The notes under the pieces were generated by a model. That model searched no databases and was not told the DNA's origin. It was given only the letters and a program-made list of their open reading frames with translations. Both the position numbers and the translations under genes were made by a program. A DNA stretch of 64,000 bases from Streptomyces sp. NBC_00569 (GTDB lineage: Bacteria; Actinomycetota; Actinomycetes; Streptomycetales; Streptomycetaceae): NCBI RefSeq assembly GCF_036345255.1, contig NZ_CP107783.1, positions 1,364,001 through 1,428,000 of the forward strand, given 5' to 3'. Positions 1 through 64,000 of this stretch are shown one piece after another. Position 1 is the stretch's first letter. Each line of letters begins with the position of its first letter.

Positions 1-148
1 CTCGGAGTTATTCTGCTCATCATCGGGCTTCTGGCAGGCATCAGCATTTCTCTGGACCATCGGAGGCATCCTGGTGATCATCGGAGTTGTGCTGTGGATT
101 CTGGGGAGCGTCGGCCACGCAGTCGGCGGCCGACGGCCCTACTGGTGA
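1..148 (+). pseudogene. DUF6131-type small hydrophobic protein, frameshifted and cut by the window edge
   Basis: The translation begins as a hydrophobic run in frame 1 (LGVILLIIGLLAGISI) and then continues in another frame as LWTIGGILVIIGVVLWILG, ending with a GRRPYW-type tail and TGA at 146-148. One extra base near 50 accounts for the switch. The reconstructed product is a close relative of the intact 51-residue protein at 15278-15433, with the same two hydrophobic segments and the same GRRxYW end. Its start lies outside the window. It is either a pseudogene or a sequencing error. The family is short and membrane-embedded with no known biochemical role. Confidence 0.7.
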
Positions 149-260
149 TCCATCTCGAGATCAACTTCTGCCGCATGTGCGGTCTACGCCACGAGATCGA
201 TGGTGCAGGTTCCACGTGATGCCCGGTACTCGAGTCGCTCGTAGGCCGCAGGCTGCAACA
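149..260. other. Short spacer between DUF6131 pseudogene and gvpK
   Basis: No convincing gene is present. It lies between the plus-strand end of the DUF6131 remnant and the minus-strand end of the gas vesicle operon, so any terminators for the two would be here. No strong hairpin was seen. Confidence 0.4.
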
Positions 261-539
261 TCAGCTCCGCGGCAGCAAGGTTCCGAGTGGCCCGAGGTCG
301 AGGTTGAGATCCTCCGGCCGGACTCCGTGCTGCTCGCAGAGTTCTGCCATCCGCTGGTCGAGCAGCATCAGGGTGGTTCCGATCTCGTCAGCCTGCGCAT
401 CGCTGAGATCGCCTTGATCGACACGTCGAATTGCCTGCCGCTCCATCAATTGCCGGAGGAGCTCGACCACGGTGAGCACGAAGGCGACGAGGTCACGTCC
501 CACCTTGTCGGAGTCAAGATCAAGTCGAGATCCGGTCAC
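261..539 (-). CDS. gvpK: Gas vesicle protein GvpK
   Basis: This 92-residue protein has the GvpK core: a helical LVAFVLTVVELLRQLMERQA segment, then an RRVDQGDLSDAQADEIG region and an LNLDLGPLGTLLP end. GvpK is an accessory protein needed for gas vesicle assembly. A GTG start at 539 is chosen because it overlaps the gvpS stop in a GTGA coupling, and the homologous region begins right there. It is the last gene of the minus-strand operon. The upstream extension of the same open frame is a shadow of gvpS. Confidence 0.9.
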   Translation of the reverse strand: MTGSRLDLDSDKVGRDLVAFVLTVVELLRQLMERQAIRRVDQGDLSDAQADEIGTTLMLLDQRMAELCEQHGVRPEDLNLDLGPLGTLLPRS

Positions 540-766
540 AACGGGCCTCCGTCCGCCCAGGGCGCCGGAACGCGTTCGTTGACGGACGACAACAGAGCAT
601 GAAGCGACAGGCGCACCAGGGGAACGTCGGCGATAGCGATGACCAGGTCGCCGCTGATGACCACCCCGGTGGCCAGGAGTCGGTCCAACAGATCGACGAG
701 AGGCACCCCGATGGGGCCGTTTAGTGGCCCGGGGCTGTCCCAAGGCGCCACGTCGTCGTAGGTCAC
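536..766 (-). CDS. gvpS: Gas vesicle protein GvpS (GvpA/GvpJ family)
   Basis: A 76-residue GvpA-fold protein. Residues 20-60 carry the family pattern: VPLVDLLDRLLATGVVISGD, followed by a short variable strand and LSLHALLSSVNE. The GTG start at 766 sits three bases after the gvpL TAG. The stop overlaps the gvpK start by four bases. The family comprises minor shell or nucleation components. By order it matches gvpS of Streptomyces clusters, between gvpL and gvpK. Confidence 0.85.
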   Translation of the reverse strand: MTYDDVAPWDSPGPLNGPIGVPLVDLLDRLLATGVVISGDLVIAIADVPLVRLSLHALLSSVNERVPAPWADGGPL

Positions 767-769
767 GGT

Positions 770-1573
770 CTACACCTCACCAATAAACGAGTAGGGCACC
801 CACGGCCCCGACAGCTCGATCTCCACCCCGGTCCGTGCTCGCAACGACCGTGTCAGCAGGGCGAGTTCGTCGGCGCGCTGTTCGGCTACCAGATAGGTTG
901 CATTGAGGACCTGGATCCGCCGTTCCACGGAGAGCTGGGGGGCATGCGGTCGCAATCTGCGGGACGCCGTGGCGAGGAGACGGACTTCGGAATCTACCGT
1001 TTCGGCAGCCTGCAGCGCCTCGTCCTGGCTCTGGTCGCGACGTTCCTGCACACCTCGCTTGCGCTCCAGGTAAGCAAGGCCGGCGCCGGGTGCCGGTCGG
1101 GACCGGTCGGCCGGCGCGGCCCTACGGCTCGAATCGTCCGGTGGGCAGGGTGGCGCGTACACCTTTACGCCCCATTCGGCATGGTGCGCGATGCGCCTTA
1201 GTGCTGCATGAAAGCGGTCCGCCTCGTTGGTAAGGGCGTCCCTCGCCCGCTGTTCATCGTGGTACAGCGTCGCCAGCGGCAAGGGCACTGTAGGGCAGCA
1301 GGCGGCAGCCGCAGTAACGACGTCATGGTGGGCGCGTGCGTAACGTTCCAGCTCCCGCTGGTCGGACAGGCGTGCCTGCCAGGCCTCGTCGGTGAAGTCG
1401 CGAGCTCGGACCTTCTGGACGATCGCAGTCAGTGTCTCCATCGGCAGAATGCTCACGAGCGCCTCGTCGGCGACTCCTGGCAGCCCGACGAAGGCCGCCG
1501 GGTCCGGGTTCCGGCAAACCGCGAACACGTAGGTGGCGTGGGCGTCCGAATGCTCAGGGCCGCGCTCCGTCAT
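770..1573 (-). CDS. gvpL: Gas vesicle protein GvpL (GvpF/GvpL family)
   Basis: 267 residues. The protein has a GvpF/GvpL-type N-terminus (THATYVFAVCR-like) and the conserved end GVEIELSGPWVPYSFIGEV, which is diagnostic for the family. The ATG at 1573 is preceded by AAGGAG. Longer upstream reading in the same frame has no family similarity. The spacing from gvpJ is about 50 bases, the largest gap inside the operon core. GvpL is an accessory factor thought to interact with shell protein during nucleation. The middle portion is rich in Arg and Ala and more divergent. Confidence 0.88.
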   Translation of the reverse strand: MTERGPEHSDAHATYVFAVCRNPDPAAFVGLPGVADEALVSILPMETLTAIVQKVRARDFTDEAWQARLSDQRELERYARAHHDVVTAAAACCPTVPLPLATLYHDEQRARDALTNEADRFHAALRRIAHHAEWGVKVYAPPCPPDDSSRRAAPADRSRPAPGAGLAYLERKRGVQERRDQSQDEALQAAETVDSEVRLLATASRRLRPHAPQLSVERRIQVLNATYLVAEQRADELALLTRSLRARTGVEIELSGPWVPYSFIGEV

Positions 1574-1623
1574 GTGCCTCGGTTCTCCTTGATCCTTGCT
1601 GGACGGGGAATTTCGCTGCGGGG

Positions 1624-1960
1624 TCACTTGGGTCGCTGCTCGGGCGATTCGTCCTTCGTTTTGGATTCGAGCACCTCCAGACGTTCTCGCAACGCGCGAT
1701 TCTCGTCCTGCAGGGCGCTGCGGGAAGCGCGCGAGCTGAGTGCCGGATCGGTTTCCCACCAGTCGATTCCGGCCTTCTTCGCGGTATCTACGGAGGCCAC
1801 GAACAGTCGGATCCGGATGGTGAGCAGCTCGATGTCGAGGAGTTCGATCTTGATATCCCCGGCGATCACGATCCCTTTATCGAGAACACGTTCGAGGATG
1901 TCGGCGAGATTGGCGGTCTGCGGGCCGGATGCGGTATAGGACGTCTGCCGCAAGTCGACG

Positions 1961-1968
<8 letters not shown>
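1624..1968 (-). CDS. gvpJ: Gas vesicle protein GvpJ (GvpA family)
   Basis: 114 residues. The GvpA-like domain spans about residues 18-65 (LADILERVLDKGIVIAGD, then LLDIELLTIRIRLFVASVD). It is followed by a coiled-coil-prone C-terminal tail (ALQDENRALRERLEVLESK). The GTG start at 1968 overlaps the end of gvpZ by eight bases, which indicates translational coupling. GvpJ proteins are minor structural or nucleation components related to the main shell protein GvpA. The coiled-coil tail could mediate contacts with other Gvp proteins. Confidence 0.88.
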
Positions 1969-3019
<1,051 letters not shown>

Positions 3020-3025
3020 GGCTGA

Positions 3026-3901
3026 CTACCTCCGACGATCGGCGCGCTTGGATGCTGATCGCTTCGATGACGTCGTTTTCCTGGCCGCGCTCTTCTTGGC
3101 GGGTGCGGACTTCTTCGCCGCTGTCTTCTTGGCCGCGCTCTTCTTGGCGGGTGCGGACTTCTTCGCCGCTGTCTTCTTGGCCGCAGACTTCTTGGCGGGT
3201 GCGGACTTCTTCGCCGCCGTCTTCTTGGCCGCAGACTTCTTGGCGGGTGCGGACTTCTTCGCCGCCGTCTTCTTGGCCGCAGACTTCTGCGGCGCGGCTT
3301 TGGCTGCCCGACTCTTCTTCGCGCGGGCGGGTGCGGCCTTCTTGGATGTTGCTGCTGCGGATGCCCTGCGGCGCCGCTGCGGCCGCGCCTCCTCTTCAGG
3401 CTCTTCCTCCTCTTCCTCCTCTTCCTCCTCCTCCTCGTACTCGGCCTCCGGCTCTTCCTCTTCCTCGTCCTCTTCCTCGGCCTGGTCCTCTTCGTACTCG
3501 GCCTCCGGCTCGTCCTCTTCCTCGTACTCCGCGTCTTCCTCTTCCGGCGCGTACTCCTCCTCGTCCTCTTCCTCGTCCTCGTCCGCGATCTCGCCGAGCC
3601 GGGCCGTGCGATCGCTGATGGCGCCGGCAAGCGTGCTCATCCCGCGGTCGGCAGCGGCAGCCACTGCCTGACGCCCCGCTTGGAGGACTTCCCCTCGCAA
3701 CTGCTCCTGCAGATCAGCAAACTGGGGAATATCTCCCAACCTGCGCATCCCCTCGGCTGCAAGCTGGCGAGGGTCAAGACCGAACCTCCGGCCTGCCAGA
3801 TAGGTCGCAATGGACAGAGCCATGCGACCCTTCTTCGTTCGACCCAGTACATAGCCGCCCACTACAGCAGCAGCAAGCGCCACCTTTTCCTTTTCATTCA
3901 T
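3026..3901 (-). CDS. gvpY: Gas vesicle-associated GvpY with acidic stretch and histone H1-like repeat tail
   Basis: 291 residues in three parts. Residues 1-105 form a folded N-terminal part that opens [20 protein letters not shown], a hydrophobic start, followed by a mixed helical region. Residues 106-185 are a long Glu/Asp run. Residues 190-291 are an Ala/Lys-rich tail with four perfect-period [16 protein letters not shown] units, like eukaryotic histone H1 or actinobacterial HupB tails. The ATG start immediately precedes the hydrophobic segment. It sits between gvpG and gvpZ, as in other Streptomyces clusters. Function is unknown; the basic tail could bind polyanions such as DNA, or the acidic tails of its neighbours. 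Confidence 0.82.
3093..3284. repeat. Four tandem 48-bp units inside gvpY
   Basis: Four head-to-tail 48-base copies start at 3093, 3141, 3189 and 3237. On the minus strand each encodes a 16-residue Lys/Ala/Pro unit. The copies are nearly identical: pairs 1-2 and 3-4 share the same small differences (GCTC versus GACT ends). This indicates recent expansion by slippage or recombination, so copy number may vary between strains. Confidence 0.9.
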
Positions 3902-3908
3902 GAGCCTG

Positions 3909-4163
3909 TCACCTTCGATCGTTCGGAGCGGGACCAACCCGTGTGGAATACAGTCGATCGAGCAGTCGTTCCTCTTCTCGTTCGAACTCCTCCAAGCTGA
4001 TGTCCCCGTCTTCAAGTTCGCGGTTCAGCAGAGCCAGCTGGGCGCGGAGCACTCCCGGGTCGTGCAGCTCTCGCTCAGCTGCGTCGCTGAGCTTTTCTGC
4101 CACCCAGATCACACCGCGGACCGGCGCAATGGGGAGTGTGAGAATTCCGGTGATCAGACCCAT
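3909..4163 (-). CDS. gvpG: Gas vesicle protein GvpG
   Basis: 84 residues opening [20 protein letters not shown], the typical GvpG N-terminus. A charged helix follows ([22 protein letters not shown]). ATG at 4163 lies one base beyond the gvpF stop, so translation is coupled. GvpG is a small accessory protein of gas vesicle assembly. The last residues are short and not conserved. Confidence 0.88.
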
Positions 4164-4164
4164 G

Positions 4165-4914
4165 TCAGACTCCGACGGTCCGAACAGAAGTGCCTTCAGT
4201 GGAGACAAAGCTGTAGCAGGGCAGCGGGCCGGCAAGACGCAACTCGACGCGTTCACGGTGCGCCTCGGCGAATTGCTCTGCTGTGCTTCGGAAGCCGTCG
4301 CTGTCGCCACGGCTTACCAGGAACGACACGTTGAGCACGCATCCGTGGACCTCCGGTCCCGAGGCCACGGCACGCGCCTTGGACGTGAGCTCGCGCAGCA
4401 CTTGCCGACCGGCTGCGGCCGCCCTGCTTTCCAGAGCACTCGCGACGGCTTCGCCCAATCGGACGTTGGCTTCGTAGCCGGGCCTGTGGCGCGCCTCATC
4501 TCGCAGTCGGCGGACGTTCTTGTCCTCCTCAAGGAGGCTTCTCAGCGCATTCTGTGCCGGAAATGCCTTGACGTTGACCTCGACCCCGTCCGCGAGATGC
4601 TCGAGTACGGCCACGTGGTCCGCCTCGCAGGCTGCCAACTGATCGCGTACCGCCGCCTCGTCCGGTGCCACCATCCCAAATCGCATGGGAAGAACAGGGC
4701 CTCGGCCCGTGAGGCGCAGCAAAAGCTCCTGATGAGCCAAGAGGTCGCGTCGTCTAGCGCGGAGGTTCGCGGGCGCCTCGCTGACGACAGCGGCGACCCG
4801 GCCCTGCCGAATCACTCGCAGATGGGCGGCAGGGCTGCCTACCCCGCATGAGTCAGCCGGCAGCGGTCTTCCCGCCCGAATGATCGCGTATACGTATACC
4901 CCATCGGTTGTCAC
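4165..4914 (-). CDS. gvpF: Gas vesicle protein GvpF (GvpF/GvpL family)
   Basis: 249 residues covering the whole GvpF/GvpL family: N-terminal VYVYAIIRAGR, central GPVLPMRFGMV and C-terminal ELRLAGPLPCYSFV. GvpF is an accessory protein reported to interact with GvpA during nucleation. The GTG start at 4914 follows the gvpA TGA by three bases. No other in-frame start fits the family N-terminus. It is paralogous to gvpL in the same operon. Confidence 0.9.
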   Translation of the reverse strand: MTTDGVYVYAIIRAGRPLPADSCGVGSPAAHLRVIRQGRVAAVVSEAPANLRARRRDLLAHQELLLRLTGRGPVLPMRFGMVAPDEAAVRDQLAACEADHVAVLEHLADGVEVNVKAFPAQNALRSLLEEDKNVRRLRDEARHRPGYEANVRLGEAVASALESRAAAAGRQVLRELTSKARAVASGPEVHGCVLNVSFLVSRGDSDGFRSTAEQFAEAHRERVELRLAGPLPCYSFVSTEGTSVRTVGV

Positions 4915-4917
4915 GAC

Positions 4918-5382
4918 TCAGGCCTCCACCGGTCGTCGACGCGAACTGCCACGGGCTGGAGCACGCCGCTTCCGTGGCCGTTCCTGCTGCTCTGCTTCGT
5001 CGTCGTCCTGCTCGTCGGAGTCGTCGTCGTGGCCCCCGACTGCCTTGCGCACGGTGTCACCCACGGTCTCCGCGGCCTTGCGGACCTTCCGTTTGCCGAT
5101 GGACTTGGCGGCACTGCCGCTCAGCAGCTCAGGAACGGTGGTGCTGCCCGAGTCCCGTTCCAGGTCCAGCCGGTTGCAGGCCTCGGCGAACCGCAGGTAG
5201 GTGTCCACACTCGCGACAACGATGCGCGCGTCAATCTTGAGGATCTCGATGCCGACCAGGGAGACCCGAACGAACACGTCGATCACCATGCCCCGATCGA
5301 GGATGAGTTCGAGCACGTCGTACAACGTGCCGGCGCGTGGTGGGCACGCCACTACCTCATCGGAGTAGGTGGTCGCAGGCAT
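4918..5382 (-). CDS. gvpA: Major gas vesicle shell protein GvpA with charged C-terminal extension
   Basis: 154 residues. Residues 15-75 are the GvpA fold (TLYDVLELILDRGMVIDVFV, then VSLVGIEILKIDARIVVASVD), which forms the ribbed hydrophobic shell. The remaining part is a hydrophilic extension with an acidic stretch (HDDDSDEQDDDE) and an Arg-rich end. Streptomyces GvpA proteins are longer than the roughly 70-residue cyanobacterial form. The ATG at 5382 has GGAAGGA upstream; a start further upstream would overlap gvpO and lacks a ribosome site. It is the only full GvpA besides the GvpJ and GvpS paralogues. Confidence 0.9.
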   Translation of the reverse strand: MPATTYSDEVVACPPRAGTLYDVLELILDRGMVIDVFVRVSLVGIEILKIDARIVVASVDTYLRFAEACNRLDLERDSGSTTVPELLSGSAAKSIGKRKVRKAAETVGDTVRKAVGGHDDDSDEQDDDEAEQQERPRKRRAPARGSSRRRPVEA

Positions 5383-5414
5383 GGGGTGTCCTTCCGATTG
5401 TCGACAAACCAGGG

Positions 5415-5735
5415 TCACTCATCGGCGGATCCGCGCCGGTAGCGGCGGACCCTGCAGTACTCCATGAGTTCACCGTCCTGGTCGAGCTGCACCTCGTACG
5501 AGGCGAGAAGGCTCGTAGTGTCCGGAATCCGGGGCAGCTCAAGGACGTCCACGACGACGCACCAACCGTCATCGAGGCGCTTCACGGCCGATACGCCCTC
5601 CGTGGGATGGCTGATGAGCCCCTCCAGGCTCCGGCAGGCAGCCCGCGCGGCTTGGCCTGCTCCCCGCATGGGCGGTGAGCGGCGAGCGGCTGTCGTCGAG
5701 GACTTCCCGGCGCGCGGCCGACGTTCTTCTGCCAT
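5415..5735 (-). CDS. gvpO: Gas vesicle protein GvpO
   Basis: 106 residues from the ATG at 5735. The C-terminal half has the GvpO pattern: DGWCVVVDVLELPRIPDTTSLLASYEV, then ELMEYCRVRRYRRG (read as separate blocks). The N-terminus is basic. It is the first gene of the minus-strand operon, about 30 bases before gvpA, as in other Streptomyces gvp clusters. An upstream start at 5822 is possible but would add residues unlike the family, and no clear ribosome site distinguishes them. GvpO is an accessory or regulatory component in haloarchaea and actinobacteria. Confidence 0.82.
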   Translation of the reverse strand: MAEERRPRAGKSSTTAARRSPPMRGAGQAARAACRSLEGLISHPTEGVSAVKRLDDGWCVVVDVLELPRIPDTTSLLASYEVQLDQDGELMEYCRVRRYRRGSADE

Positions 5736-6138
5736 GAATACAAGTCTGACCAATGTCGGGCTTAGCGCACTTCGAGCGGAGCAGACGAGCGCACGCGTCG
5801 GATCGGGTTGCTCGCGCCTCAAGGCCCGTCACCTGCTGATCCGGGCATTTGGTGTGCGCTCGGCAAGCTATTGGCCACGTCAGCGTCCCCGGGGGCTGTT
5901 GACGTAATACCTGCTGGGCTTCTCACGCTTCCAGAGGATCCGGTCGTGGTTCCCATCTGAGACTGCAGGACGCTCACGCGGCTTGCCGGGCCGCGGCCAC
6001 CCCACGGTCGCGGCGGCAATCAACCTCTGGTCTGCGCGGAAGCAGCAGCGCGGAATCGCTGGCGGCGCCGCTGCGGCGGTTTGACGAAGGGCGACAGCGC
6101 GCACCGGACGCGGCTTGGTCTGCTGCAGTTGGGTACGG
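5736..6138. other. Upstream region of the gvp operon, no recognised gene
   Basis: This stretch must carry the gvp promoter, but no clear -10/-35 pair was identified. A minus-strand open frame at 5880-6104 ends in SDGNHDRILWKREKPSRYYVNSP, which looks protein-like but was not assigned to a family. It may be a fragment of a lost gene. Confidence 0.4.
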
Positions 6139-6580
6139 CTACACGGATGCGTGGTGGACCTCGACCACCGTGATGTCGACGGCGGTCACCACCATGCCCA
6201 GGATATGGCCGCAGGTGTCTGCTACCGAGCGGCGCACCAGTCCGACCGTCTCAGGCAAAGGGCGGTTCATTTCGGCGGTCAGGGGCATGCTCACGCGCAC
6301 ACCCGTGAAGAGGTCAGATCAGGCAAGGCGACAACTGACGGTAGTGACGCCGGGCACCTCGTCCGCTGCGCGCCGCAGCACGGCGGACGCGGCGCGCTCG
6401 GCTATCCGCAGGGCGCGCGTGGGGCCGCCGAAGGGCAGTGTCGATCCCGGCCACACCTGATCATGGATGATTTTGGTCATGACGCGGGCGATGAGGCACT
6501 GCGTGCTGGGAGGTTCCCGTTCCCGCAGAGTCTTCGTCGCTTTGTCCAGTGCCGGGTCTTCGACGGCGCGCTCCGTCGTG
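6139..6580 (-). pseudogene. Asp23/Gls24-like protein, disrupted paralogue of the gene at 18806-19489
   Basis: Blocks match the intact fusion at 18806-19489. ALDKATKTLRE, STQCLIARVM, TRALRIAERAASAVLRRAADEVPGV and RPLPETVGLVRRSV align with ALDTATQALRE, STQNLIARVM, TRTLQIAEHTAATVLRRAADAIPGV and RPLPETADLVRRSV. The frame carries one in-frame TGA at 6319-6321 and then runs on to a natural TAG at 6139. The N-terminal zinc-motif half is not recognisable. It is a pseudogene unless the TGA is a sequencing error. Confidence 0.78.
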
Positions 6581-6834
6581 CCTGGAAGACCGGGTCGGTG
6601 TAGGCATCCTTGGTGACGATCATGGTCTGCGACCAAGCCGGCGAGTCTACGCAGCAACCGCCGGTCGTCGTCCAGAGGTGTACCGCGAGCACCCTCTGCT
6701 TGAGGTGCCGCCGCAACCCAGCGCCGCTTCGGCAGCACAACATCCACCACAAGAGGCCGCACGTGTGGATCTCACCCCACAGGGCACCCGGTGCCACAGT
6801 AGTCACGCACGATGTCCACACGGAGTGGAATCCG

Positions 6835-7523
6835 ATGACCGCAGAGGCCAGTCAGCACCGGCCCCGTCACACCCGCCCCGCTTGCTCACGCCGCCCGGCG
6901 TGTACGCACCGCAGAGCGAAACGCAGATACTCGTCCGGGCGCTGTGCGGGTAGAACATAGGTCCCACCACCGGTGTGCTGGATCTGGGGACCGGCAGCGG
7001 AGCGCTCGCCGTCCAGGCCGCGCGCATGGGAGACTGTGTGACCGCTATCGACATCTCGTGGCGTGCTGTGTGGGCCGCGCGTCTCAACGCGCGCCTGTCA
7101 CGGCATCACGTCACCGTCCGCCGCGGAGACCTGACCAGCGGGCTCCAAGGTCGCTCATACGACATCATCGTCAGTAATCCGCCGTACGTGCCCTGCCCTT
7201 CGGTCAGCCTGCCGCGTCGTGGCAAGGCACGCTCGTGGGACGCGGGACCCGACGGACGCGCCTTGGTGGACCGTATCTGTGACGCCGCCCCCGCAGCCTT
7301 GCGGCCGAGCGGAGTCCTGCTGCTGGTGCAGTCGGCACTGTCCGGCACCGAGGCCACGCTCGAGCGGCTCGCCGGCACAGGACTCCACCCCGCCGTCGTC
7401 GACCGAGCCCGCATCCCCTTCGGCCCGGTCCTGCGCTCCCGGACGGCGTGGCTGCGCCGCCGAGGACTCGTGGGCGAGGAGAGCTGGGAAGAGCTGGTGG
7501 TCATCCGTGCCGAAAAGTTCTGA
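6835..7523 (+). pseudogene. HemK2/MTQ2-type protein methyltransferase, N-terminus broken
   Basis: From about 6972 the product is a class I SAM methyltransferase: VLDLGTGSGALAVQAA, then the NPPY active motif (IIVSNPPYVP). NPPY is characteristic of enzymes that methylate amide nitrogens such as glutamine. The expected N-terminal block LLTPPGVYAPQSET is encoded just upstream in the same frame but is separated by an in-frame TAG at about 6951. The likely original ATG at 6835 is in another frame, so at least two lesions exist. A shortened protein starting at about 6972-6975 could still be made. It overlaps the next gene. Confidence 0.72.
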
Positions 7524-7749
7524 ACGCGCACGCCACATCACCGTCGACCCTGACGGCCCCTTGCCGGTGGAGGGCCCCGTAGAAGTAGTAGTTGACGACG
7601 GCGCCGTATTCGTCTCGCAACGCTTCACCGTCGCAATCTGCACGTGCCGGCGAAGCCGTAACTACCCGTGGTGCGACACCAGCCACCGGCGCCGCACGAA
7701 ACCCCAGACCGACCACGCACCCCCGCCCGCATCGGACTCCGAGGCCTGA
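7507..7749 (+). CDS. CDGSH-type iron-sulfur protein
   Basis: 80 residues. The motif C-x-C-x8-C-x3-H appears as Cys45, Cys47, Cys56 and His60 (CTCRRSRNYPWCDTSH). This is the three-Cys/one-His [2Fe-2S] ligand set of mitoNEET-like proteins. The GTG start at 7507 lies inside the end of the methyltransferase, indicating translational coupling. Such proteins are small redox or cluster-transfer proteins. Here it sits between an MTQ2-like methyltransferase and a heme-oxygenase-like redox enzyme. It is the only undamaged member of the trio. Confidence 0.85.
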   Translation: MPKSSERARHITVDPDGPLPVEGPVEVVVDDGAVFVSQRFTVAICTCRRSRNYPWCDTSHRRRTKPQTDHAPPPASDSEA

Positions 7750-7763
7750 GGAAGGACCCCCTC

Positions 7764-8776
7764 ATGCATCCGGACGGCCAGGAGCCACGCGGTCGCAGCC
7801 CCCCACTCCCCCAGCCCCGGGGCGAATTGTCGACCACAGTCCTCAAAGCGCTCGGCGGCGCCGCCACGGCGCCACTGCCGCTCGCATTGCCGCGCACTGT
7901 CGACCCATACGGAGACGATCTCCAGCTCGCTCTATACGTTCTCTACGAGCTGCACTACCAGGGCTTCGACGGCGTCAGCGACGAAACGAGTGGAATCCGG
8001 AGCTGCTCGCCCTGCGCGGTCTGCTCGAACAGCGCTTCCTCGACGCGCTGCGCACGGACGTGCCGCCACGGACCGATGCCGACGAGGCCCTTGCCCCGCT
8101 TCTGGTGGAGCCCGTCCGTCACGACGAGTCGAGCGTCAGCCACTACCTGCAGAGGGACGGCACGTTGGAGCAGCTCAGGAAGTACGCGGCCGTGCGCTCC
8201 CTCTATCACCTCAAGGAAGCCGACCCCCACGCCTGGGTCCTCCCCCGTCTGTACGGTCGCGCCAAAGCCGCCATGGTGGCCGTTGAGTTCGACGAGTTCG
8301 GCGCGGGACACCCGGAGGGCATCCACGCCCAGCTCTTCGCCGACCTCATGGCGGACCTCGGCCTGCACACCGCCTACGGGCACTATGTCGAAACGGCTCC
8401 AGCGGAAGCCCTGGCCACCGTCAACGTCATGTCTCTGTTCGGCCTCCACCGTGCTCTGCGCGGAGCCCTGGTGGGGCACTTCGCCGCTGTCGAAGTAACG
8501 TCGCCCCCGAGATCGCGGCGACTGGCCTCGGCCCTGCGGCGTACCGGCGCGGGACCGGCCGCGGCCCGCTTCTACGACGAGCACGTGGAGGCCGACGCGG
8601 TCCACGAACAGGTAGTGCGTCGCGATGTCATCGGCGGGCTGCGAGCAAGCGAACCCACGCTCGAGCCAGACATCGCCTTCGGTGTCCAAGCCACCGTGCT
8701 CCTGGAAGAACACCTCGGACGACAGCTCTTGGGAGCCTGGCGCGACCAGCGCAGCGCGCTACGCGCGCCGTTGTAG
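7764..8776 (+). pseudogene. Iron-containing redox enzyme (heme-oxygenase-like fold), frameshifted
   Basis: ATG at 7764 begins a frame encoding LSTTVLKALGGAA, then DLQLALYVLYELHYQGFDGVSD. The homologous continuation ELLALRGLLEQRFLDAL and the rest, including YGHYVETAPAEALATVNVMS and a stop at 8776, is in another frame. The switch is near 7975-7990 and needs one lost base or two added. Without it the gene would encode about 335 residues, a normal length for iron-containing redox enzymes with a heme-oxygenase-like fold. Metal ligand His and Glu residues are present in the second part (EFDEFGAGHPEGIH, YGHYVE). Confidence 0.75.
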
Positions 8777-8779
8777 CAG

Positions 8780-9722
8780 CTGACCCTGCGCCTGCCGAAG
8801 ATAGGACCGGTTCTGGCTGGCCGCCCTCTCCGGCCTGAAATCCCGTCGCCGCCGGCGCGAGATCTTCCCCGTCACGCCTGGCACGCTGCTGGCCCGGCAT
8901 CGCAGGTTCATCGCGGCGGAGTGGGACCACAGCGCCCGGCGCACCGCACAGGACGCCCGCCGCCCATACCAGGGCGGCGCTCAAGAAGCCGATCCTGCAG
9001 CTCGCTCAAAAGAACGCACAGTGGGGCACAGGCGGGTCCACGGCGAGCTGACCCCACTCGGGCACCCAATCGCCGCGTCCACGGTCTGGGAGATCCTGCA
9101 CGATGCGGGCATCGACCCGCCCCGCGCCATACCGGCCCGACCTGGAGAGAGTCCCTCACCAACCAGGCCCAGGGCATCAACGCCGTCGACATCTTCCATC
9201 TCGACACCGCCGTCGGACACAGGCAGTACCCGACGGCGTTCCTCGAACACCGCACCAGGCGCCTGCACATCACCGGCGTCACCGCACACTCCGCCCGCGA
9301 ATGGGCGGTGCAGCAGGCCCGGAACGTTGCCCCCGACCTGGGCACACGCATGGAGTTCCTGCGCTTCCTGCTGCGTGACCGCGACGGCAAGTACGGGCAG
9401 ACCTCCAACGCCGTCTTCCAGGCCGAGGGGATGGAGATCCTCAAGAGCGCGCCCCAGACCCCTCGCCCACTAGGAGCGGGTGATCGGCAGCATCCGGCGC
9501 GAGGTCCTCGACCATGTCCTCACCACAAACAAAGCCCACGCCCGACAGGTCCTGGCCGCCTACGAACAGCACTACAACAAGCACCGCCCCCACCGGACCC
9601 GCAACCAACTACCGCCAGGCGCGGACCAACAGCCCATCGCCGTGCACGCACTCGAAGGCCGCAGACTCCTGCGCACCCGCGTCCTTGGCAGCGTCATCAA
9701 CGAGTACCACTATGCCGCTTGA
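8780..9722 (+). mobile_element. Degenerate DDE-integrase transposase (multiple frameshifts)
   Basis: Transposase blocks in changing frames appear in the right order. They are FPVTPGTLLARHRRFIAAEW, GHRRVHGELTPLGHPIAAST, DIFHLDTAVGHRQYPTAFLE, RLHITGVTAHSAREWAVQQA, FLLRDRDGKYG, PQTPR, and ERVIGSIRREVLDHVL with YEQHYNKHRPHRTRNQLPPG. The first Asp (LDTAV), second Asp (DRDGKY) and Glu (ERVIG) of the DDE triad can be placed, but no single frame spans them and a few residues before the Glu are deleted. No terminal repeats were found. The element is dead. Confidence 0.8.
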
Positions 9723-10358
9723 CCTGCAGCGACGACTTTCCGAGCCCCACAAGATAGGATGAGTTTCCGCATGGCACAGGACGCTCCTCATGCAGCCACT
9801 GCCCAGCCGCCCGGATCCCGGACGCAACGGGCCGTTCAACGCCGCGTTCAGGGCTGCCAAAGAGCAGCGTGTCATGTTCATCTCAGTCGAGCGCCAAGGC
9901 CCGCCCCGATTCCTCCGCCGGGCTCGTCTACTTGGTGCTGCACGACGTGGACAGCAAGCCCAGGGCCCGCGGACTGGCGGCAGCCCCGCACACCGCCCTC
10001 TACGGCGACCTCGAACCCCTGGCCCGCGCCGTGCCCAGACGCCCTGACGACACATCCGCTCATCAGGCAGTGAGACCCATCTCGCGCTTTCAGAACAGCT
10101 GAAGACCGGTCCTGAGGGACTATATGGTGGCCCCCAGAATTTGGGTGCGAGGGAAGCCGGAGCCGCACAGTTTGGGGTATGTCGCAGGCTGTGAGTCCTG
10201 CGGTTCGGCAGCGCAGCCGCGGGATGTTGTTCCCCTCATCTGGACGGCCGGTCACGGGCCCGCAGGCCCCGTCAAGCCCCTTCACACCTCCGGAGGAGGC
10301 GGGGGCAAGGGGTGGACATGGACCGTTTCCTCATCGCGCTGCCTTCGTTGCCTCGAGC
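9723..10358. other. No assignable gene
   Basis: Short open frames exist, but none has a good ribosome site. A plus-frame fragment around 9915-10060 reads SAGLVYLVLHDVDSKPRARG and onward, which looks protein-like but was not recognised. It may be a remnant of a gene lost next to the transposase. Confidence 0.35.
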
Positions 10359-10652
10359 ATGGAACCGGACGAAGACGCGGGCGGCATTCTGGGAACTACC
10401 GTTCCTGCCGCCCTGCTAGATGCGTACTGGATGATGGCCGACTCCCCCGCTCGAGCGGACCAGCAACGCCGGCCAGTGCGGACAATCGATGCGCCGTGGA
10501 CAGCGGGGACAGCACTTTCCGCAGGCGACGGCAGGGAATGTCCGCGCCCTTCCGCCGCCCGCGGGCGATGGGCCGTGCGGGTCCTGATACTGGCGGTGTC
10601 CGCCGGCGCGATCATCGCTGCGGCCTGGGCAACGGCCTTTGCTGGTGGCTGA
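10359..10652 (+). CDS. Small protein with C-terminal membrane segment, unknown function
   Basis: 97 residues from the ATG at 10359. The first 70 are hydrophilic. Residues about 73-95 form one hydrophobic segment (WAVRVLILAVSAGAIIAAAW), consistent with a tail-anchored membrane protein. The ribosome site is weak and the surrounding region is degraded, so this may not be expressed. No family was recognised. Confidence 0.4.
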   Translation: MEPDEDAGGILGTTVPAALLDAYWMMADSPARADQQRRPVRTIDAPWTAGTALSAGDGRECPRPSAARGRWAVRVLILAVSAGAIIAAAWATAFAGG

Positions 10653-10868
10653 CGTTCCCAGTCGCCTCCGGCGCGGAGCCGCAGGCTGTCTCGCGGGGTT
10701 CCCTGGCGCACATTCCGCAAAGCAGCCCCCACCCGAGCCTCGCAAGAAGGCGGGGACGCACACGGCATCCCCGGCAAGGGCTCACAGTGACTGACGGCAG
10801 CTCCGCCGCTGCGGCACCAACTCCGCGATGATGGGCTCGGGTGGGGAAGGTCAGGCCAAGTTGATGTT

Positions 10869-11400
10869 CTCCGCTGATCAACCTCGAATTTGACCAACGA
10901 ATCGAGGATTTCGACGCCGCCATCACCGCCTTCACCACCTACGCCAAACGCTGGGGCGGTGTCGAGCAACTGGTCGTCGCGGACAGCAGCTTCTACATCC
11001 AGCACCCCACCAAGCTCGAGGACACCGACCTCTACGCTCTCCTCGGCACCGACCCGCGGTTCGGGCTTCATCTTCTGGTCCTCATCGCTGTGATCGACGA
11101 ACTCGACCAGCTCAAGGAGTCGGGCAAGCAGCGGGCACGCTGGCGATCTGGCTACACCCTGGCCGTCCTGGACACTGTCTGTCCTGGACAACCGAGGGCG
11201 GGGCAGGCTCCATGCGGGCGAGCAGAGGGGAAGGGGGCCAACAGTTGAGGCGGTCTTCGATCCTCCCGGACATCCCCGTCTACCGGACGTCGATGACGAG
11301 ATCATCGATCGAGCGCTCGCCGTGCAGGGCGTGTCTGGCCGACCGGTCACGCTCCTCACGTATGACACGGGCCAAGCCCTGCGAGCCCGCACGGCCACTC
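10869..11400 (+). pseudogene. PIN-domain ribonuclease-like protein, truncated and frameshifted
   Basis: The first part reads VEQLVVADSSFYIQHPTKLE, LLVLIAVIDELDQLKESGKQ and RARWRSGYTLAVLD. In another frame from about 11241 come TVEAVFDPPGHPRLPDVDDE, IIDRALAVQGVSGRPV and LLTYDTGQALRA. These are the acidic motifs and spacing of a PIN nuclease (Asp in VADSS, DELD, DDE, YDTG). No start codon is left at the 5' end and there is a frameshift near 11160-11240. The 3' end is lost where IS630-like sequence begins at about 11400. Confidence 0.72.
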
Positions 11401-12340
11401 CATCATGGAGGTGTCACGGCTACTGAAAGTCGCACCGGACAGCGTTCGTACCTGGCGCCGACGCTTCCTCGAGCGCGGCCTGGACGGCTTGTGCGACGAG
11501 CCACGTCCGGGTGTCTCGCGGAAGATCAGCGACGCGGATGTCGAGCGGGTCATCGTCAAGACACTGCAGGAGACACCGAAGAACGCAACGCACTGGTCAA
11601 CCCGGTCAGAGCGGCGGCAACCGGGATGTCCCAGTCGGCCGTCTCGCGGATCTGGCAGGCGTTCGCCCTGGCCCCCCACCGGTCGCAGACCTTCAAGCTG
11701 TCCACGGATCCGCACTTCATCGACAAGGTCCGTGACGGCGTCGGCCTCTACCTGGATCCGCCGGAGAAGGCTGTGGTGCTGTGTGTGGACGAGAAATCAC
11801 AGATCCAGGCAACGGGACCGGTCCCAGCCGGTACTGCCGGGGGTGCCCGAACGCCGCAGTCACCACTACGTCCGATCCGGCACCACAACCCTGTTCGCCG
11901 CACTGGAGGTGGCCACCGGGAAAGTCATCGGCTCCCTGCACCGACGGCACCGGGCCACCGAGTTCAAGAAATTCCTGGCTAAGGTCGACAAGACAGTGCC
12001 GGCCACACTCGAGGTGCACCTGGTCCTCGACAACTACGCGACCCACAAGACACCCAGTGTGAAGAAGTGGCTACTGGCCCACCCGCGGTTCCACCTGCAC
12101 TTCACACCCACCAGCGCCTCATGGCTGAACCTGGTGGAGCGGTGGTTTGGCGAACTCACCCGGAAGAAACTCAAGCGTGGTGTTCACCGCTCCGTCCAGG
12201 CACTCGAACGCGACGTCCGCGCCTGGCTAGCCGACTGGAACAACCACCCCAAACCCTTCGTCTGGACGAAGGGTTGACGAGTTCCTCGACAAAGTCGCCG
12301 CCTACTGCCACCGAATCTCTGACTCAGGTCATTAGCGACA
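11400..12340 (+). mobile_element. IS630-family transposase remnant with three frameshifts
   Basis: From the ATG at 11405 an HTH part (EVSRLLKVAPDSVRTWRRRF) is followed by MSQSAVSRIWQAFALAPHRS, VVLCVDEKSQIQA, TLFAALEVATGKVIGSLHRR, LVLDNYATHK and WLNLVERWFGELTRKKL. These are the D, D and E of the IS630 catalytic triad. Frame changes occur near 11605 (one base lost), 11815 (one base gained) and 12270 (one base gained). After the last one the normal SDSGH end and TAG at 12335 can be read. The N-terminal part before the HTH is missing. It is inactive as sequenced. Confidence 0.8.
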
Positions 12341-13112
12341 CACGGGCTGTCTCCAAGAGATCCTGCGAATCACGGCGCGTGTCGACGGTGACGCCGCCCC
12401 GCGGGCGTCCGCCGGCCATCCCGGCGGCGCCGAGGCAGAAATGCACCCACATGTTGAACTGGATCTCCTTGGCCACCCGCAGCCGGCTGTAGAGGACGTC
12501 GGCCCAGCGGTCCCCCGCCCTCGACCATGCCTCGACGCCGAACTCCAGCACGTCGTCGTCGGCCCCGGCCCAGAACTGGATCTGCCCCGCCTCCAAGTGC
12601 CCACGAAGCGTGCCCAACCTGATCGAGAGCGCGTCGCGGTCGAGCACGCGGACAGGACCGTCCCAGGGGCCTGGCATCTGCACGCGGTACTCGTCGCCGG
12701 GACGTGCGGGGCTGCCCTGCTTGCCTCGCGTCCTGTGGAAGACCGCGACGGTCGACGGCGCCGGCCCGTTCAGATCCGCCGCCACTGCGTCGATCAGTTC
12801 CTCGGGACCCATCTCCGCGCTTTCGATTCGGACGCTGAAGCGCCGATGGAACATCGGGCCCACTCCATCGGCCAGCGGCTTGGTGAATTCATCGACGTGT
12901 GCCGCCGGCAGCGAAGGGGGCAGATCGCCGGCGTCGCCACTCCACTCGGTGCGGTGCAGCGCGGTAACCCGCCACATGTACTCCCAAGAAACCAGCAATA
13001 CCCCCATGGGGAAGCGCAGCAACGTGCCCAGCCGCCGCCTCGGCGACGGTTTGCGGAGCTGAGGTTGGCCATCGCGAGTGGCGCCACCGCTACTGTCGTT
13101 TTGTCCCGACAT
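12324..13112 (-). CDS. DUF1990/UPF0548-like protein
   Basis: 262 residues from the ATG at 13112. A basic, partly hydrophobic N-terminus (RFPMGVLLVSWEYMW) is followed by a domain with FHRRFSVRIESAEMGPEELI, VGDEY-like GDEYRVQMPGPWDGPVRVLD, then LGTLRGHLEAGQIQFWAG and FGVEAWSRAGDRW. The GHLEAGQI pattern matches DUF1990-type proteins, whose role is unknown. The last residues (ETARVSLMT) are read from the end of the IS630 remnant, so the original C-terminus has probably been replaced. A shorter start at a downstream ATG is possible. Confidence 0.65.
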   Translation of the reverse strand: MSGQNDSSGGATRDGQPQLRKPSPRRRLGTLLRFPMGVLLVSWEYMWRVTALHRTEWSGDAGDLPPSLPAAHVDEFTKPLADGVGPMFHRRFSVRIESAEMGPEELIDAVAADLNGPAPSTVAVFHRTRGKQGSPARPGDEYRVQMPGPWDGPVRVLDRDALSIRLGTLRGHLEAGQIQFWAGADDDVLEFGVEAWSRAGDRWADVLYSRLRVAKEIQFNMWVHFCLGAAGMAGGRPRGGVTVDTRRDSQDLLETARVSLMT

Positions 13113-13195
13113 TTCTCCATGACAGCACGAGGTGGGCGCCGCTTCGAGGCGCCGCCCGCGCGTCCTCGATGCTGATTCGGATTCAGGAGGGCTGA

Positions 13196-13438
13196 ATGGC
13201 GGACGTCGCACAGGTGATGCACCGATGGGGGTTGCGCAGTGCGCAACTGCACCTTGCCGCAATGGGCTCAGTGGGCCTGTGCACCGTCTTCTGGATGCGC
13301 GCCGCGAGCTTCGACCAGGACGGACGCGGCAACGCCGAGCGACGTGCCCTCTTCGTCGGCCTGTGGGCACCCACACTCTGGTTCATGGCGCAGTCACTGC
13401 GCGACCTCGACCAGGCCGTACACACCCCGCCTCGGTGA
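13196..13438 (+). CDS. Small membrane-associated protein, unknown function
   Basis: 80 residues beginning MADVAQVMHRWGLRSAQLHL. Two moderately hydrophobic segments lie at about 15-35 (LHLAAMGSVGLCTVFWM) and 50-66 (ALFVGLWAPTLWFMAQS). GGAGG lies eight bases upstream of the ATG. It ends seven bases before the next gene, so the two form an operon. No family was recognised. Confidence 0.6.
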   Translation: MADVAQVMHRWGLRSAQLHLAAMGSVGLCTVFWMRAASFDQDGRGNAERRALFVGLWAPTLWFMAQSLRDLDQAVHTPPR

Positions 13439-13445
13439 GGCACAC

Positions 13446-14228
13446 ATGCTGCGCGAGCGACGGCTCCACCGAGCGAAGGCCGTGGCCCACCTGCGTGAAT
13501 TGGCCGACCGTCAGGTCAACTACGAGCCTCTGCCCGAGAGTCGCAGCCTCCCCACCCGGGAGTCGTGCTGGAGCCTCGACTCCCTGCGCCACCCGATCGC
13601 CTGCGAACCCGCCGGCGACCCGCAACAGGGCGGGGCCTGGGAGATCGCCTGCCGCCTGGTCCGCGACTACCAGTTCGCTGATCCGGCCATTCTGCGCGCC
13701 ATCTACAGCGCCGACGACACACTGCTGGGCCGCGACATGCTCCTGGAAGGCCGGTTCGCCGGGCTCCGCTTCGACATGGGCGTACGAGTGACCTTCGTGA
13801 TCGATGAGACGCGCGGCTGTGGCGGGTCGGAATCGCGCGTGTGGGGCTGGTCTTATCAGACGCTGCAAGGCCACCTGGAACAGGGGGAACTCACCTACGA
13901 AGTCGTCAAGCGACTGCGGACCGGCGCGGTGGAGTTCTGTATTTGCGGCTACTCGCGGCGAGCGCCGCTGGCCAACCCCCTGATCCACGCCGGATTCGCG
14001 GCCTTCGGACGCCCCACCCAGCAACGCTTCTACCGCGCGAGCGCACGACAGCTGCAGCACCTGACGCACGCGGAGCTCCAAGGCGCCGCCCCGCTGGCAC
14101 CCAAAACCCTCCCGGGCTACGACAGCGTCATCATCGCCCCTAACACGTGGGCGAACACATCCTCCGCTGAAGCAGCGGACCAACACGCTCTCTTGGGCTG
14201 CGGCGTGCCGAACTCATCGGTGATCTGA
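13446..14228 (+). CDS. DUF1990 family protein
   Basis: 260 residues. Residues 55-200 show the DUF1990 layout: a hydrophobic/aromatic strand set, VRVTFVIDETRG, WGWSYQTLQGHLEQGELTYE and VEFCICGYSRRAPLANPLIH, with a C-terminal RPTQQRFYRASAR-like helix. The family has an SRPBCC-like fold and no assigned biochemical activity. It follows the small membrane gene directly. A second DUF1990-like gene is nearby on the other strand (12324-13112). Confidence 0.7.
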   Translation: MLRERRLHRAKAVAHLRELADRQVNYEPLPESRSLPTRESCWSLDSLRHPIACEPAGDPQQGGAWEIACRLVRDYQFADPAILRAIYSADDTLLGRDMLLEGRFAGLRFDMGVRVTFVIDETRGCGGSESRVWGWSYQTLQGHLEQGELTYEVVKRLRTGAVEFCICGYSRRAPLANPLIHAGFAAFGRPTQQRFYRASARQLQHLTHAELQGAAPLAPKTLPGYDSVIIAPNTWANTSSAEAADQHALLGCGVPNSSVI

Positions 14229-14439
14229 CCGTGCATCATACACTGCAGCAGAACGTGCACGCCCTGCTCATGGGCGAGCCGAACCGTTCCTGCAACGCCC
14301 GCGAGCGTGCGCCTTGTCAGTCGCCTGCTGCTTCTTCATCAAATCGTCCGAGACGGCTGCCACGCCACCACAAACGCTGTGTGCGGCACGTCATGCGCTC
14401 CGCGCTCCTACGAAGATCACGACCAGTTCGTCGAGCTTC
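14229..14439. other. Convergent intergenic region
   Basis: It lies between two convergent genes. No coding potential or strong hairpin was recognised. Confidence 0.35.
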
Positions 14440-14826
14440 CTAGCTTTCCCTGCGTGTGCCGGGTGGGTCCTGGGGGTCCACCCCACTCGACGCGGAGGCG
14501 TCCCTGGTTCCGCTGGGACGCTGCGAGCGGCCTCTGCGACCGGTGTCGTGCATACCCTTTTCGCCTGAGCCCTTGCTCTGCTGTTCGCCGCGGCGGCCGG
14601 TGCTCTTGGCGGTGTTGCCTGGGACGCTTTTCGATTCTTCCTTGGAGACTTTCCTGCCAGGCCCCTTCTCGGGGGCGTGTTCCTTCGGGTGGAAGGAACG
14701 GTGGGCGCTCGGATTCTCTTGTTGACGAGTCTCGTCCACATCCGGCGACCAGCCGTGCTGAGTGCCCTTGTGTCGACTCGGCCCCTCTCCGTGTGAGGGC
14801 TCGGACGGCTTCGGCTGCTTGGGCAT
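14440..14826 (-). CDS. Hydrophilic, disordered stress-type protein
   Basis: 128 residues with almost no hydrophobic amino acids, rich in Gly, Ser, Lys, Glu, Pro and Arg. Blocks include PSEPSHGEGPSRHKGTQHGW, SVPGNTAKSTGRRGEQ and RSQRPSGTRDASASSGVDPQ. The ATG at 14826 follows AGGTAGAGGT. The composition resembles hydrophilin or desiccation proteins. Similar small proteins occur in Streptomyces, but no family name can be given from sequence alone. Its setting next to DUF6131 and Asp23 genes fits general stress. Confidence 0.6.
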   Translation of the reverse strand: MPKQPKPSEPSHGEGPSRHKGTQHGWSPDVDETRQQENPSAHRSFHPKEHAPEKGPGRKVSKEESKSVPGNTAKSTGRRGEQQSKGSGEKGMHDTGRRGRSQRPSGTRDASASSGVDPQDPPGTRRES

Positions 14827-15277
14827 GACCTCTACCTGCCTGTCCTGTGCGGGTGCCTGCACACGCCTTGCGGGTGGTGTCCAATTCTCCCATCCACGGC
14901 TGGAGCGGTCATATCGGGCACACAGATGACGCTGAGAGGTGCCCAAGGGAGAGACCGTCTCGCTGACCGACGGTGGCGGCAGCCGCTCTGCCTGCTTCCG
15001 GAGGTATTCACAGTGAGCAGACCGCTGCTGCCAGCCAAATGGGCTCCGATCGCCGCCGCGCATTCACCGGCTCCCATGACAACTGCAGCGCGGACGGCCC
15101 TGGACCCGGCCTGTGGAGTGCGCCCGTCAGGCCTTGGGCGGGCAGCTCACCCGAAGGCGCCACCACGAAGTGAAGCAGCAACGCGGCGGGCCTTCAGCCG
15201 GCTCTGCCAGCCCCGCTTTCCCTCCTGGCCTGGAAGGTTCACAGTTGAGATAGCACCATGCCTCATTGGAGGACGCC
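14827..15277. other. Divergent promoter region between disordered protein and DUF6131 gene
   Basis: About 450 bases lie between divergent small genes. No gene was accepted here. Ribosome sites are seen at both ends (AGAGG on minus, GGAGGA on plus). A stress sigma promoter would be expected, but no consensus was recognised with confidence. Confidence 0.4.
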
Positions 15278-15433
15278 ATGATCATTCTCGGAGTGATTCT
15301 GCTGGTTGTCGGGTTCTTGACCGGCCTCTCGATCCTGTGGACCATCGGCATCATCGTGCTCGTCATCGGCGCCATTCTGTGGATCCTGGGCGCCATGGGC
15401 CACGCCGTCGCAGGACGACGCCACTATTGGTAG
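15278..15433 (+). CDS. DUF6131-type small hydrophobic protein
   Basis: 51 residues consisting of two hydrophobic segments (IILGVILLVVGFLTGLSIL and IIVLVIGAILWILGAMGHAV) and a GRRHYW tail. GGAGGA lies six bases upstream of the ATG. It is a membrane peptide of a family common in actinobacteria and of unknown role. It is the intact counterpart of the broken copy at the start of the window. Confidence 0.75.
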   Translation: MIILGVILLVVGFLTGLSILWTIGIIVLVIGAILWILGAMGHAVAGRRHYW

Positions 15434-15496
15434 CCGGGGCCCGTGGATGGGAGAGCCACCCATCCGCGGGCCTTCGCTGCACCCGATGATCGCGCC

Positions 15497-16105
15497 TTAC
15501 TCGGCGCGGCGCGCCTTGTGCCTTCCCACGTCCAGCCGTGCCCGGGTGGGCAGGTGGGTCAACCCGGTGCAGTCGCGTACACGTGCCACGGGGCCGTGGC
15601 ACAGCGCCTGTAGGACGGGGGCGGGCGTGCCGTGATCCGTCAGCGTGAGGGCCACGTGGAGGCAGGGGCGCGCCGCCCGTCCGGTGACATGGGCGCTCGC
15701 CTGCTCGACGCCGGGCAGGGCACGCGCTTCGGCGGTGACCACATTACTGAGGGCGCGGCCCCGCAGTTCGACGCTTTCTGGTGGAGGCGTGCCGCCCAGG
15801 TGCACTGAAGCGGGGCGACGGCGGCGCAGCTGCGCGAGCAGCCAGAGCAGGGCGAAAACGGCGGCCAGAACCAGGCCGGCGATGACGGCGGGCCACCACC
15901 ACCAGCCCTGGTCGCTCCACCCGATGCGGTCGGCGTTGCTGAGTAGGACGTCGTGAGGCGTGGTCAGGGGCCAGCCGGCGGGCGCGGCCAGGTGAAGCTG
16001 GCGGTAGAGGTCGAGGCCTGCGGTGAGGATCAGCAGACCGCCGCCCAGCAGCACCAGGCCACTGAGGGCCATGAGGAGACGGTTGAGTGTGGATCGGCCG
16101 TTCAT
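15497..16105 (-). CDS. amaP: Alkaline shock response membrane anchor protein AmaP
   Basis: 202 residues. Two membrane segments (about 8-28, LLMALSGLVLLGGGLLILTA, and about 68-92) flank a short extracytoplasmic loop. A cytoplasmic Asp23-like part follows (ELRGRALSNVVTAEARALPG, CLHVALTLTDHG). This is the AmaP arrangement, a membrane anchor for Asp23 proteins. It is last in a minus-strand operon after DUF6286 and two Asp23 genes, with a gap of 20 bases from the previous stop. It probably tethers the Asp23 proteins to the cell membrane. Confidence 0.82.
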   Translation of the reverse strand: MNGRSTLNRLLMALSGLVLLGGGLLILTAGLDLYRQLHLAAPAGWPLTTPHDVLLSNADRIGWSDQGWWWWPAVIAGLVLAAVFALLWLLAQLRRRRPASVHLGGTPPPESVELRGRALSNVVTAEARALPGVEQASAHVTGRAARPCLHVALTLTDHGTPAPVLQALCHGPVARVRDCTGLTHLPTRARLDVGRHKARRAE

Positions 16106-16125
16106 GGCGCGCTCCCGGGGTGAGG

Positions 16126-16806
16126 TCAACGAGTGCGGTGTCGTAGGCGGATCGCCAGCCGCGGGGTGTGCGCCACAGCGAGCTGACGGCACTGGTCCTG
16201 CAAGGCCTGGATGAGGTCGTCGCGGACGGTGGCGGGGTCGCGGAAGCGGACGTCCGCGCGGGTCGTGACGCGGCGGCGTCCGACCCGGACCCGGGCACCG
16301 CTGATGCCGGGGACGCGCATCGCGGCGTCGCGCAACACCAGGGCGGCACCCCTGCGGTCCAGCCAGGCCCCCATGTCGGAACAGCCATCGGGTGCCCGAA
16401 GCGGCAGCAGCCGGCGCAGGCCGGGGGTGAGGCCGAGGATGAGCAGCCACAGGCCGAGGATGACGGCGACGGCGCCCGCGACCAGCAGCCAAGGGTCGTC
16501 GACCGGGCGCGTGGCCAGCTCGTGGGCGAGGCGGATGCGCCATGCCCCGGCCCGATGTCCGGCGCGCACTGCGATCACGTCGTACAGCAGCACCCCGGCG
16601 GCACAGAGCGTCACCAGGGCGACCAGGGCGGCCGGGATGCGGCGTGCGGACCACAGTCGGGGCGACCTCGCCCCCCAGCCGTCATACGGCAGCGGGTGGC
16701 TCGTCGCGGGAGCGCGGATGTCAGGCTGGCCTGTCTCAGCAGCCTCCTTGGCCGAGGGCGTCTGCTCATCGTGAGCAGGCGGGGCGGGCCCGGATGGGAG
16801 GGTCAT
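16126..16806 (-). CDS. DUF6286-type membrane protein of the Asp23 locus
   Basis: 226 residues with a hydrophilic Pro/Ala-rich start. Two membrane segments follow (about 60-80, IPAALVALVTLCAAGVLLYD, and about 105-125, LLVAGAVAVILGLWLLILGL). The cytoplasmic tail is Asp23-like (GISGARVRVGRRRVTTRADV). The topology is similar to AmaP. In Streptomyces such a gene regularly lies between asp23 and amaP. Function is unknown; it may be a second anchor. Confidence 0.75.
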   Translation of the reverse strand: MTLPSGPAPPAHDEQTPSAKEAAETGQPDIRAPATSHPLPYDGWGARSPRLWSARRIPAALVALVTLCAAGVLLYDVIAVRAGHRAGAWRIRLAHELATRPVDDPWLLVAGAVAVILGLWLLILGLTPGLRRLLPLRAPDGCSDMGAWLDRRGAALVLRDAAMRVPGISGARVRVGRRRVTTRADVRFRDPATVRDDLIQALQDQCRQLAVAHTPRLAIRLRHRTR

Positions 16807-16888
16807 GGTGGCCGTCCTTCGTCGTTGGTGTGAGGATCGGCAGGGCTGATGGTCGGCCTGTAGGGCAGCGCTGCGGCGGTGAGCGAGA

Positions 16889-17296
16889 TCAGCGGACGCG
16901 AGCCGACCGGCCCGCGACGACCAGACGCCGCACGGTCAGCATCACCTCGCTGATGTCCAGGCCGGTCAGTTGGGCCACCCGTTCGGCGACCTCACGCTGC
17001 AGTTGCCCGCAGGTGGCGGCGATGTCAGTGGGGTAGGGAAGGTCCACCGTCAGCGCCAGCTGTGCCGTCCCGTCGTACGTGGTCGTGCGAACGCCGGATG
17101 CAGTCAGCGCCGCATGCGCATGTGACGGGTGGGTGAGCCGGTGCAGGGCTGTGCTCGCCACCCGTGCGGCGATGCGGGCCACGACCCGGTCGGGTATCAC
17201 TGTCGCGCCGCGCTCGGCAGGCGGCAGAGGATTCTCGGCGTCGTACCCGCCGTGGGGGCTCTCAGCTGATCCGTCGCTGCGGGTGGTGGTGCTCAC
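16889..17296 (-). CDS. Asp23/Gls24 family envelope stress protein
   Basis: 135 residues from the GTG at 17296, which overlaps the preceding stop by four bases (GTGA). The core has RGATVIPDRVVARIAARVAS, LALTVDLPYPTDIAATCGQL and VAQLTGLDISEVMLTVRRLV, the pattern of Asp23/Gls24 domains. It is cytoplasmic and probably membrane-tethered by AmaP. An upstream in-frame start at 17491 would read through the neighbouring gene and is rejected. Confidence 0.8.
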   Translation of the reverse strand: MSTTTRSDGSAESPHGGYDAENPLPPAERGATVIPDRVVARIAARVASTALHRLTHPSHAHAALTASGVRTTTYDGTAQLALTVDLPYPTDIAATCGQLQREVAERVAQLTGLDISEVMLTVRRLVVAGRSARVR

Positions 17297-17484
17297 TGTT
17301 GCCGCCGGGTGGACAGGTCTCGCTGCCGCCGGGTGAACACGTCGGCGTCGCCCTGCAGGACGAGACCGACGACCAAGCCCACCGCGCCCAGGACCGCTAC
17401 CAGGAGGAAGGCCCAGAAACCGCCGAAGTAGCCGGCGAATCCCAGTGCCATTCCGGCTGCCAGACCCACTGTTGCTGTATTCAT
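17293..17484 (-). CDS. Small membrane protein of the Asp23 locus
   Basis: 63 residues. Nearly the whole N-terminal two thirds is hydrophobic, with a hinge at FGGF: VGLAAGMALGFAGYF, then WAFLLVAVLGAVGLVVGLVL. An Arg/Gln-rich tail follows. The reading GTG-ATG leaves the start at 17487 or 17484. It is coupled to the following Asp23 gene. DUF2273-like proteins occupy this place in other asp23 operons, but the family was not confirmed here. Confidence 0.68.
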   Translation of the reverse strand: MNTATVGLAAGMALGFAGYFGGFWAFLLVAVLGAVGLVVGLVLQGDADVFTRRQRDLSTRRQQ

Positions 17485-17546
17485 CACTCACGCACCTGTC
17501 TCACGCCGGTGTTCGATCGAAGAGGAACTCCGCCCGCTGCCGGAAG

Positions 17547-18035
17547 TCATTGGACGCGGCCTTCGGCCGGTTCGGTGTCGTCTTCGTCGTCGGGCAGGTT
17601 TACGTCGTCGATGACGAGGTTCACCTCGATGACCTCCAGGCCGGTCATGCGTTCCACGGCGGAGATGACGTTGACGCGGACCTCTGCTGCCACATCGACG
17701 ATGGGGTAGCCGTACTCGACGACGACATCGATGTCGAGTGCGGCCTGGCGTTCGCCCACCTCGACTTTCACGCCGCGGCCGACGCCACCGGCGTCTGCGC
17801 CGGGGACGCGTTCGCGCACGGCTCCGAACGCACGGGTCATGCCCGCGCCGAGGTTGTGGACACCGGGTACCTCGCGGGCAGCCGTCCCCGCGATCTTGGT
17901 CACGACGCCGTCGGCGATGGTGGTCTTGCCCCGCGTTTCGGGGGATGTGCCCGCGCCAGTCGGCCCCTTCAGCATGGTCGCCGTCCCGGGAGAGCCGTCC
18001 TGTCCGGTGGAGGGACGGTCGGTGGTGTCCGTCAT
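17547..18035 (-). CDS. Asp23/Gls24 family envelope stress protein (operon lead gene)
   Basis: 162 residues. After a hydrophilic 40-residue start comes the Asp23 domain: GKTTIADGVVTKIAGTAARE, VKVEVGERQAALDIDVVVEY, GYPIVDVAAEVRVNVISAVE and GLEVIEVNLVIDDVNLPDDE. This is the best match to classical Asp23 in the window and the first gene of the minus-strand operon. It is transcribed away from the ECF sigma factor gene. A role in cell envelope homeostasis is inferred from the family. Confidence 0.85.
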   Translation of the reverse strand: MTDTTDRPSTGQDGSPGTATMLKGPTGAGTSPETRGKTTIADGVVTKIAGTAAREVPGVHNLGAGMTRAFGAVRERVPGADAGGVGRGVKVEVGERQAALDIDVVVEYGYPIVDVAAEVRVNVISAVERMTGLEVIEVNLVIDDVNLPDDEDDTEPAEGRVQ

Positions 18036-18182
18036 GGCAGTCGCCTCGATCAGTCGCTGCGGGCACCGGCACGATGCCCGTCAAGGATGGGACACACCCG
18101 ACAGGCAAATCGTCACACATTTCCACGAACCGGCATCACATCCCTCAGGCCGGGCACAACACCGCAGGGAGGAGGTGCGGTC
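18036..18182. promoter_or_regulatory. Divergent control region of Asp23 operon and sigma factor operon
   Basis: These 147 bases separate the divergent Asp23 and sigma genes. They contain an interrupted inverted repeat (GGGCA, nine bases, TGCCC at about 18085-18104) and a GAACCGG element at about 18126 that resembles an ECF-type -35. GGAGG precedes the sigma start. The arrangement suggests that the encoded sigma factor drives one or both operons, but no promoter was defined with certainty. Confidence 0.4.
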
Positions 18183-18815
18183 ATGACGCACAGCGCCGGC
18201 CCTTCCCCGCGCCGAGCGGCCTGCCCCGGCCCACCCCCGGACCCCCCTGACCCGGGCACGGCCGACGGACTGCTCACCGCGCCGGACGACCTGCTGGCGA
18301 CACGCGCCGGTGAAGGCGACGAGGAAGCCTTCGCCATCCTGGTGCGGCGCCACAGCCGTCCCCTGCTCGCCCTGGCCTCCCACACGCTGGGCAACGTTCA
18401 AGACGCCGAGGACGCCGTGCAGGACGCGTTCATCAGCGCCTGGAGGAGCCTTCCCGAATTCCGCCACGCCTCGGCGTTCAGCACTTGGATGTACCGCATC
18501 ACCGTCAACCGCTGCCTGAACTCCCTGCGCCGCCGGCCGGCACCGGTACCGTTGGACTCGGTGGCCGAACCCGCCGCCCCCGGTACGCGTGGCTCGCCCG
18601 CGCGGGCAGCCGAACAGGACGCCCTCACCGAAGCCCTGGTCAACGCGCTCGGCGCGCTGGAACCGCAGCAGCGGGTCTGCTGGATCCTGCGGGAACTGCA
18701 CGGCCTGCCCTACGAACAGATCGCCCACGTGACCGGCACCTCCGAGCAGACGGTCCGCGGGAGACTGTACCGAGCACGCCGATCCCTGAAGGAGGCACTG
18801 GGCCCATGGCGCTAG
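18183..18815 (+). CDS. ECF-type RNA polymerase sigma factor
   Basis: 210 residues. Region 2 spans about 45-110 (AFAILVRRHSRPLLALASHT, then DAEDAVQDAFISAWRSLPEF and TWMYRITVNRCLNSLRR). Region 4 spans about 145-200 (LGALEPQQRVCWILRELHGL, YEQIAHVTGTSEQTVRGRLY). The ATG at 18183 follows GGGAGGAGG. The stop overlaps the next gene, which carries an anti-sigma-type zinc motif, so sigma and probable antagonist are translationally coupled. Its likely regulon is the neighbouring envelope genes. Confidence 0.88.
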   Translation: MTHSAGPSPRRAACPGPPPDPPDPGTADGLLTAPDDLLATRAGEGDEEAFAILVRRHSRPLLALASHTLGNVQDAEDAVQDAFISAWRSLPEFRHASAFSTWMYRITVNRCLNSLRRRPAPVPLDSVAEPAAPGTRGSPARAAEQDALTEALVNALGALEPQQRVCWILRELHGLPYEQIAHVTGTSEQTVRGRLYRARRSLKEALGPWR

Positions 18816-19489
18816 ACGACCATCCCACCGGGCCTCCGGAGCTCGGACGCCAACCCCGCTCGCCAGACGGCTCACCTCTCGACGAGGTCCGCCGTCATAC
18901 CGGAGACGAAGTGCTCACCTGCGGGCGCACCCTTAGTCACGCCTGGGAACAGGCCCGGGACGCCGGTCCGCCCGCCGACCCTCACCTCGCCGACTGCCCC
19001 TACTGTCGCGACGCCGTCGAAGGACTGGCCGCGCTGGACACAGCTACGCAGGCCCTGCGGGAACAGAAGAAGCCCAGCACCCAGAACCTCATCGCCCGCG
19101 TCATGGACAGCGTCCGGGACGAGGTACGACTGGGGTCGATGCTGCCTCTGAACGACCCCACGCGCACCTTGCAGATCGCCGAACACACCGCGGCCACCGT
19201 GCTACGGCGCGCAGCAGACGCGATACCCGGCGTCATCGCCGCCAGCTGCTGCCTCACCCGAGCCGACCAGGGCACCGGCGTAAGTGTGAGCATCACCCTG
19301 GCTGTCGGCCTGGAACGCCCCCTGCCCGAGACGGCCGACCTGGTGCGCCGCTCGGTGCTAGATGCCGCCGACCACGCCCTGGGCCTGGGAGTGACAGCAG
19401 TGGACGTCACGGTCATCGACGTGCACCATGCACCCGTATCGCCGAACCGCGCAGACACCACCCGTAGTGGACCGGGCGGCACCCCATGA
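18806..19489 (+). CDS. Zinc-motif anti-sigma-like domain fused to Asp23-like domain
   Basis: 227 residues. The N-terminal part has Cys39 and an HxxxCxxC motif (His60, Cys64, Cys67; DPHLADCPYCRDA), as in zinc-binding anti-sigma factors. From about 95 it is Asp23/Gls24-like (LIARVMDSVRDEV, LQIAEHTAATVLRRAADAIP, VSVSITLAVGLERPLPETAD). It has no membrane segment. It overlaps the sigma gene by ten bases and the following gene by four. Inference: it may hold the sigma factor and release it when the Asp23 network senses envelope or redox stress. A disrupted paralogue lies at 6139-6580. Confidence 0.78.
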   Translation: MALDDHPTGPPELGRQPRSPDGSPLDEVRRHTGDEVLTCGRTLSHAWEQARDAGPPADPHLADCPYCRDAVEGLAALDTATQALREQKKPSTQNLIARVMDSVRDEVRLGSMLPLNDPTRTLQIAEHTAATVLRRAADAIPGVIAASCCLTRADQGTGVSVSITLAVGLERPLPETADLVRRSVLDAADHALGLGVTAVDVTVIDVHHAPVSPNRADTTRSGPGGTP

Positions 19490-19893
19490 CCGCGTGTCAC
19501 CCTGCCGACATTCGCCAGACCGCCGCTGAGGCCGCCCTCGCGGTCAGTGGGGTCCTCGCCCTGCAGCCCACCCTCGCGAGCCGTCTCGCCCGAGCCGCCT
19601 CACGCGCAACTGCAGGCGCGGCAGCCAGCAGGTTCGCCTCGCCGCTGTCGGGCATCCGTGTCGTCCATGACCCAGACGGCTCCGGCTGGCAAGTGGAGGT
19701 GCGCTGCGTCCTGGCCGAGGGACACCGAGCCATAGACGTCGCCCGCACCGTCCACGACCGGACCCGCGCGTCCCTCACCCCCCTGGTCACGACGCACGGC
19801 ACGGCGGACACCGTCACTGTTACCGTCACGATCATCCGCATCACACGGACAAAACCAAAGGTCGCCCGGCGGCCGCTGAAATCAAAGAAGTGA
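19486..19893 (+). CDS. Small Asp23-locus protein, unknown family
   Basis: 135 residues. It opens with DIRQTAAEAALAVSGVLALQ and ends with a VTVTVTIIRITRT strand and a basic KKVARRPLKSKK-like tail. The predicted strand-helix pattern resembles a short Asp23-like domain. It overlaps the previous stop (ATGA), so it is part of the sigma operon. Such genes accompany Asp23 proteins in Streptomyces. Activity is unknown. Confidence 0.65.
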   Translation: MTACHPADIRQTAAEAALAVSGVLALQPTLASRLARAASRATAGAAASRFASPLSGIRVVHDPDGSGWQVEVRCVLAEGHRAIDVARTVHDRTRASLTPLVTTHGTADTVTVTVTIIRITRTKPKVARRPLKSKK

Positions 19894-20028
19894 GCGGTGA
19901 TTCGGTCAGGGTAGCCATGAAAGTGTGAACCATGGCTTGATACCTCCATTCTGCCGAAGCTGAGCCCGAGGGCCGCCCCTGTTCGGAGTGAAGAGGGGCG
20001 GCGCAGACCCTAGCCCTACAATCAGCGC
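19894..20028. other. Spacer upstream of lsr2
   Basis: No gene. It is likely to contain the end of the sigma operon and the lsr2 promoter. No clear elements were identified. Confidence 0.35.
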
Positions 20029-20385
20029 ATGGCTCAACGAGAAGTAATCACTTATACGGACGACCTCACAGGTGAAGAAGCCGAAGAGATCGGTACCCAC
20101 ACCATCCTCATCGACGGGGCTGGGGTCGAAATTGACCTCTCCACGGAGAACCACGATCGCCTGTTGGAAGTTCTGCACCCCTACTTGAGTGCCGAAGGGG
20201 CCCGTCGAGTACGTGGCAGCGTCACCACTGCCGGCACGAAGGGTAAGCGTCGAGCCGTAGGACCCTCCGCCCACTCGGACACGGCCCAGATCCGGGCTTG
20301 GGCCAAGGAAAACGGCCTTGCGGTGAATGACCGGGGTCGAGTTCCTGCTTCCGTTAAGGAAGCATACGAAAAGGCCAATGATTAA
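20029..20385 (+). CDS. lsr2: Nucleoid-associated protein Lsr2
   Basis: 118 residues. An N-terminal dimerisation strand set (REVITYTDDLTGEEAEEIGT, then GVEIDLSTEN) is followed by a C-terminal AT-hook-like DNA-binding domain (IRAWAKENGLAVNDRGRVPA). The key RGR motif is intact. Lsr2 silences AT-rich, often horizontally acquired DNA. Codon use is less GC-biased here than in neighbours. Streptomyces genomes usually have two Lsr2 paralogues. This one sits in an accessory region, so it is probably the secondary paralogue. Confidence 0.9.
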   Translation: MAQREVITYTDDLTGEEAEEIGTHTILIDGAGVEIDLSTENHDRLLEVLHPYLSAEGARRVRGSVTTAGTKGKRRAVGPSAHSDTAQIRAWAKENGLAVNDRGRVPASVKEAYEKAND

Positions 20386-20627
20386 TCTCTGATATTGACG
20401 ATCGAGCTCCCCGGCATCACGCAGTCCCACCTCAACATCTGGCTTACCCAGGCCAAGGACTCCCAACGTCGCGCGAATGCAGCCTTCATCAGGAAGATCC
20501 CCAGCTATTTCACCCTGCGCTACGTCAGGCTGCTTGTACGCCGATCGCCTCGTCGCCGTCCGGCGGGGCTTCGGGGCAACACGGCGCCACCGGCAGCCGC
20601 GACGCCCCCTCGAAGCCGACGGTCCTG
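20386..20627. other. No assignable gene
   Basis: A plus-strand frame from about 20395 reads ELPGITQSHLNIWLTQAKDS and AAFIRKIPSYFTLRYVRLLV. It looks protein-like but starts without a clear ribosome site and soon becomes Arg-rich noise. It may be a fragment. Confidence 0.3.
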
Positions 20628-21077
20628 CTACCCGAAATCGGCGCGACGATGCTGGAGTTCGACTGTCAGCCCGTCGTGCACCACATCCGAGGCCCGCAGG
20701 CTGGGTGTGGACGCGTCGTCTGGCTCGACCGCTCGCACCGCGCCCGACGCACCGGCTGGACACACCCCCAACTCACGGTCGGCCTCGGCCATGCCGGCGC
20801 GGGCGGCCCGGCGCAGCTCGCGTGTCCGGGGCATCGCCCGCAGCGCCACGTAGAGCACCGGAACAGCAAGCACGATCAGGAGGGTTCCCGCGAACGGATG
20901 CGCCCCGGCCCAGTGGGCGAAGCGCACGAAGAGCAGCAGGCCGGCGCAGAACACAGCCCCGATCAGCGCGAGGGCGACCACCAGCACGCTCAGGCGATCG
21001 CCCCCGCCACGGGCGGGGGTGCGCAACTGGTCCTGGGACGCGCACCTGTTCACGCTGTCGGGCTCGCGTGTCACCAC
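20628..21077 (-). CDS. Two-segment membrane protein, unknown function
   Basis: 149 residues from the GTG at 21077, preceded by GAGGAG. A hydrophilic 30-residue start precedes two membrane segments, at about 30-52 (LSVLVVALALIGAVFCAGLL) and 62-84 (FAGTLLIVLAVPVLYVALRA). The charged tail includes RTRELRRAARAGMAEADREL. No family was recognised. The final 35 residues may be less reliable. Confidence 0.55.
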   Translation of the reverse strand: MVTREPDSVNRCASQDQLRTPARGGGDRLSVLVVALALIGAVFCAGLLLFVRFAHWAGAHPFAGTLLIVLAVPVLYVALRAMPRTRELRRAARAGMAEADRELGVCPAGASGAVRAVEPDDASTPSLRASDVVHDGLTVELQHRRADFG

Positions 21078-21566
21078 TGAATCTCCTCGTCCGTCAGTGA
21101 ACGTCGTGGAGAGACAGGTACCCCGGGAAACCCCGACCATGATCGACTACTTGCGAGTGCACCCACCACGGAGTCGGACGATCTCACGGAGCCCTCGCCC
21201 CCCTTCGCCACACTGCGGAGGCGGGAGTGGCCGAGGTCGAGCAGGGGTAAACGCAGACAGGCGTCAGCCACTGACTCGGCGACGCAGCCACCACGACGAC
21301 CAGAGCGGCCGCGGTGGGCGCTACCGGCATCCCCTACCGCTCGGTCTCGTCGAAATAGCCTGCCGGGGCGACCAACCGTGGATGCCGGCATCCCGAGCCT
21401 CCGCTACGAGCAACTACGAGCTGAGTGCGAGAAAGCCGCCGTACTTCCAGGGAAATAGGGTGGGCTGGAGCATGGCGTCTGGAGGTATCAGTCGGGGGCC
21501 GTATAGCCAGCGCCCCCCGGACTCAACCGTCCAACTTGGTCCGTGCATCTGGTTCAGCGGTTAAGA
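21078..21566. other. Non-coding flank left of the IS5-type element
   Basis: No gene with a ribosome site and convincing composition was found. Several short plus frames are open but Arg/Pro-rich and unconvincing. Confidence 0.35.
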
Positions 21567-22450
21567 GGCCCTAACAAAGGCGTTGAACGTGGCGGTGGGT
21601 GATGAGGCAGGTGGCGATGCCGAGGAAGGCTTCATGGATGTCGTCGCGTCTTTCCCAGCGGATGCGCAGGCGGCGGAAGCCGTGGAGCCAGGAGATCGTC
21701 CGCTCGACGACCCAACGGAAGACTCCCAGACCGGTGCCGTGCGGCTGACCGCGCTCGGCGATCACAGGGCGGATGCCACGCGCCCGCACGAGACGCCGGT
21801 ATTTGTCGTGGTCGTAGCCGCGGTCAGCGAAGAGCAGGTCGGGCCGATGCCGTGGCCGGCCGACGACGCCGCCGCCGATGGCAGGGATCTTGTCGAGCAG
21901 GGGCAGCAACTGCGTGACGTCGTTGCGGTTTCCACCGGTCAGCGACACCGCGAGCGGGATGCCCTGCCCGTCTGTGATGACATGGTGCTTGCTGCCCGGT
22001 CGTGCGCGGTCGACCGGACTGGGACCGCTTTTGGGCCCCGCCGGGCCGCCCGGACGTGGGAAGAGTCGATCACCGCCCGAGACCAGTCCAGCTGGTTCTT
22101 CGACCGCAGTTCCTTCAGCAGCACCGCGTGGAGCTGGTCCCACACGCCGGCCTCGTTCCAGGCAGCCAGGCGCCGCCAGCAGGTCATGCCTGATCCGAAG
22201 CCCAACTCCTGCGGCAGGTACTCCCATTGGATGCCAGTGTGCAGGACGAACAGGATCCCGCAGAACGCTTGCCGATCCGGTACCCGCGGTCGGCCCTCGA
22301 CTAGCTTCGGGCCCGGCTTGGGTAGTAGCGGTGCGATGAGCGACCACAGTTCGTCCGACACGATCCACGGCCGCGGCTGACGTTTCCCCATGAACAGACC
22401 AACGACCCGACAAGCCAACAGTCACATGATCAACAGCTTTTGTTAGAGCC
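21567..22450 (-). mobile_element. IS5-family insertion sequence, apparently intact
   Basis: 884 bases bounded by imperfect inverted repeats. The left end is GGCCCTAACAAAGGCGTTG at 21567-21585. The right end, read inward, is GGCTCTAACAAAAGCTGTTG at 22450-22431. The transposase gene fills the element and its TAG lies inside the left repeat. A target duplication could not be fixed by eye. The coding part has no lesion other than the -1 frame junction expected for the group. Confidence 0.85.
21571..22391 (-). CDS. IS5-family transposase made by -1 frameshifting (orfA/orfB)
   Basis: OrfA starts at the ATG at 22391 (MGKRQPRPWIVSDELWSLIA) and alone would stop at 21939. OrfB continues from the junction and ends at 21571. 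The first catalytic Asp is in orfA (AVIDSSHVRA). The second Asp (LLFADRGYDHDKYR) and Glu (VVERTISWLHGFRRLR) are in orfB. At 22029-22035 the minus strand reads C CCA AAA, a classic slippery heptamer; shifting back one base converts the orfA reading GPKAVP to the orfB reading GPKSGP. The full product is about 273 residues, normal for the IS427-type group. Confidence 0.85.
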
Positions 22451-22500
22451 AGTAAGCGGGAAAGGCGGTGCTGTTGGTAGGGAATTACTCGGAGTTCCAC

Positions 22501-22641
22501 ATGGTGGCGAGTTGGGCGACCATCAGCGTCAATTACTTCGCCCGTCACACCGGCCGCGCCCCGCAACAGATCATCGCTCAGTACGAGACCGACATCATCG
22601 CCGCCTGGGAAGACCTCACCTGGTACAAGTGCCATTCGTGA
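22501..22641 (+). CDS. Short fragment right of the IS5 element
   Basis: 46 residues (MVASWATISVNYFARHTGRA, then APQQIIAQYETDIIAAWEDL) with protein-like composition. The open frame extends upstream to the IS end without an obvious ribosome site, so it may be the tail of a gene cut by the insertion. No family was recognised. Confidence 0.35.
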   Translation: MVASWATISVNYFARHTGRAPQQIIAQYETDIIAAWEDLTWYKCHS

Positions 22642-23036
22642 AGAGTGCCGACGGAACGGAATGGAGATGCAGCGATCTGTGGGAACCGCACAAACACCCC
22701 ATTAAGTCGGCAAGGCTCCGCAAGGAATCGCGCTTCATGGGGATGAGCGCCTGCGCCCTGCGTTGGGACACCCGGCCAGGGCCCTGAAACGGGAGCTCAG
22801 ATGGTCGGGCGTCGACCCGGTTCTCTGTGCCGACAGGAACCTGATGCGGCGCCAGGAAAGTCAGCATTGGGTCAGCATAAGTCTGATGACAGCTGCCCAC
22901 GGGTGACGAAACCTGTGACTCGCGAACGTGGAGTCACAGTCCCCGAACAGCGTTTGCGATCGCGGTGAAGGGAAGCCGGGCGGGTCGACTTCCCCGTGAG
23001 CCCGACCCCACATAGGTCACGCTGCAAAGAGGCAAT
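22642..23036. other. Boundary region between accessory island and arm genes
   Basis: No gene was accepted. Near the pirin stop an interrupted hairpin (GGGTCG ... CGACCC, about 22985-23012) could be its terminator. No tRNA or obvious attachment repeat was seen. Confidence 0.4.
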
Positions 23037-24002
23037 TCAACGCACCCGGCCCCGGGGTTTAAGCGGCACAGGCGGCAGCTCGGGCGCAGCCAACGGACCC
23101 CCGTCGTACCCCTTCACTTCCCCAAATCTCGACCCACCCATCCAGTCCTCCCGGGCCTGACTGATATCGTCCTGCGATCTGCCGATGAAGTTCCACCACA
23201 TGATCAGCTCCTCGTCGAACGGCTCGCCGCCGAGGAGCATCAGGGACGCGTCCGACTCGGCGCGCAGGGGGAGTTCGGTGCGGCCGCAGCCCAGGTAGAG
23301 CATGGAGCCGGGCAGGACCGGGACGCCGTCGACGTGAGCCTCGCCCGACATGGACAGGACCGCGTACTCGAAGTCCGGCTCGAGCGGGACGCTGAGATCA
23401 GCGCCGCGCGTGAGACTGATGTCCGCTCCGACGATGGGCGTGTACGTCGCGCCGGGCGACGCGGCGCCGTCGAGCTCGCCGAGGATCAGGGTCGCGCTCA
23501 GGCCGGGGGCCGTGACCTCGGGCAGGTCCGCGTGGTGCTCGAAGCGGGGCTCCGTGTGGCGGTGACTGTCCGGCAGGGCGACCCACAGCTGCGCGCCGTG
23601 CAGAAGGCGGGCGTGCGGGCGCGGGCTCTCCTCCGAGTGGCTGATGGCACGCCCGGACGTCATGAGTCCCAGCTCGCGGGGTCTGATCGTCTGGAGGCTG
23701 CCTGTGGAGTCGCGGTGCAGGACCTCCCCCTCGTGCAGCCAGCTCACCGTCTGCAGACCCATGTGGGGGTGGGGCGGCACCTGCATACCGGGTTCGTCGG
23801 CGATGTCGTCGGGCCCGTAGTGATCGACGAAGGCCCAGGCGCCGACCATGCGGCGGCCGAGGTTCGGAAGCAGCCTGCGGACCTCGGTGGACTCGCCGAG
23901 CTTCACGCGCCGGGGGGAGAGGAGTTCACGTACGGGCTCCGCCACGACGAAACCCCGGCCGCCGCACATGGTCGGCTCCGCCTCGCGATCAAGATTGCTC
24001 AT
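23037..24002 (-). CDS. Pirin family protein
   Basis: 321 residues, double-cupin layout. The N-terminal cupin has the metal ligands in PHPHMGLQTVSWLHEGEVLH and the following EE-type site (SGRAISHSEES). The C-terminal cupin ends with LLGGEPFDEELIMWWNFIGR, a strong pirin signature. Pirins are iron-binding proteins; some have quercetinase activity and others bind transcription factors. The start at 24002 is an ATG. It diverges from the TPR gene. Confidence 0.88.
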   Translation of the reverse strand: MSNLDREAEPTMCGGRGFVVAEPVRELLSPRRVKLGESTEVRRLLPNLGRRMVGAWAFVDHYGPDDIADEPGMQVPPHPHMGLQTVSWLHEGEVLHRDSTGSLQTIRPRELGLMTSGRAISHSEESPRPHARLLHGAQLWVALPDSHRHTEPRFEHHADLPEVTAPGLSATLILGELDGAASPGATYTPIVGADISLTRGADLSVPLEPDFEYAVLSMSGEAHVDGVPVLPGSMLYLGCGRTELPLRAESDASLMLLGGEPFDEELIMWWNFIGRSQDDISQAREDWMGGSRFGEVKGYDGGPLAAPELPPVPLKPRGRVR

Positions 24003-24123
24003 GGCTCACAACCTAGACCCGTCCAGGCCGTCCCGTCAGGCACGCGTACGGGTGGACCCGCGCGCTCGGCAGGACGGAATATGCGCCGGGTCCGTGCCGT
24101 TGAGAGCGGTCGAGGAGGCACCA

Positions 24124-24477
24124 GTGGTGAAAACGACCAACTACTACACGCAGGGCACCCCGGCGGAGCGCTGGGAGCGCGCGCGGAAGTTCTTCGACGC
24201 CAAGGAGTACACGCTCGCGGCGCAGATCCTCGACGATCTGGTCGCCGAGATCCCCGAGCAGGTGGCCGCGCGGCTGCTGCTGGCCCGCGCGTACTATCAC
24301 TCGGCTCAGCTGGGCCGCGCCGAGGCGGAGCTGCGCATGGTCGTCGAGCGTGATCCGGTCGAGCACTACGCCCGTCTGATGCTGGGCCGCACCCTGGAGC
24401 GCCAGGGCCGTCACGAGGAAGCGGGACCGCATCTGCGGATGGCGGCCGCGTTCGCGGGCGACTTCGGCGACGCCTGA
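24124..24477 (+). CDS. Small tetratricopeptide repeat protein
   Basis: 117 residues. Three TPR-like helical pairs span about 12-105 (AERWERARKFFDAKEYTLAA, AARLLLARAYYHSAQLGRAE, YARLMLGRTLERQGRHEEAG). GGAGG lies seven bases before the GTG at 24124, while a second GTG at 24127 is also possible. It is probably a protein-interaction module; the partner is unknown. Confidence 0.8.
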   Translation: MVKTTNYYTQGTPAERWERARKFFDAKEYTLAAQILDDLVAEIPEQVAARLLLARAYYHSAQLGRAEAELRMVVERDPVEHYARLMLGRTLERQGRHEEAGPHLRMAAAFAGDFGDA

Positions 24478-24645
24478 GCGGTACAGGGGCGGGGACGCGG
24501 GAGCGATACACGGGGGGACGCGTGAGCTGTACACAGGCGGGGACCCGTGAGCCGCGCGGGAACGCCTGACCGTACGGCCGGAGACGCCTGAGCCGTACCG
24601 CCCGGAATGCCGGAGCCGTACGGCCGGGGCCGGCCGCTGGGCCGG
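24476..24645. repeat. Degenerate tandem repeats of about 24 bp
   Basis: Copies of a unit like GAGCxGTACACxGGCGGGGAC begin near 24476, 24501, 24524, 24549 and 24590. They become more degenerate to the right (GAGCCGTACCGCCCGG, GAGCCGTACGGCCGGG). They fill the space between the TPR gene and the methyltransferase gene. The copies are not coding. Confidence 0.6.
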
Positions 24646-24720
24646 TCGGCCCCGGTCCGGCCGCGCTACGGCCCCGCCCGCGGCCCTGGTGATCTGCGCC
24701 TCCGCTAGCCTTGCGGGACG

Positions 24721-25905
24721 ATGAGCAACCGTTTCGAGACGTCATGGGGCGAGTTCGACCTCGCCCGCTTCCCCGAGGATCCCCGCGACACGCTGCGCGC
24801 ATGGGATGCCGCGGACGAGTACCTGCTGCGGCATCTCGCCGACAGCGCCGCCGATCTGTCGGGGTCGGTGGTCGTGATCGGCGACCGGTGGGGCGCCCTC
24901 GCCACGGCCCTGGCCGGGCACTGCGAACGGCCGACCGCGATCTCCGACTCGTACCTGGGGCAGCGCGCGACCCGCGCCAACCTCGACCGGGCCGGCTTCG
25001 ACGAGAACGCGGTACGGCTGCTGACCACCCAGGACACCCCGCCGGAGCGCGTGGACGTGCTGCTCGTACGCGTCCCCAAGAGCCTGGCGCTCCTGGAGGA
25101 CCAGCTGCACCGCATAGCGCCCGCCCTCCACGGCGAGACCGTGGTGGTCGGGACCGGCATGGTCAAGGAGATCCACACCTCGACGCTGAAGCTGTTCGAA
25201 CGGATCGTCGGCCCGACCCGGACGTCCCTCGCCGAGAAGAAGGCGCGGCTCATCTTCACGACGCCGTACCCGGCGCTCGCCCGGCCGCGGAACCCGTGGC
25301 CGCACACCTACGCTCTGCCGGACGGGGTCGGCCCCGTGTCGGGCCGGACCGTCACCAACCACGCCGGTGTGTTCTGCGCGGAGCGCCTCGACATCGGCAC
25401 CCGTTTCCTGCTCCAGCACCTGCCCCGCAGCGAGGGCGCCGAGCGCGTCGTGGACCTGGGCTGCGGCAACGGCGTCGTCGGTACGGCCATGGCGCTGGAG
25501 AACCCGCGCGCGGAGATCGTGTTCACGGACGAGTCGTTCCAGGCGGTCGCGTCGGCCGAGGCGACCTACCGGGCGAACATCGACCCCTCTGAACACCCCG
25601 AGGCGAGGGCGGAGTTCCTCGTGGGCGACGGTCTCGCGGAACTTCCCGCGGGCAGTGCGGACCTCGTCCTCAACAATCCGCCGTTCCACTCCCACCAGGC
25701 GACGACAGCCGCCACGGCCATGCGCATGTTCTCCGACGCGCGGGACGCGCTGCGTCCGGGCGGTGAGCTGTGGGTCATCGGCAACCGCCACCTCGGCTAC
25801 CACGTGAAGCTGCGGCGCCTGTTCGGCAACAGTGAACTCATCGCCAGCGACCCGAAGTTCGTCGTCCTGCGCGCCGTCAAGAAGGAACGCGATACGCGTC
25901 CGTAG
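24721..25905 (+). CDS. Two-domain rRNA-type guanine methyltransferase (RlmG/RsmC-like)
   Basis: 394 residues. A degenerate N-terminal methyltransferase-like half (about 1-195) precedes a C-terminal catalytic domain with VVDLGCGNGVVGTAMALENP, the acidic VFTDES strand and the LVLNNPPFHSH active motif. NPPF with this two-domain layout is typical of RlmG and RsmC, which make N2-methylguanosine in rRNA. The ATG directly follows a GGGACG sequence with only a weak ribosome site. The exact target base cannot be decided from sequence. Confidence 0.85.
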   Translation: MSNRFETSWGEFDLARFPEDPRDTLRAWDAADEYLLRHLADSAADLSGSVVVIGDRWGALATALAGHCERPTAISDSYLGQRATRANLDRAGFDENAVRLLTTQDTPPERVDVLLVRVPKSLALLEDQLHRIAPALHGETVVVGTGMVKEIHTSTLKLFERIVGPTRTSLAEKKARLIFTTPYPALARPRNPWPHTYALPDGVGPVSGRTVTNHAGVFCAERLDIGTRFLLQHLPRSEGAERVVDLGCGNGVVGTAMALENPRAEIVFTDESFQAVASAEATYRANIDPSEHPEARAEFLVGDGLAELPAGSADLVLNNPPFHSHQATTAATAMRMFSDARDALRPGGELWVIGNRHLGYHVKLRRLFGNSELIASDPKFVVLRAVKKERDTRP

Positions 25906-25981
25906 GCGCGCCGAGCGCGACGAGGGGGTGGACGCGCGGGCCTGGCGCGTCGCCCCGTACATCAAGGAGAGGGCTCAACCC

Positions 25982-26572
25982 GTGACCAGCCGCGTCACCT
26001 TGATCTCTGCCGCGATGAGCCGGGCTCTGCGGGAGGCCCGGTTCGACGACGGGTGCTCGCTCGACCCGAGCGCCGCGGCGCGTGCGCGGGCGGCGGCCGG
26101 CGGCCTTCTCGCGGCCGACCGGCTGTCGGTGTCCCCCACCGTGCGCTGCCGGGAGACAGCGGAGGCCCTCGGCCTCGATGCCCTCGAGACACCGGAGCTG
26201 GCCGGGCTCGACGTGGGCCGTTGGCGGGGCCTGACCCTCGCCGAGGTGAGCGCCGAGGACCCGGCCGGCATCGCGCTCTGGCTCTCCGACCTCGGCGCCG
26301 CGCCGCACGGCGGGGAGTCCATACGTGGCCTGTGCGAACGGGTCGCGCGCTGGCTGGAGTCGTCGGCGGAGTTCGACGGACGGACGCTCGCCGTGGTGGA
26401 GCCGGAGGTCGTGCGGGCTGTGGCCGTCAAGATCCTCGACGTGCCCGGCCCGGCGTTCTGGCGGCTCGACGTACCGCCCCTGACGGCGACCGACGTCAGC
26501 GGTCGCTCCGGGCGCTGGAACCTTCGGCTCGGGCGGGCGCTGGGCCCGTCGGAGGACGGCGCCGGGGGCTGA
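25982..26572 (+). CDS. Histidine phosphatase-superfamily protein lacking the RHG motif
   Basis: 196 residues from the GTG at 25982 with AAGGAG upstream. The fold is recognisable (LSVSPTVRCRETAEALGLDA, LAGLDVGRWRGLTLAEVSAE, APHGGESIRGLCERVARWLE). The catalytic Arg-His-Gly near the N-terminus is replaced (VTLISAAMSRALREARFDDG), and the second catalytic His region reads VVEPEVVRAVAV. It is therefore probably not an active phosphatase. Its position beside cbtBA points to a cobalt or B12 link, as relatives of cobalamin phosphatases sit near such genes. That link is an inference. Confidence 0.72.
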   Translation: MTSRVTLISAAMSRALREARFDDGCSLDPSAAARARAAAGGLLAADRLSVSPTVRCRETAEALGLDALETPELAGLDVGRWRGLTLAEVSAEDPAGIALWLSDLGAAPHGGESIRGLCERVARWLESSAEFDGRTLAVVEPEVVRAVAVKILDVPGPAFWRLDVPPLTATDVSGRSGRWNLRLGRALGPSEDGAGG

Positions 26573-26594
26573 CCCGTACTGGGCGCCTCACCCT

Positions 26595-26987
26595 CTACTG
26601 GTTCGACGGTGAACAGCATTCCTCGCCAACTGCCCCCGGTGGAAGGCCTGTTGACTCCCGATGGCGCAGGAGCAGTGCCGCGAGCGCACACCGCAGACAG
26701 TCGGTGTCCGTCGCTCCCGCAGGTTCGCGTGCCTCGCCGCCACGGCCCGCACTCCCCCTTCGGTCGCGCGGGCCGTGGCAGCCGTGCGACGGGCAGCCGA
26801 CCAGCGCCTCGATCTCCCGCAGCAGCTCCTCACTCTCCTTCACGCGCTGCGCCAGGACGCGTACACGAGCACTCTGGCCGCCGATCTGCCGTCTGCTGGC
26901 GATCAGTTGCTCGTACTCCTCCAGGGTCAGCGCGACCGCCTCGCGGCCGCCGAGTGTGATGTGGCGCGGTTGGGGGTGTCTGGCCAC
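26595..26987 (-). CDS. Uncharacterised protein with helical N-terminus and cysteines
   Basis: 130 residues. The first 40 read MARHPQPRHITLGGREAVAL and TLEEYEQLIASRRQIGGQSA, like an antitoxin or Phd-type N-terminus. A coiled-coil-prone segment (RVLAQRVKESEELLREIEAL) follows. Cysteines occur in CPSHGCHG and DCLRCAL and could bind metal. It lies downstream of cbtA on the same strand, behind a terminator. Function is unknown. Confidence 0.6.
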   Translation of the reverse strand: MARHPQPRHITLGGREAVALTLEEYEQLIASRRQIGGQSARVRVLAQRVKESEELLREIEALVGCPSHGCHGPRDRRGSAGRGGEAREPAGATDTDCLRCALAALLLRHRESTGLPPGAVGEECCSPSNQ

Positions 26988-27014
26988 GCGGGTCTCCGCC
27001 CTCGGAAGAAAGCG

Positions 27015-27047
27015 AGAGGGCCGACCGGAAGGTTCCGGCGGCCCTCT
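27015..27047 (-). terminator. Hairpin after cbtA
   Basis: Stem AGAGGGCCG pairs with CGGCCCTCT around a loop that itself contains CCGG repeats. It lies between the cbtA stop (27087) and the next minus-strand gene, so it probably ends the cbtBA transcript. Confidence 0.65.
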
Positions 27048-27086
27048 GCGCTTGATCGCCTGCCTGGGTCCTGTGGCGCGGTTCTC

Positions 27087-27845
27087 TCAGTGGGGTACGG
27101 GAGTTGCGGCGCCGGATGGGACGGCCCCGGCGCGCGGAGCGAGCTGACGCTGCGCCAACTCGCCGAAGATCAGGCCGAATCCGGTCCACAGAGTGAGCTG
27201 GATGGCGAGGGCCGAGGTGCGGAACCGCCACAGCAGCGCTGCGGGGAAGTCCTTCGGCACCTCGTTGACGACCGGCAGGAAGGCGTACGCGAGCCCGATC
27301 GCGAGGACGAAGAACCCGACCGCCGCCACAGTGGCGTACCAGGTGCCCAGGCGGGGAACGAGCCGTTTGCCGATGATCACCGCGGCGACGGCGAGGAGCA
27401 CGCTGAGCAGCATCATCAGGAAGTACAGCGTCGTGCGTTTGCTGATGGTGCCGGGATCGCCGACGGACGGCGGGTTGGCGGGGTACTTCAGGAACGGCAC
27501 GACATACACGGCGAGCAGGGCCGTGCCGGAGAGCAGGAGGGCCGTGGCCCGTGGGGTGAAGCGGCCGACGCGGCCGAGCGCGAAGCAGTACGCGAGGGCG
27601 GCCATGCCGCCGAAGGCGACGCCGTAGAGCAGGATGCCGGTGGCGAGGCCCGCGGTGGACTGCAGGCTGCGGCTGACGAGTTCGACCTCGTGGTGGTGCG
27701 CGGGTGCGTGGGCCTCCTCGTAGCCGATGGCGCTGTCGACGCTGGGTTCGCCGAGGAGGTAGGCGACGACGAGGGCGAGCAGACCGGCACCCAGGCCGGC
27801 GAGCATGCCCCGTACGAGGAGGTTTCTCACTGTTGCGGAGTTCAT
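27087..27845 (-). CDS. cbtA: CbtA-type cobalt transporter subunit
   Basis: 252 residues. Membrane segments begin at about 10-28 (VRGMLAGLGAGLLALVVAYL). After a loop with His residues (EEAHAPAHHHEVE), further segments follow (GILLYGVAFGGMAALAYCFA, ALLLSGTALLAVYVVPFLKY, YFLMMLLSVLLAVAAVIIGK, and more). The His-rich loop and topology match CbtA, a predicted cobalt transporter linked to B12 riboswitches. It is 20 bases after cbtB in the same operon. The ATG at 27845 is the first that fits the family. Confidence 0.85.
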   Translation of the reverse strand: MNSATVRNLLVRGMLAGLGAGLLALVVAYLLGEPSVDSAIGYEEAHAPAHHHEVELVSRSLQSTAGLATGILLYGVAFGGMAALAYCFALGRVGRFTPRATALLLSGTALLAVYVVPFLKYPANPPSVGDPGTISKRTTLYFLMMLLSVLLAVAAVIIGKRLVPRLGTWYATVAAVGFFVLAIGLAYAFLPVVNEVPKDFPAALLWRFRTSALAIQLTLWTGFGLIFGELAQRQLAPRAGAVPSGAATPVPH

Positions 27846-27865
27846 GAGCTTTGTGGCGTCCCTCG

Positions 27866-28087
27866 TCAGTGGCAGGGGAAGCCGAGCAGGTGGCGGGCGT
27901 CGTGCACCCATTCATGAACGCTCTCGCCGGAGACGACGGCGGTGGCGCCCTGTTCGGCGCCGACGAAGTAGAGCAGGACCAGCATCAGGATGCCGAAGAA
28001 GGCTGCCCAAGGGGCAATCGCCTTCAGGGGCAGCGCTGCGGGAAGAACGGGGGTGGTGGCTGTCGGCTGAGCGACGGTCTGCGCCAT
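27866..28087 (-). CDS. cbtB: CbtB-type cobalt transporter subunit
   Basis: 73 residues with one membrane segment (IAPWAAFFGILMLVLLYFVG) and a C-terminal HEWVHDARHLLGFPCH tail with three His and one Cys that could bind metal. This is the CbtB layout. GGAGG precedes the ATG at 28087. A cobalamin riboswitch lies in its leader, so cobalt import should be repressed when B12 is plentiful. Confidence 0.85.
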   Translation of the reverse strand: MAQTVAQPTATTPVLPAALPLKAIAPWAAFFGILMLVLLYFVGAEQGATAVVSGESVHEWVHDARHLLGFPCH

Positions 28088-28109
28088 GGCAGGACCTCCT
28101 CTGGGAGTT

Positions 28110-28262
28110 CGCGTCCCATCTCGGTGGTGCACAAGTACGACAGCTGCGGGTCTGACTCGCGAGGTCCCCGCCCGTCCGGGCGAGTGGCTCGTCTCACAGT
28201 GGCGCGACCGTGCCGGATTCCCACCGGCTTCCGCGTTGCCATCGTCAATATCGGTCAGACCG
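28110..28262 (-). promoter_or_regulatory. Cobalamin riboswitch upstream of cbtBA
   Basis: Reading the minus strand, the leader contains AAGCCGGTGGGAATCCGGCA (28230-28211), then CGGTCGCGCCACTGTGA with the B12 box GCCACTG. It then runs to GAGTCAGACCCGCAGC near 28140. These are the conserved core and B12-box elements of cobalamin riboswitches in order. It ends about 25-50 bases before cbtB. Confidence 0.85.
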
Positions 28263-28361
28263 TACCGCGTAAGGGGCGCACGGCCAAGACCGGGCCGCCC
28301 GCCGTGATCTTGGTCATGGTCGCTGCCCACGAAGCCTTGCGTGCGGTACGGCAGTGCCGCC

Positions 28362-29170
<809 letters not shown>

Positions 29171-29174
<4 letters not shown>

Positions 29175-30292
29175 CGGCGCAGGCTCCGGGTGCGGTACAG
29201 GACGAGGACGAAGGCCGGTACGCCGATCAGCGAGGTCACCACACCGACCGGCACCTCCTGCGGGTCGAGGACGGTACGGGCGAGCGTGTCGACCCACACG
29301 AGGAAGACCGCGCCGGCCAGCGCGGTCACCGGCAGCAGCCGAGCGTGAAGCGGACCGGCTAGGGCCCGCGCCGCATGCGGCAGCACCAGGCCGACGAAGC
29401 CGATCGCGCCGGCCGAGCTGACCAGTGCCGCCGTGAGCAGGGCGGTCGTGCACAGCAGGACCAGGCGGGTGCGGGCCACGTTCACGCCGAGCGACGCGGC
29501 GGCGTCCTGTCCGAACGCGAAGGCGTCGAGCGTACGGGCGTGCGCGACGCAGATGACGAGCGCCGCCACGAGCAGTGCCAGGCACATCCGCACATCGGTC
29601 CAGCCCGCCCCACTGAGCGAGCCGAGCAGCCAGAACAGGACACCGCGCGTCGTCTCGGCATCCGCCGCGGTCAGCACGACGACGGACGTGAGCGAAGAGA
29701 ACAGCTGCATGGCGGCCACCCCGGACAGCACCACACGGTCGGTGGAGCCGCCGAGGACCTGGCTGAGCGCCAGCACCAGCGCGAAGGAGACGACCGCGCC
29801 GAGGAAGGCGCCGGCCGAGACCGACAGGGCGCCGCCGCCGACGCCGAGTACGACGACAAGGACCGCGCCGGTCGAGGCGCCTGAGGAGACACCGAGGACG
29901 AAGGGGTCGGCGAGCGGGTTGCGCAGCAGCGACTGCATCACGGCGCCGCACACCGCGAGCCCCGCGCCGCACACGGCGGCCAGCAGGGTGCGCGGCAGCC
30001 GCAGGTTCCACACGATGCCGTCGCGAATGGGAGTCAACTCCGGTTCGCCCACGCCTAGATGGGCGGCAACGGCCGACCAGACATCGGTCATCCCGATGTC
30101 GGCCGGGCCGATGGTGATGGCCAGCGCCACGGACGCCATGAGCACCGCGAAACCGGTCGGCCAGGCGAGCACGCCGCGCACCGTGAGAAGCCGCTTCGGG
30201 GTGGCGGGTGAAGGCGCCGCCTCAGGGGACGCCTCGGGCGCCGTCTCAGGGGACGACGCCTGAGAGGGTGGGGGCGACGCTTCCACGCTCAT
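29171..30292 (-). CDS. ABC transporter permease (FecCD/BtuC family)
   Basis: 373 residues. A Pro/Ala/Ser-rich start (40 residues) precedes about nine or ten membrane helices. The FecCD signature includes RLPRTLLAAVCGAGLAVCGA, MQSLLRNPLADPFVLGVSSG and GAIGFVGLVLPHAARALAGP. The start at 30292 overlaps the binding-protein stop (ATGA). Helices pair with the ATPase encoded downstream. Confidence 0.88.
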
Positions 30293-31356
30293 CCGGCGAG
30301 GCCGAACGCCCGCAGTTTCGCGGCGACTTGCTCCACGCCTTCCACGGTACGGATGGTCGGGTTCATGGCCTGCCCGCTGAGCAGCACGTACCGCTTCTTC
30401 CTCACGGCGGTCATGTTCTTGGTCACAGGGTCGGACTCGAGGAACTCGATCTTCTTGGCGGCGGATTCGGCGGTCTGTGAGCGGCGCGTGAGATCGCCGA
30501 TGACGAGGACGTCCGGGTCCCGGTCCGCGACCGTCTCCCAGTTGATCTGGGGCCATTCGTCGCGGGTGTCGTCGAAGACGTTCTTCGCCCCCACCTCACG
30601 GGTGATGACGCCGGGCGCGCCGCAACAGCCCGCCATATAAGGGGAGTCGGAGTTGGCGAACCAGTACAGCAGGGTCGTCCGGGAGGCGTCGATGCCGCCG
30701 GTCGCCTTCCTCACGCGGGCCTTGAGTGCGGAGACGAGCCGCTCACCCCGTTCACGCACATCGAAGACGGCGGCGAGGTCGCGGACTTCGCCGTAGACGG
30801 TCTCCATGCCGAGGGTCTTGGTACGGGCACCGTCGCCGCCACCACTGTTGTCCTTGCCGGCGCAGTCGGAGGGCGAGAGGTACGCCGGTACGCCCAGCTT
30901 CGCGAACTGATCCCGTGGCGCCACTCCGCCCTTGCTCAGAGTCGCGCCGAACGAGGCGGCGACGAAGTCGGGTTCGGCGTCCAGGACCTTCTCGAAGGAC
31001 GGATAGCGGTCGGCGAGCCGCTCGACCTTCGCGTTCTCCTTCTCCAGCCCCTTCATCACGGGGTCCGTCCAGGTCCCCGTGCCGGCCATGCGGTCACCGA
31101 GGCCGAGGGCGAGCATGATCTCGGTCGAGCCCTGGTCGAGGGAGACGGCGCGCCTGGGCGCCGCCTTCACCTCGACCCGCGTACCGCAGTTGTCGAGGAC
31201 GACCGGATAGCCGGCGGCGCTCCCCTGGGTCGCGGGTGTGCGGGCGGATCCACCACCTCCGCAGGCGGCCAGGACGAGCGTCGCGGCGAGACAGAGCGCG
31301 GCACGGGGTATGAGGCGAACGGAGCCACTGCACGTGGCGGGGTGCGCGAAGGGCAC
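30289..31356 (-). CDS. Metal-chelate/cobalamin-binding lipoprotein (FecB/BtuF class)
   Basis: 355 residues. A lipobox signal (LVLAACGGGG, Cys at about 32) is followed by a periplasmic-binding domain of the helical-backbone type. Recognisable blocks are VSLDQGSTEIMLALGLGDRM, EPDFVAASFGATLSKGGVAP and VVIGDLTR-like DPDVLVIGDLTRRS. It anchors to the outer face of the membrane and delivers substrate to the permease. It is the first gene behind the cobalamin riboswitch. Confidence 0.85.
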   Translation of the reverse strand: MPFAHPATCSGSVRLIPRAALCLAATLVLAACGGGGSARTPATQGSAAGYPVVLDNCGTRVEVKAAPRRAVSLDQGSTEIMLALGLGDRMAGTGTWTDPVMKGLEKENAKVERLADRYPSFEKVLDAEPDFVAASFGATLSKGGVAPRDQFAKLGVPAYLSPSDCAGKDNSGGGDGARTKTLGMETVYGEVRDLAAVFDVRERGERLVSALKARVRKATGGIDASRTTLLYWFANSDSPYMAGCCGAPGVITREVGAKNVFDDTRDEWPQINWETVADRDPDVLVIGDLTRRSQTAESAAKKIEFLESDPVTKNMTAVRKKRYVLLSGQAMNPTIRTVEGVEQVAAKLRAFGLAG

Positions 31357-31437
31357 GGGGACTTCCTCGATGTCGAGGGCTCATGCGCGGAGCCCGGTCG
31401 CACGGTCTCCCCCGCCGCCCCGACCGGAGCCCGCGAA

Positions 31438-31592
31438 GGCTGCCAGCAGGTCTTCGGACTCGGGATCCCGCGGACGGTGCGCCTTCCCGGACCGCGTGCG
31501 GTCCAGTGGCCGATGCCCCGCCCGTCACCCTCACCGCTGCGCGTCAGCTCCGGATTCGCACCGGATTCCCTGACACATACCTGTCCGAGCTC
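31438..31592 (-). promoter_or_regulatory. Cobalamin riboswitch upstream of the btuFCD-like operon
   Basis: On the minus strand the leader shows GGTATGTGTCAGGGAATCCG with GTGCGAATCCGGAGCTGACG next, then CGCAGCGGTGA. The B12 box follows as CGGCCACTGG, with CGGGAAGGCG and GAGTCCGAAGACCTGC at the 3' side (about 31445). This is the full classic set, including the GGGAA/CCGAAGACCTGC elements. It ends about 80 bases before the lipoprotein ATG. Confidence 0.93.
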
Positions 31593-31654
31593 CCGCAATG
31601 CGGGGCAGACGGGCATGAGTTCGACTGGCCTTGGAAAGCTACCACGGCCCCCGA

Positions 31655-31906
31655 ATGCAGACGGCGGCCCCTTCTCGCACGGTGCCCGCGGTGCGGGACG
31701 GGCTCGCGCCGGACAGCCGCGCGCTGCCCGGCGCCGGTGAGGCAGCGGCCCTGCTGCGCAAGGGACTTGAGGCGATCCCCGCCGAGCGGCTCTGGGTCAA
31801 CCCCGACTGCGGGCTGAAGACCCGCGGCCGGCCCGAGACCCGCGCCTCCCTGGAGAACCTGGTCGCGGCGGCCCGTACGGTCCGCCGCGAACTCTCCGCG
31901 TCCTGA
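31655..31906 (+). pseudogene. C-terminal remnant of cobalamin-independent methionine synthase (MetE-like)
   Basis: The product (83 residues from the ATG at 31655) contains [20 protein letters not shown] and [20 protein letters not shown], the conserved C-terminal zinc-site region of MetE ([10 protein letters not shown]). Full MetE is about 750 residues, so about nine tenths is missing. It is transcribed away from the riboswitch and ABC operon. MetE is commonly B12-controlled in Streptomyces, which makes its loss next to a B12 riboswitch notable. Confidence 0.78.
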
Positions 31907-31919
31907 CCCCGGGGTGAGA

Positions 31920-31956
31920 CTGTCCGGGCGGGGGGCATCGTGTCTCGCCCGGACAG
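31920..31956. terminator. Hairpin between metE remnant and oxidoreductase
   Basis: Perfect 11-base stem CTGTCCGGGCG / CGCCCGGACAG with a 15-base loop. It separates convergent coding ends and could serve both directions. Confidence 0.75.
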
Positions 31957-31977
31957 CCACGCGCAGAGGGACATCCC

Positions 31978-33402
31978 TCAGCCACGATACGTCTCCAGCA
32001 GCCTCAGCCACACCTCGCTCACCGTCGGATACGACGGGACCACGTGCCACAGACGGTCGATCGGGACCTCGCCCGCGACGGCGACCGTCGCCGAGTGGAC
32101 GAGTTCGCCGACGCCCGGACCGACGAAGGTGACGCCCAGGAGGACCTCGCGGTCGAGGTCGACGATCATGCGGGCGCGGCCCCGGTAGTCGTCGCCGTAC
32201 AGGCCGGCGCCCGCCACCGAGGCGATGTCGTAGTCGACGGCGCGGACGCGGTGGCCCGCCGCCTCGGCCTCCGCGAGGGTGAGCCCCGCCGAGCCCGCCT
32301 CGGGGTCGGTGAAGACGACCTGCGGGACGGCGGAGTGGTCGGCGGTCGCCGCGTGGGCGCCCCAGCGGTCCGTCTCCAGGAGCGGGACGCCCTGGGCGCG
32401 GGCGGCGATGGCCGCGCCCGCGATCCGTGCCTGGTACTTGCCCTGGTGGGTGAGGAGCGCGCGACGGTTCACGTCCCCGACCGCGTACAGCCAGGTGCTG
32501 CCCTCGACGCGGAGACTGTCGTCGACGGGGAGCCATGAGCCGGGTTCGAGGCCGACGGTCTCCAGGCCGATGTCCTCCGTGCGGGGCGCGCGGCCCGTGG
32601 CGAAGAGGATCTCGTCGGACTCCAGGGTCGATCCGTCGTCCAGGGTGGTGACGACGGTGCCGCCCTCCCGGGTGACTTCCTTGACGGAGACGCCGGTCCG
32701 CACGTCCGCGCCCGCCTCGGCGAGGGCCTGCATGACCAGCTCACCGGCGAAGGGCTCCATCCGGGACAGCAGCCCCGACCCGCGTACGAGCATCGTGACC
32801 TGCGAGCCGAGGGCCTGCCAGGCCGTGGCCATCTCCGCGGCGACGACTCCGCCGCCCACGACGACGAGGCGGCCCGGCACCTTCTGCGCGCTGGTGGCCT
32901 CGCGGCTCGTCCACGGCTCGACGTCGGCCAGGCCGGGGAGGTCGGGGAGCGCGGCGCGTGTGCCCGTGCAGACCGCGACGGCGTGGCGGGCCGTGAGGAC
33001 GTGCTCGGTGCCGTCGGGCCCGATGACGGTGACCCGGCGGATGCCCGTGATACGCCCCTTGCCCCGGTAGAGGTCGGCGCCGATGGACTCCAGCCAGCTC
33101 ACCTGGCCGTCGTCCTTCCAGTGCGAGGTGTACTCATCACGGCGAGCGAGGACGGCGGGCGCGTCCAGAGGACCCTGCACGGACTCCCGCAGGCCCGGCA
33201 GGCGCCTCGCGTCGGCCTGGGCGATGACCGGGCGCAGCAGGGCCTTGCTCGGCATGCACGCCCAGTAGGAGCACTCGCCCCCGACCAGTTCGCTCTCCAC
33301 CACCGCGGCACTGAGGCCCGCCGCGCGGGCCCGGTCCGCGACGTTCTCCCCGACCGGCCCGGCGCCCAGAACCACCACGTCGTATGTGTTCTCATCCGTC
33401 AT
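31978..33402 (-). CDS. FAD/NAD(P)-dependent disulfide oxidoreductase-like protein
   Basis: 474 residues. N-terminal FAD motif (VVVLGAGPVGENVADRARAA), redox disulfide C-x4-C (GGECSYWACMPSKALL), NAD(P) motif (LVVVGGGVVAAEMATAWQAL), second FAD motif (YAVGDVNRRALLTHQGKYQA) and C-terminal dimerisation domain. This is the class I pyridine nucleotide-disulfide family. The usual catalytic His of the HPTxSE segment is Tyr here (SYPTVSEVW), so it may not act as a normal lipoamide, mercuric or glutathione reductase. The start at 33402 was chosen as it gives the family N-terminus. Confidence 0.85.
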   Translation of the reverse strand: MTDENTYDVVVLGAGPVGENVADRARAAGLSAAVVESELVGGECSYWACMPSKALLRPVIAQADARRLPGLRESVQGPLDAPAVLARRDEYTSHWKDDGQVSWLESIGADLYRGKGRITGIRRVTVIGPDGTEHVLTARHAVAVCTGTRAALPDLPGLADVEPWTSREATSAQKVPGRLVVVGGGVVAAEMATAWQALGSQVTMLVRGSGLLSRMEPFAGELVMQALAEAGADVRTGVSVKEVTREGGTVVTTLDDGSTLESDEILFATGRAPRTEDIGLETVGLEPGSWLPVDDSLRVEGSTWLYAVGDVNRRALLTHQGKYQARIAGAAIAARAQGVPLLETDRWGAHAATADHSAVPQVVFTDPEAGSAGLTLAEAEAAGHRVRAVDYDIASVAGAGLYGDDYRGRARMIVDLDREVLLGVTFVGPGVGELVHSATVAVAGEVPIDRLWHVVPSYPTVSEVWLRLLETYRG

Positions 33403-33529
33403 GGGCCCCAGTGTGGTCGCAGGTGTGCGTCGGGGCCACACGGGTACGCGCGCGGAATACGTCCATTACCGGGACCGTTGTGAAAAGCGGCTTCAGCACC
33501 GCAACCAGGAAGCAGGAAGAGGGCACATC

Positions 33530-33934
33530 ATGAGCAGCACCACCGTGGAGCTCACCAAGGAGAACTTCGACCAGACGGTCACGGACAACGGGTTCGTGCT
33601 GATCGATTTCTGGGCGTCGTGGTGCGGGCCGTGCAAGCAGTTCGCGCCCGTCTACGAGAAGGCTGCGGAAGCCAACCCGGACCTGGTATTCGGGAAGATC
33701 GACACGGAGGCCCAGCCCGAGCTCGCGTCGGCGTTCGGCATCCAGTCGATCCCGACGCTGATGATCGTCCGTGACCAGGTCGCCGTGTTCGCCCAGCCCG
33801 GGGCGCTGCCGCAGGAGGCCCTGGACGACGTGATCGGCCAGGCCAGGAAGCTGGACATGGACGAGGTGCGCAAGTCGATCGCCGAGCAGCAGGCCAAGGC
33901 GGGCGAGGACGGCGCGGGCGCCGAGCAGGCCTGA
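33530..33934 (+). CDS. trxA: Thioredoxin
   Basis: 134 residues. WCGPC active site at 31-35 (LIDFWASWCGPCKQFAPVYE), the cis-Pro in SIPTLMIVRDQ and the typical ELASAFGIQ strand. A 25-residue charged extension (SIAEQQAKAGEDGAGAEQA) follows the fold. It is a cytoplasmic protein disulfide reductant. It has a monocistronic layout with a strong terminator 20 bases behind. Confidence 0.93.
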   Translation: MSSTTVELTKENFDQTVTDNGFVLIDFWASWCGPCKQFAPVYEKAAEANPDLVFGKIDTEAQPELASAFGIQSIPTLMIVRDQVAVFAQPGALPQEALDDVIGQARKLDMDEVRKSIAEQQAKAGEDGAGAEQA

Positions 33935-33951
33935 CGCCACCCCCTTTGTCG

Positions 33952-33994
33952 ACGGCCGCCGGGCCCGAACTCTCCGTACGGGCCCGGCGGCCGT
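33952..33994. terminator. Strong hairpin after trxA
   Basis: A 16-base perfect stem (ACGGCCGCCGGGCCCG / CGGGCCCGGCGGCCGT) with an 11-base loop, followed by TTTCAC. It also lies between convergent trxA and the aldehyde dehydrogenase gene, so it can work both ways. Confidence 0.9.
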
Positions 33995-34015
33995 TTCACG
34001 ATCATGTGCGCGGGG

Positions 34016-35452
34016 TCAGAACGGATAGCCCGCCACGTCGCCGCGCACCGTGGTCCACCGGGTCTCGGTGAAGGCCTCGATGTTCGCCTCGCCGCCGAAG
34101 CGGGCGCCCGTGCCGGACGCCGCGACGCCGCCGAACGGGGCGACCGCCTCGTCGTTCACCGTCTGGTCGTTGATGTGGACGATGCCGGTGGGGATGCGCT
34201 CGGCGAGGTCGAGGCCGCGCGCGGGGTCGCGGGTGACGATGCCGAGGGAGAGGCCGTACGGGCTCGCGGCGGCCAGCGCCGCCGCCTCGTCGGTGTCGGT
34301 GAAGGACCGGACGGGTGCGACGGGGCCGAAGACCTCCTCGGCGTACGCGGGGGTGCTGTCGTCGACGCCCGCGAGGACCGTCGGCCGGTAGAAGAGGTCG
34401 CGGTGCGTGCCGCCCGCGGCGAGCTTGGCCCCCGCGGCGGTGCTGGCCTCCACCAGGCCGTGGATCTTGGCCAGTTGTGCCGCGTCGATGACGGGGCCCA
34501 GGTGGACCTGGTCGCGGTGCGGGTCGCCGACGGCGAGGGAATCGGCTTTCGCGGCGAGGCGTTCGACGTACTCCTCGTAGAGCGAGGCGTGGACGAGGTG
34601 GCGGCCGGTCGTCATGCAGATCTGGCCCTGGTGGAAGAAGGAGCCCCAGGCCGCGGTGGAGATGACGGCGTCGAGGTCGGCGTCCGCCAGGACGATCAGG
34701 GCGGAGTTGCCGCCGAGTTCCAGGTGTGCCCGCTTGAGGTGGCGCCCCGCGGCCTCGCCGACGGCCCGGCCCGCGCCGGTGGAGCCGGTGAAGGAGATGA
34801 CGGGGACGTCCGGGTCGGCGACGAGCGCCTGGCCGGCGTCGGTCCCGCCGGGCAGCACGTGGAGGACGTCCTGTGGCAGACCCGCGGCGGAGAGGACGGC
34901 CGCGAGGGCGAGCCCGCCGCAGACCGCCGTGCGGGGGTCCGGCTTGAGGACGACGGCGTTGCCGAGTGCGAGGGCCGGGGCGACGGAGCGGATGGAGAGG
35001 ATGAGCGGGGCGTTGAACGGCGCGATGACGCCGACGACACCGGCCGGGACGCGGCGTGTGTACGAAAGGCGGGGCGCCTCGCTGGGCAGGACCTGGCCGG
35101 TGGGCCGGGACGCGAGGGCGGCGGCCTCGTAGCACTCCTGGGCGGCGACGTGCAGCTCGAAGTCGGCCTTGCCCGGGATGGATCCCGACTCTCGCACGAG
35201 CCAGGTGCGCAGCTCGTCGGCGTGCTCGGTGAACAGGTCGCCCGCGCGGCGCAGGACGGCGGCGCGCGCGAAGTGGGGCTGCCGGGCCCAGTCGCCCTGG
35301 GCCGCCGCTCCGGCCCGCGCCGCGGCGCGGACGTCGTCCGGGGAGGCGAGGGTGACGGTGGCGAGGCGCTCGCCCGTGGCGGGCTCCGTGACCGCGTGCT
35401 CATCGCCCGACAGCGGGCGGGCCTGCCAGGTCTTCGGGTCGAGCAGGGACAT
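34016..35452 (-). CDS. Aldehyde dehydrogenase (benzaldehyde/vanillin dehydrogenase-like)
   Basis: 478 residues. Domain blocks include PAGVVGVIAPFNAPLILSIR, LELGGNSALIVLADADLDAV, the catalytic Cys region FFHQGQICMTTGRHLVHASL and EVFGPVAPVRSF. Glu in LELGG is the general base and Cys in GQICM the nucleophile. ATG at 35452 is preceded by GGAG. The FHQGQICM signature resembles aromatic aldehyde dehydrogenases. It follows the LacI gene on the same strand with an inverted repeat between them. Confidence 0.88.
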   Translation of the reverse strand: MSLLDPKTWQARPLSGDEHAVTEPATGERLATVTLASPDDVRAAARAGAAAQGDWARQPHFARAAVLRRAGDLFTEHADELRTWLVRESGSIPGKADFELHVAAQECYEAAALASRPTGQVLPSEAPRLSYTRRVPAGVVGVIAPFNAPLILSIRSVAPALALGNAVVLKPDPRTAVCGGLALAAVLSAAGLPQDVLHVLPGGTDAGQALVADPDVPVISFTGSTGAGRAVGEAAGRHLKRAHLELGGNSALIVLADADLDAVISTAAWGSFFHQGQICMTTGRHLVHASLYEEYVERLAAKADSLAVGDPHRDQVHLGPVIDAAQLAKIHGLVEASTAAGAKLAAGGTHRDLFYRPTVLAGVDDSTPAYAEEVFGPVAPVRSFTDTDEAAALAAASPYGLSLGIVTRDPARGLDLAERIPTGIVHINDQTVNDEAVAPFGGVAASGTGARFGGEANIEAFTETRWTTVRGDVAGYPF

Positions 35453-35511
35453 GCCGGATCTCCGATCGGTCACTGATCTCCGGGGCGGCGCGCGGGGCGG
35501 TGCGCCGACCC

Positions 35512-35532
35512 ATGTTGTTGAGCACGCAACAT
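35512..35532. promoter_or_regulatory. Inverted-repeat operator upstream of aldehyde dehydrogenase
   Basis: Arms ATGTTG and CAACAT are separated by nine bases (TTGAGCACG); the centre is itself partly symmetric. It sits 60 bases before the aldehyde dehydrogenase start and is a plausible binding site for a dimeric regulator such as GntR, PadR or LacI type. No -10/-35 was defined. Confidence 0.55.
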
Positions 35533-35565
35533 CCTAGTCGCGTAGGCCGCTCGCGGCCCCGGCCG

Positions 35566-36609
35566 TCACGTCGACTGCCGGGCCACGACGCGGGCCCGGA
35601 GCGTGTCGTGCGACTCGGTGCCTGCGCCCGGGTCGCGTACCAGACGGTCGACGAGTGCGGCGAGCTCCTGCCCGGACGGCAACTCGATACGGACCGTGCT
35701 CAGCCGGGGCCGCAGCAGCCGCCCGAGCATCAGGTCGTCGGCCCCGATGACAGCGGTCTCCTCCGGGATGCCGACGCCCGCGTCCTGGAGCGCCCGCATC
35801 AGGAGCATCGCGTACTCGTCGTTGTACGCGAACACGGCGTCGAGCCCCAACTCGCGGATTTCCGGCACCAGTTGGACGGCCGACTCCTCGTCGTACGCGA
35901 GAGGCAGCTCGAAGACCTCCGCGCCGGTGCCCAGGACCGCGTTCCGCACGCCGTCGAGGCGCGGGCGCGCGAAGTGGTCGAGGCCCTGCTCCGTCGGCAG
36001 GACGACGCCGATGCGGCGTCGGCCGCGTTCGACGAGGTGGGTGCCCGCGCTCCGGCCGACCTCACAGTGGTCCATGAGCAGCGCGTGGGCGCCCTCGGCG
36101 CGCTCCGGGCCGAGCGTGATGACGGCCCTGGCGCCGGAGCGGCGGAGCACCTCGATGCCCTCGGTGCCCAGATCAGGGGGTGTGAGGACGGCGACCGGGC
36201 GCAGCTCGGCCCAGGCGCGCGCCGCGTCGTCGCCGCGCAGGCTGACGCTGCCGTACTGCACGACCGTGTAGTCGAGGCGGCTCAGTGCCCACTGGAGGTC
36301 GTTGAAGAACGCGTTGTAGAGCGGTCCGGCGGGGACGCTCGGGGAGGGCATCAGGACGATGCGGGTGTGTCCGGCGCGCAGGCTGCGGGCCGCCGCGTGC
36401 GGCACATAGCCGAGCTCCTTCGCGGCCTCGTGGACGCGGCGCCGTGTGGGTTCGCTGATTCTGACGGCGCTGGTGTTGTTCAGGACGTAGCTGACGGTGG
36501 CGCGCGAGACCCCGGCGAGGCGGGCGACGTCGGCGCTCGTCGGCGCCGGGCTCGGCGCGGCGGGCTCCCGTGATGTGCGGGCGGACTGCGGCTTCGGTAT
36601 CTGCACCAT
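35566..36609 (-). CDS. LacI family transcriptional regulator
   Basis: 347 residues. The N-terminal HTH (SADVARLAGVSRATVSYVLN) with hinge (RVHEAAKELGYVPHAAARSL) precedes a periplasmic-binding-like sensor domain to the end. The ATG at 36609 was chosen; an alternative at 36621 adds four residues. It diverges from the amidase gene and lies ahead of the aldehyde dehydrogenase. It may regulate either or both. The sugar or amide effector is unknown. Confidence 0.88.
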   Translation of the reverse strand: MVQIPKPQSARTSREPAAPSPAPTSADVARLAGVSRATVSYVLNNTSAVRISEPTRRRVHEAAKELGYVPHAAARSLRAGHTRIVLMPSPSVPAGPLYNAFFNDLQWALSRLDYTVVQYGSVSLRGDDAARAWAELRPVAVLTPPDLGTEGIEVLRRSGARAVITLGPERAEGAHALLMDHCEVGRSAGTHLVERGRRRIGVVLPTEQGLDHFARPRLDGVRNAVLGTGAEVFELPLAYDEESAVQLVPEIRELGLDAVFAYNDEYAMLLMRALQDAGVGIPEETAVIGADDLMLGRLLRPRLSTVRIELPSGQELAALVDRLVRDPGAGTESHDTLRARVVARQST

Positions 36610-36669
36610 GACGCACCGCATCCTTCCAGACGGGTACGGCCGTGTTCCCGGCCGGGCATACCGGTTGGG

Positions 36670-36685
36670 GCTTGCGGCCGCTAGC
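36670..36685. promoter_or_regulatory. Possible LacI-type operator between lacI and amidase
   Basis: GCTTGCGGCCGCTAGC is a near-palindrome centred on CGGCCG, like LacI-family operators with a central CG. It lies in the 155-base divergent region. Confidence 0.4.
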
Positions 36686-36764
36686 GTGCGTGCACTCAAG
36701 CCGTTCGAATTCTTGAAGTTGCGAAGTTCCTGAGTTCCGAAGTCCCGTACAAGGAGGTGTCCGC

Positions 36765-38186
36765 ATGGCGTCCGACCGTGCCGCCGGGCTCGCCGCGACC
36801 GCCCGCGCGCTCACCGACGGGGACGTGTCCTCGCGCGTCCTCGTCGAGAAGGCCCTGGAGCGCATCGAGGCGACGCAGCCTGTCCTGAACGCGTTCCGCA
36901 CGGTCCGCGGGGAGGCCGCCCTCGCCGAGGCGGACGCCGCGGACCGCGAACGCGCGGCGGGCGGACACCGGCCGCTGCTCGGGGTGCCACTGGCCGTGAA
37001 GGACGACATGGATGTGGCGGGCGAGCCGACCGCGTTCGGCTGCCCCGGCGACTTCCCGCCGAAGACCGAGGACGCTGAGGCCGTACGCCGGCTGCGCGCG
37101 GCGGGCGCGATCGTCATCGGCAAGACGAACACGTGCGAGCTGGGGCAGTGGCCGTTCACCGAGGGGCCCGCGTTCGGCGACACCCGCAACCCGTGGAATC
37201 GCGGGCACACGCCCGGCGGCTCGTCGGGCGGCTCGGCGGCGGCCGTCGCCGCGGGGATCGTGCCGGCCGCGCTCGGCTCGGACGGAGCGGGCAGTGTCCG
37301 GATACCCGCCGCGTGGACGCACCTCGTCGGCATCAAGCCGCAGCGCGGCAGGATCTCCACATGGCCCTGGGCGGAGTCCTTCCACGGGATCACCGTGAAC
37401 GGCACGCTCGGCAGGACCGTCGGGGACGCGGCGCTGCTCCTGGACGCGGCGAGCGGTTCGCACGACGGCGACCTGCACCGTCCGCCGCGGATCGCGGCGG
37501 CGCAGGCGGCACGCGACGAGCCCGGCAAGCTGCGCGTCGCGCTCTCCTTGCGCATGCCGTTCACCGCGACTCCCAAGCGCCTGGACCCTGTTGTGCGGGC
37601 CCGGGTCGTCGCGCTCGCGGAGCGCCTCGCCTCTCTGGGGCACGACGTGGAGGAGGCCGACCCGCGCTACGGGCAGATCGGCCTCGCGTTCGTGCCGCGC
37701 GCCACGGCAGGCGTCGCGGACCTGTTGCGCGACGTTCCCGACCCCGCGCTGCTCGACGCGCGGACCCGGGAGTCCGCCCGCATGGGGCGGGTCCTCGGCG
37801 GTGCTCCGCTGCGGCTCGCGCGGCGCGCCGAGGCCTCGCTCCAGCGCCGGGTCGGCGCGGTCTTCGACACGTACGACGTGGTCCTCGCGCCGACGACGGC
37901 CACTCCCCCTCCCCGTATCGGCGCGATGGCGTCACTCAACGGCTGGCGCACCGACCGGGCGATGATCGCGGCGTGTCCGTACGCGTGGCCGTGGAACGTC
38001 CTCGGCTGGCCCGGCGTGAACGTACCCGCGGGCTTCACCGGCGACGGGCTCCCCGTCGGCGCGCAACTGCTCGGCCCGGCGAACAGCGAGCCGCAGCTCA
38101 TCTCGCTGGCGGCCCAACTCGAAGCGGATCAGCGGTGGTTCGAGAAGTGGCCCGAGAACCACCAGGCGCCGCGCAGCGGCCCGTAG
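36765..38186 (+). CDS. Amidase (amidase signature family)
   Basis: 473 residues. The Ser-cisSer-Lys triad can be placed: Lys79 (VKDDMD), Ser153/154 (GGSSGGSAAAVAAG) and nucleophile Ser177 (GSDGAGSVRIPAA). This is the amidase signature domain. AAGGAGGT is seven bases before the ATG. It is predicted cytoplasmic. The substrate is not determined; it diverges from a LacI regulator, which suggests an inducible catabolic amide. Confidence 0.88.
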   Translation: MASDRAAGLAATARALTDGDVSSRVLVEKALERIEATQPVLNAFRTVRGEAALAEADAADRERAAGGHRPLLGVPLAVKDDMDVAGEPTAFGCPGDFPPKTEDAEAVRRLRAAGAIVIGKTNTCELGQWPFTEGPAFGDTRNPWNRGHTPGGSSGGSAAAVAAGIVPAALGSDGAGSVRIPAAWTHLVGIKPQRGRISTWPWAESFHGITVNGTLGRTVGDAALLLDAASGSHDGDLHRPPRIAAAQAARDEPGKLRVALSLRMPFTATPKRLDPVVRARVVALAERLASLGHDVEEADPRYGQIGLAFVPRATAGVADLLRDVPDPALLDARTRESARMGRVLGGAPLRLARRAEASLQRRVGAVFDTYDVVLAPTTATPPPRIGAMASLNGWRTDRAMIAACPYAWPWNVLGWPGVNVPAGFTGDGLPVGAQLLGPANSEPQLISLAAQLEADQRWFEKWPENHQAPRSGP

Positions 38187-38311
38187 AGCGGCGCGCGGGC
38201 ACAGACTACGTATGCGTCGTACGGCTCGGGCGGATATATGGGTCTTCATGCGCCGAGCCTGTGTCCCACCGGCCGGGCCCGCTCGACGGGTTGGGCCAGT
38301 CAGGCAATAAC

Positions 38312-38779
38312 GTGACCCGGGTGACTGCCTTCATCGATGACCCGCATGCCCACGAGCACCCCGGCCGCGCCGGCGCCACCGCCACGGTCGAGGCCGCGCC
38401 GCGCGAGGTGGGCCGGGTGCGCACCGAGTACGCGCCCGCCCATGACGGCGACCCCGATCCTGGTGAGATCGTCTGGACGTGGGTGCCGTTCGAGGAGAAC
38501 GACGGCCGCGGCAAGGACCGCCCTGTGCTCGTCGTCGCCCGGGAGGACGCCGGCACGCTGCTCGCCGTACAGCTGTCGAGCAAGCGGCACGACCACGACA
38601 GGGAGTGGGTGCCGATCGGCAGCGGGCCGTGGGACGCCGCGGGCCGCGACTCGTGGGTGGCGATCGACCGGGTCCTGCGGGTCCATGAGCGGGGCATGCG
38701 GCGCGAGGCCTGCGCCCTGGACCGAATGCGGTTCAACCTCGTGGTGCTGCGCCTCAGGGAGCGGTACGGCTGGCGCTGA
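38312..38779 (+). CDS. PemK/MazF-like domain protein
   Basis: 155 residues from the GTG at 38312 (a second GTG at 38321 is possible). The PemK-like fold is seen at about 55-150: GEIVWTWVPFEENDGRGKDR, PVLVVAREDAGTLLAVQLSS and WVAIDRVLRVHERGMRREAC. The family includes MazF-like mRNA endoribonucleases and unrelated small proteins. No antitoxin gene lies beside it. The 3' end overlaps the PARG gene by 26 bases in convergent orientation. Confidence 0.7.
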   Translation: MTRVTAFIDDPHAHEHPGRAGATATVEAAPREVGRVRTEYAPAHDGDPDPGEIVWTWVPFEENDGRGKDRPVLVVAREDAGTLLAVQLSSKRHDHDREWVPIGSGPWDAAGRDSWVAIDRVLRVHERGMRREACALDRMRFNLVVLRLRERYGWR

Positions 38780-39611
38780 CCGCCGGCAGCACCGCGAAGG
38801 CCCGTTCGAAGGCCGTCCTGGTCCGCGCGTTCGGCGTGCGGTCCAGGACGCCGAACACGATGTGGTCGAAGCGGCCCGCGAACCGGCCGCCCTCGCCGAG
38901 GAGCGCCCGGAACGCGGCGGCGACCTGAGCCGGGTCGTTCTGGAAGACCCCGCAGCCCCAGGCGCCGAGCACGAGGCGCCGGTAGCCGTGGGCCACGGCC
39001 GTCTCCAGGACCCGCTCCGCCCTTGACGCGAGGGCACCCGCGATCTCGTCCGCCCGCTCCGGGGTGCGGCGGCGGATGACGCCCGCGTTCGGCGCGGGTG
39101 AGGTGAGGAAGCCCGCGGTGTACGGCTCGTCGAGCAGCCGTCCGCGATCGTCGCGGAAGACGGGGACGCCCGGCGAGTGGATGACCTGGTCCGTGTAGAA
39201 GGCGTCGCGGTTCTCGCGGTGGTGGTCGTAGAAGTCGCGGGCCCGCAGCAGGCACGTGTACAGGGCCGACGCCCGGCACACGGCTTCCTCCTGGGCCTGC
39301 GCGCCGTTGAGATAGCCGCCGCCGGGGTTGCGGGCCGAGGCGAAGTTCAGGACGGCGACGAGGTCCTGCCCGGCGGTGACCAGACGGTGCGCGGCCTCCA
39401 GGCTGGACTCGCCGGTGACTTCGACGGCCGTCTTCGCGGGCCGGCCCGGCTCGGGCACCTCGACCGGAGCCGGTCCGTACGTCCGTGTCGCGTCCCGCGC
39501 GGCCGCCACCGCCGCAGCGATCGGCACGATCGCGCCACCGGGCGCCGTGTACCGCCCCGCCGCGACGATCTCCTCCGTCTGCTGCGCGATCCCCCGCAGC
39601 CGGGCGCTCAC
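38754..39611 (-). CDS. Bacterial-type poly(ADP-ribose) glycohydrolase (TIGR02452 family)
   Basis: 285 residues. The GGG-QEE signature of bacterial PARG-like macrodomains is clear: NFASARNPGGGYLNGAQAQE, QEEAVCRASALY. Later blocks VIRRRTPERADEIAGALASR and LVLGAWGCGVFQNDPAQVAA complete the macrodomain. GGGGGAG precedes the GTG at 39611. It is predicted to remove ADP-ribose from proteins or nucleic acids. It is convergent and overlapping with the PemK-like gene. Confidence 0.85.
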   Translation of the reverse strand: MSARLRGIAQQTEEIVAAGRYTAPGGAIVPIAAAVAAARDATRTYGPAPVEVPEPGRPAKTAVEVTGESSLEAAHRLVTAGQDLVAVLNFASARNPGGGYLNGAQAQEEAVCRASALYTCLLRARDFYDHHRENRDAFYTDQVIHSPGVPVFRDDRGRLLDEPYTAGFLTSPAPNAGVIRRRTPERADEIAGALASRAERVLETAVAHGYRRLVLGAWGCGVFQNDPAQVAAAFRALLGEGGRFAGRFDHIVFGVLDRTPNARTRTAFERAFAVLPAVSASRTAP

Positions 39612-39827
39612 GCCCGCTCCCCCGTGGTCGTTCTCATGAACGCATGATGTGCGCCGGGCGACACCGCGAGCAACAGATTTTCCCTCTCGGAGGGGCACTC
39701 TTGTGCGATTCGCCGTGAGGGTTTTGGGTGGTACGAGCACTGCCCCGGCCCGGCCCATCCCCGTCGAGTCGACGGCTTGGCCCCCACCAGGGACTATGAA
39801 GGCGTACGGATCAGGAGGATCCTGAAC

Positions 39828-41120
39828 ATGCCCGAAGGAGACTGTACGGAGCTCGGCACGGCGGCCCTGGTCACCGAGCCCGAGGTGGAGGCGCTGGTCC
39901 GCGGGATCTGCTTCAAGACCGGACCGCCTCGCACTGTGGGTGTCGAAGTGGAATGGCTCGTCCACGAGCCGCGCAGGCCGCGACTCCCCCTTCCACCCGA
40001 ACGGCTCGACGCGGCGTACGCCGCACTGGGCGCCCTGCCCCTCAGCTCGGCGCTCACCGTCGAACCCGGCGGCCAGCTGGAGCTCAGCTCCCTGCCAGCC
40101 GCCTCTCTCATGGACTGCGTCTCGGCCGTCTCGGCCGACCTGACAGCGGTCCGCACCGCACTCGCCGCCCGTGGCCTCGCGCTGACGGGCCTCGGCACCG
40201 ATCCCTGGCGCCCGCCGCGGCGGCTGCTGCACGAGCCGCGCTACGACGCCCTGGAGGCCTGGCTCGACCGGGCGGGGTCCGCGGGCCGCGCCATGATGTG
40301 CTCGTCGGCGTCCGTGCAGGTCTGTCTCGACGCCGGATACGAGGAGCCGGGGCCGCTCGGCCACGGCAGGCGCTGGCGGCTCTCGCACCTGCTGGGCGCC
40401 GTCCTGGTCTCCGCGTTCGCCAACTCACCGATGCTGTGCGGGCGTCCCACGGGGTGGCGCTCCACCCGTCAGGCCGTATGGGAGGAGATCGACCCCGGCC
40501 GGTCCGGGGCACCACCCCTCGACGCGGAGCCGCGCGAGGCCTGGGTCCGGCACGTCCTGGACGCGCCGGTGATGTGTGTCCGCAAGGACAGCGGCCCGTG
40601 GGACGTGCCGGACGGCATGTCCCTGCGGACGTGGCTGCGTACCGGTGGGCCGCGGCCCGCCACGCGCGGTGACGTCGACTACCACATCTCCACCCTCTTC
40701 CCGCCGGTGCGCCCGCGCGGCCACCTCGAACTGCGCATGATCGACGCCCAGCCCGGCGACGACGGCTGGATCGTGCCGTTCGCCGTGACGACCGCGCTGT
40801 TCGACGACCCGCAGGCCGCCGAGACCGCGTACCGCACCGTGAAGCCGCTGTCCGAACGGGCGGGCCCGCTGCCCGCGCCGCACAATCAGCTGTGGCGCGA
40901 CGCGGCGCGGCTCGGCCCTTCGGACCCCGAACTCGCCGAGGCGGCCGTGACCTGTTTCGCGGCGGCGCTCGACGCGCTGCCGAGGCTCGGCGCATCCCCC
41001 GGGGTGCTCGCCGTCGTCTCGGCCTTCATGGACCGCTATGTCGTGCGCGGCCGCTGCCCCGCCGACGACGTGCTCGACCACATCGATGCCCCCGCCCCCG
41101 GGAGGACCGTCACCTCATGA
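39828..41120 (+). CDS. egtA: EgtA, gamma-glutamylcysteine synthetase of ergothioneine biosynthesis
   Basis: 430 residues. Glutamate-cysteine ligase type 2 features: TVGVEVEWLVHEPRRPRLPL, LTVEPGGQLELSSLPAASLM, RAMMCSSASVQVCLDAGYEE and HLELRMIDAQPGDDGWIVPF. AGGAGG lies nine bases before the ATG at 39828. It provides gamma-Glu-Cys for sulfur transfer by EgtB. The stop overlaps the egtB start (ATGA). Confidence 0.9.
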   Translation: MPEGDCTELGTAALVTEPEVEALVRGICFKTGPPRTVGVEVEWLVHEPRRPRLPLPPERLDAAYAALGALPLSSALTVEPGGQLELSSLPAASLMDCVSAVSADLTAVRTALAARGLALTGLGTDPWRPPRRLLHEPRYDALEAWLDRAGSAGRAMMCSSASVQVCLDAGYEEPGPLGHGRRWRLSHLLGAVLVSAFANSPMLCGRPTGWRSTRQAVWEEIDPGRSGAPPLDAEPREAWVRHVLDAPVMCVRKDSGPWDVPDGMSLRTWLRTGGPRPATRGDVDYHISTLFPPVRPRGHLELRMIDAQPGDDGWIVPFAVTTALFDDPQAAETAYRTVKPLSERAGPLPAPHNQLWRDAARLGPSDPELAEAAVTCFAAALDALPRLGASPGVLAVVSAFMDRYVVRGRCPADDVLDHIDAPAPGRTVTS

Positions 41121-42451
41121 CCGCACAGAGCGAAGACACCGCCCCGGACCCCGAGGCACTGCGGGAGCGCGCGAGGACCGCGCTGCTCACCGCGCGGGAC
41201 CGCACGACGCTGCTCACGAGCTGCGTCGAGGGGCCGGAACTGACCGCGCAGCACTCGCCGTTGATGTCGCCGCTGGTGTGGGACCTGGCGCACATCGGCA
41301 ACCAGGAGGAGCAGTGGCTCCTGCGCGCGGTCGCGGGCCGTGAGGCGATGCGCCCGGAGATCGACCCGCTGTACGACGCCTTCGAGCACCCGCGCTCCGA
41401 GCGGCCGAAGCTGCCGCTGCTCGCGCCCAAGGAGGCCCGCGGTTACGCGGCCGAGGTGCGGGGGCGGGCGCTCGATGTCCTGGAGAGCACGCCGTTCCAC
41501 GGTACCCGGCTCACCGAGGCGGGGTTCGCGTTCGGGATGATCGCCCAGCACGAACAGCAGCACGACGAGACAATGCTGATCACCCATCAGCTCCGGGCGG
41601 GCGCTCCGGCCCTGACGGCTCCGGATCCCGACCCCGTCTCGCCGACGTTCCGCGGACCGTCCGAAGTCCTGGTGCCCGGCGGCCCGTTCACGATGGGGAC
41701 GACCACCGAACCGTGGTCGCTGGACAACGAGCGCCCCGCGCACGCGCGCCTCGTCCCGCCGTTCCACATCGACACCGCGCCGGTCACGAACGGCGCGTAT
41801 CTGGCCTTCATGGACGACGGCGGCTACGACAACTCCCGCTGGTGGACGCCCGAGGGCTGGGCCCTGGTGCGGGACAACGGGCTGCGGTCGCCGCTGTTCT
41901 GGCGGCGTGAGGCCGGTCAGTGGCTGCGGCGTCGCTTCGGGGTGACCGAGGTGGTTCCGCCGGACGAGCCCGTCGTGCACGTCAGCTGGTACGAGGCCGA
42001 CGCGTACGCGCGCTGGGCGGGCCGGCGCCTGCCCAGCGAGGCCGAGTGGGAGAAGGCGGCACGCTTCGATCCCGCGTCCGGGCGGTCGATGCGCTACCCG
42101 TGGGGCGACACGGACCCGACGCCGGAGCGCGCCAACCTCGGCCAGCGCCACCTGCGCCCGGCCCCGGCGGGCAGCTACCCGGCGGGGGAATCCCCACTGG
42201 GTGTACGGCAGTTGATCGGCGACGTGTGGGAGTGGACGTCGAGCGACTTCCTGCCGTACCCGGGGTTCGCGGCGTTCCCGTACCGGGAGTACTCGGAGGT
42301 GTTCTTCGGCCCGGACCACAAGGTGCTGCGCGGCGGCTCGTTCGCCGTGGACGCGGTGGCGTGCCGCGGCACGTTCCGCAACTGGGACTACCCGGTGCGC
42401 CGGCAGATCTTCGCCGGCTTCCGCACCGCGCGCGACGGGGAGGGTGCCTGA
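41117..42451 (+). CDS. egtB: EgtB, iron-dependent sulfoxide synthase
   Basis: 444 residues. The DinB-like N-terminal part carries the iron ligands His59 (WDLAHIGNQEEQWLL) and His145/His149 (AQHEQQHDETML). An FGE-sulfatase domain follows (PGGPFTMGTTTEPWSLDNER, VSWYEADAYARWAGRRLPSE, DVWEWTSSDF, VLRGGSFAVDAVACRGTFRN). It joins gamma-Glu-Cys to hercynine. Coupled on both sides in the egt operon. Confidence 0.93.
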   Translation: MTAQSEDTAPDPEALRERARTALLTARDRTTLLTSCVEGPELTAQHSPLMSPLVWDLAHIGNQEEQWLLRAVAGREAMRPEIDPLYDAFEHPRSERPKLPLLAPKEARGYAAEVRGRALDVLESTPFHGTRLTEAGFAFGMIAQHEQQHDETMLITHQLRAGAPALTAPDPDPVSPTFRGPSEVLVPGGPFTMGTTTEPWSLDNERPAHARLVPPFHIDTAPVTNGAYLAFMDDGGYDNSRWWTPEGWALVRDNGLRSPLFWRREAGQWLRRRFGVTEVVPPDEPVVHVSWYEADAYARWAGRRLPSEAEWEKAARFDPASGRSMRYPWGDTDPTPERANLGQRHLRPAPAGSYPAGESPLGVRQLIGDVWEWTSSDFLPYPGFAAFPYREYSEVFFGPDHKVLRGGSFAVDAVACRGTFRNWDYPVRRQIFAGFRTARDGEGA

Positions 42452-43206
42452 TGTGCCGGCAACTGGCCTACCTGGGCCCCTCGGCGCCACTCGGCGACGT
42501 ACTCGTGACGCCGCCCCACAGCCTGCTGCGCCAGTCCTGGGAGCCGCGCCGTCAGCGGCACGGGACCGTGAACGCCGACGGCTTCGGCGTGGGCTGGTAC
42601 GCGGACGGGGACCCGGTGCCCGCGCGCTACCGCAGGGCCGGGCCGATCTGGGGCGACCAGTCGTTCGCCGACCTCGCGCGGGTCGTGCGCTCGGGGGCCG
42701 TGCTCGCCGCGGTCCGCGACGCCACGCTCGGCGGCGCGGACGGTGAGGCCGCGGCGGCACCGTTCGCCTGCGGCCCGTGGCTCTTCTCCCACAACGGCGC
42801 GGTGACCGGCTGGCCGCGCTCGCTCGCCCCGCTGGCCACCGCGGTGCCGCCCGTCGACCTGCTGTCCCTGGAGGCCCGCTGCGACTCGGCGTTCGTGTGG
42901 GCGCTGCTGCTGTACCGGCTGCGCTCGGGCGACGACCAGGGGCAGGCCCTCGCCGACACCGTCCTGGAGATCGCCGAGGCCGCACCGGGATCCCGCCTCA
43001 ACCTCCTGCTGACCGACGGCGAGACGATCACCGCCACCGCCTGGGGCGACAGCCTCTGGTATCTCACCGAACCCGGCCGCCGCACCGTCGTCGCCTCCGA
43101 GCCCTACGACGACGACCCGAACTGGCGCGAGGTGCCCGACCGCACCCTGCTCGCCGCGAGCCGCACCGACGTCCTGCTGACCCCGCTCAAGGAGCCCTCC
43201 GCGTGA
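42451..43206 (+). CDS. egtC: EgtC, gamma-glutamyl hydrolase (class II amidotransferase)
   Basis: 251 residues. Cys2 is the N-terminal nucleophile (MCRQLAYLGPSAPLGDVLVT). Other features are GTVNADGFGVGWYADGDPVP, FSHNGAVTGWPRS and LNLLLTDGETITATAWGDSL. It removes glutamate from the EgtB product. The ATG overlaps the egtB TGA. Confidence 0.92.
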   Translation: MCRQLAYLGPSAPLGDVLVTPPHSLLRQSWEPRRQRHGTVNADGFGVGWYADGDPVPARYRRAGPIWGDQSFADLARVVRSGAVLAAVRDATLGGADGEAAAAPFACGPWLFSHNGAVTGWPRSLAPLATAVPPVDLLSLEARCDSAFVWALLLYRLRSGDDQGQALADTVLEIAEAAPGSRLNLLLTDGETITATAWGDSLWYLTEPGRRTVVASEPYDDDPNWREVPDRTLLAASRTDVLLTPLKEPSA

Positions 43207-44165
43207 GCCCGTACCAGCTGACCCGCACCCTGCCCGAGGACGCCACCGGCGCCGCCCTGCGCTCCGATGTCCTCAGCGGCCTCACCGGCACGCCGAAGAC
43301 GCTGCCGCCCAAGTGGTTCTACGACGCGCGCGGCAGCGAGCTGTTCGACGAGATCACGACCCTGCCCGAGTACTACCCGACGCGCGCCGAGCGGGAGATC
43401 CTGCTGGCCCGCTCGCAGGAGATCGCCGACGCCACCGGCGCCCGCACCCTCGTCGAGCTGGGCTCCGGCTCGTCGGACAAGACCCGCCACCTGCTCGACG
43501 ACCTGCCGGACCTGGAGACATACATCCCCGTGGACGTCAGCGAGAGCGCGCTGCGGGGCGCCGCCGAGGCGCTCGGCGCCGAACGCCCCGGGCTGCGCAT
43601 CCATGCGCTGATCGCCGACTTCACCCTGGGGCTCACCCTGCCGGACGCCCCGGGACCGCGCCTGGCCGCGTTCCTCGGCGGGACCATCGGAAACCTCCTG
43701 CCGGCCGAGCGCGCCGCGTTCCTGACCGCCGTACGCGCCCTGCTGCGGCCCGGGGACATGCTGCTGCTCGGCACGGACCTGGTGAAGGACGAGTCGGTCC
43801 TCGTCGCGGCGTACGACGACGCGGCGGGCGTGACGGCCGCCTTCAACAAGAACGTGCTCGGCGTCATCAACCGTGACCTGGGCGCCGACTTCGACCCGGG
43901 CGCCTTCGAGCACGTCGCCCTGTGGGACGCGGACAACGAGTGGATCGAGATGCGGCTGCGCTCCACGGCCGCACAGACCGTCAAGATCCCGGCGCTCGGC
44001 CTCGCGGTCGACTTCGAGGACGGGGAGGAGATCCGCACGGAGATCTCGGCGAAGTTCCGCGAGGCGGGCGTGCGGGTCGAACTCGCGGGCGCTGGGCTGC
44101 GCATGACGCACTGGTGGACGGACGCGCAGAACCGCTTCGCGCTGTCCCTCAGCCGCGTCGACTGA
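43203..44165 (+). CDS. egtD: EgtD, histidine N-alpha-methyltransferase
   Basis: 320 residues. PKWFYDARGSELFDEITTLP, YYPTRAEREIL, LVELGSGSSDKTRHLLDDL (SAM site), FLGGTIGNLLPAERAAFL and YPEFNKNVLGVINRDLGADF-like NKNVLGVINRDLGADFDPGA are the family blocks. It trimethylates histidine to hercynine. The GTG start at 43203 overlaps the egtC stop. No egtE (C-S lyase) gene follows; it must be elsewhere or replaced. Confidence 0.93.
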   Translation: MSPYQLTRTLPEDATGAALRSDVLSGLTGTPKTLPPKWFYDARGSELFDEITTLPEYYPTRAEREILLARSQEIADATGARTLVELGSGSSDKTRHLLDDLPDLETYIPVDVSESALRGAAEALGAERPGLRIHALIADFTLGLTLPDAPGPRLAAFLGGTIGNLLPAERAAFLTAVRALLRPGDMLLLGTDLVKDESVLVAAYDDAAGVTAAFNKNVLGVINRDLGADFDPGAFEHVALWDADNEWIEMRLRSTAAQTVKIPALGLAVDFEDGEEIRTEISAKFREAGVRVELAGAGLRMTHWWTDAQNRFALSLSRVD

Positions 44166-44201
44166 CGGCCGGGGCGGCCGGGGCGGCCGCCGGCTGCAGG
44201 G

Positions 44202-45515
44202 TCACGGCCCGCTGGCGTCCAGCTCCTTGGTGATCCGGCGGGAAGCCGCCCGGGCCTCCTCGGCCGGGGCGGCCCCGGCGAGCACCTTCGACATGTACGC
44301 CTTGATCGGGTTGTCGGCCTCGACCTTCGCCCACAGCGGGGAAACGGGCGTGGCCCGGCCGCGCGCGGCGCCCGCCGCCATCGCGGCCACGCCCGGCTCG
44401 TCGGCGACGGCGTCGCTCAGCGTCGTCTTGTTGGGCACGTAGTTCATGGTCCTGGCGAGGTCCTTCTGCCACTTCTCGCCGGCCAGGGCCTTGACGACCG
44501 CGACGGCTCCGTCGCGGTCGTCGGTGTTCTCGGGCACGACCAGGTCGGAGCCGCCGGTGAAGACGGACCCCGGCTTGGCCGACGTCTTGCCCGGGATCGG
44601 GAAGTAGCCCAGCTTTCCCTTGAGTTCGGGGTTCTGCTGCTCGACGGCCTGGGCGACACCCGGCACGGCGACGATCTGGCCGACGTCGCCCTTCGCGAAC
44701 TCGCCCGACTGCGGCGGGTGTTCCTCGTCGGCGTCCTTGGGGCCCCGGCCGAGCGCCTGGAGCTGCCGGTAGAACTCCATGCCGCGCAGCGCCGCCGGTG
44801 ACTGGAGGCTGCCCTCCCAGATCCCGCCGTCCTCCGTGGCGAGGTCGCCGCCCTCGTCCCAGATGAATCCGGCGAGCGTGTACCAGTCCTGGCCGGCGAG
44901 GTAGATGCCCTGGTCACCCTGGGTGTTCAGGCGCCGCGTGACGTCGAGCCACTCGGCGCGGGTGCGGGGTGCCCGCTTGATGCCCGCCTTCGCGAACAGG
45001 TCCTTGTTGTAGATCACCACCCGGTTGGCCGCGTACCAGGGGATGCCGTACTGGCGTGAGTGGAACATGCCGGGCTCGGCGAGTCCGGGCAGCCAGTCGT
45101 CCATGCCGAAGTCGCGCGCGGACTCCAGACTGAGGTCGAGCAGTCCGCCCTCGTCGACATACTGGGGGACCTGCGTGTTGCCGACCTCGATCACGTCGGG
45201 GGCCGGTCCGTCCGCCGCGTCCTCGCTCGCCGGGTCACCCTTCGCCTGGCCCAGGGCCGCGCTCACCTTCTCGCCGATGCCGGTCCACTCCTGGATACGG
45301 ATGTCCAGGCGCAGGCCGGGGTTCTTGGCCTCGAAGCTCTTCGTGAAGCGCTTCAGGAACGCGTCCGACGCGCTGTCCTTCATCAGCCAGACGGTCACCG
45401 TGCGCTGTTCGTCGCCCCCGCCCGGCAGATAGGCGCAGCCCGTGAGCAGCGAGGCGGACACGAGGGCGAGGGGGATGAGGGACGCGGCGGTGCGGCGGTA
45501 CTTCACGTGGGTCAC
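44202..45515 (-). CDS. Extracellular solute-binding lipoprotein, orphan
   Basis: 437 residues. Lipobox LLTGCAYLPG at about 28-33. The family 1 solute-binding fold has WTGIGEKVSAALGQAKGDPA, PDVIEVGNTQVPQYVDEGGL, YGIPWYAANRVVIYNKDLFA and FTGGSDLVVPENTDDRDGAV. Sugar ABC importers use such proteins, but no permease or ATPase gene is adjacent. The start GTG is at 45515 or 45506. It may use a shared MsiK-type ATPase. Confidence 0.85.
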   Translation of the reverse strand: MTHVKYRRTAASLIPLALVSASLLTGCAYLPGGGDEQRTVTVWLMKDSASDAFLKRFTKSFEAKNPGLRLDIRIQEWTGIGEKVSAALGQAKGDPASEDAADGPAPDVIEVGNTQVPQYVDEGGLLDLSLESARDFGMDDWLPGLAEPGMFHSRQYGIPWYAANRVVIYNKDLFAKAGIKRAPRTRAEWLDVTRRLNTQGDQGIYLAGQDWYTLAGFIWDEGGDLATEDGGIWEGSLQSPAALRGMEFYRQLQALGRGPKDADEEHPPQSGEFAKGDVGQIVAVPGVAQAVEQQNPELKGKLGYFPIPGKTSAKPGSVFTGGSDLVVPENTDDRDGAVAVVKALAGEKWQKDLARTMNYVPNKTTLSDAVADEPGVAAMAAGAARGRATPVSPLWAKVEADNPIKAYMSKVLAGAAPAEEARAASRRITKELDASGP

Positions 45516-45718
45516 TTTCTGCCTGCGGACAGGGAGGGGCGGCCCGACGTGGGGGATGAGCGTGACGCTCGCACGGGTGTGCTGGATTTTGGTATGGACC
45601 AATCGAACGGTCAAGGGGGTGACGGCAGGTAAGTCGAACGTCTGCCCTCTCGCTCGCGGTCCGCGGCGACCTGAGGCACCGTGGAAGGACGTCCACCGCA
45701 CGGGCCGAGGAGGCCTTC

Positions 45719-45934
45719 ATGTCCGATCACACGTACCGGGTCACAGAGATCGTCGGCACCTCCCAGGAGGGAGTCGACCAGGCCATCCGCAACGGCATCG
45801 CCCGCGCCTCGCAGACACTGCGCGGCCTGGACTGGTTCGAGGTGTGCCAGGTACGCGGCCACATCGAGAACGGGCAGATCGAGCACTACCAGGTCGGCCT
45901 CAAGGTCGGCTTCCGGCTGGAGGACGAGGCCTGA
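45719..45934 (+). CDS. Dodecin
   Basis: 71 residues, the exact family size and pattern: HTYRVTEIVGTSQEGVDQAI, IRNGIARASQTLRGLDWFEV and HYQVGLKVGFRLEDEA. The Trp that stacks with flavin is present (LDWFEV). Dodecins form hollow dodecamers that bind riboflavin or FMN and buffer free flavin. AGGAGG is five bases upstream of the ATG. Not in an operon. Confidence 0.93.
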   Translation: MSDHTYRVTEIVGTSQEGVDQAIRNGIARASQTLRGLDWFEVCQVRGHIENGQIEHYQVGLKVGFRLEDEA

Positions 45935-45946
45935 GCGTGCGCGCCC

Positions 45947-46035
45947 GATCCGCTCGGGCCCGGCCCTGAACCCGCGGCCGGATCCGCTCGGGAACGGCCC
46001 GGAACCCGCGTCCCGGGTCCGCTCAGGTCCGGCCC
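45947..46035. repeat. Tandem 34-35-bp intergenic repeats
   Basis: Units beginning GATCCGCTCGGG at 45947 and 45981 and a degenerate GGTCCGCTCAGG at 46016. Each contains CGGCCC...GAACCCGCG. They fill the space between the convergent dodecin and HAD genes and may act in termination. Confidence 0.65.
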
Positions 46036-46511
46036 TCTCGCTCCTGGGCGTCCTTCAGCGCCTCGGACCCGCTCGCCCACCGGGCGCGTACGACGGTGAA
46101 GCCCGCCCGTTCGGCCTCGTCGCACACCAGCTCGTCGTCGTCGACCAGCATGCGGACCTCGCGGCCGCGGGAGAGCCTGCGCAGCGTCTCCAGTTTGGTG
46201 CGGCGCGCGGGCCTGCGGTCGTCGTTGCGGCGCATCCAGACGCGTCCTTCGGGCAGGCCCTGTCCGGCGAGCCAGGCCACAGTGTCGGCGCGGCACCGCT
46301 CGGGCCTGCCCGTGAGGTAGACGACCTCGCACTCGCGGGCGCTCTCCAGCGCCAGCTCGACGCCGCGCGCGAGGGGCGGATCGTCGGGCGCGGCCGCGAA
46401 GAAGGCCGACCAGTCGCGCGGGGTGCGCTCCAGGAATCGCTGACGGTGGGCCGTGTCGGCGAGGGTGTTGTCGAGGTCGAACACTGCGAGAGGTGGTGTG
46501 TCCTGAGCCAT
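46023..46511 (-). CDS. HAD-type phosphatase (polynucleotide kinase 3'-phosphatase-like)
   Basis: 162 residues. Motif I Asp12-Leu-Asp14-Asn-Thr (AVFDLDNTLAD), motif II Thr (VVYLTGRPERCR), motif III Lys (RRTKLETLRRL) and motif IV (MLVDDDELVCDEA). The C-cap is small or absent. The substrate is unknown; LTGRP with this length resembles polynucleotide kinase phosphatase domains. The start at the ATG 46511 has a short leader. Confidence 0.8.
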   Translation of the reverse strand: MAQDTPPLAVFDLDNTLADTAHRQRFLERTPRDWSAFFAAAPDDPPLARGVELALESARECEVVYLTGRPERCRADTVAWLAGQGLPEGRVWMRRNDDRRPARRTKLETLRRLSRGREVRMLVDDDELVCDEAERAGFTVVRARWASGSEALKDAQEREGRT

Positions 46512-46582
46512 GGGTCTCACCCTAAGGACGGCCCGGCCGGGCCGGGCGGGAATCCTCACGGCGCCACGACGTTGACGAAGGC

Positions 46583-47590
46583 GTGAGTACCGTGACCGAA
46601 CCGACCCGCTTCTCCGTCCTGGACCGCTCGCGCACGCGCGAGGGCCACACCGGCCCGGACGCGCTGCGCGACACCGTCGCGCTCGCCCAGGACCTGGAGC
46701 GCCTGGGCTACCACCGGATCTGGGTCTCCGAGCACCACGGTGTGCCCGGCGTCGCGGGCTCCGCGCCCACCGTCCTCGCGGCGGCGGTCGCGGCGGCGAC
46801 GCGCACGATCCGCGTGGGCACCGGTGGCGTGATGCTGCCCAACCACCAACCCCTCGTCGTGGCCGAGCAGTTCGGGGTCCTGGAGTCGCTGTTCCCGGGC
46901 CGCATCGACATGGGCCTGGGCCGTTCCGTCGGCTTCACCGACGGTGTCCGCAGGGCGCTGGGCCGGGACAAGGACGATGCGGGCGACTTCGCGGGCCAGC
47001 TCGACGAGCTCCTCGCGTTCTTCACCGGTACGTCGGCCACGCGCGTCCATGCCCGTCCGGCGGAGGGCCTCACCGTGCCGCCGTTCGTACTCGCGATGGG
47101 CGAGGGCGCCTCGATCGCCGGCCGCGCGGGACTGCCCCTGGTGATCGGCGACTTCCGGAGCCGGGAGAAGATGCTGCGCGGCATCGACCGTTACCGCGCC
47201 GATTTCCGCCCGTCGGCCTGGGCCGATGAGCCGTACGTGGTGATCTCCGGGACCGTCGCCGTGGCCGGCAGCGAGCCGGAGGCCCGTCGGCTGCTCGTGC
47301 CCGAGGCCTGGTCCATGGCGTACGCGCGCACCCACGGCACGTTCCCGCCGCTGCCGCCCGCCGAGCGCGTCGCGACACTGGAGATGACGGCCAAGGAGCG
47401 CGAGGAGTACGAGTCCGGGCTGCGAGGCCACATCGCGGGCACGGAGCATCAGGTCGCGAGCGAGCTGGAGGCCCTGATCAAGGACAGCGGGGCGCAGGAA
47501 GTCCTGGTCACGACCAGCACTTACGACCGCGAGGGGCTGCTGGAGTCCTATCGGAGGCTGGCCCGGGTCGCGCACCTGACCGCGGCCTAG
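46583..47590 (+). CDS. LLM-class flavin-dependent oxidoreductase (MsnO8-type)
   Basis: 335 residues. Luciferase-like TIM barrel: YHRIWVSEHHGVPGVAGSAP, TIRVGTGGVMLPNHQPLVVA and EQFGVLESLFPGRIDMGLGR. The EHH and PNH pattern fits bacterial luciferase-like monooxygenases. A GTG start at 46583 or 46592 is possible. The flavin is probably FMNH2. Substrate unknown. Confidence 0.85.
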   Translation: MSTVTEPTRFSVLDRSRTREGHTGPDALRDTVALAQDLERLGYHRIWVSEHHGVPGVAGSAPTVLAAAVAAATRTIRVGTGGVMLPNHQPLVVAEQFGVLESLFPGRIDMGLGRSVGFTDGVRRALGRDKDDAGDFAGQLDELLAFFTGTSATRVHARPAEGLTVPPFVLAMGEGASIAGRAGLPLVIGDFRSREKMLRGIDRYRADFRPSAWADEPYVVISGTVAVAGSEPEARRLLVPEAWSMAYARTHGTFPPLPPAERVATLEMTAKEREEYESGLRGHIAGTEHQVASELEALIKDSGAQEVLVTTSTYDREGLLESYRRLARVAHLTAA

Positions 47591-47660
47591 AATGGTGGGG
47601 TTTGCCCCGGCCGCCGCCCGGTCCGGGCCCCGACCGCCGTACGACCTGGAGCCGCATTCG

Positions 47661-50045
47661 ATGCCCCGCGCGTCCGACACCGCCTCGCCCGACCCCCGCC
47701 ACGACGGCTTCGTACGGGTGCGCGGGGCCCGCGAGCACAATCTGCGCGGGGTCGACGTGGACATCCCCCGGGACGTCCTCGCGGTGTTCACGGGGGTGTC
47801 CGGCTCGGGTAAGTCCTCGCTGGCCTTCGGCACGATCTACGCGGAGGCGCAGCGCCGCTACTTCGAGTCGGTCGCCCCGTACGCGCGCCGCCTCATCCAC
47901 CAGATCGGCGCCCCCAAGGTCTCCGGGATCACGGGGCTGCCACCCGCGGTGTCACTGCAGCAGAGCCGTTCTGCGCCCACCTCCCGGTCATCGGTCGGCA
48001 CGGTGACCACTCTGTCGAACTCGCTGCGGATGCTGTTCTCGCGCGCGGGGACCTACCCGGCGGGCGCGGAACGGCTCGACTCGGACGCGTTCTCGCCGAA
48101 CACGGCAGCGGGCGCCTGTCCCGAATGCCATGGCCTGGGCCTGGTGCACCGCACGACCGAGGAACTCCTCGTCCCCGACCCGTCGCTGTCGATCCGCGAC
48201 GGCGCGATCGCCGCCTGGCCCGGTGCCTGGCAGGGCAAGAACCTGCGCGACATCCTCGACGCGCTCGGCTACGAAGTGGACCGCCCCTGGCGGGAGCTGG
48301 CGCAGAAGGACCGGGACTGGATCCTGTTCACGGACGAGCAGCCCGTGGTCACGGTGCACCCTGTGCGGGACGCGGAGCGCATCCAACGCCCCTACCAGGG
48401 CACGTACATGAGCGCGAACCGCTACGTACTGAAGACGTTCGCCGACTCGAAGAGCCAGACGCTGCGCGCGAAGGCGGAGAAGTTCCTGGACAGCGCGCCG
48501 TGTCCGGCGTGCGGGGGCGCGCGGTTGCGGGCGGAGGCGCTGGCGGTGACGTTCGGGGGCCGCACGATCGCCGAGCTGGCCCGGCTGCCACTGGCGGAGC
48601 TGGCCGGGATCCTCGCCCCCGGCAAGGACACCTCGGAGACGGCGCGGGTACTCACGGACGATCTGCGGGCTCGGATCGAGACGGTCACGGAACTCGGCCT
48701 CGGCTATCTCGGCCTCGACCGGCCGACCCCGACACTTTCGGCGGGCGAGTTGCAGCGCCTGCGCCTGGCAACACAGTTGAGGTCCGGACTGTTCGGCGTC
48801 GTGTACGTGCTCGACGAGCCGTCGGCGGGGCTGCATCCGGCGGACACGGAGTCGCTGCTGACCGTCCTGGACCGTCTGAAGTCGGCGGGGAACTCGGTGT
48901 TCGTGGTCGAGCACCACCTGGACGTGATGCGCCGCGCGGACTGGCTGGTCGACGTGGGTCCTCGGGCCGGGGAGCACGGCGGGCGGGTGCTGCACAGCGG
49001 TCCGGTGGACGCTCTGCGCGGCGTCGCGGACTCGGCGACGGCCCGCTTCCTCTTCGACGACTCCCCCGCGCCCGCGCGTCAGATCCGGCCGCCCCAGGGC
49101 TGGCTGAAGGTCGGTCCGGTGACCCGGCACAACTTGCGGGACGTGCGCGCGGAGTTCCCGCTGGGCGCGTTCACGGCCGTCACGGGCGTCTCCGGGTCCG
49201 GCAAGTCCACGCTGATCGGCGAGATCTCGGAGGAGCTCGACGGGGTCGGGCGGCTCGTGGTCGTGGACCAGAAGCCGATCGGGCGCACGCCGCGCTCCAA
49301 CCTGGCCACGTACACCGGCCTCTTCGACGTCGTACGGAAGGTCTTCGCGGGCACCGAGGAGGCGCGGGCGCGCGGATACGGGGTGGGCCGGTTCTCGTTC
49401 AACGTGGCGGGCGGACGCTGCGAGACGTGTCAGGGCGAGGGCTTCGTCAGCGTCGAGCTCCTCTTCCTGCCGAGCACGTACACACCGTGCCCGGACTGCG
49501 CGGGCGCGCGCTACAACCCCGAGACGCTCCAAGTGGCCTACCGGGGGCGGAACATCGCGGAGGTGCTCGACCTGACCGTGGAGGCCGCGGCCGGGTTCTT
49601 CACGGCGGCGGACGACGACACGGCCCGGCCCGTGCTGCGCAGCCTGCGCACGCTGCTCGACGTGGGTCTCGGCTACCTCCGGCTCGGCCAGCCGGCCACC
49701 GAGCTCTCCGGCGGCGAGGCCCAACGCATCAAGCTGGCCAGTGAGTTGCAGCGGGTACGCCGCGGCCACACCCTGTATCTCCTCGACGAGCCGACGACCG
49801 GCCTGCATCCGGCCGACGTGGAGGTTTTGCTGCGCCAGCTGCACGGCCTGGTCGACGCGGGCCACACGGTCGTGGTCGTCGAGCATGACATGGCGGTGGT
49901 GGCCGGCGCCGACTGGGTCGTGGACATGGGGCCCGGGGGCGGGGACGAGGGCGGCCAGATCGTCGTCGCGGGCCCGCCGAGCGCCGTGGCGACCGCCCCC
50001 GACAGCCGCACCGCCCTCTATCTGGCGCGGCTGCTGCACGGCTGA
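47661..50045 (+). CDS. UvrA-like ABC ATPase paralogue
   Basis: 794 residues. It has two ABC halves with Walker A (FTGVSGSGKSSLAFG and VTGVSGSGKSTLIGE), signatures (LSAGELQRLRLATQLRSGLF and LSGGEAQRIKLASEL) and zinc Cys pairs (CPECHGLGLVHR, CPACGGARLRAEAL, CETCQGEGFVSVELLFL). Housekeeping UvrA is about 950-1000 residues; the shorter length suggests a UvrA2/drug-resistance paralogue. ATG at 47661 was chosen over an in-frame start at 47592, which adds Pro/Arg-rich sequence. DNA-damage or drug protection is inferred. Confidence 0.83.
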   Translation: MPRASDTASPDPRHDGFVRVRGAREHNLRGVDVDIPRDVLAVFTGVSGSGKSSLAFGTIYAEAQRRYFESVAPYARRLIHQIGAPKVSGITGLPPAVSLQQSRSAPTSRSSVGTVTTLSNSLRMLFSRAGTYPAGAERLDSDAFSPNTAAGACPECHGLGLVHRTTEELLVPDPSLSIRDGAIAAWPGAWQGKNLRDILDALGYEVDRPWRELAQKDRDWILFTDEQPVVTVHPVRDAERIQRPYQGTYMSANRYVLKTFADSKSQTLRAKAEKFLDSAPCPACGGARLRAEALAVTFGGRTIAELARLPLAELAGILAPGKDTSETARVLTDDLRARIETVTELGLGYLGLDRPTPTLSAGELQRLRLATQLRSGLFGVVYVLDEPSAGLHPADTESLLTVLDRLKSAGNSVFVVEHHLDVMRRADWLVDVGPRAGEHGGRVLHSGPVDALRGVADSATARFLFDDSPAPARQIRPPQGWLKVGPVTRHNLRDVRAEFPLGAFTAVTGVSGSGKSTLIGEISEELDGVGRLVVVDQKPIGRTPRSNLATYTGLFDVVRKVFAGTEEARARGYGVGRFSFNVAGGRCETCQGEGFVSVELLFLPSTYTPCPDCAGARYNPETLQVAYRGRNIAEVLDLTVEAAAGFFTAADDDTARPVLRSLRTLLDVGLGYLRLGQPATELSGGEAQRIKLASELQRVRRGHTLYLLDEPTTGLHPADVEVLLRQLHGLVDAGHTVVVVEHDMAVVAGADWVVDMGPGGGDEGGQIVVAGPPSAVATAPDSRTALYLARLLHG

Positions 50046-50153
50046 CCGAAGCCTGCCCGAGTCCGGACGACGCCCCCGGATACCCGAGGGCGGCATCGGG
50101 GCGTGAACGTGACGGGGGCGTCGGGGTGTGCGGGGACTGTGCGCCCGAGTCCG

Positions 50154-51464
50154 TCAGGTCAGATCCTCCAGCACCACGGGCGTCAGCTCCGGGTTCGAGC
50201 GCCAGTGGCTCCAGCGCTCGTCCCCGGCGACGACGGCACCGAGAGCCTCCGCCAGGCTCACGGAGTCCCGGCCGAGCACCTCACGGACGACCACGACCGC
50301 CGCCCGCATCCCGTGCAGCCCGGCCGTCGCCAGGTGGCCGACGGCCGTCGCGGGGTCCGTCGGCGCGCGGTCCCGGACCTGCTCCACGAGCGGCGTGAGC
50401 CAGCGCGCCCAGCGGTCGTAGGAGGGCGCGTCGCCGTCCCGTTCCGCCTGGTCGACGACCGGCTCCAGGGCGGCGGACAGACGGGCGACGTACTCTTCTG
50501 CGGTCTCGGTCACGTTCGGGTACTCGTGCTGGAAGTGCTCCCAGCCGACATCCGCGTACGACGCGATCTCCTCGAGCCACCACCGCCCGCCGGGCCTGAG
50601 CAGCTCGTCACCCGCGAGGACGAATGCGCCGCGCAGCACCTCGTACGCGGGCACCCCCCGGTCGGCGAGAAGCACGGCGTCGTACAGGTCCTTGCCCTGG
50701 GGGTGCATGTCGTTGATCAGCCACATGACCTTCCAGGCGAGGGACAGTTCAGGGGTGACCGCGGGGAGACGCACGGCGGGCCCGTCCCCCAGTGGACGCA
50801 GCGCGGTGGGGACGGCGGGGGCCGCCAGGAGCTCGCCGTACACGACGTCGAGTTGCACGGTGCCGCCCGCGGTGCCGGGGGTGGTCCACGGCAGCAGCAT
50901 GCGGCGGCCCGGGACCCGGTCGTACGTCCAGATCTCCTCCGTGACCGCGCCCGCGGCCTCGACCCGCACCGACCCGTCCTGCCACGCCCCGGCTGCGGAC
51001 TGTGCCGCGGACGCGATCTCCGGGAACAGTGCCTGCGCCTCGGGTCCGTCGGCGTCCCACTCGTACGGCGCGACGAAGTCGAGGTCACCCGGCTCGCGCG
51101 CGGCGTCGCCGAACCATGTCGCCATGAGGGCGCTGCCCCGCAGTACGAGCCGCCCCGCGAGCGGGCTGTCCGCGACAGCGGAGAGAACCAGGTCGAGGGC
51201 GGTGCGGCGGGCCCTGAACCAGGCGCGGGCCTGCGTCTCGTCGGCGAAGCGGGGGTCGCCGGCCCGGTAGGCGTAGGCATGCTGCAGCAGCGCCGGCTCG
51301 AAGACGGCGGGCTGGTCGAGGCCGTCGGGCGCGGGCAGCAGCGTGCGCGGCAGGTCGAGTCCCCATCGCACCTCTTCGGCGGGCGAGGTGTGCGGCAGGT
51401 GGCCCCCCTTGAACAGGGCGCGCCTCCAGACCGGTTCGTCCGGTGGCCGGGTGGATCCGGTCAT
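50154..51464 (-). CDS. Nucleotidyltransferase-fold protein (AbiEii/AbiGii-like)
   Basis: 436 residues. Nucleotidyltransferase core: GRLVLRGSALMATWFGDAAR, then DLDFVAPYEW with two Asp of the catalytic set, and TVQLDVVYGELLAAPAVPTA with the third. C-terminal helical part (EYVARLSAALEPVVDQAERD). The fold matches AbiEii-type toxins, but its partner gene is not an AbiEi antitoxin. The start at 51464 overlaps the partner's stop (ATGA). Confidence 0.72.
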   Translation of the reverse strand: MTGSTRPPDEPVWRRALFKGGHLPHTSPAEEVRWGLDLPRTLLPAPDGLDQPAVFEPALLQHAYAYRAGDPRFADETQARAWFRARRTALDLVLSAVADSPLAGRLVLRGSALMATWFGDAAREPGDLDFVAPYEWDADGPEAQALFPEIASAAQSAAGAWQDGSVRVEAAGAVTEEIWTYDRVPGRRMLLPWTTPGTAGGTVQLDVVYGELLAAPAVPTALRPLGDGPAVRLPAVTPELSLAWKVMWLINDMHPQGKDLYDAVLLADRGVPAYEVLRGAFVLAGDELLRPGGRWWLEEIASYADVGWEHFQHEYPNVTETAEEYVARLSAALEPVVDQAERDGDAPSYDRWARWLTPLVEQVRDRAPTDPATAVGHLATAGLHGMRAAVVVVREVLGRDSVSLAEALGAVVAGDERWSHWRSNPELTPVVLEDLT

Positions 51465-52171
51465 GACGGGGTTCCCTCCGAACAGGCCGCGGACCAGGGA
51501 GCGGTGGACGCGGGAGCGGCGGCCGAGGGGGCGGTGATCCACCCCGCGTCCAGGCCGAGATGCGTGTCGTGCAGGACGTACTCGCGCTCGATCTCCAGGA
51601 TCCGCGCGCCGGGTGTCGCGGCGAGGACCGCGACCAGCGCGTGGAGCCGCCGCTCGGCGGTGGCCCGGCCCACCCCATGGCAGCGCTGCGTCACGAAGCG
51701 CTCCTGGTGCCCGTCGGCCCGGGTACGGCGGGCGTTCCACGACAGGTGGGCGGTGTGACCGGTGACCCGATCTGCGAGGGCGTCGAGGTCCGCGTCCCTC
51801 GTCAGGCGCAGCTTCACATGGTGCTCGAAGTGCAGGTGCGGCGGCGCGAGCCGGGCGTCGATGTCCTGCTGCGGCACGCCCTGCGCCCAGGGCGCCGCCT
51901 CGGCCTTGGCACGCACGACCCGGAAACCGTCCCGTGCGAGGTCGTCCACCGCTTGGGCCACCGGGCCTTCGATCCAGGCGTCGGCCCGGTCGTTCCCGCG
52001 CAGGGTCACCATCGGCTGGGAACGGTGTCGTCCACGCGCGAGCACGATGTGAGTGAAGCCGAGACCGCGGGCGGCGGCCCAGTCGGACAGACGTGCCACC
52101 GACGGCTGCGAGGCATCTCCGACGGTGAGGTGGGTCTCCAACTCACCTTCGAAGCAGGAGAGTTCAGACAT
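51461..52171 (-). CDS. Uncharacterised partner of the nucleotidyltransferase
   Basis: 236 residues from the ATG at 52171; longer starts at 52294 and 52321 exist but the conserved-looking part begins at MSELSCFEGELETHLTVGDA. Two halves look related: ELETHLTVGD with GFTHIVLARGRHRSQPM, and HLHFEHHVKLRLTRDADLDA with VTQRCHGVGRATAERRLHAL. His residues recur. No family was recognised. Translationally coupled to the nucleotidyltransferase. Confidence 0.6.
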   Translation of the reverse strand: MSELSCFEGELETHLTVGDASQPSVARLSDWAAARGLGFTHIVLARGRHRSQPMVTLRGNDRADAWIEGPVAQAVDDLARDGFRVVRAKAEAAPWAQGVPQQDIDARLAPPHLHFEHHVKLRLTRDADLDALADRVTGHTAHLSWNARRTRADGHQERFVTQRCHGVGRATAERRLHALVAVLAATPGARILEIEREYVLHDTHLGLDAGWITAPSAAAPASTAPWSAACSEGTPS

Positions 52172-52329
52172 CACTTCACGGGCTGGACGCGTACGCACCA
52201 CACCCCGGTACGTCTCCTCGGTGCCGAGCACCCGATCCAGGACGAGGTCGGTGGTCAGGGGAGACCGTTCCCTCCCCCTTCGGCTCACGATCATGCCGCG
52301 AAGCGTACAAGGGGCTGTCAACGCGATGA

Positions 52330-52361
52330 CGGGGCCGGAGGTTGAGCACCACTCCCGGCCC
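52330..52361. terminator. Hairpin after sdhB
   Basis: Perfect stem GGGGCCGG / CCGGCCCC around a 16-base loop, downstream of the sdhB stop at 52401. It probably ends the sdhCAB transcript. Confidence 0.75.
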
Positions 52362-52400
52362 CGCCCACCCCGCGCTTGTCGCGGGACGTCATCGCGTGGA

Positions 52401-53143
52401 TCAGCGGCTGACCCTGCGCGTCGCCCGCAGCCACTCCTTGTTCATGGCGGCGATCGACGGAAGCGGGATCCCCTTCGGGCACGCCGTCGCGCACTCGCCG
52501 GTCAGCGTGCAGCCGCCGAAGCCCTCGGCGTCCATCTGCCCGACCATGTCGAGGACGCGGGTCTCGCGCTCGGGCGCGCCCTGCGGCAGGACGTTGAGGT
52601 GGTTGACCTTCGCCGAGGTGAACAGCATCGCCGAGCCGTTCGGACAGGCCGCCACGCACGCGCCGCAGCCGATGCACTCGGCGTGCTCGAACGCGAAGTC
52701 CGCGTCGGGCTTGGGCACGGGCGTCGCGTGCGCCTCGGGCGCGGCCCCGGTCGGCGCGCTGATGTAGCCGCCGGCCTGGATGATCCGGTCGAAGGCGGTG
52801 CGGTCGACGACGAGGTCCTTCACCACGGGGAAGGCGGAGGCGCGCCACGGCTCGATGTCGATCGTGTCGCCGTCCTGGAAGGACCGCATGTGGAGCTGGC
52901 AGGTCGTGGTCCGCTCGGGGCCGTGCGCGTCACCGTTGATGACGAGCGAGCACGCCCCGCAGATGCCCTCACGACAGTCGTGGTCGAACGCGACGGGGTC
53001 GTCGCCCTTGAGGATGAGCTCCTCGTTGAGCGTGTCGAGCATCTCCAGGAACGACATGTCCTGCGAGATTCCGTCCACGTCGTACGTGGACATGGCGCCT
53101 TCGGCGTCGGCGTTCTTCTGGCGCCAGACGCGCAGGGTGAGCT

Positions 53144-53147
<4 letters not shown>
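52401..53147 (-). CDS. sdhB: Succinate dehydrogenase/fumarate reductase iron-sulfur subunit
   Basis: 248 residues. The [2Fe-2S] ligands are in [20 protein letters not shown] with the later TTTCQLHM. The cluster-binding [16 protein letters not shown] and [18 protein letters not shown] supply ligands for [4Fe-4S] and [3Fe-4S]. It transfers electrons from SdhA to quinone at SdhC. The ATG overlaps the sdhA stop (ATGA). Confidence 0.93.
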
Positions 53148-55093
<1,946 letters not shown>

Positions 55094-55096
55094 GGG

Positions 55097-55804
55097 TCAG
55101 CTCACCAATCCGGTCATGACGCCCACGGGTACGGCGATGAAGCCGGCCGTGAGCAGCAGCGCGAGAACATTGGCGATGGTCTTCAGGACGCGGTCGCGGG
55201 TCGCGCTGCCCACGCCGAGGGTCTGGGCCGCGCTCCAGAAGCCGTGCTGGACGTGCAGGCCGAGGGCGAGCATCGCGACGATGTAGACGACGTTGCCGTA
55301 CCAGGTGGAGAAGGTGTCGATCACGTTCTGGTACGGGTGGCCCGACTGGAAGCCTCCCGGGTGCACGGTGCCGGTCGTCAGGTCGAGGATGTGCCACACG
55401 ATGAACAGCGCGAGGATGATGCCGCCCCAGCGCATGGTGCGCGTGGCGTAGCTCGAACGGGCCTTCTTGTGCACGTACTTGGCCGGGCGGGCCTTGATGT
55501 CGCGGCGGCTCAGCTGGTACGCGGACGTGGCATGGGCGACGACGGCGACCACGAGTACGACGCGGATGAGCCACAGCGTCCACTCGTAGTGCATGAACGG
55601 CTCACCGACGGTGCGCAGCCAGTGGGCGTAGTGGTTGAACTCGCCCGACCCGAAGAAGATCTTCAGGTTGCCGATCATGTGGACGACCAAGTAGAGCAGC
55701 ATGATCAGGCCGCTCACGGCCATCACTGTCTTCTTGCCGACGGACGAGTCCCAGAGCGTACGCGTCATGGACGGCCGTCGGTCCGTCCGTGTTGCCAGAG
55801 CCAT
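55097..55804 (-). CDS. sdhC: Succinate dehydrogenase/fumarate reductase cytochrome b subunit
   Basis: 235 residues with five membrane segments (VMAVSGLIMLLYLVVHMIGN, WLIRVVLVVAVVAHATSAYQ, WGGIILALFIVWHILDLTTG, NVVYIVAMLALGLHVQHGFW and a C-terminal one). His residues in HMIGN, AHATSAYQ, WHILD and LHVQHGFW can ligate two hemes, as in B-type di-heme enzymes. The ATG at 55804 was taken; an upstream GTG at 55813 is possible. It is first in the operon. Confidence 0.92.
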   Translation of the reverse strand: MALATRTDRRPSMTRTLWDSSVGKKTVMAVSGLIMLLYLVVHMIGNLKIFFGSGEFNHYAHWLRTVGEPFMHYEWTLWLIRVVLVVAVVAHATSAYQLSRRDIKARPAKYVHKKARSSYATRTMRWGGIILALFIVWHILDLTTGTVHPGGFQSGHPYQNVIDTFSTWYGNVVYIVAMLALGLHVQHGFWSAAQTLGVGSATRDRVLKTIANVLALLLTAGFIAVPVGVMTGLVS

Positions 55805-55863
55805 GTCATGCACGCTAGAGCCGGAGGGCCCGATCGGTCCAAGACATGGTCCGGCTCATTTCC

Positions 55864-55878
55864 ATAGGCACAGGCTAT
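55864..55878. promoter_or_regulatory. LysR-type binding site between sdhC and lysR
   Basis: ATAG-GCACAGG-CTAT, a perfect dyad with T-N11-A spacing. It is located 22 bases before the LysR ATG and about 60 before sdhC. It is the expected target of the divergently encoded LysR regulator. Confidence 0.75.
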
Positions 55879-55899
55879 CGAGCGATTACTGTGGGGGTC

Positions 55900-56781
55900 A
55901 TGCAGTTCCAGCAGCTCCAGTACTTTGTCGCGGTCGCCGAGACCCGGCACTTCACCCGGGCCGCCGAAGTGGTCCATGTCGCCCAGCCGTCGCTGTCCCA
56001 GCAGATCCGGTCCCTGGAGCGGGAGCTGGGCGCGGATCTCTTCCTGCGCGCCCGCGGGAACATCACGCTCACCGACGCGGGCGAGGCGCTCCTTCCGCTG
56101 GCCCGCCGCATCCTCGCCGACGCGGACACGGCCCGGCAGGAGGTGCACGAGCTGGCGCAGCTCAAGAGCGGCCGGGTCCGGCTCGGCGCCACGCCCTCAC
56201 TGTGCACCGGCCTGCTGCCCGATGTGCTGCGCACCTTCCACGACCGGTATCCCGGCATCCGCCTGATGATCGAGGAGGGCGGCTCCCACGACCTCGTACG
56301 CGAACTCGCGCGCGGCGCGCTGGATCTGGCGCTCGTGGTGCTTCCACTGCCCGCGCCGGCGCCCGCGCTCACCACGGTGGAGTTGCTGCGGGAGGATCTG
56401 GTGGTCGTGTCGTCGCCGGATGCGCCGCGGCCCGGACGGGGGCGGTCCGTGCGCATCTCCGATCTTGAGGGCGAGCGGCTTGTGATGTTCCGGCACGGCT
56501 ATGACCTGCGGGAACTGACGGTTGCCGCGTGCCGGGCGGAGGGGTTCGAGCCGGATTTCGCGGTGGAGGGCGGGGAGATGGACGCGGTGCTGGGGTTCGT
56601 GCGGGCGGGACTCGGGGTGGCCGTCGTGCCGCACATGGTCGCTACGCGGGTGGGGGCCGATCTGCGGGTGACTCCGCTGGCCCGTCCCGGGCTGCACCGG
56701 ACCATTGCGCTGGCCCATCGCAGCGATGTGGCTCCGCCTCGGGCCGCGCGGGAGCTTCAGCGGATGTTGCTCGAGCGGTGA
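55900..56781 (+). CDS. LysR-family transcriptional regulator
   Basis: 293 residues. N-terminal winged helix (MQFQQLQYFVAVAETRHFTR, PSLSQQIRSLERELGADLFL), linker helix (DAGEALLPLARRILADADTA) and substrate-binding domain (VRLGATPSLCTGLLPDVLRT to the end). ATG at 55900 has a G-rich ribosome site. It diverges from sdhCAB, so it probably regulates respiratory genes. Effector unknown. Confidence 0.9.
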   Translation: MQFQQLQYFVAVAETRHFTRAAEVVHVAQPSLSQQIRSLERELGADLFLRARGNITLTDAGEALLPLARRILADADTARQEVHELAQLKSGRVRLGATPSLCTGLLPDVLRTFHDRYPGIRLMIEEGGSHDLVRELARGALDLALVVLPLPAPAPALTTVELLREDLVVVSSPDAPRPGRGRSVRISDLEGERLVMFRHGYDLRELTVAACRAEGFEPDFAVEGGEMDAVLGFVRAGLGVAVVPHMVATRVGADLRVTPLARPGLHRTIALAHRSDVAPPRAARELQRMLLER

Positions 56782-56833
56782 CACGTTGTTGCCGGGTGGT
56801 TGTGTGCGGGTCGTCTTTTGGGGGTTTGCGCAG

Positions 56834-57200
56834 TTCCCCGCGCCCCTGAGCGTGAGCGTCGCGGTCGGGATGCGGGTGCCGCCCGTGGTCGTCTTATGCG
56901 CCGTTCCCCGCGCCCCTGATCGTGAAGGTCAGGGCCCGGTTGCGGGTACCGCCCGTGATCGACTTTTGCGCCATTCCCCGCGCCCCTGATCGTGGGGGTC
57001 GGGGCTGGGTTGCGGGTGCGGCTCCTGGTCGTCTTTTGCGCCGTTCCCCGCGCCCCTGATCGTGAAGGTCAGGGCCCGGTTGCGGGTACCGCCCGTGATC
57101 GTCTTTTGCGCCGTTCCCCGCGCCCCTGATCGTGGGGGTCGAGGCTGGGTTGCGGGTGCGACCCGTGGTCGTTCCTTGCGGCGTTCCGCGCACCCGTGAT
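56834..57200. repeat. Array of about 70-bp tandem repeats with 140-bp higher-order period
   Basis: The core TTCCCCGCGCCCCTGA recurs at 56834, 56904, 56974, 57044 and 57114, exactly 70 bases apart, with degenerate copies near 57183 and 57210. Two spacer types alternate: GATCGTGAAGGTCAGGGCCC and GATCGTGGGGGTC(G)GGGCTGG. This gives a 140-bp superunit repeated twice (56920-57059, 57060-57199). Non-coding, between the convergent lysR and VOC genes. Confidence 0.9.
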
Positions 57201-57281
57201 GGATGGCCCCGTTCCCCGTGGCCCTGATCGTTTGCCCCGCTTCCTGCGGCTCTGGTCGTGAGGGCTGAGGGCCGTGGGTTG

Positions 57282-58007
57282 TCACTCGGGGGGTCTGGAC
57301 GTCAGGCAGTACGTCGTTGCCGAGGGGTCTTGCAGGACCAGCCAGTGTGCGCCCCTTGACCGGAGCGTCGCGCCCAGTGATTCGTGCCAGGTGCGCGTTG
57401 CCTCGATGTCCGTGCAGGCCAGGTCCAGGTGGGCGCCTGTGGGGCGGGGGTCCGTGAGGCGTTGCAGCAGGATGCGTACGGGGAGTTCCGCCGGGGGGCG
57501 GATCGTGTGGAATTCCGGGAGCGTGCCCGGCGTCGAGGTCCAGCCGGTGAAGGTCGTCCAGAAGTCGATCTCCGCCTCGTACACCGCCGGGGCCAGGTCG
57601 ACGCAGACCTGGTCCAGGCGGCTCGTCGACCCGTCGGGGGCCGTGACGGGGGCGGGGCGCCGGTGCTCGCCGGACCACGGGACCAGGCAGAACAGCTGGC
57701 CGCCGGGTGAGCGCAGGACCTCGAGGCCGTCCTCCGTGTGGACGGGCGTCGCGCCGAGGCGGCTTGCCAGGGCCAGCGTCCGAGCGAGGTCGTCCACCGC
57801 GAAGTCCAGGTGTGCGCCTCCGGGGCCGGCGACCGCCTGCGCCTTCAGGTACGGATCGGCCGAGTCCTCCGGGAGCAGTGTCGCGAACTCGTCGCGGTCA
57901 CCGCGGGGCGCGGACAGCCGCGTCCCCGTGACCCGTGTCCAGAAGTCGCAGGCCGCGCCGAAGTGTGCCTCCGGCCGGTCGATGAAGGCGCACACCCAGC
58001 GGATCAC
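57282..58007 (-). CDS. VOC family protein (two glyoxalase-like modules)
   Basis: 241 residues. Two beta-alpha-beta3 pairs: MIRWVCAFIDRPEAHFGAAC, GGAHLDFAVDDLARTLALAS with EVLRSPGGQLFCLVPWSGEH, and then LDQVCVDLAPAVYEAEIDFW, HLDLACTDIEATRTWHESLG with WLVLQDPSATTYCLTSRPPE. Metal ligands His and Glu can be placed only in part. Function unknown. It lies seven bases before the rmdA stop on the same strand, so the two may be cotranscribed. Confidence 0.82.
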   Translation of the reverse strand: MIRWVCAFIDRPEAHFGAACDFWTRVTGTRLSAPRGDRDEFATLLPEDSADPYLKAQAVAGPGGAHLDFAVDDLARTLALASRLGATPVHTEDGLEVLRSPGGQLFCLVPWSGEHRRPAPVTAPDGSTSRLDQVCVDLAPAVYEAEIDFWTTFTGWTSTPGTLPEFHTIRPPAELPVRILLQRLTDPRPTGAHLDLACTDIEATRTWHESLGATLRSRGAHWLVLQDPSATTYCLTSRPPE

Positions 58008-58014
58008 CAGGCGC

Positions 58015-60159
58015 TCACCCCGTCGCGTCGCACAGGGCGAGCTCGTGCAGGCGGTCCGGCGGGCCAGGGCGGGCGTAGTACCAGCCCTGCGCCGTGTCGC
58101 AGCCCAGGTGGCGCAGCTGCTCGGCCTGCGCGCCCGTCTCCACGCCCTCCACGGTGACCGAGAGGTCGAGGCTGTGTGCGAGCGCGACGATGCCCTCGAC
58201 GATCTTCAGGTCGACGGGGTCGGCGGGGAAACGCTGCATGCCCTGCGTGAAGGAGCGGTCCAGCTTGAGGACGCTCACCGGGAGCCGGCGCAGGTTCGCG
58301 AGGTTCGAGTACCCCGTGCCGAAGTCGTCGAGCGCGATGTCCACGCCCATCTCGGCGAGGCGCCGCAACGGCTTGAGGAGATCGTCGTCGGCGCCGATCA
58401 GGGCGGACTCGGTGACTTCGAGGCAGAGCGCGCCGGGTTCGAGTCCGAAGCGCTCCAGGATGTCGACGGTGTCGGAGACGAGGCCCGGGTGGGTGAGCTG
58501 CATCGGGGACAGGTTCACGTTGATGCGCAGGGGCCCGGCGTCCTCGTAACGCTCCTGCCAGACCCGGGCCTGGCGGACGGACTCCTCCAGGACCCAGCGC
58601 CCGAGCGGCACGATGAGTCCGGTGTCCTCGGCGAGCGGGATGAACTGGTCGGGCCCGAGCACGCCGTGCTGCGGATGCAGCCACCGCACGAGCGCCTCGG
58701 CGCCCCGCACGCTGCCGTCGCCGAGGTGGACGAGCGGCTGGTACTCGATGAAGAACTCGGCGCGCTCCAGGGCCGCGGGCAGTGCGGTCGTGAGGCCGTG
58801 GCGGGTGATGGCACGCGCGTCGGCCTCGGGGTCGGCGAGTTCGTAGCGGTTGCCGCCGGCCGACTTGGCGCGGTACATGGTGATGTCGGCGCTGCGCAGC
58901 ACCTCCGCGGGACTGCGCTCGCCCGCCGCGGGCCCCTCCACGATGCCGATGGAGCCGCGCACGGTCAGTTCGCGTCCGTCGATGCGGATGGGCGTGGCCA
59001 GCGCGTGCATGATGCGTCCGGCGAGGTCGTCGACCTCGGCCGCGGTGTCACGGCCGGTGGTCAGCGCGACGAACTCGTCGCCGCCGAGCCTCGCCACCAT
59101 CTCGCCGGGCGCGGTGGCGCAGCCCTGGAGCCGGTCGGCGACCTCGACGAGGAGCCGGTCGCCCGCCGCGTGGCCGAGGCTGTCGTTGATGGTCTTGAAG
59201 CCGTCGAGGTCGAGGTAGCACAGGCCGAAACGCATGCCGTCGCCGGCGGCGAGCGCCTTCTCAAGTCGCTCGAAGAACAGCGTCCTGTTGGGGAGCCCGG
59301 TGAGCGCGTCGTGGGTGGCCTCGTAGCGCAGCCGCAGGTTGAGGAGGCGGCGTTCGGTGGTGTCTTCCACCAGTGCCAGCTGGTACTGCGGCACTCCGTC
59401 GGCGTCGCGCAGGAGGGAGACGGTCAGGTTCGTCCACAGGGCGGTGCCGTCGGGGCGGTAGAACGCCTTCTCCACGCGGTAGTGCTCGCGCTCGCCGCGC
59501 ACCAGCTCCTCGTACAGGCGCCATACGTGCGGGGCGTCCTCGGGGTGGGTCCACTCGACGACGTTGCGGCCGCGCACCAGGTTCTCGGCGCCGCCGAACA
59601 TGCGCACGAGCGCGTCGTTGGCCTCCAGGACCGTGCCTTCGAGGTCGGCTATGCCGATGCCGATGGCCGCTCCGTGGAACACCGCGCGGAACCGGGCCTC
59701 GCTCGCGTGCAGGGCCTCGGCGACCGCGCTGCGCGCGCTCAGGGCCGCCCGGGAGATGGCCTCTTGTTCGACAAGGGTCCGCTCGCGCAGGGCCTGGGCG
59801 AAGCCGGCGGCGACGGCGTGCTGGAGCCGCGCGCAGCGCGCCCGCAGCTCGTCCTCACGCCGGTCCTCGTCGGGACGGCAGTACAGGACGAGGTAGGCGT
59901 CGACGACGTCGAGGGTGCGGGTGAGCGCCTCGGGGTCGGTGCAGTGCACGCCGATCAGCGCCGCGCCGACGGCCTGGGCGGCGGGCGCGTCCAGGGTGCG
60001 CTCGCCGAGCGCGTCCCGCAACCGCCTTGCGAGCGGCATGAGTTCCTTCTCGAACTCGACCCGGGTGAGGGAGGTCGCCGTCACCGGGAAGATCGCCCGG
60101 CTCCAGATGGTCGCGAATCTGCTCAGTCTGTCCTCGGGCCCGTCCGGTTCGCCGCTCAC
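58015..60159 (-). CDS. rmdA: PAS-GGDEF-EAL cyclic di-GMP enzyme (RmdA-like)
   Basis: 714 residues. A helical N-terminal region is followed by a PAS domain at about 150-270 (ARFRAVFHGAAIGIGIADLE, NVVEWTHPEDAPHVW). GGDEF spans about 285-440 (DALTGLPNRTLFFERLEKAL, ARLGGDEFVALTTG) and EAL about 460-705 (AEALVRWLHPQHGVLGPDQF, IALDDFGTGYSNLANLRRLP). The GGDEF and EAL signature residues are intact. In Streptomyces coelicolor RmdA hydrolyses c-di-GMP and affects development; family and gene context here match. The GTG start overlaps the upstream stop (GTGA). Confidence 0.85.
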   Translation of the reverse strand: MSGEPDGPEDRLSRFATIWSRAIFPVTATSLTRVEFEKELMPLARRLRDALGERTLDAPAAQAVGAALIGVHCTDPEALTRTLDVVDAYLVLYCRPDEDRREDELRARCARLQHAVAAGFAQALRERTLVEQEAISRAALSARSAVAEALHASEARFRAVFHGAAIGIGIADLEGTVLEANDALVRMFGGAENLVRGRNVVEWTHPEDAPHVWRLYEELVRGEREHYRVEKAFYRPDGTALWTNLTVSLLRDADGVPQYQLALVEDTTERRLLNLRLRYEATHDALTGLPNRTLFFERLEKALAAGDGMRFGLCYLDLDGFKTINDSLGHAAGDRLLVEVADRLQGCATAPGEMVARLGGDEFVALTTGRDTAAEVDDLAGRIMHALATPIRIDGRELTVRGSIGIVEGPAAGERSPAEVLRSADITMYRAKSAGGNRYELADPEADARAITRHGLTTALPAALERAEFFIEYQPLVHLGDGSVRGAEALVRWLHPQHGVLGPDQFIPLAEDTGLIVPLGRWVLEESVRQARVWQERYEDAGPLRINVNLSPMQLTHPGLVSDTVDILERFGLEPGALCLEVTESALIGADDDLLKPLRRLAEMGVDIALDDFGTGYSNLANLRRLPVSVLKLDRSFTQGMQRFPADPVDLKIVEGIVALAHSLDLSVTVEGVETGAQAEQLRHLGCDTAQGWYYARPGPPDRLHELALCDATG

Positions 60160-60968
60160 GCCTTGCGCCCCACGCCGGCACAGCCCGAGAAGGCATATGG
60201 ATCCTCGTCCGCGGGCGCGCTCTCCGGCCGCCAGTCGGGCATCTGTACGAGTCCGGGTTCCACCATCTCGTATCCCTCGAAGAACCGCGCGATCTCCTCG
60301 CGCGAGCGCATGATCAGCGGGTTGCGGATGTTCTTGTACACGTCGACCGTGCCGGCGGCGCGCGCGGCGGGCACGGGGATGCCCTCGTACGCGGCGTGCG
60401 TGACGATCAGGAGGCTGCCGGGCGCGAGGGCGTCCCGCAGTTCGGCGACGGCGGCCTGCGGGTCGTCGGTGTCCTCGACGAAGTGCAGGACGGCGACGAG
60501 GAGCAGGGCGACCGGCTTGTCCAGATCGAGGAGTTCACCGACCTCGGGTGCCGCGAGGATGTCCCGGGGCTTGCGCAGGTCGGCGGTCACGACGGCCGCG
60601 CGGTCGTTGCCGTCGAGGACGGCCCGGCTGTGCGCGACGGCGACCGGGTCGTGGTCGACGTAGACGACGCGCGCTGCGGAGTCGGCCGCCTGGGCCACCT
60701 CGTGGACGTTGCCGAAAGTGGGGATTCCGGATCCGATGTCCAGGAACTGGGTGACGCCCTCCTGGACCGCGTAACGCACCGCCCGGCGCATGAAGGCACG
60801 ATTCGCCTGCATGATCTTGGGAAGCCCCGGCATGAACTCCATCGCCTTTCGGGCCGCCTCCCGGTCCACCTCGAAGTTGTGCGAACCGCCCAGGTAGTAG
60901 TCGTAGATCCGGGACACGCTGGGCACCGAGATGTCGATGCCCTGAGGGGCCCAGGCGGGACGCTCCAT
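60156..60968 (-). CDS. S-adenosyl methyltransferase (DUF574/PF04672 type)
   Basis: 270 residues. IDISVPSVSRIYDYYLGGSH is the hallmark of this large actinobacterial family. QFLDIGSGIPTFGNVHEVAQ, VVYVDHDPVAVAHSRAVLDG and LLLVAVLHFVEDTDDP are SAM-binding parts. The ATG at 60968 has GGAG; a TTG at 60980 is also possible. The stop overlaps the rmdA start. Substrate unknown. Coupling suggests a link to c-di-GMP signalling. Confidence 0.88.
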   Translation of the reverse strand: MERPAWAPQGIDISVPSVSRIYDYYLGGSHNFEVDREAARKAMEFMPGLPKIMQANRAFMRRAVRYAVQEGVTQFLDIGSGIPTFGNVHEVAQAADSAARVVYVDHDPVAVAHSRAVLDGNDRAAVVTADLRKPRDILAAPEVGELLDLDKPVALLLVAVLHFVEDTDDPQAAVAELRDALAPGSLLIVTHAAYEGIPVPAARAAGTVDVYKNIRNPLIMRSREEIARFFEGYEMVEPGLVQMPDWRPESAPADEDPYAFSGCAGVGRKA

Positions 60969-61142
60969 CAATGTCTCCAAGGCGTAGGCGAGCCGGTGTT
61001 CGAGCTGAGGCTACTGATCGCCCGCCAATGGAGCGAGTCAAAACGGAAATTGACCGTCCGTTCTCGGTCACTGCCTCCGGCAAGTGCCGAATGGCAATGT
61101 TCCGAAATCACCCCGAAACCCTCTCGGTCGCAACGGAAAAGA

Positions 61143-61186
61143 ACCGGCCTGTTCCCTCCGCGTGATCACGGGGGGAACAGACCGGC
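61143..61186. terminator. Hairpin after the SCO0930-type lipoprotein gene
   Basis: Arms CCGGCCTGTTCCCTCC and GGGGGGAACAGACCGG pair with one or two mismatches around a GTGATCA-containing loop. It lies 38 bases after the lipoprotein stop on the minus strand. Confidence 0.75.
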
Positions 61187-61223
61187 GATTCGCCAAATCC
61201 GTCGCAGACTCTACGCGGTGCGC

Positions 61224-62165
61224 CTACTTGGGCGCTCCCACGGGCTTTCCCTCGGGCGAAGCGGCGTACCAAGTGCCGCCCACGCCCTGCCCATTGGTGT
61301 CGCCGGGCTTCTTGTCGCCGGAGTAGGTGTAGATCGGCCAGCAGTTGATCGTCTGCTGCTTGCCGCCGTCAGTGCGGTTGTACGTCATGAAGCCCTTCTT
61401 GAGGATGCCCTTGGTGTCGTTCTTCGCCACGGGCGCGACGGCCGGCCAGTTCTCCGCGCAGGTGTCGACACAGTTCGACTTGATGGGCCAGGCCGAGTCC
61501 TTGAGGAACCGGTAGACGGTCATCCCGTTCTTGTCGACGACGATCTCGCCGAGTTTCGGGTCCTTGCGTGTGGACAGGCCGGCCAGGTCGGCGGGCTGCG
61601 CGGCGGCAGGGCTGGCCTTCTTGCCGTCGGGCCCGGCGGCGTACCAGACGCCCCCTACGCCCTGCCCCTTCGCGTCGCCCGGCTTGGTGTCCATGGCGTA
61701 CCGGTACATGGGCCAGCCGTCGATGGTGAGCTGCTTGGTGCCGTCGGCCGCGGTGACCTCGCCGAGCAGGGACTGGTCGACGCCGGGCGCGGCCTTGGCG
61801 CCGTCGGCGGGCACCACGGGCCAGGCCTTGAGGCAGGCCTCGTCACAGTTCGACTTGGGCGGCTGCGCGGTGTCCTTGTCGAAGCGGTACATCGTGAAGC
61901 CCGCGCTGTCCGTGAGGACCTGGCCGAGCTTCTTGCTGTCCCACGTGGCGAGCTGCCCGGCCGGCTTCGCCTTCGTCGCCCCCGCGTCCTTCGCGTCCCC
62001 GTAGCCGTACGCGTCGCCGTTGCCGTAACCGCCCTGCGCCGGGGCGGCGTTGCCCACGGACTGGCCGTTGGGCGACTGATCGCCCTGGTCCTGACCGCAC
62101 GCCGTCGTCAGCGCCAGCAGGGCCGCAGCTGTCGCTACGAGTGAGGCGCTCCGCCAGGTGTTCAT
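61224..62165 (-). CDS. SCO0930-type lipoprotein with tandem secreted repeats
   Basis: 313 residues. Lipobox LLALTTACGQDQGD at about 16-24. Two related halves follow: GFTMYRFDKDTAQPPKSNCD with ACLKAWPVVPADG, and GMTVYRFLKDSAWPIKSNCV with TCAENWPAVAPVAK. Each has paired cysteines, as in COG4315-type repeats, and ends in GQGVGGxWYAAxPEG. Surface-exposed lipoprotein of unknown function. The start at 62165 was chosen because the signal peptide begins there. Confidence 0.85.
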   Translation of the reverse strand: MNTWRSASLVATAAALLALTTACGQDQGDQSPNGQSVGNAAPAQGGYGNGDAYGYGDAKDAGATKAKPAGQLATWDSKKLGQVLTDSAGFTMYRFDKDTAQPPKSNCDEACLKAWPVVPADGAKAAPGVDQSLLGEVTAADGTKQLTIDGWPMYRYAMDTKPGDAKGQGVGGVWYAAGPDGKKASPAAAQPADLAGLSTRKDPKLGEIVVDKNGMTVYRFLKDSAWPIKSNCVDTCAENWPAVAPVAKNDTKGILKKGFMTYNRTDGGKQQTINCWPIYTYSGDKKPGDTNGQGVGGTWYAASPEGKPVGAPK

Positions 62166-62415
62166 TGCCAACTCCCGCTGGTTGCTTGGGTGTTGTGCGA
62201 TCCCGGAAGGGGCCGCACATGGCCCTAGGTACGCGCGGTGACGGCGGAAGTGTTCAACGCGCCGGAAATTTTCTTTTCTGGCGAGGGAGCGCGGGACGTG
62301 TCCGGTGCGAGCCACGCGTGCGCTCCGGTGACCGCGGGCAAACCTGGCGCCCCCCATCTCCCCACCTTCGGACCAATCCTCGGCGGCCGGGGCGTGGCGG
62401 CGCCTCCCGCCGCCC

Positions 62416-62958
62416 ATGATCTCCGTCGTGTACGGATCCAGAGGGGCCAGGTCGACCCTGGTCACACGGGTGGTGGCGGTGCTCGCGCTGGCCTGGCTGA
62501 TGGGCTCGCCCGCGGCCGGCGCCACGGCGGCCGCGCTGACCCCGGCCGACAACTGCGCGTACGCCTCCATCGGCAAGGGCGGCGACGCGATTGCCCGCGC
62601 CGGTGACGGCGTCGTCTGCCGGGCGGGCCCCGTCAAGCCACCGCCGCGCAAGCCCGCGCCGCCCCCGGCCCCCAAGCCACCGCCGCCGCCTCCTCCTCCA
62701 CCACCGCCTCCTCCACCACCGCCACCGCCACCGCCTCCGCCTCCGCCTCCGCCTCCGCCACCACCCGTGAAGGCACCGCCGCCGCCCGCGCCGAAGCCGA
62801 CGGTGCGCCCCAAGCCCTCGCCGACCCCCGTGAGTTACCCCGAATACCGCCCCGCGCCCCGCAAGGCTCCGCCGCGCGGCGGGCCGTCACTGGTCTCGCT
62901 CACCCTGCTCATCACCGCGCCCGCGGTGCTCGCCGTAGCCGCCCTGCGCCCGCGCTGA
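62416..62958 (+). CDS. Secreted proline-tract protein with C-terminal membrane anchor
   Basis: 180 residues. N-terminal signal sequence (VVAVLALAWLMGSPAAGATA) and a short Cys-containing domain (NCAYASIGKGGDAIARAGDG, VVCRAGP). A tract of more than 40 near-consecutive prolines spans about 75-130, and the C-terminal hydrophobic segment is LLITAPAVLAVAALRPR. The proline tract would form an extended spacer across the cell wall. Poly-proline synthesis would require EF-P. Function unknown. Confidence 0.72.
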   Translation: MISVVYGSRGARSTLVTRVVAVLALAWLMGSPAAGATAAALTPADNCAYASIGKGGDAIARAGDGVVCRAGPVKPPPRKPAPPPAPKPPPPPPPPPPPPPPPPPPPPPPPPPPPPPPVKAPPPPAPKPTVRPKPSPTPVSYPEYRPAPRKAPPRGGPSLVSLTLLITAPAVLAVAALRPR

Positions 62959-62974
62959 CCGCCCGGAGGTCCCG

Positions 62975-63739
62975 TTGTCGGAATGGCTTGTTCTCACCCT
63001 CGCGATGGTGGCCGCGTGCGCGGTCGTGCTCGCCGTGACCGTCCTTCAGCAGCGCAGGATCGGTGACGACGACGACCCGAGCGAGACCCCGGACGTCATC
63101 GAGTACATGACGATGATGATCGGCGTGGTGTACGCCATCGTCCTGGGCCTCGCCATCGCAGGTGTCTGGGAGGGCCGCAGCGCCGCCCAGGACCACGTAC
63201 GCAACGAGGCGCAGGCCCTGCACGAGGTCCATGAACGCGTCCGCGTCTACCCGACGGAGGTCAGGACCCGCATCCGCGCGGATGTCGACACGTATGTCAG
63301 CCATGTCGTCACCACCGAGTGGCGCACGATGAAGAACCAGGGCCATCTCACCGCCGAGGGCACCCGGCTCCTCGACAAGGTGCGCCACGACGTCACCGAC
63401 TACCAGCCGAAGACGGACTTCGAGGCGCAGGCCTACCAGCCGCTGCTCGACCAGATCACCGCCGCGGACGACGCCCGCAACGCGCGCGCGGACTCCACCG
63501 GCGCCACGATGCCGGGCGTCGTGTGGTTCGGCCTCATCACGGGAGGGCTCGTCACGATCGGCATGGTCTTCGCGCTCCAGATCCGCCGGACGGCACGCGA
63601 ACTGATCCTCGCCGGGCTCTTCTCGGCGCTGATCGCGTTCCTGCTCTTCCTGGTCTGGGACCTCGACGCGCCCTACAGCCGCGGGGTCGCGGCCACGGTG
63701 GAACCGTTCCTCATGCTGTTCCCGCACGCCGGGGGGTGA
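62975..63739 (+). CDS. DUF4239-type (bestrophin-like) membrane protein
   Basis: 254 residues from a TTG at 62975 with GGAGGT just upstream. Membrane segments are at about 3-23 (WLVLTLAMVAACAVVLAVTV), 45-65 (MTMMIGVVYAIVLGLAIAGV) and two near 185-230 (VWFGLITGGLVTIGMVFALQ; LILAGLFSALIAFLLFLVWD). A long cytoplasmic or external helical loop lies between. DUF4239 proteins are related to bestrophin-like channels. Seventeen bases from the preceding gene; probably co-transcribed. Confidence 0.75.
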   Translation: MSEWLVLTLAMVAACAVVLAVTVLQQRRIGDDDDPSETPDVIEYMTMMIGVVYAIVLGLAIAGVWEGRSAAQDHVRNEAQALHEVHERVRVYPTEVRTRIRADVDTYVSHVVTTEWRTMKNQGHLTAEGTRLLDKVRHDVTDYQPKTDFEAQAYQPLLDQITAADDARNARADSTGATMPGVVWFGLITGGLVTIGMVFALQIRRTARELILAGLFSALIAFLLFLVWDLDAPYSRGVAATVEPFLMLFPHAGG

Positions 63740-63766
63740 GACCGGCGGGCCGCGCTCACCTCCGGG

Positions 63767-63982
63767 TCAGCGCGGCCCGCCCAGCGCCAGCCCCCGCTCG
63801 GCCAGTGCCTCGCCGAGGACCCGCAGCGCCTTGAGACCCATCCCGTGCAGCGCCTTCAGCTCGTTCACGGGCACGTCCGCGAGCTGGGCGAGTTCCGTGT
63901 ATCCGGCCCCGTTCAGCGCACGCAGCGCCGGAGCGCCGATCCCGCGCGGAAAACCGGTGGATGCCGTGCCGTCCGTCATCAC
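63767..63982 (-). CDS. Small helix-hairpin-helix protein
   Basis: 71 residues, or 70 from the ATG at 63979. Two HhH-like turns are seen (FPRGIGAPALRALNGAGYTE and NELKALHGMGLKALRVLGEA), as in RNA polymerase alpha C-terminal domains or DNA-binding HhH pairs. Non-sequence-specific DNA binding is expected. It is near the window end; its neighbours are not visible. Confidence 0.8.
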   Translation of the reverse strand: MMTDGTASTGFPRGIGAPALRALNGAGYTELAQLADVPVNELKALHGMGLKALRVLGEALAERGLALGGPR

Positions 63983-64000
63983 TGCCTGCCTCTCCCGGTG

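Follow-up and report, generated by a model that had tools for sequence, protein, structure and literature searches.

A predicted ECF sigma switch in Streptomyces pairing a CHCC zinc-module/Asp23 fusion protein with a divergent Asp23 operon

In Firmicutes, an Asp23-family protein and a putative membrane anchor are encoded in one operon, as in the Asp23–AmaP system. ECF sigma factors located next to soluble, predicted anti-sigma factors of the Asp23 family have been catalogued as groups ECF286 and ECF292, with representatives in Streptomyces rimosus and Mycolicibacterium cosmeticum, respectively (Casas-Pastor et al., 2021, cited in PMC8999054). In the part of PMC8999054 available to us, both groups are placed under “unknown mechanism”, apart from the zinc anti-sigma groups ECF270/271. 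Zinc anti-sigma (ZAS) domains are described in the accessible text of PMC7406223 as a fold of four helices, three of which are bundled while the fourth follows a linker. In known ZAS proteins, the Cys-to-His distance is given as 23–26 residues, and, in those with CHCC ligands, oxidative release is linked to the N-terminal Cys, as far as the available sections of PMC4960319 go.

The window analysed here, a stretch of 64,000 nucleotides from Streptomyces sp. NBC_00569, contains a locus that can be likened to several of these systems. As in ECF286 and ECF292, an ECF sigma gene adjoins the gene of a soluble, presumed anti-sigma factor of the Asp23 family, a likeness at the level of the published description. 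As in the RsrA–SigR pair of Streptomyces, the protein is soluble, carries a Cys followed by HxxxCxxC, is encoded downstream of its ECF sigma factor and has a helix after the putative zinc bundle; RsrA, however, is a single-domain protein with 23–26 residues between Cys and His, whereas the fusion possesses an Asp23 domain and a distance of 21 residues (PMC4960319, available sections). ChrR, the partner of RpoE in Rhodobacter, likewise combines a zinc anti-sigma module with a second, soluble domain, although, in the descriptions available, ChrR has HHCC ligands and a cupin-like domain and the fusion has CHCC ligands and an Asp23 domain. The divergent operon, on its part, pairs Asp23-family proteins with a putative membrane anchor in the manner of Firmicutes Asp23–AmaP, and differs from it in the actinomycete host, the presence of DUF6286, and the neighbouring ECF sigma factor and presumed anti-sigma factor.

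An earlier note on this DNA had called the locus the window's most coherent candidate for an undescribed system and had stressed that its control differs from that by membrane-bound anti-sigma factors. The first claim is overstated because the ECF286/ECF292 pairing, with soluble Asp23-family presumed anti-sigma factors, is already in print as a prediction (PMC8999054, available part). Nor is soluble anti-sigma control new, since the soluble zinc anti-sigma factors RsrA and ChrR are known. A literature search, mostly outside subscription journals, found no paper linking a zinc module to Asp23 anti-sigma factors. What our comparisons of sequences add to the ECF286/ECF292 prediction is the likeness of the fusion's N-terminal module to CHCC-type zinc anti-sigma domains, the co-occurrence of module and sigma gene, and a conserved ECF-like promoter; the zinc module, the sigma-less relatives and the promoter are what set the window system apart from the account in that part of the source.

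Locus layout and sigma-less relatives

The sigma gene, the zinc-motif/Asp23 fusion and the divergent AmaP/Asp23 operon reported in the earlier note are all present (Table 1), and the Asp23 proteins and their putative membrane anchors are indeed encoded divergently from the sigma gene. The sigma and fusion genes overlap by 10 bases, counted from the ATG of the latter. The product of the third gene of the sigma operon had no match in a Pfam search, its positional relatives in two loci belong to the Asp23 family above cut-off (L192, 3.2e-13; L193, 9.4e-11), and the gene, detected in 68/76 named loci, probably encodes a diverged Asp23-family protein. In the divergent operon, the last product is labelled “AmaP-like” because its NF033218 score lies below the cut-off of 55 bits.

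Table 1. Positions of genes and predicted elements in the window.
Feature	Position	Strand	Evidence and remarks
ECF sigma factor gene	18183..18815	+	Pfam Sigma70_r2 1.2e-19, Sigma70_r4_2 1.8e-14
Fusion gene (putative zinc module and Asp23-fold domain), 227 aa	18806..19489	+	
Putative zinc module and following helix, residues 26–108 (approximate)	18881..19129	+	Based on alignment A5, whose model has four successive helices
Third operon gene, 135 aa, probably diverged Asp23-family	19486..19893	+	Overlaps fusion stop by 4 bases
Asp23a, first gene of divergent operon	17547..18035	-	Pfam Asp23 5.8e-27
DUF2273-like small membrane protein, 64 aa	17293..17487	-	Pfam DUF2273 0.0058, below cut-off; hydrophobic 13–48
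Asp23b	16889..17302	-	Pfam Asp23 6.6e-7
DUF6286 protein, two TM-like segments	16126..16806	-	Pfam DUF6286 6.3e-30; hydropathy
AmaP-like protein, two TM-like segments	15497..16105	-	NCBIfam AmaP (NF033218) 51.9 bits; hydropathy
Predicted ECF-type promoter of Asp23 operon	18087..18118	-	-35 GTGTGACGA, spacer 15, -10 TGTCCCAT
Weak SigB-like promoter candidate of sigma operon	18133..18157	+	GCATCA, 13 bases, GGGCAC

The gene order is conserved. The sigma gene lies directly upstream of the fusion gene in 74/76 named loci, the two exceptions being one cut by a contig end (L064) and one not placeable by the rule used (L110), and Asp23a is divergent from the sigma gene in 72/76. In one relative (L196), the sigma factor and the Asp23 domain are joined in a single reading frame of 326 aa.

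The zinc module and the sigma gene also occur together. The sigma gene adjoins the module gene in 17/17 sampled module-bearing loci from other genera, the sample consisting of 19 loci picked by hand among the stronger matches. Asp23 loci that are devoid of a sigma gene, one of which is carried by the same genome, serve as a natural control: in 20/20 sampled, the encoded relative has neither the zinc module nor a CxxC, the sample comprising the own-genome locus and 19 foreign loci, one per genome, picked by hand from matches aligning to the C-terminal part only and viewed over about 3 kb on each side. One locus (L171) has an ECF gene some 500 bp away on the opposite strand, which is unrelated (53 bits).

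Putative zinc module and Asp23-fold domain of the fusion

The HxxxCxxC motif noticed earlier in the gene after the sigma factor reads H60-L-A-D-C64-P-Y-C67, and C39, N-terminal to the motif and 21 residues before the His, would provide the fourth ligand. A Cys, 20–23 residues and HxxxCxxC are found in 119/120 of the homologues listed, of 251 found, and the sole exception (P0025) has an aberrant N-terminus; this conservation rules out a chance occurrence of the motif. Among 17 distant relatives with the module, all three Cys are kept in 17/17 and the His in 14/17, being replaced by D in L200 and L207 and by R in L205. Most ligands are lost in L210 and the whole module in L196; in all five of these relatives, a sigma gene is still adjacent or joined. 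Alignment A5 and the locus part of A1 were assembled with a pattern that requires Cys and HxxxCxxC (H or D in A5), so that ligand counts on these two alignments are fixed by construction and are no evidence.

When the N-terminal profile was searched against all PDB chain sequences, the best match, and thus the closest solved sequence to the module, was chain B of 3hug (E 3.2e-4); RsiW (0.071) and DdvA (0.087) ranked lower, with ordinary C2H2 zinc fingers in between, and the full-length fusion profile found 3hug_B at E 0.088 only. The entry is labelled a probable conserved membrane protein, and no Asp23 domain was seen in the searched chain, whereas the fusion is soluble and has one; we take 3hug_B to be RslA, the anti-sigma factor of SigL. 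A profile of zf-HC2 proteins from the same genome retrieves this chain (7.1e-12) as well as RsrA and ChrR. Comparison of the fusion with these own-genome zf-HC2 proteins by hhalign gave 89.9%, a value dependent on the ligands: with all four masked, the profile–profile similarity to zf-HC2 anti-sigma factors was gone (score 13.3, background level). Foldseek with the zinc-module model alone returned no significant match. The models show four helices in order, with helices at residues 24–32, 43–51, 59–63, 65–86 and 92–107 in the full model, in which residues 105–115 and the domain arrangement are undefined (pTM 0.47). By its sequence match to 3hug_B, the N-terminal module resembles CHCC-type zinc anti-sigma domains.

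For the Asp23 domain that the earlier note had placed after the zinc motif, the model shows an alpha-beta-beta-alpha-beta domain at about residues 113–207, and one member of the fusion family passes the cut-off of Pfam Asp23 (PF03780). The window fusion itself falls below it (19.3 bits vs 28, E 0.0016); among nine relatives checked, L208 passes (35.9 bits, E 1.1e-8), seven score 18.1–27.0, and L203 has no Pfam Asp23 match. No function can be read from the structure match of this domain because it is common to ring-building domains and the C-terminal domains of metal transporters. Cys148 is invariant in one alignment and absent from several distant relatives, and for the latter reason no role is claimed for it. 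Hydropathy revealed no TM-like segment in the fusion protein, and a membrane-bound anti-sigma factor was set aside because no hydrophobic segment is present.

The CHCC ligands, the 3hug_B match and the adjacency to the sigma gene in 74/76 loci agree with the earlier suggestion that the fusion is an anti-sigma candidate for its neighbour, and it is very likely a soluble anti-sigma factor that would bind the adjacent sigma factor. A rather unlikely alternative is that the fusion senses the state of Asp23: docking onto a membrane-anchored Asp23/AmaP/DUF6286 assembly would free the sigma factor and report assembly state or membrane stress, the zinc being structural only. However, the retention of CHCC in 119/120 close (listed) and 14/17 distant relatives is beyond the needs of an optional structural site, and this sigma factor is dispensable for Asp23 operons of this kind, as the sigma-less loci show. 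The presumed anti-sigma factor and its presumed target operon both contribute Asp23 domains, and some of these are membrane-anchored, an arrangement compatible with assembly-state sensing.

Predicted promoter elements in the divergent region

The lack of a sigma-type promoter in the divergent region had been set beforehand as a test that would refute the proposal. At the level of sequence, the outcome favours the proposal: the region holds a conserved ECF-like promoter directed towards the Asp23 operon. The scoring matrix was trained on the Asp23a upstream regions of type A loci, loci being split into type A, the window's own clade, and type B, its sister clade, on the basis of sigma identity (64% or more), with L098 assigned to B. 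Type A contains many closely related loci, 21 of 35 sites being distinct, and relatedness is ignored by the shuffle controls. Within the 64 kb window, only the Asp23a site stands out, scoring 21.3 vs 10.8 for the next site with the window site in the training set, and 17.8 vs 11.1 when the window and L069 were left out of training.

In type B, 29/39 loci carry a match to the same matrix upstream of the sigma gene, about 0.4 being expected at the 99% shuffle threshold, and upstream of Asp23a only 9/37 loci lie above threshold. In type A, none of 38 loci has the motif upstream of the sigma gene; autoregulation is therefore not indicated there and was set aside for the window's own clade. A score of 12, the threshold taken from the shuffle controls of the type A/B scan, was reached in none of 21 sigma-less Asp23 loci; in other genera, scores of at least 12 occurred in 3/19 loci on the sigma side and 3/16 on the Asp23 side. 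A wide regulon was also set aside: a loose pattern matched the genome 31 times vs 11 for the reversed control, and 22 of 30 matches inspected lay inside likely reading frames. Among these 30, the Asp23a site ranked first (21.3), followed by a match of 17.2 within a long reading frame.

Type A loci carry further elements. A TGTGAN6TCACA palindrome occurs in 29/38, and a SigB-like G..T-N14-16-GGGTA[CT] element, of which GGGCAC is the window variant, is located at the same place on the sigma side in 25/38 vs a shuffle mean of 0.46/38; other regulators therefore probably act in the region. These elements would also suit the reading in which the promoter-like sequence is itself the site of another regulator and the sigma factor has its targets elsewhere. 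We judge this distinctly improbable, in that a two-part layout with a spacer of 14–15 points towards Asp23a in one clade and towards the sigma gene in the sister clade, and is absent from 21/21 sigma-less Asp23 loci. The site is better read as a promoter that would depend on the adjacent sigma factor.

A possible switch and its signal

We consider it probable that the locus forms a self-contained ECF sigma switch, in which the CHCC anti-sigma fusion would hold the sigma factor and its release would lead to transcription of the divergent Asp23/DUF6286/AmaP operon. The fusion would be a soluble anti-sigma factor of class I and of the zinc type (CHCC), with helices 1–3 around the zinc, together with helix 92–107, retaining the sigma factor in the cytoplasm. 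The sigma factor may be freed upon oxidation or emptying of the zinc site, or upon engagement of the Asp23 domain with Asp23-family partners, and would then transcribe the divergent operon from the GTGA[CG]GA-N15-TGTCC promoter. The direction of this control, inhibition rather than co-activation, is what we infer from the likeness to anti-sigma factors. That the fusion instead assists the sigma factor, as co-activator or chaperone, is very improbable: adjacency and the sigma/module correlation indicate a partner and not the sign of its action, and L196 unites sigma factor and Asp23 domain in one 326-aa frame, but the best PDB match of the module is 3hug_B, an anti-sigma factor, and the CHCC ligand set is present.

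As for the signal of the proposed switch, sensing of the Asp23 assembly state is possible, and thiol oxidation via the CHCC site has the stronger basis of the two. Both might be combined if the Asp23 domain served to dock the anti-sigma factor into the membrane-anchored Asp23/AmaP/DUF6286 scaffold, so that scaffold state and thiol oxidation together determine whether the sigma factor is available for the production of more scaffold; we regard this as unlikely. If true, it would mean that a cytoplasmic anti-sigma factor reads a polymerising envelope scaffold and the redox state in one molecule.

If the switch works as proposed, Actinomycetes would have an Asp23 regulon under a sigma factor dedicated to it, equipped with a predicted promoter and a removable negative regulator. 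Given a natural counterpart devoid of the sigma gene in the same genome, simple reporters could then be used to look for the signal demanding Asp23. Furthermore, the switch could supply the mechanism of two catalogued, unstudied ECF groups.

Gene order and conservation of the locus

The genome containing the window comprises 10.3 Mb in one contig. By hydropathy, no transmembrane-like segment was detected in the sigma factor, the fusion of zinc module and Asp23 domain, Asp23a, Asp23b or the third gene product, while such segments are present in the DUF2273-like, DUF6286 and AmaP-like proteins.

Features of the locus and of other sequences in the window
Feature	Coordinates	Strand	Remark
ECF sigma gene	18183-18815	+	overlaps fusion gene
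Fusion gene, 227 codons	18806-19489	+	overlaps third gene
Third gene, 135 codons	19486-19893	+	third in the plus-strand gene row
Divergent operon: Asp23a, DUF2273-like membrane protein, Asp23b, DUF6286 protein, AmaP-like protein		-	starts 147 bases from sigma gene
Predicted Asp23a promoter site	18087-18118		single outlier in the matrix scan of the window
Lsr2-like gene	20029-20385	+	directly after the locus (Pfam Lsr2, 6.8e-17)
Degenerate second copy of fusion part	6103-6567	-	residues 70-222, 58% identical, two internal stops

Close protein matches bearing names come from Streptomyces and Actinacidiphila, and 119 of the 120 homologues listed (251 were found) carry a Cys, 20-23 residues and HxxxCxxC. 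Scanning one genome per species yielded 76 named loci, in which the fusion has the sigma gene directly upstream (74/76), Asp23a is divergent (72/76) and the third gene is detected (68/76). Asp23a lies on the same strand in two loci (L066, L103) and was not found in two others (L072, L110). More than 700 bases separate Asp23a from sigma in 16 of the 72 divergent loci (L071, L073, L075 and 13 others), these gaps, measured between homology starts, being mostly 2.7-3.1 kb. Across the class, the whole-fusion profile matches 161 of 394 sampled genomes, counting also genomes in which only the Asp23 part is matched. Relatives of the fusion also occur in six plasmid records (NZ_CP108443.1, NZ_CP121273.1 and four others), one of which, in Microbacterium, has a sigma gene annotated at the position of the match. 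The degenerate copy in the window lies next to putative gas vesicle genes.

The zinc module and its association with the sigma factor

Sigma-less Asp23 operons, one from the same genome and 19 from other genomes of the genus, provide a natural control. All 20 have a divergent fusion relative devoid of the zinc module and of any CxxC, its homology to the fusion starting at the helix-4 sequence; 17 of these relatives also match the third-gene profile over a second stretch. In other genera, the sigma gene directly adjoins the module in all 17 sampled loci with a detected module, where the three Cys are kept in 17/17 and the His in 14. In the loci sampled, the module thus accompanies the sigma factor. 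The converse is not absolute: two further loci have the sigma gene without a detected module, namely L210, where most zinc ligands are lost, and L196 (3600-4580, minus strand, another genus), where ECF sigma and an Asp23-like domain form one 326-aa reading frame lacking the module.

The full-length fusion model (mean pLDDT 79.7, pTM 0.47) contains helices at 24-32, 43-51, 59-63, 65-86 and 92-107, followed by an alpha-beta-beta-alpha-beta domain, and modelling the module alone recovered the last four helices (83.2). When a profile of 44 modules was searched against all PDB chain sequences, 3hug_B came first (E 3.2e-4), C2H2 zinc fingers next (E 0.005-0.017) and the anti-sigma factors RsiW and DdvA after them (E 0.07-0.09). 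A profile of 11 zf-HC2 proteins from the same genome, which matches RsrA, 3hug_B and ChrR, aligned with the module at 89.9% in hhalign. The alignment scored 36.3, while 30 column shuffles gave no more than 20.9, and masking the four ligands lowered the score to 13.3; most of the similarity is thus owed to the zinc ligands and their surroundings. According to PMC4960319, ZAS proteins are characterised by HxxxCxxC preceded by a Cys or His at a distance of 23-26 residues, whereas the Cys-His spacing is 21 in the fusion; the paper links oxidative release with the CHCC type.

Predicted promoter elements between the divergent operons

Aligned intergenic regions reveal a conserved element facing Asp23a. 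Its two-part matrix (gcGTGAGga, 14-15 bases, TGTCCAAc) was built on 21 distinct sites from 35 of 38 loci of type A, the clade of the window. At the 99% shuffle threshold, sites were found upstream of the sigma gene in 0/38 type A loci and, in the sister clade type B, upstream of sigma in 29/39 and of Asp23a in 9/37. A score of 12 was reached in neither direction in sigma-less loci (0/21), and in other genera in 3/19 on the sigma side and 3/16 on the Asp23 side. Some identical pattern hits in the genome lie at mirror positions, to within a base, from the two chromosome ends (G000:C1:66096/10258393, 109136/10215327), which is the arrangement that long terminal inverted repeats would produce.

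A TGTGAN6TCACA palindrome, resembling a Crp site, lies between the divergent operons in 29/38 type A loci (e.g. L045, L047, L048, L055) versus a mean of 0.02 in shuffles; the window keeps half of it only. Upstream of type A sigma genes, a SigB-like element (consensus from PMC8346170) occurs in 25/38 loci versus a mean of 0.46 in shuffles, the window having the GGGCAC variant only.

A putative soluble anti-sigma factor of a catalogued kind

The simplest reading is that the fusion is a soluble, possibly redox-responsive putative anti-sigma factor, whose sigma factor would drive the adjacent Asp23 operon. The earlier note had seen here the most coherent candidate for an undescribed system, a status that is not supported, since ECF286 and ECF292 are already catalogued in PMC8999054 beside soluble Asp23-family proteins predicted as anti-sigma factors. 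Given that pairing, the locus is a variant, resolved in more detail, of a kind already on record, in which the Asp23 domain of the fusion could give the switch a means to read Asp23 assembly.
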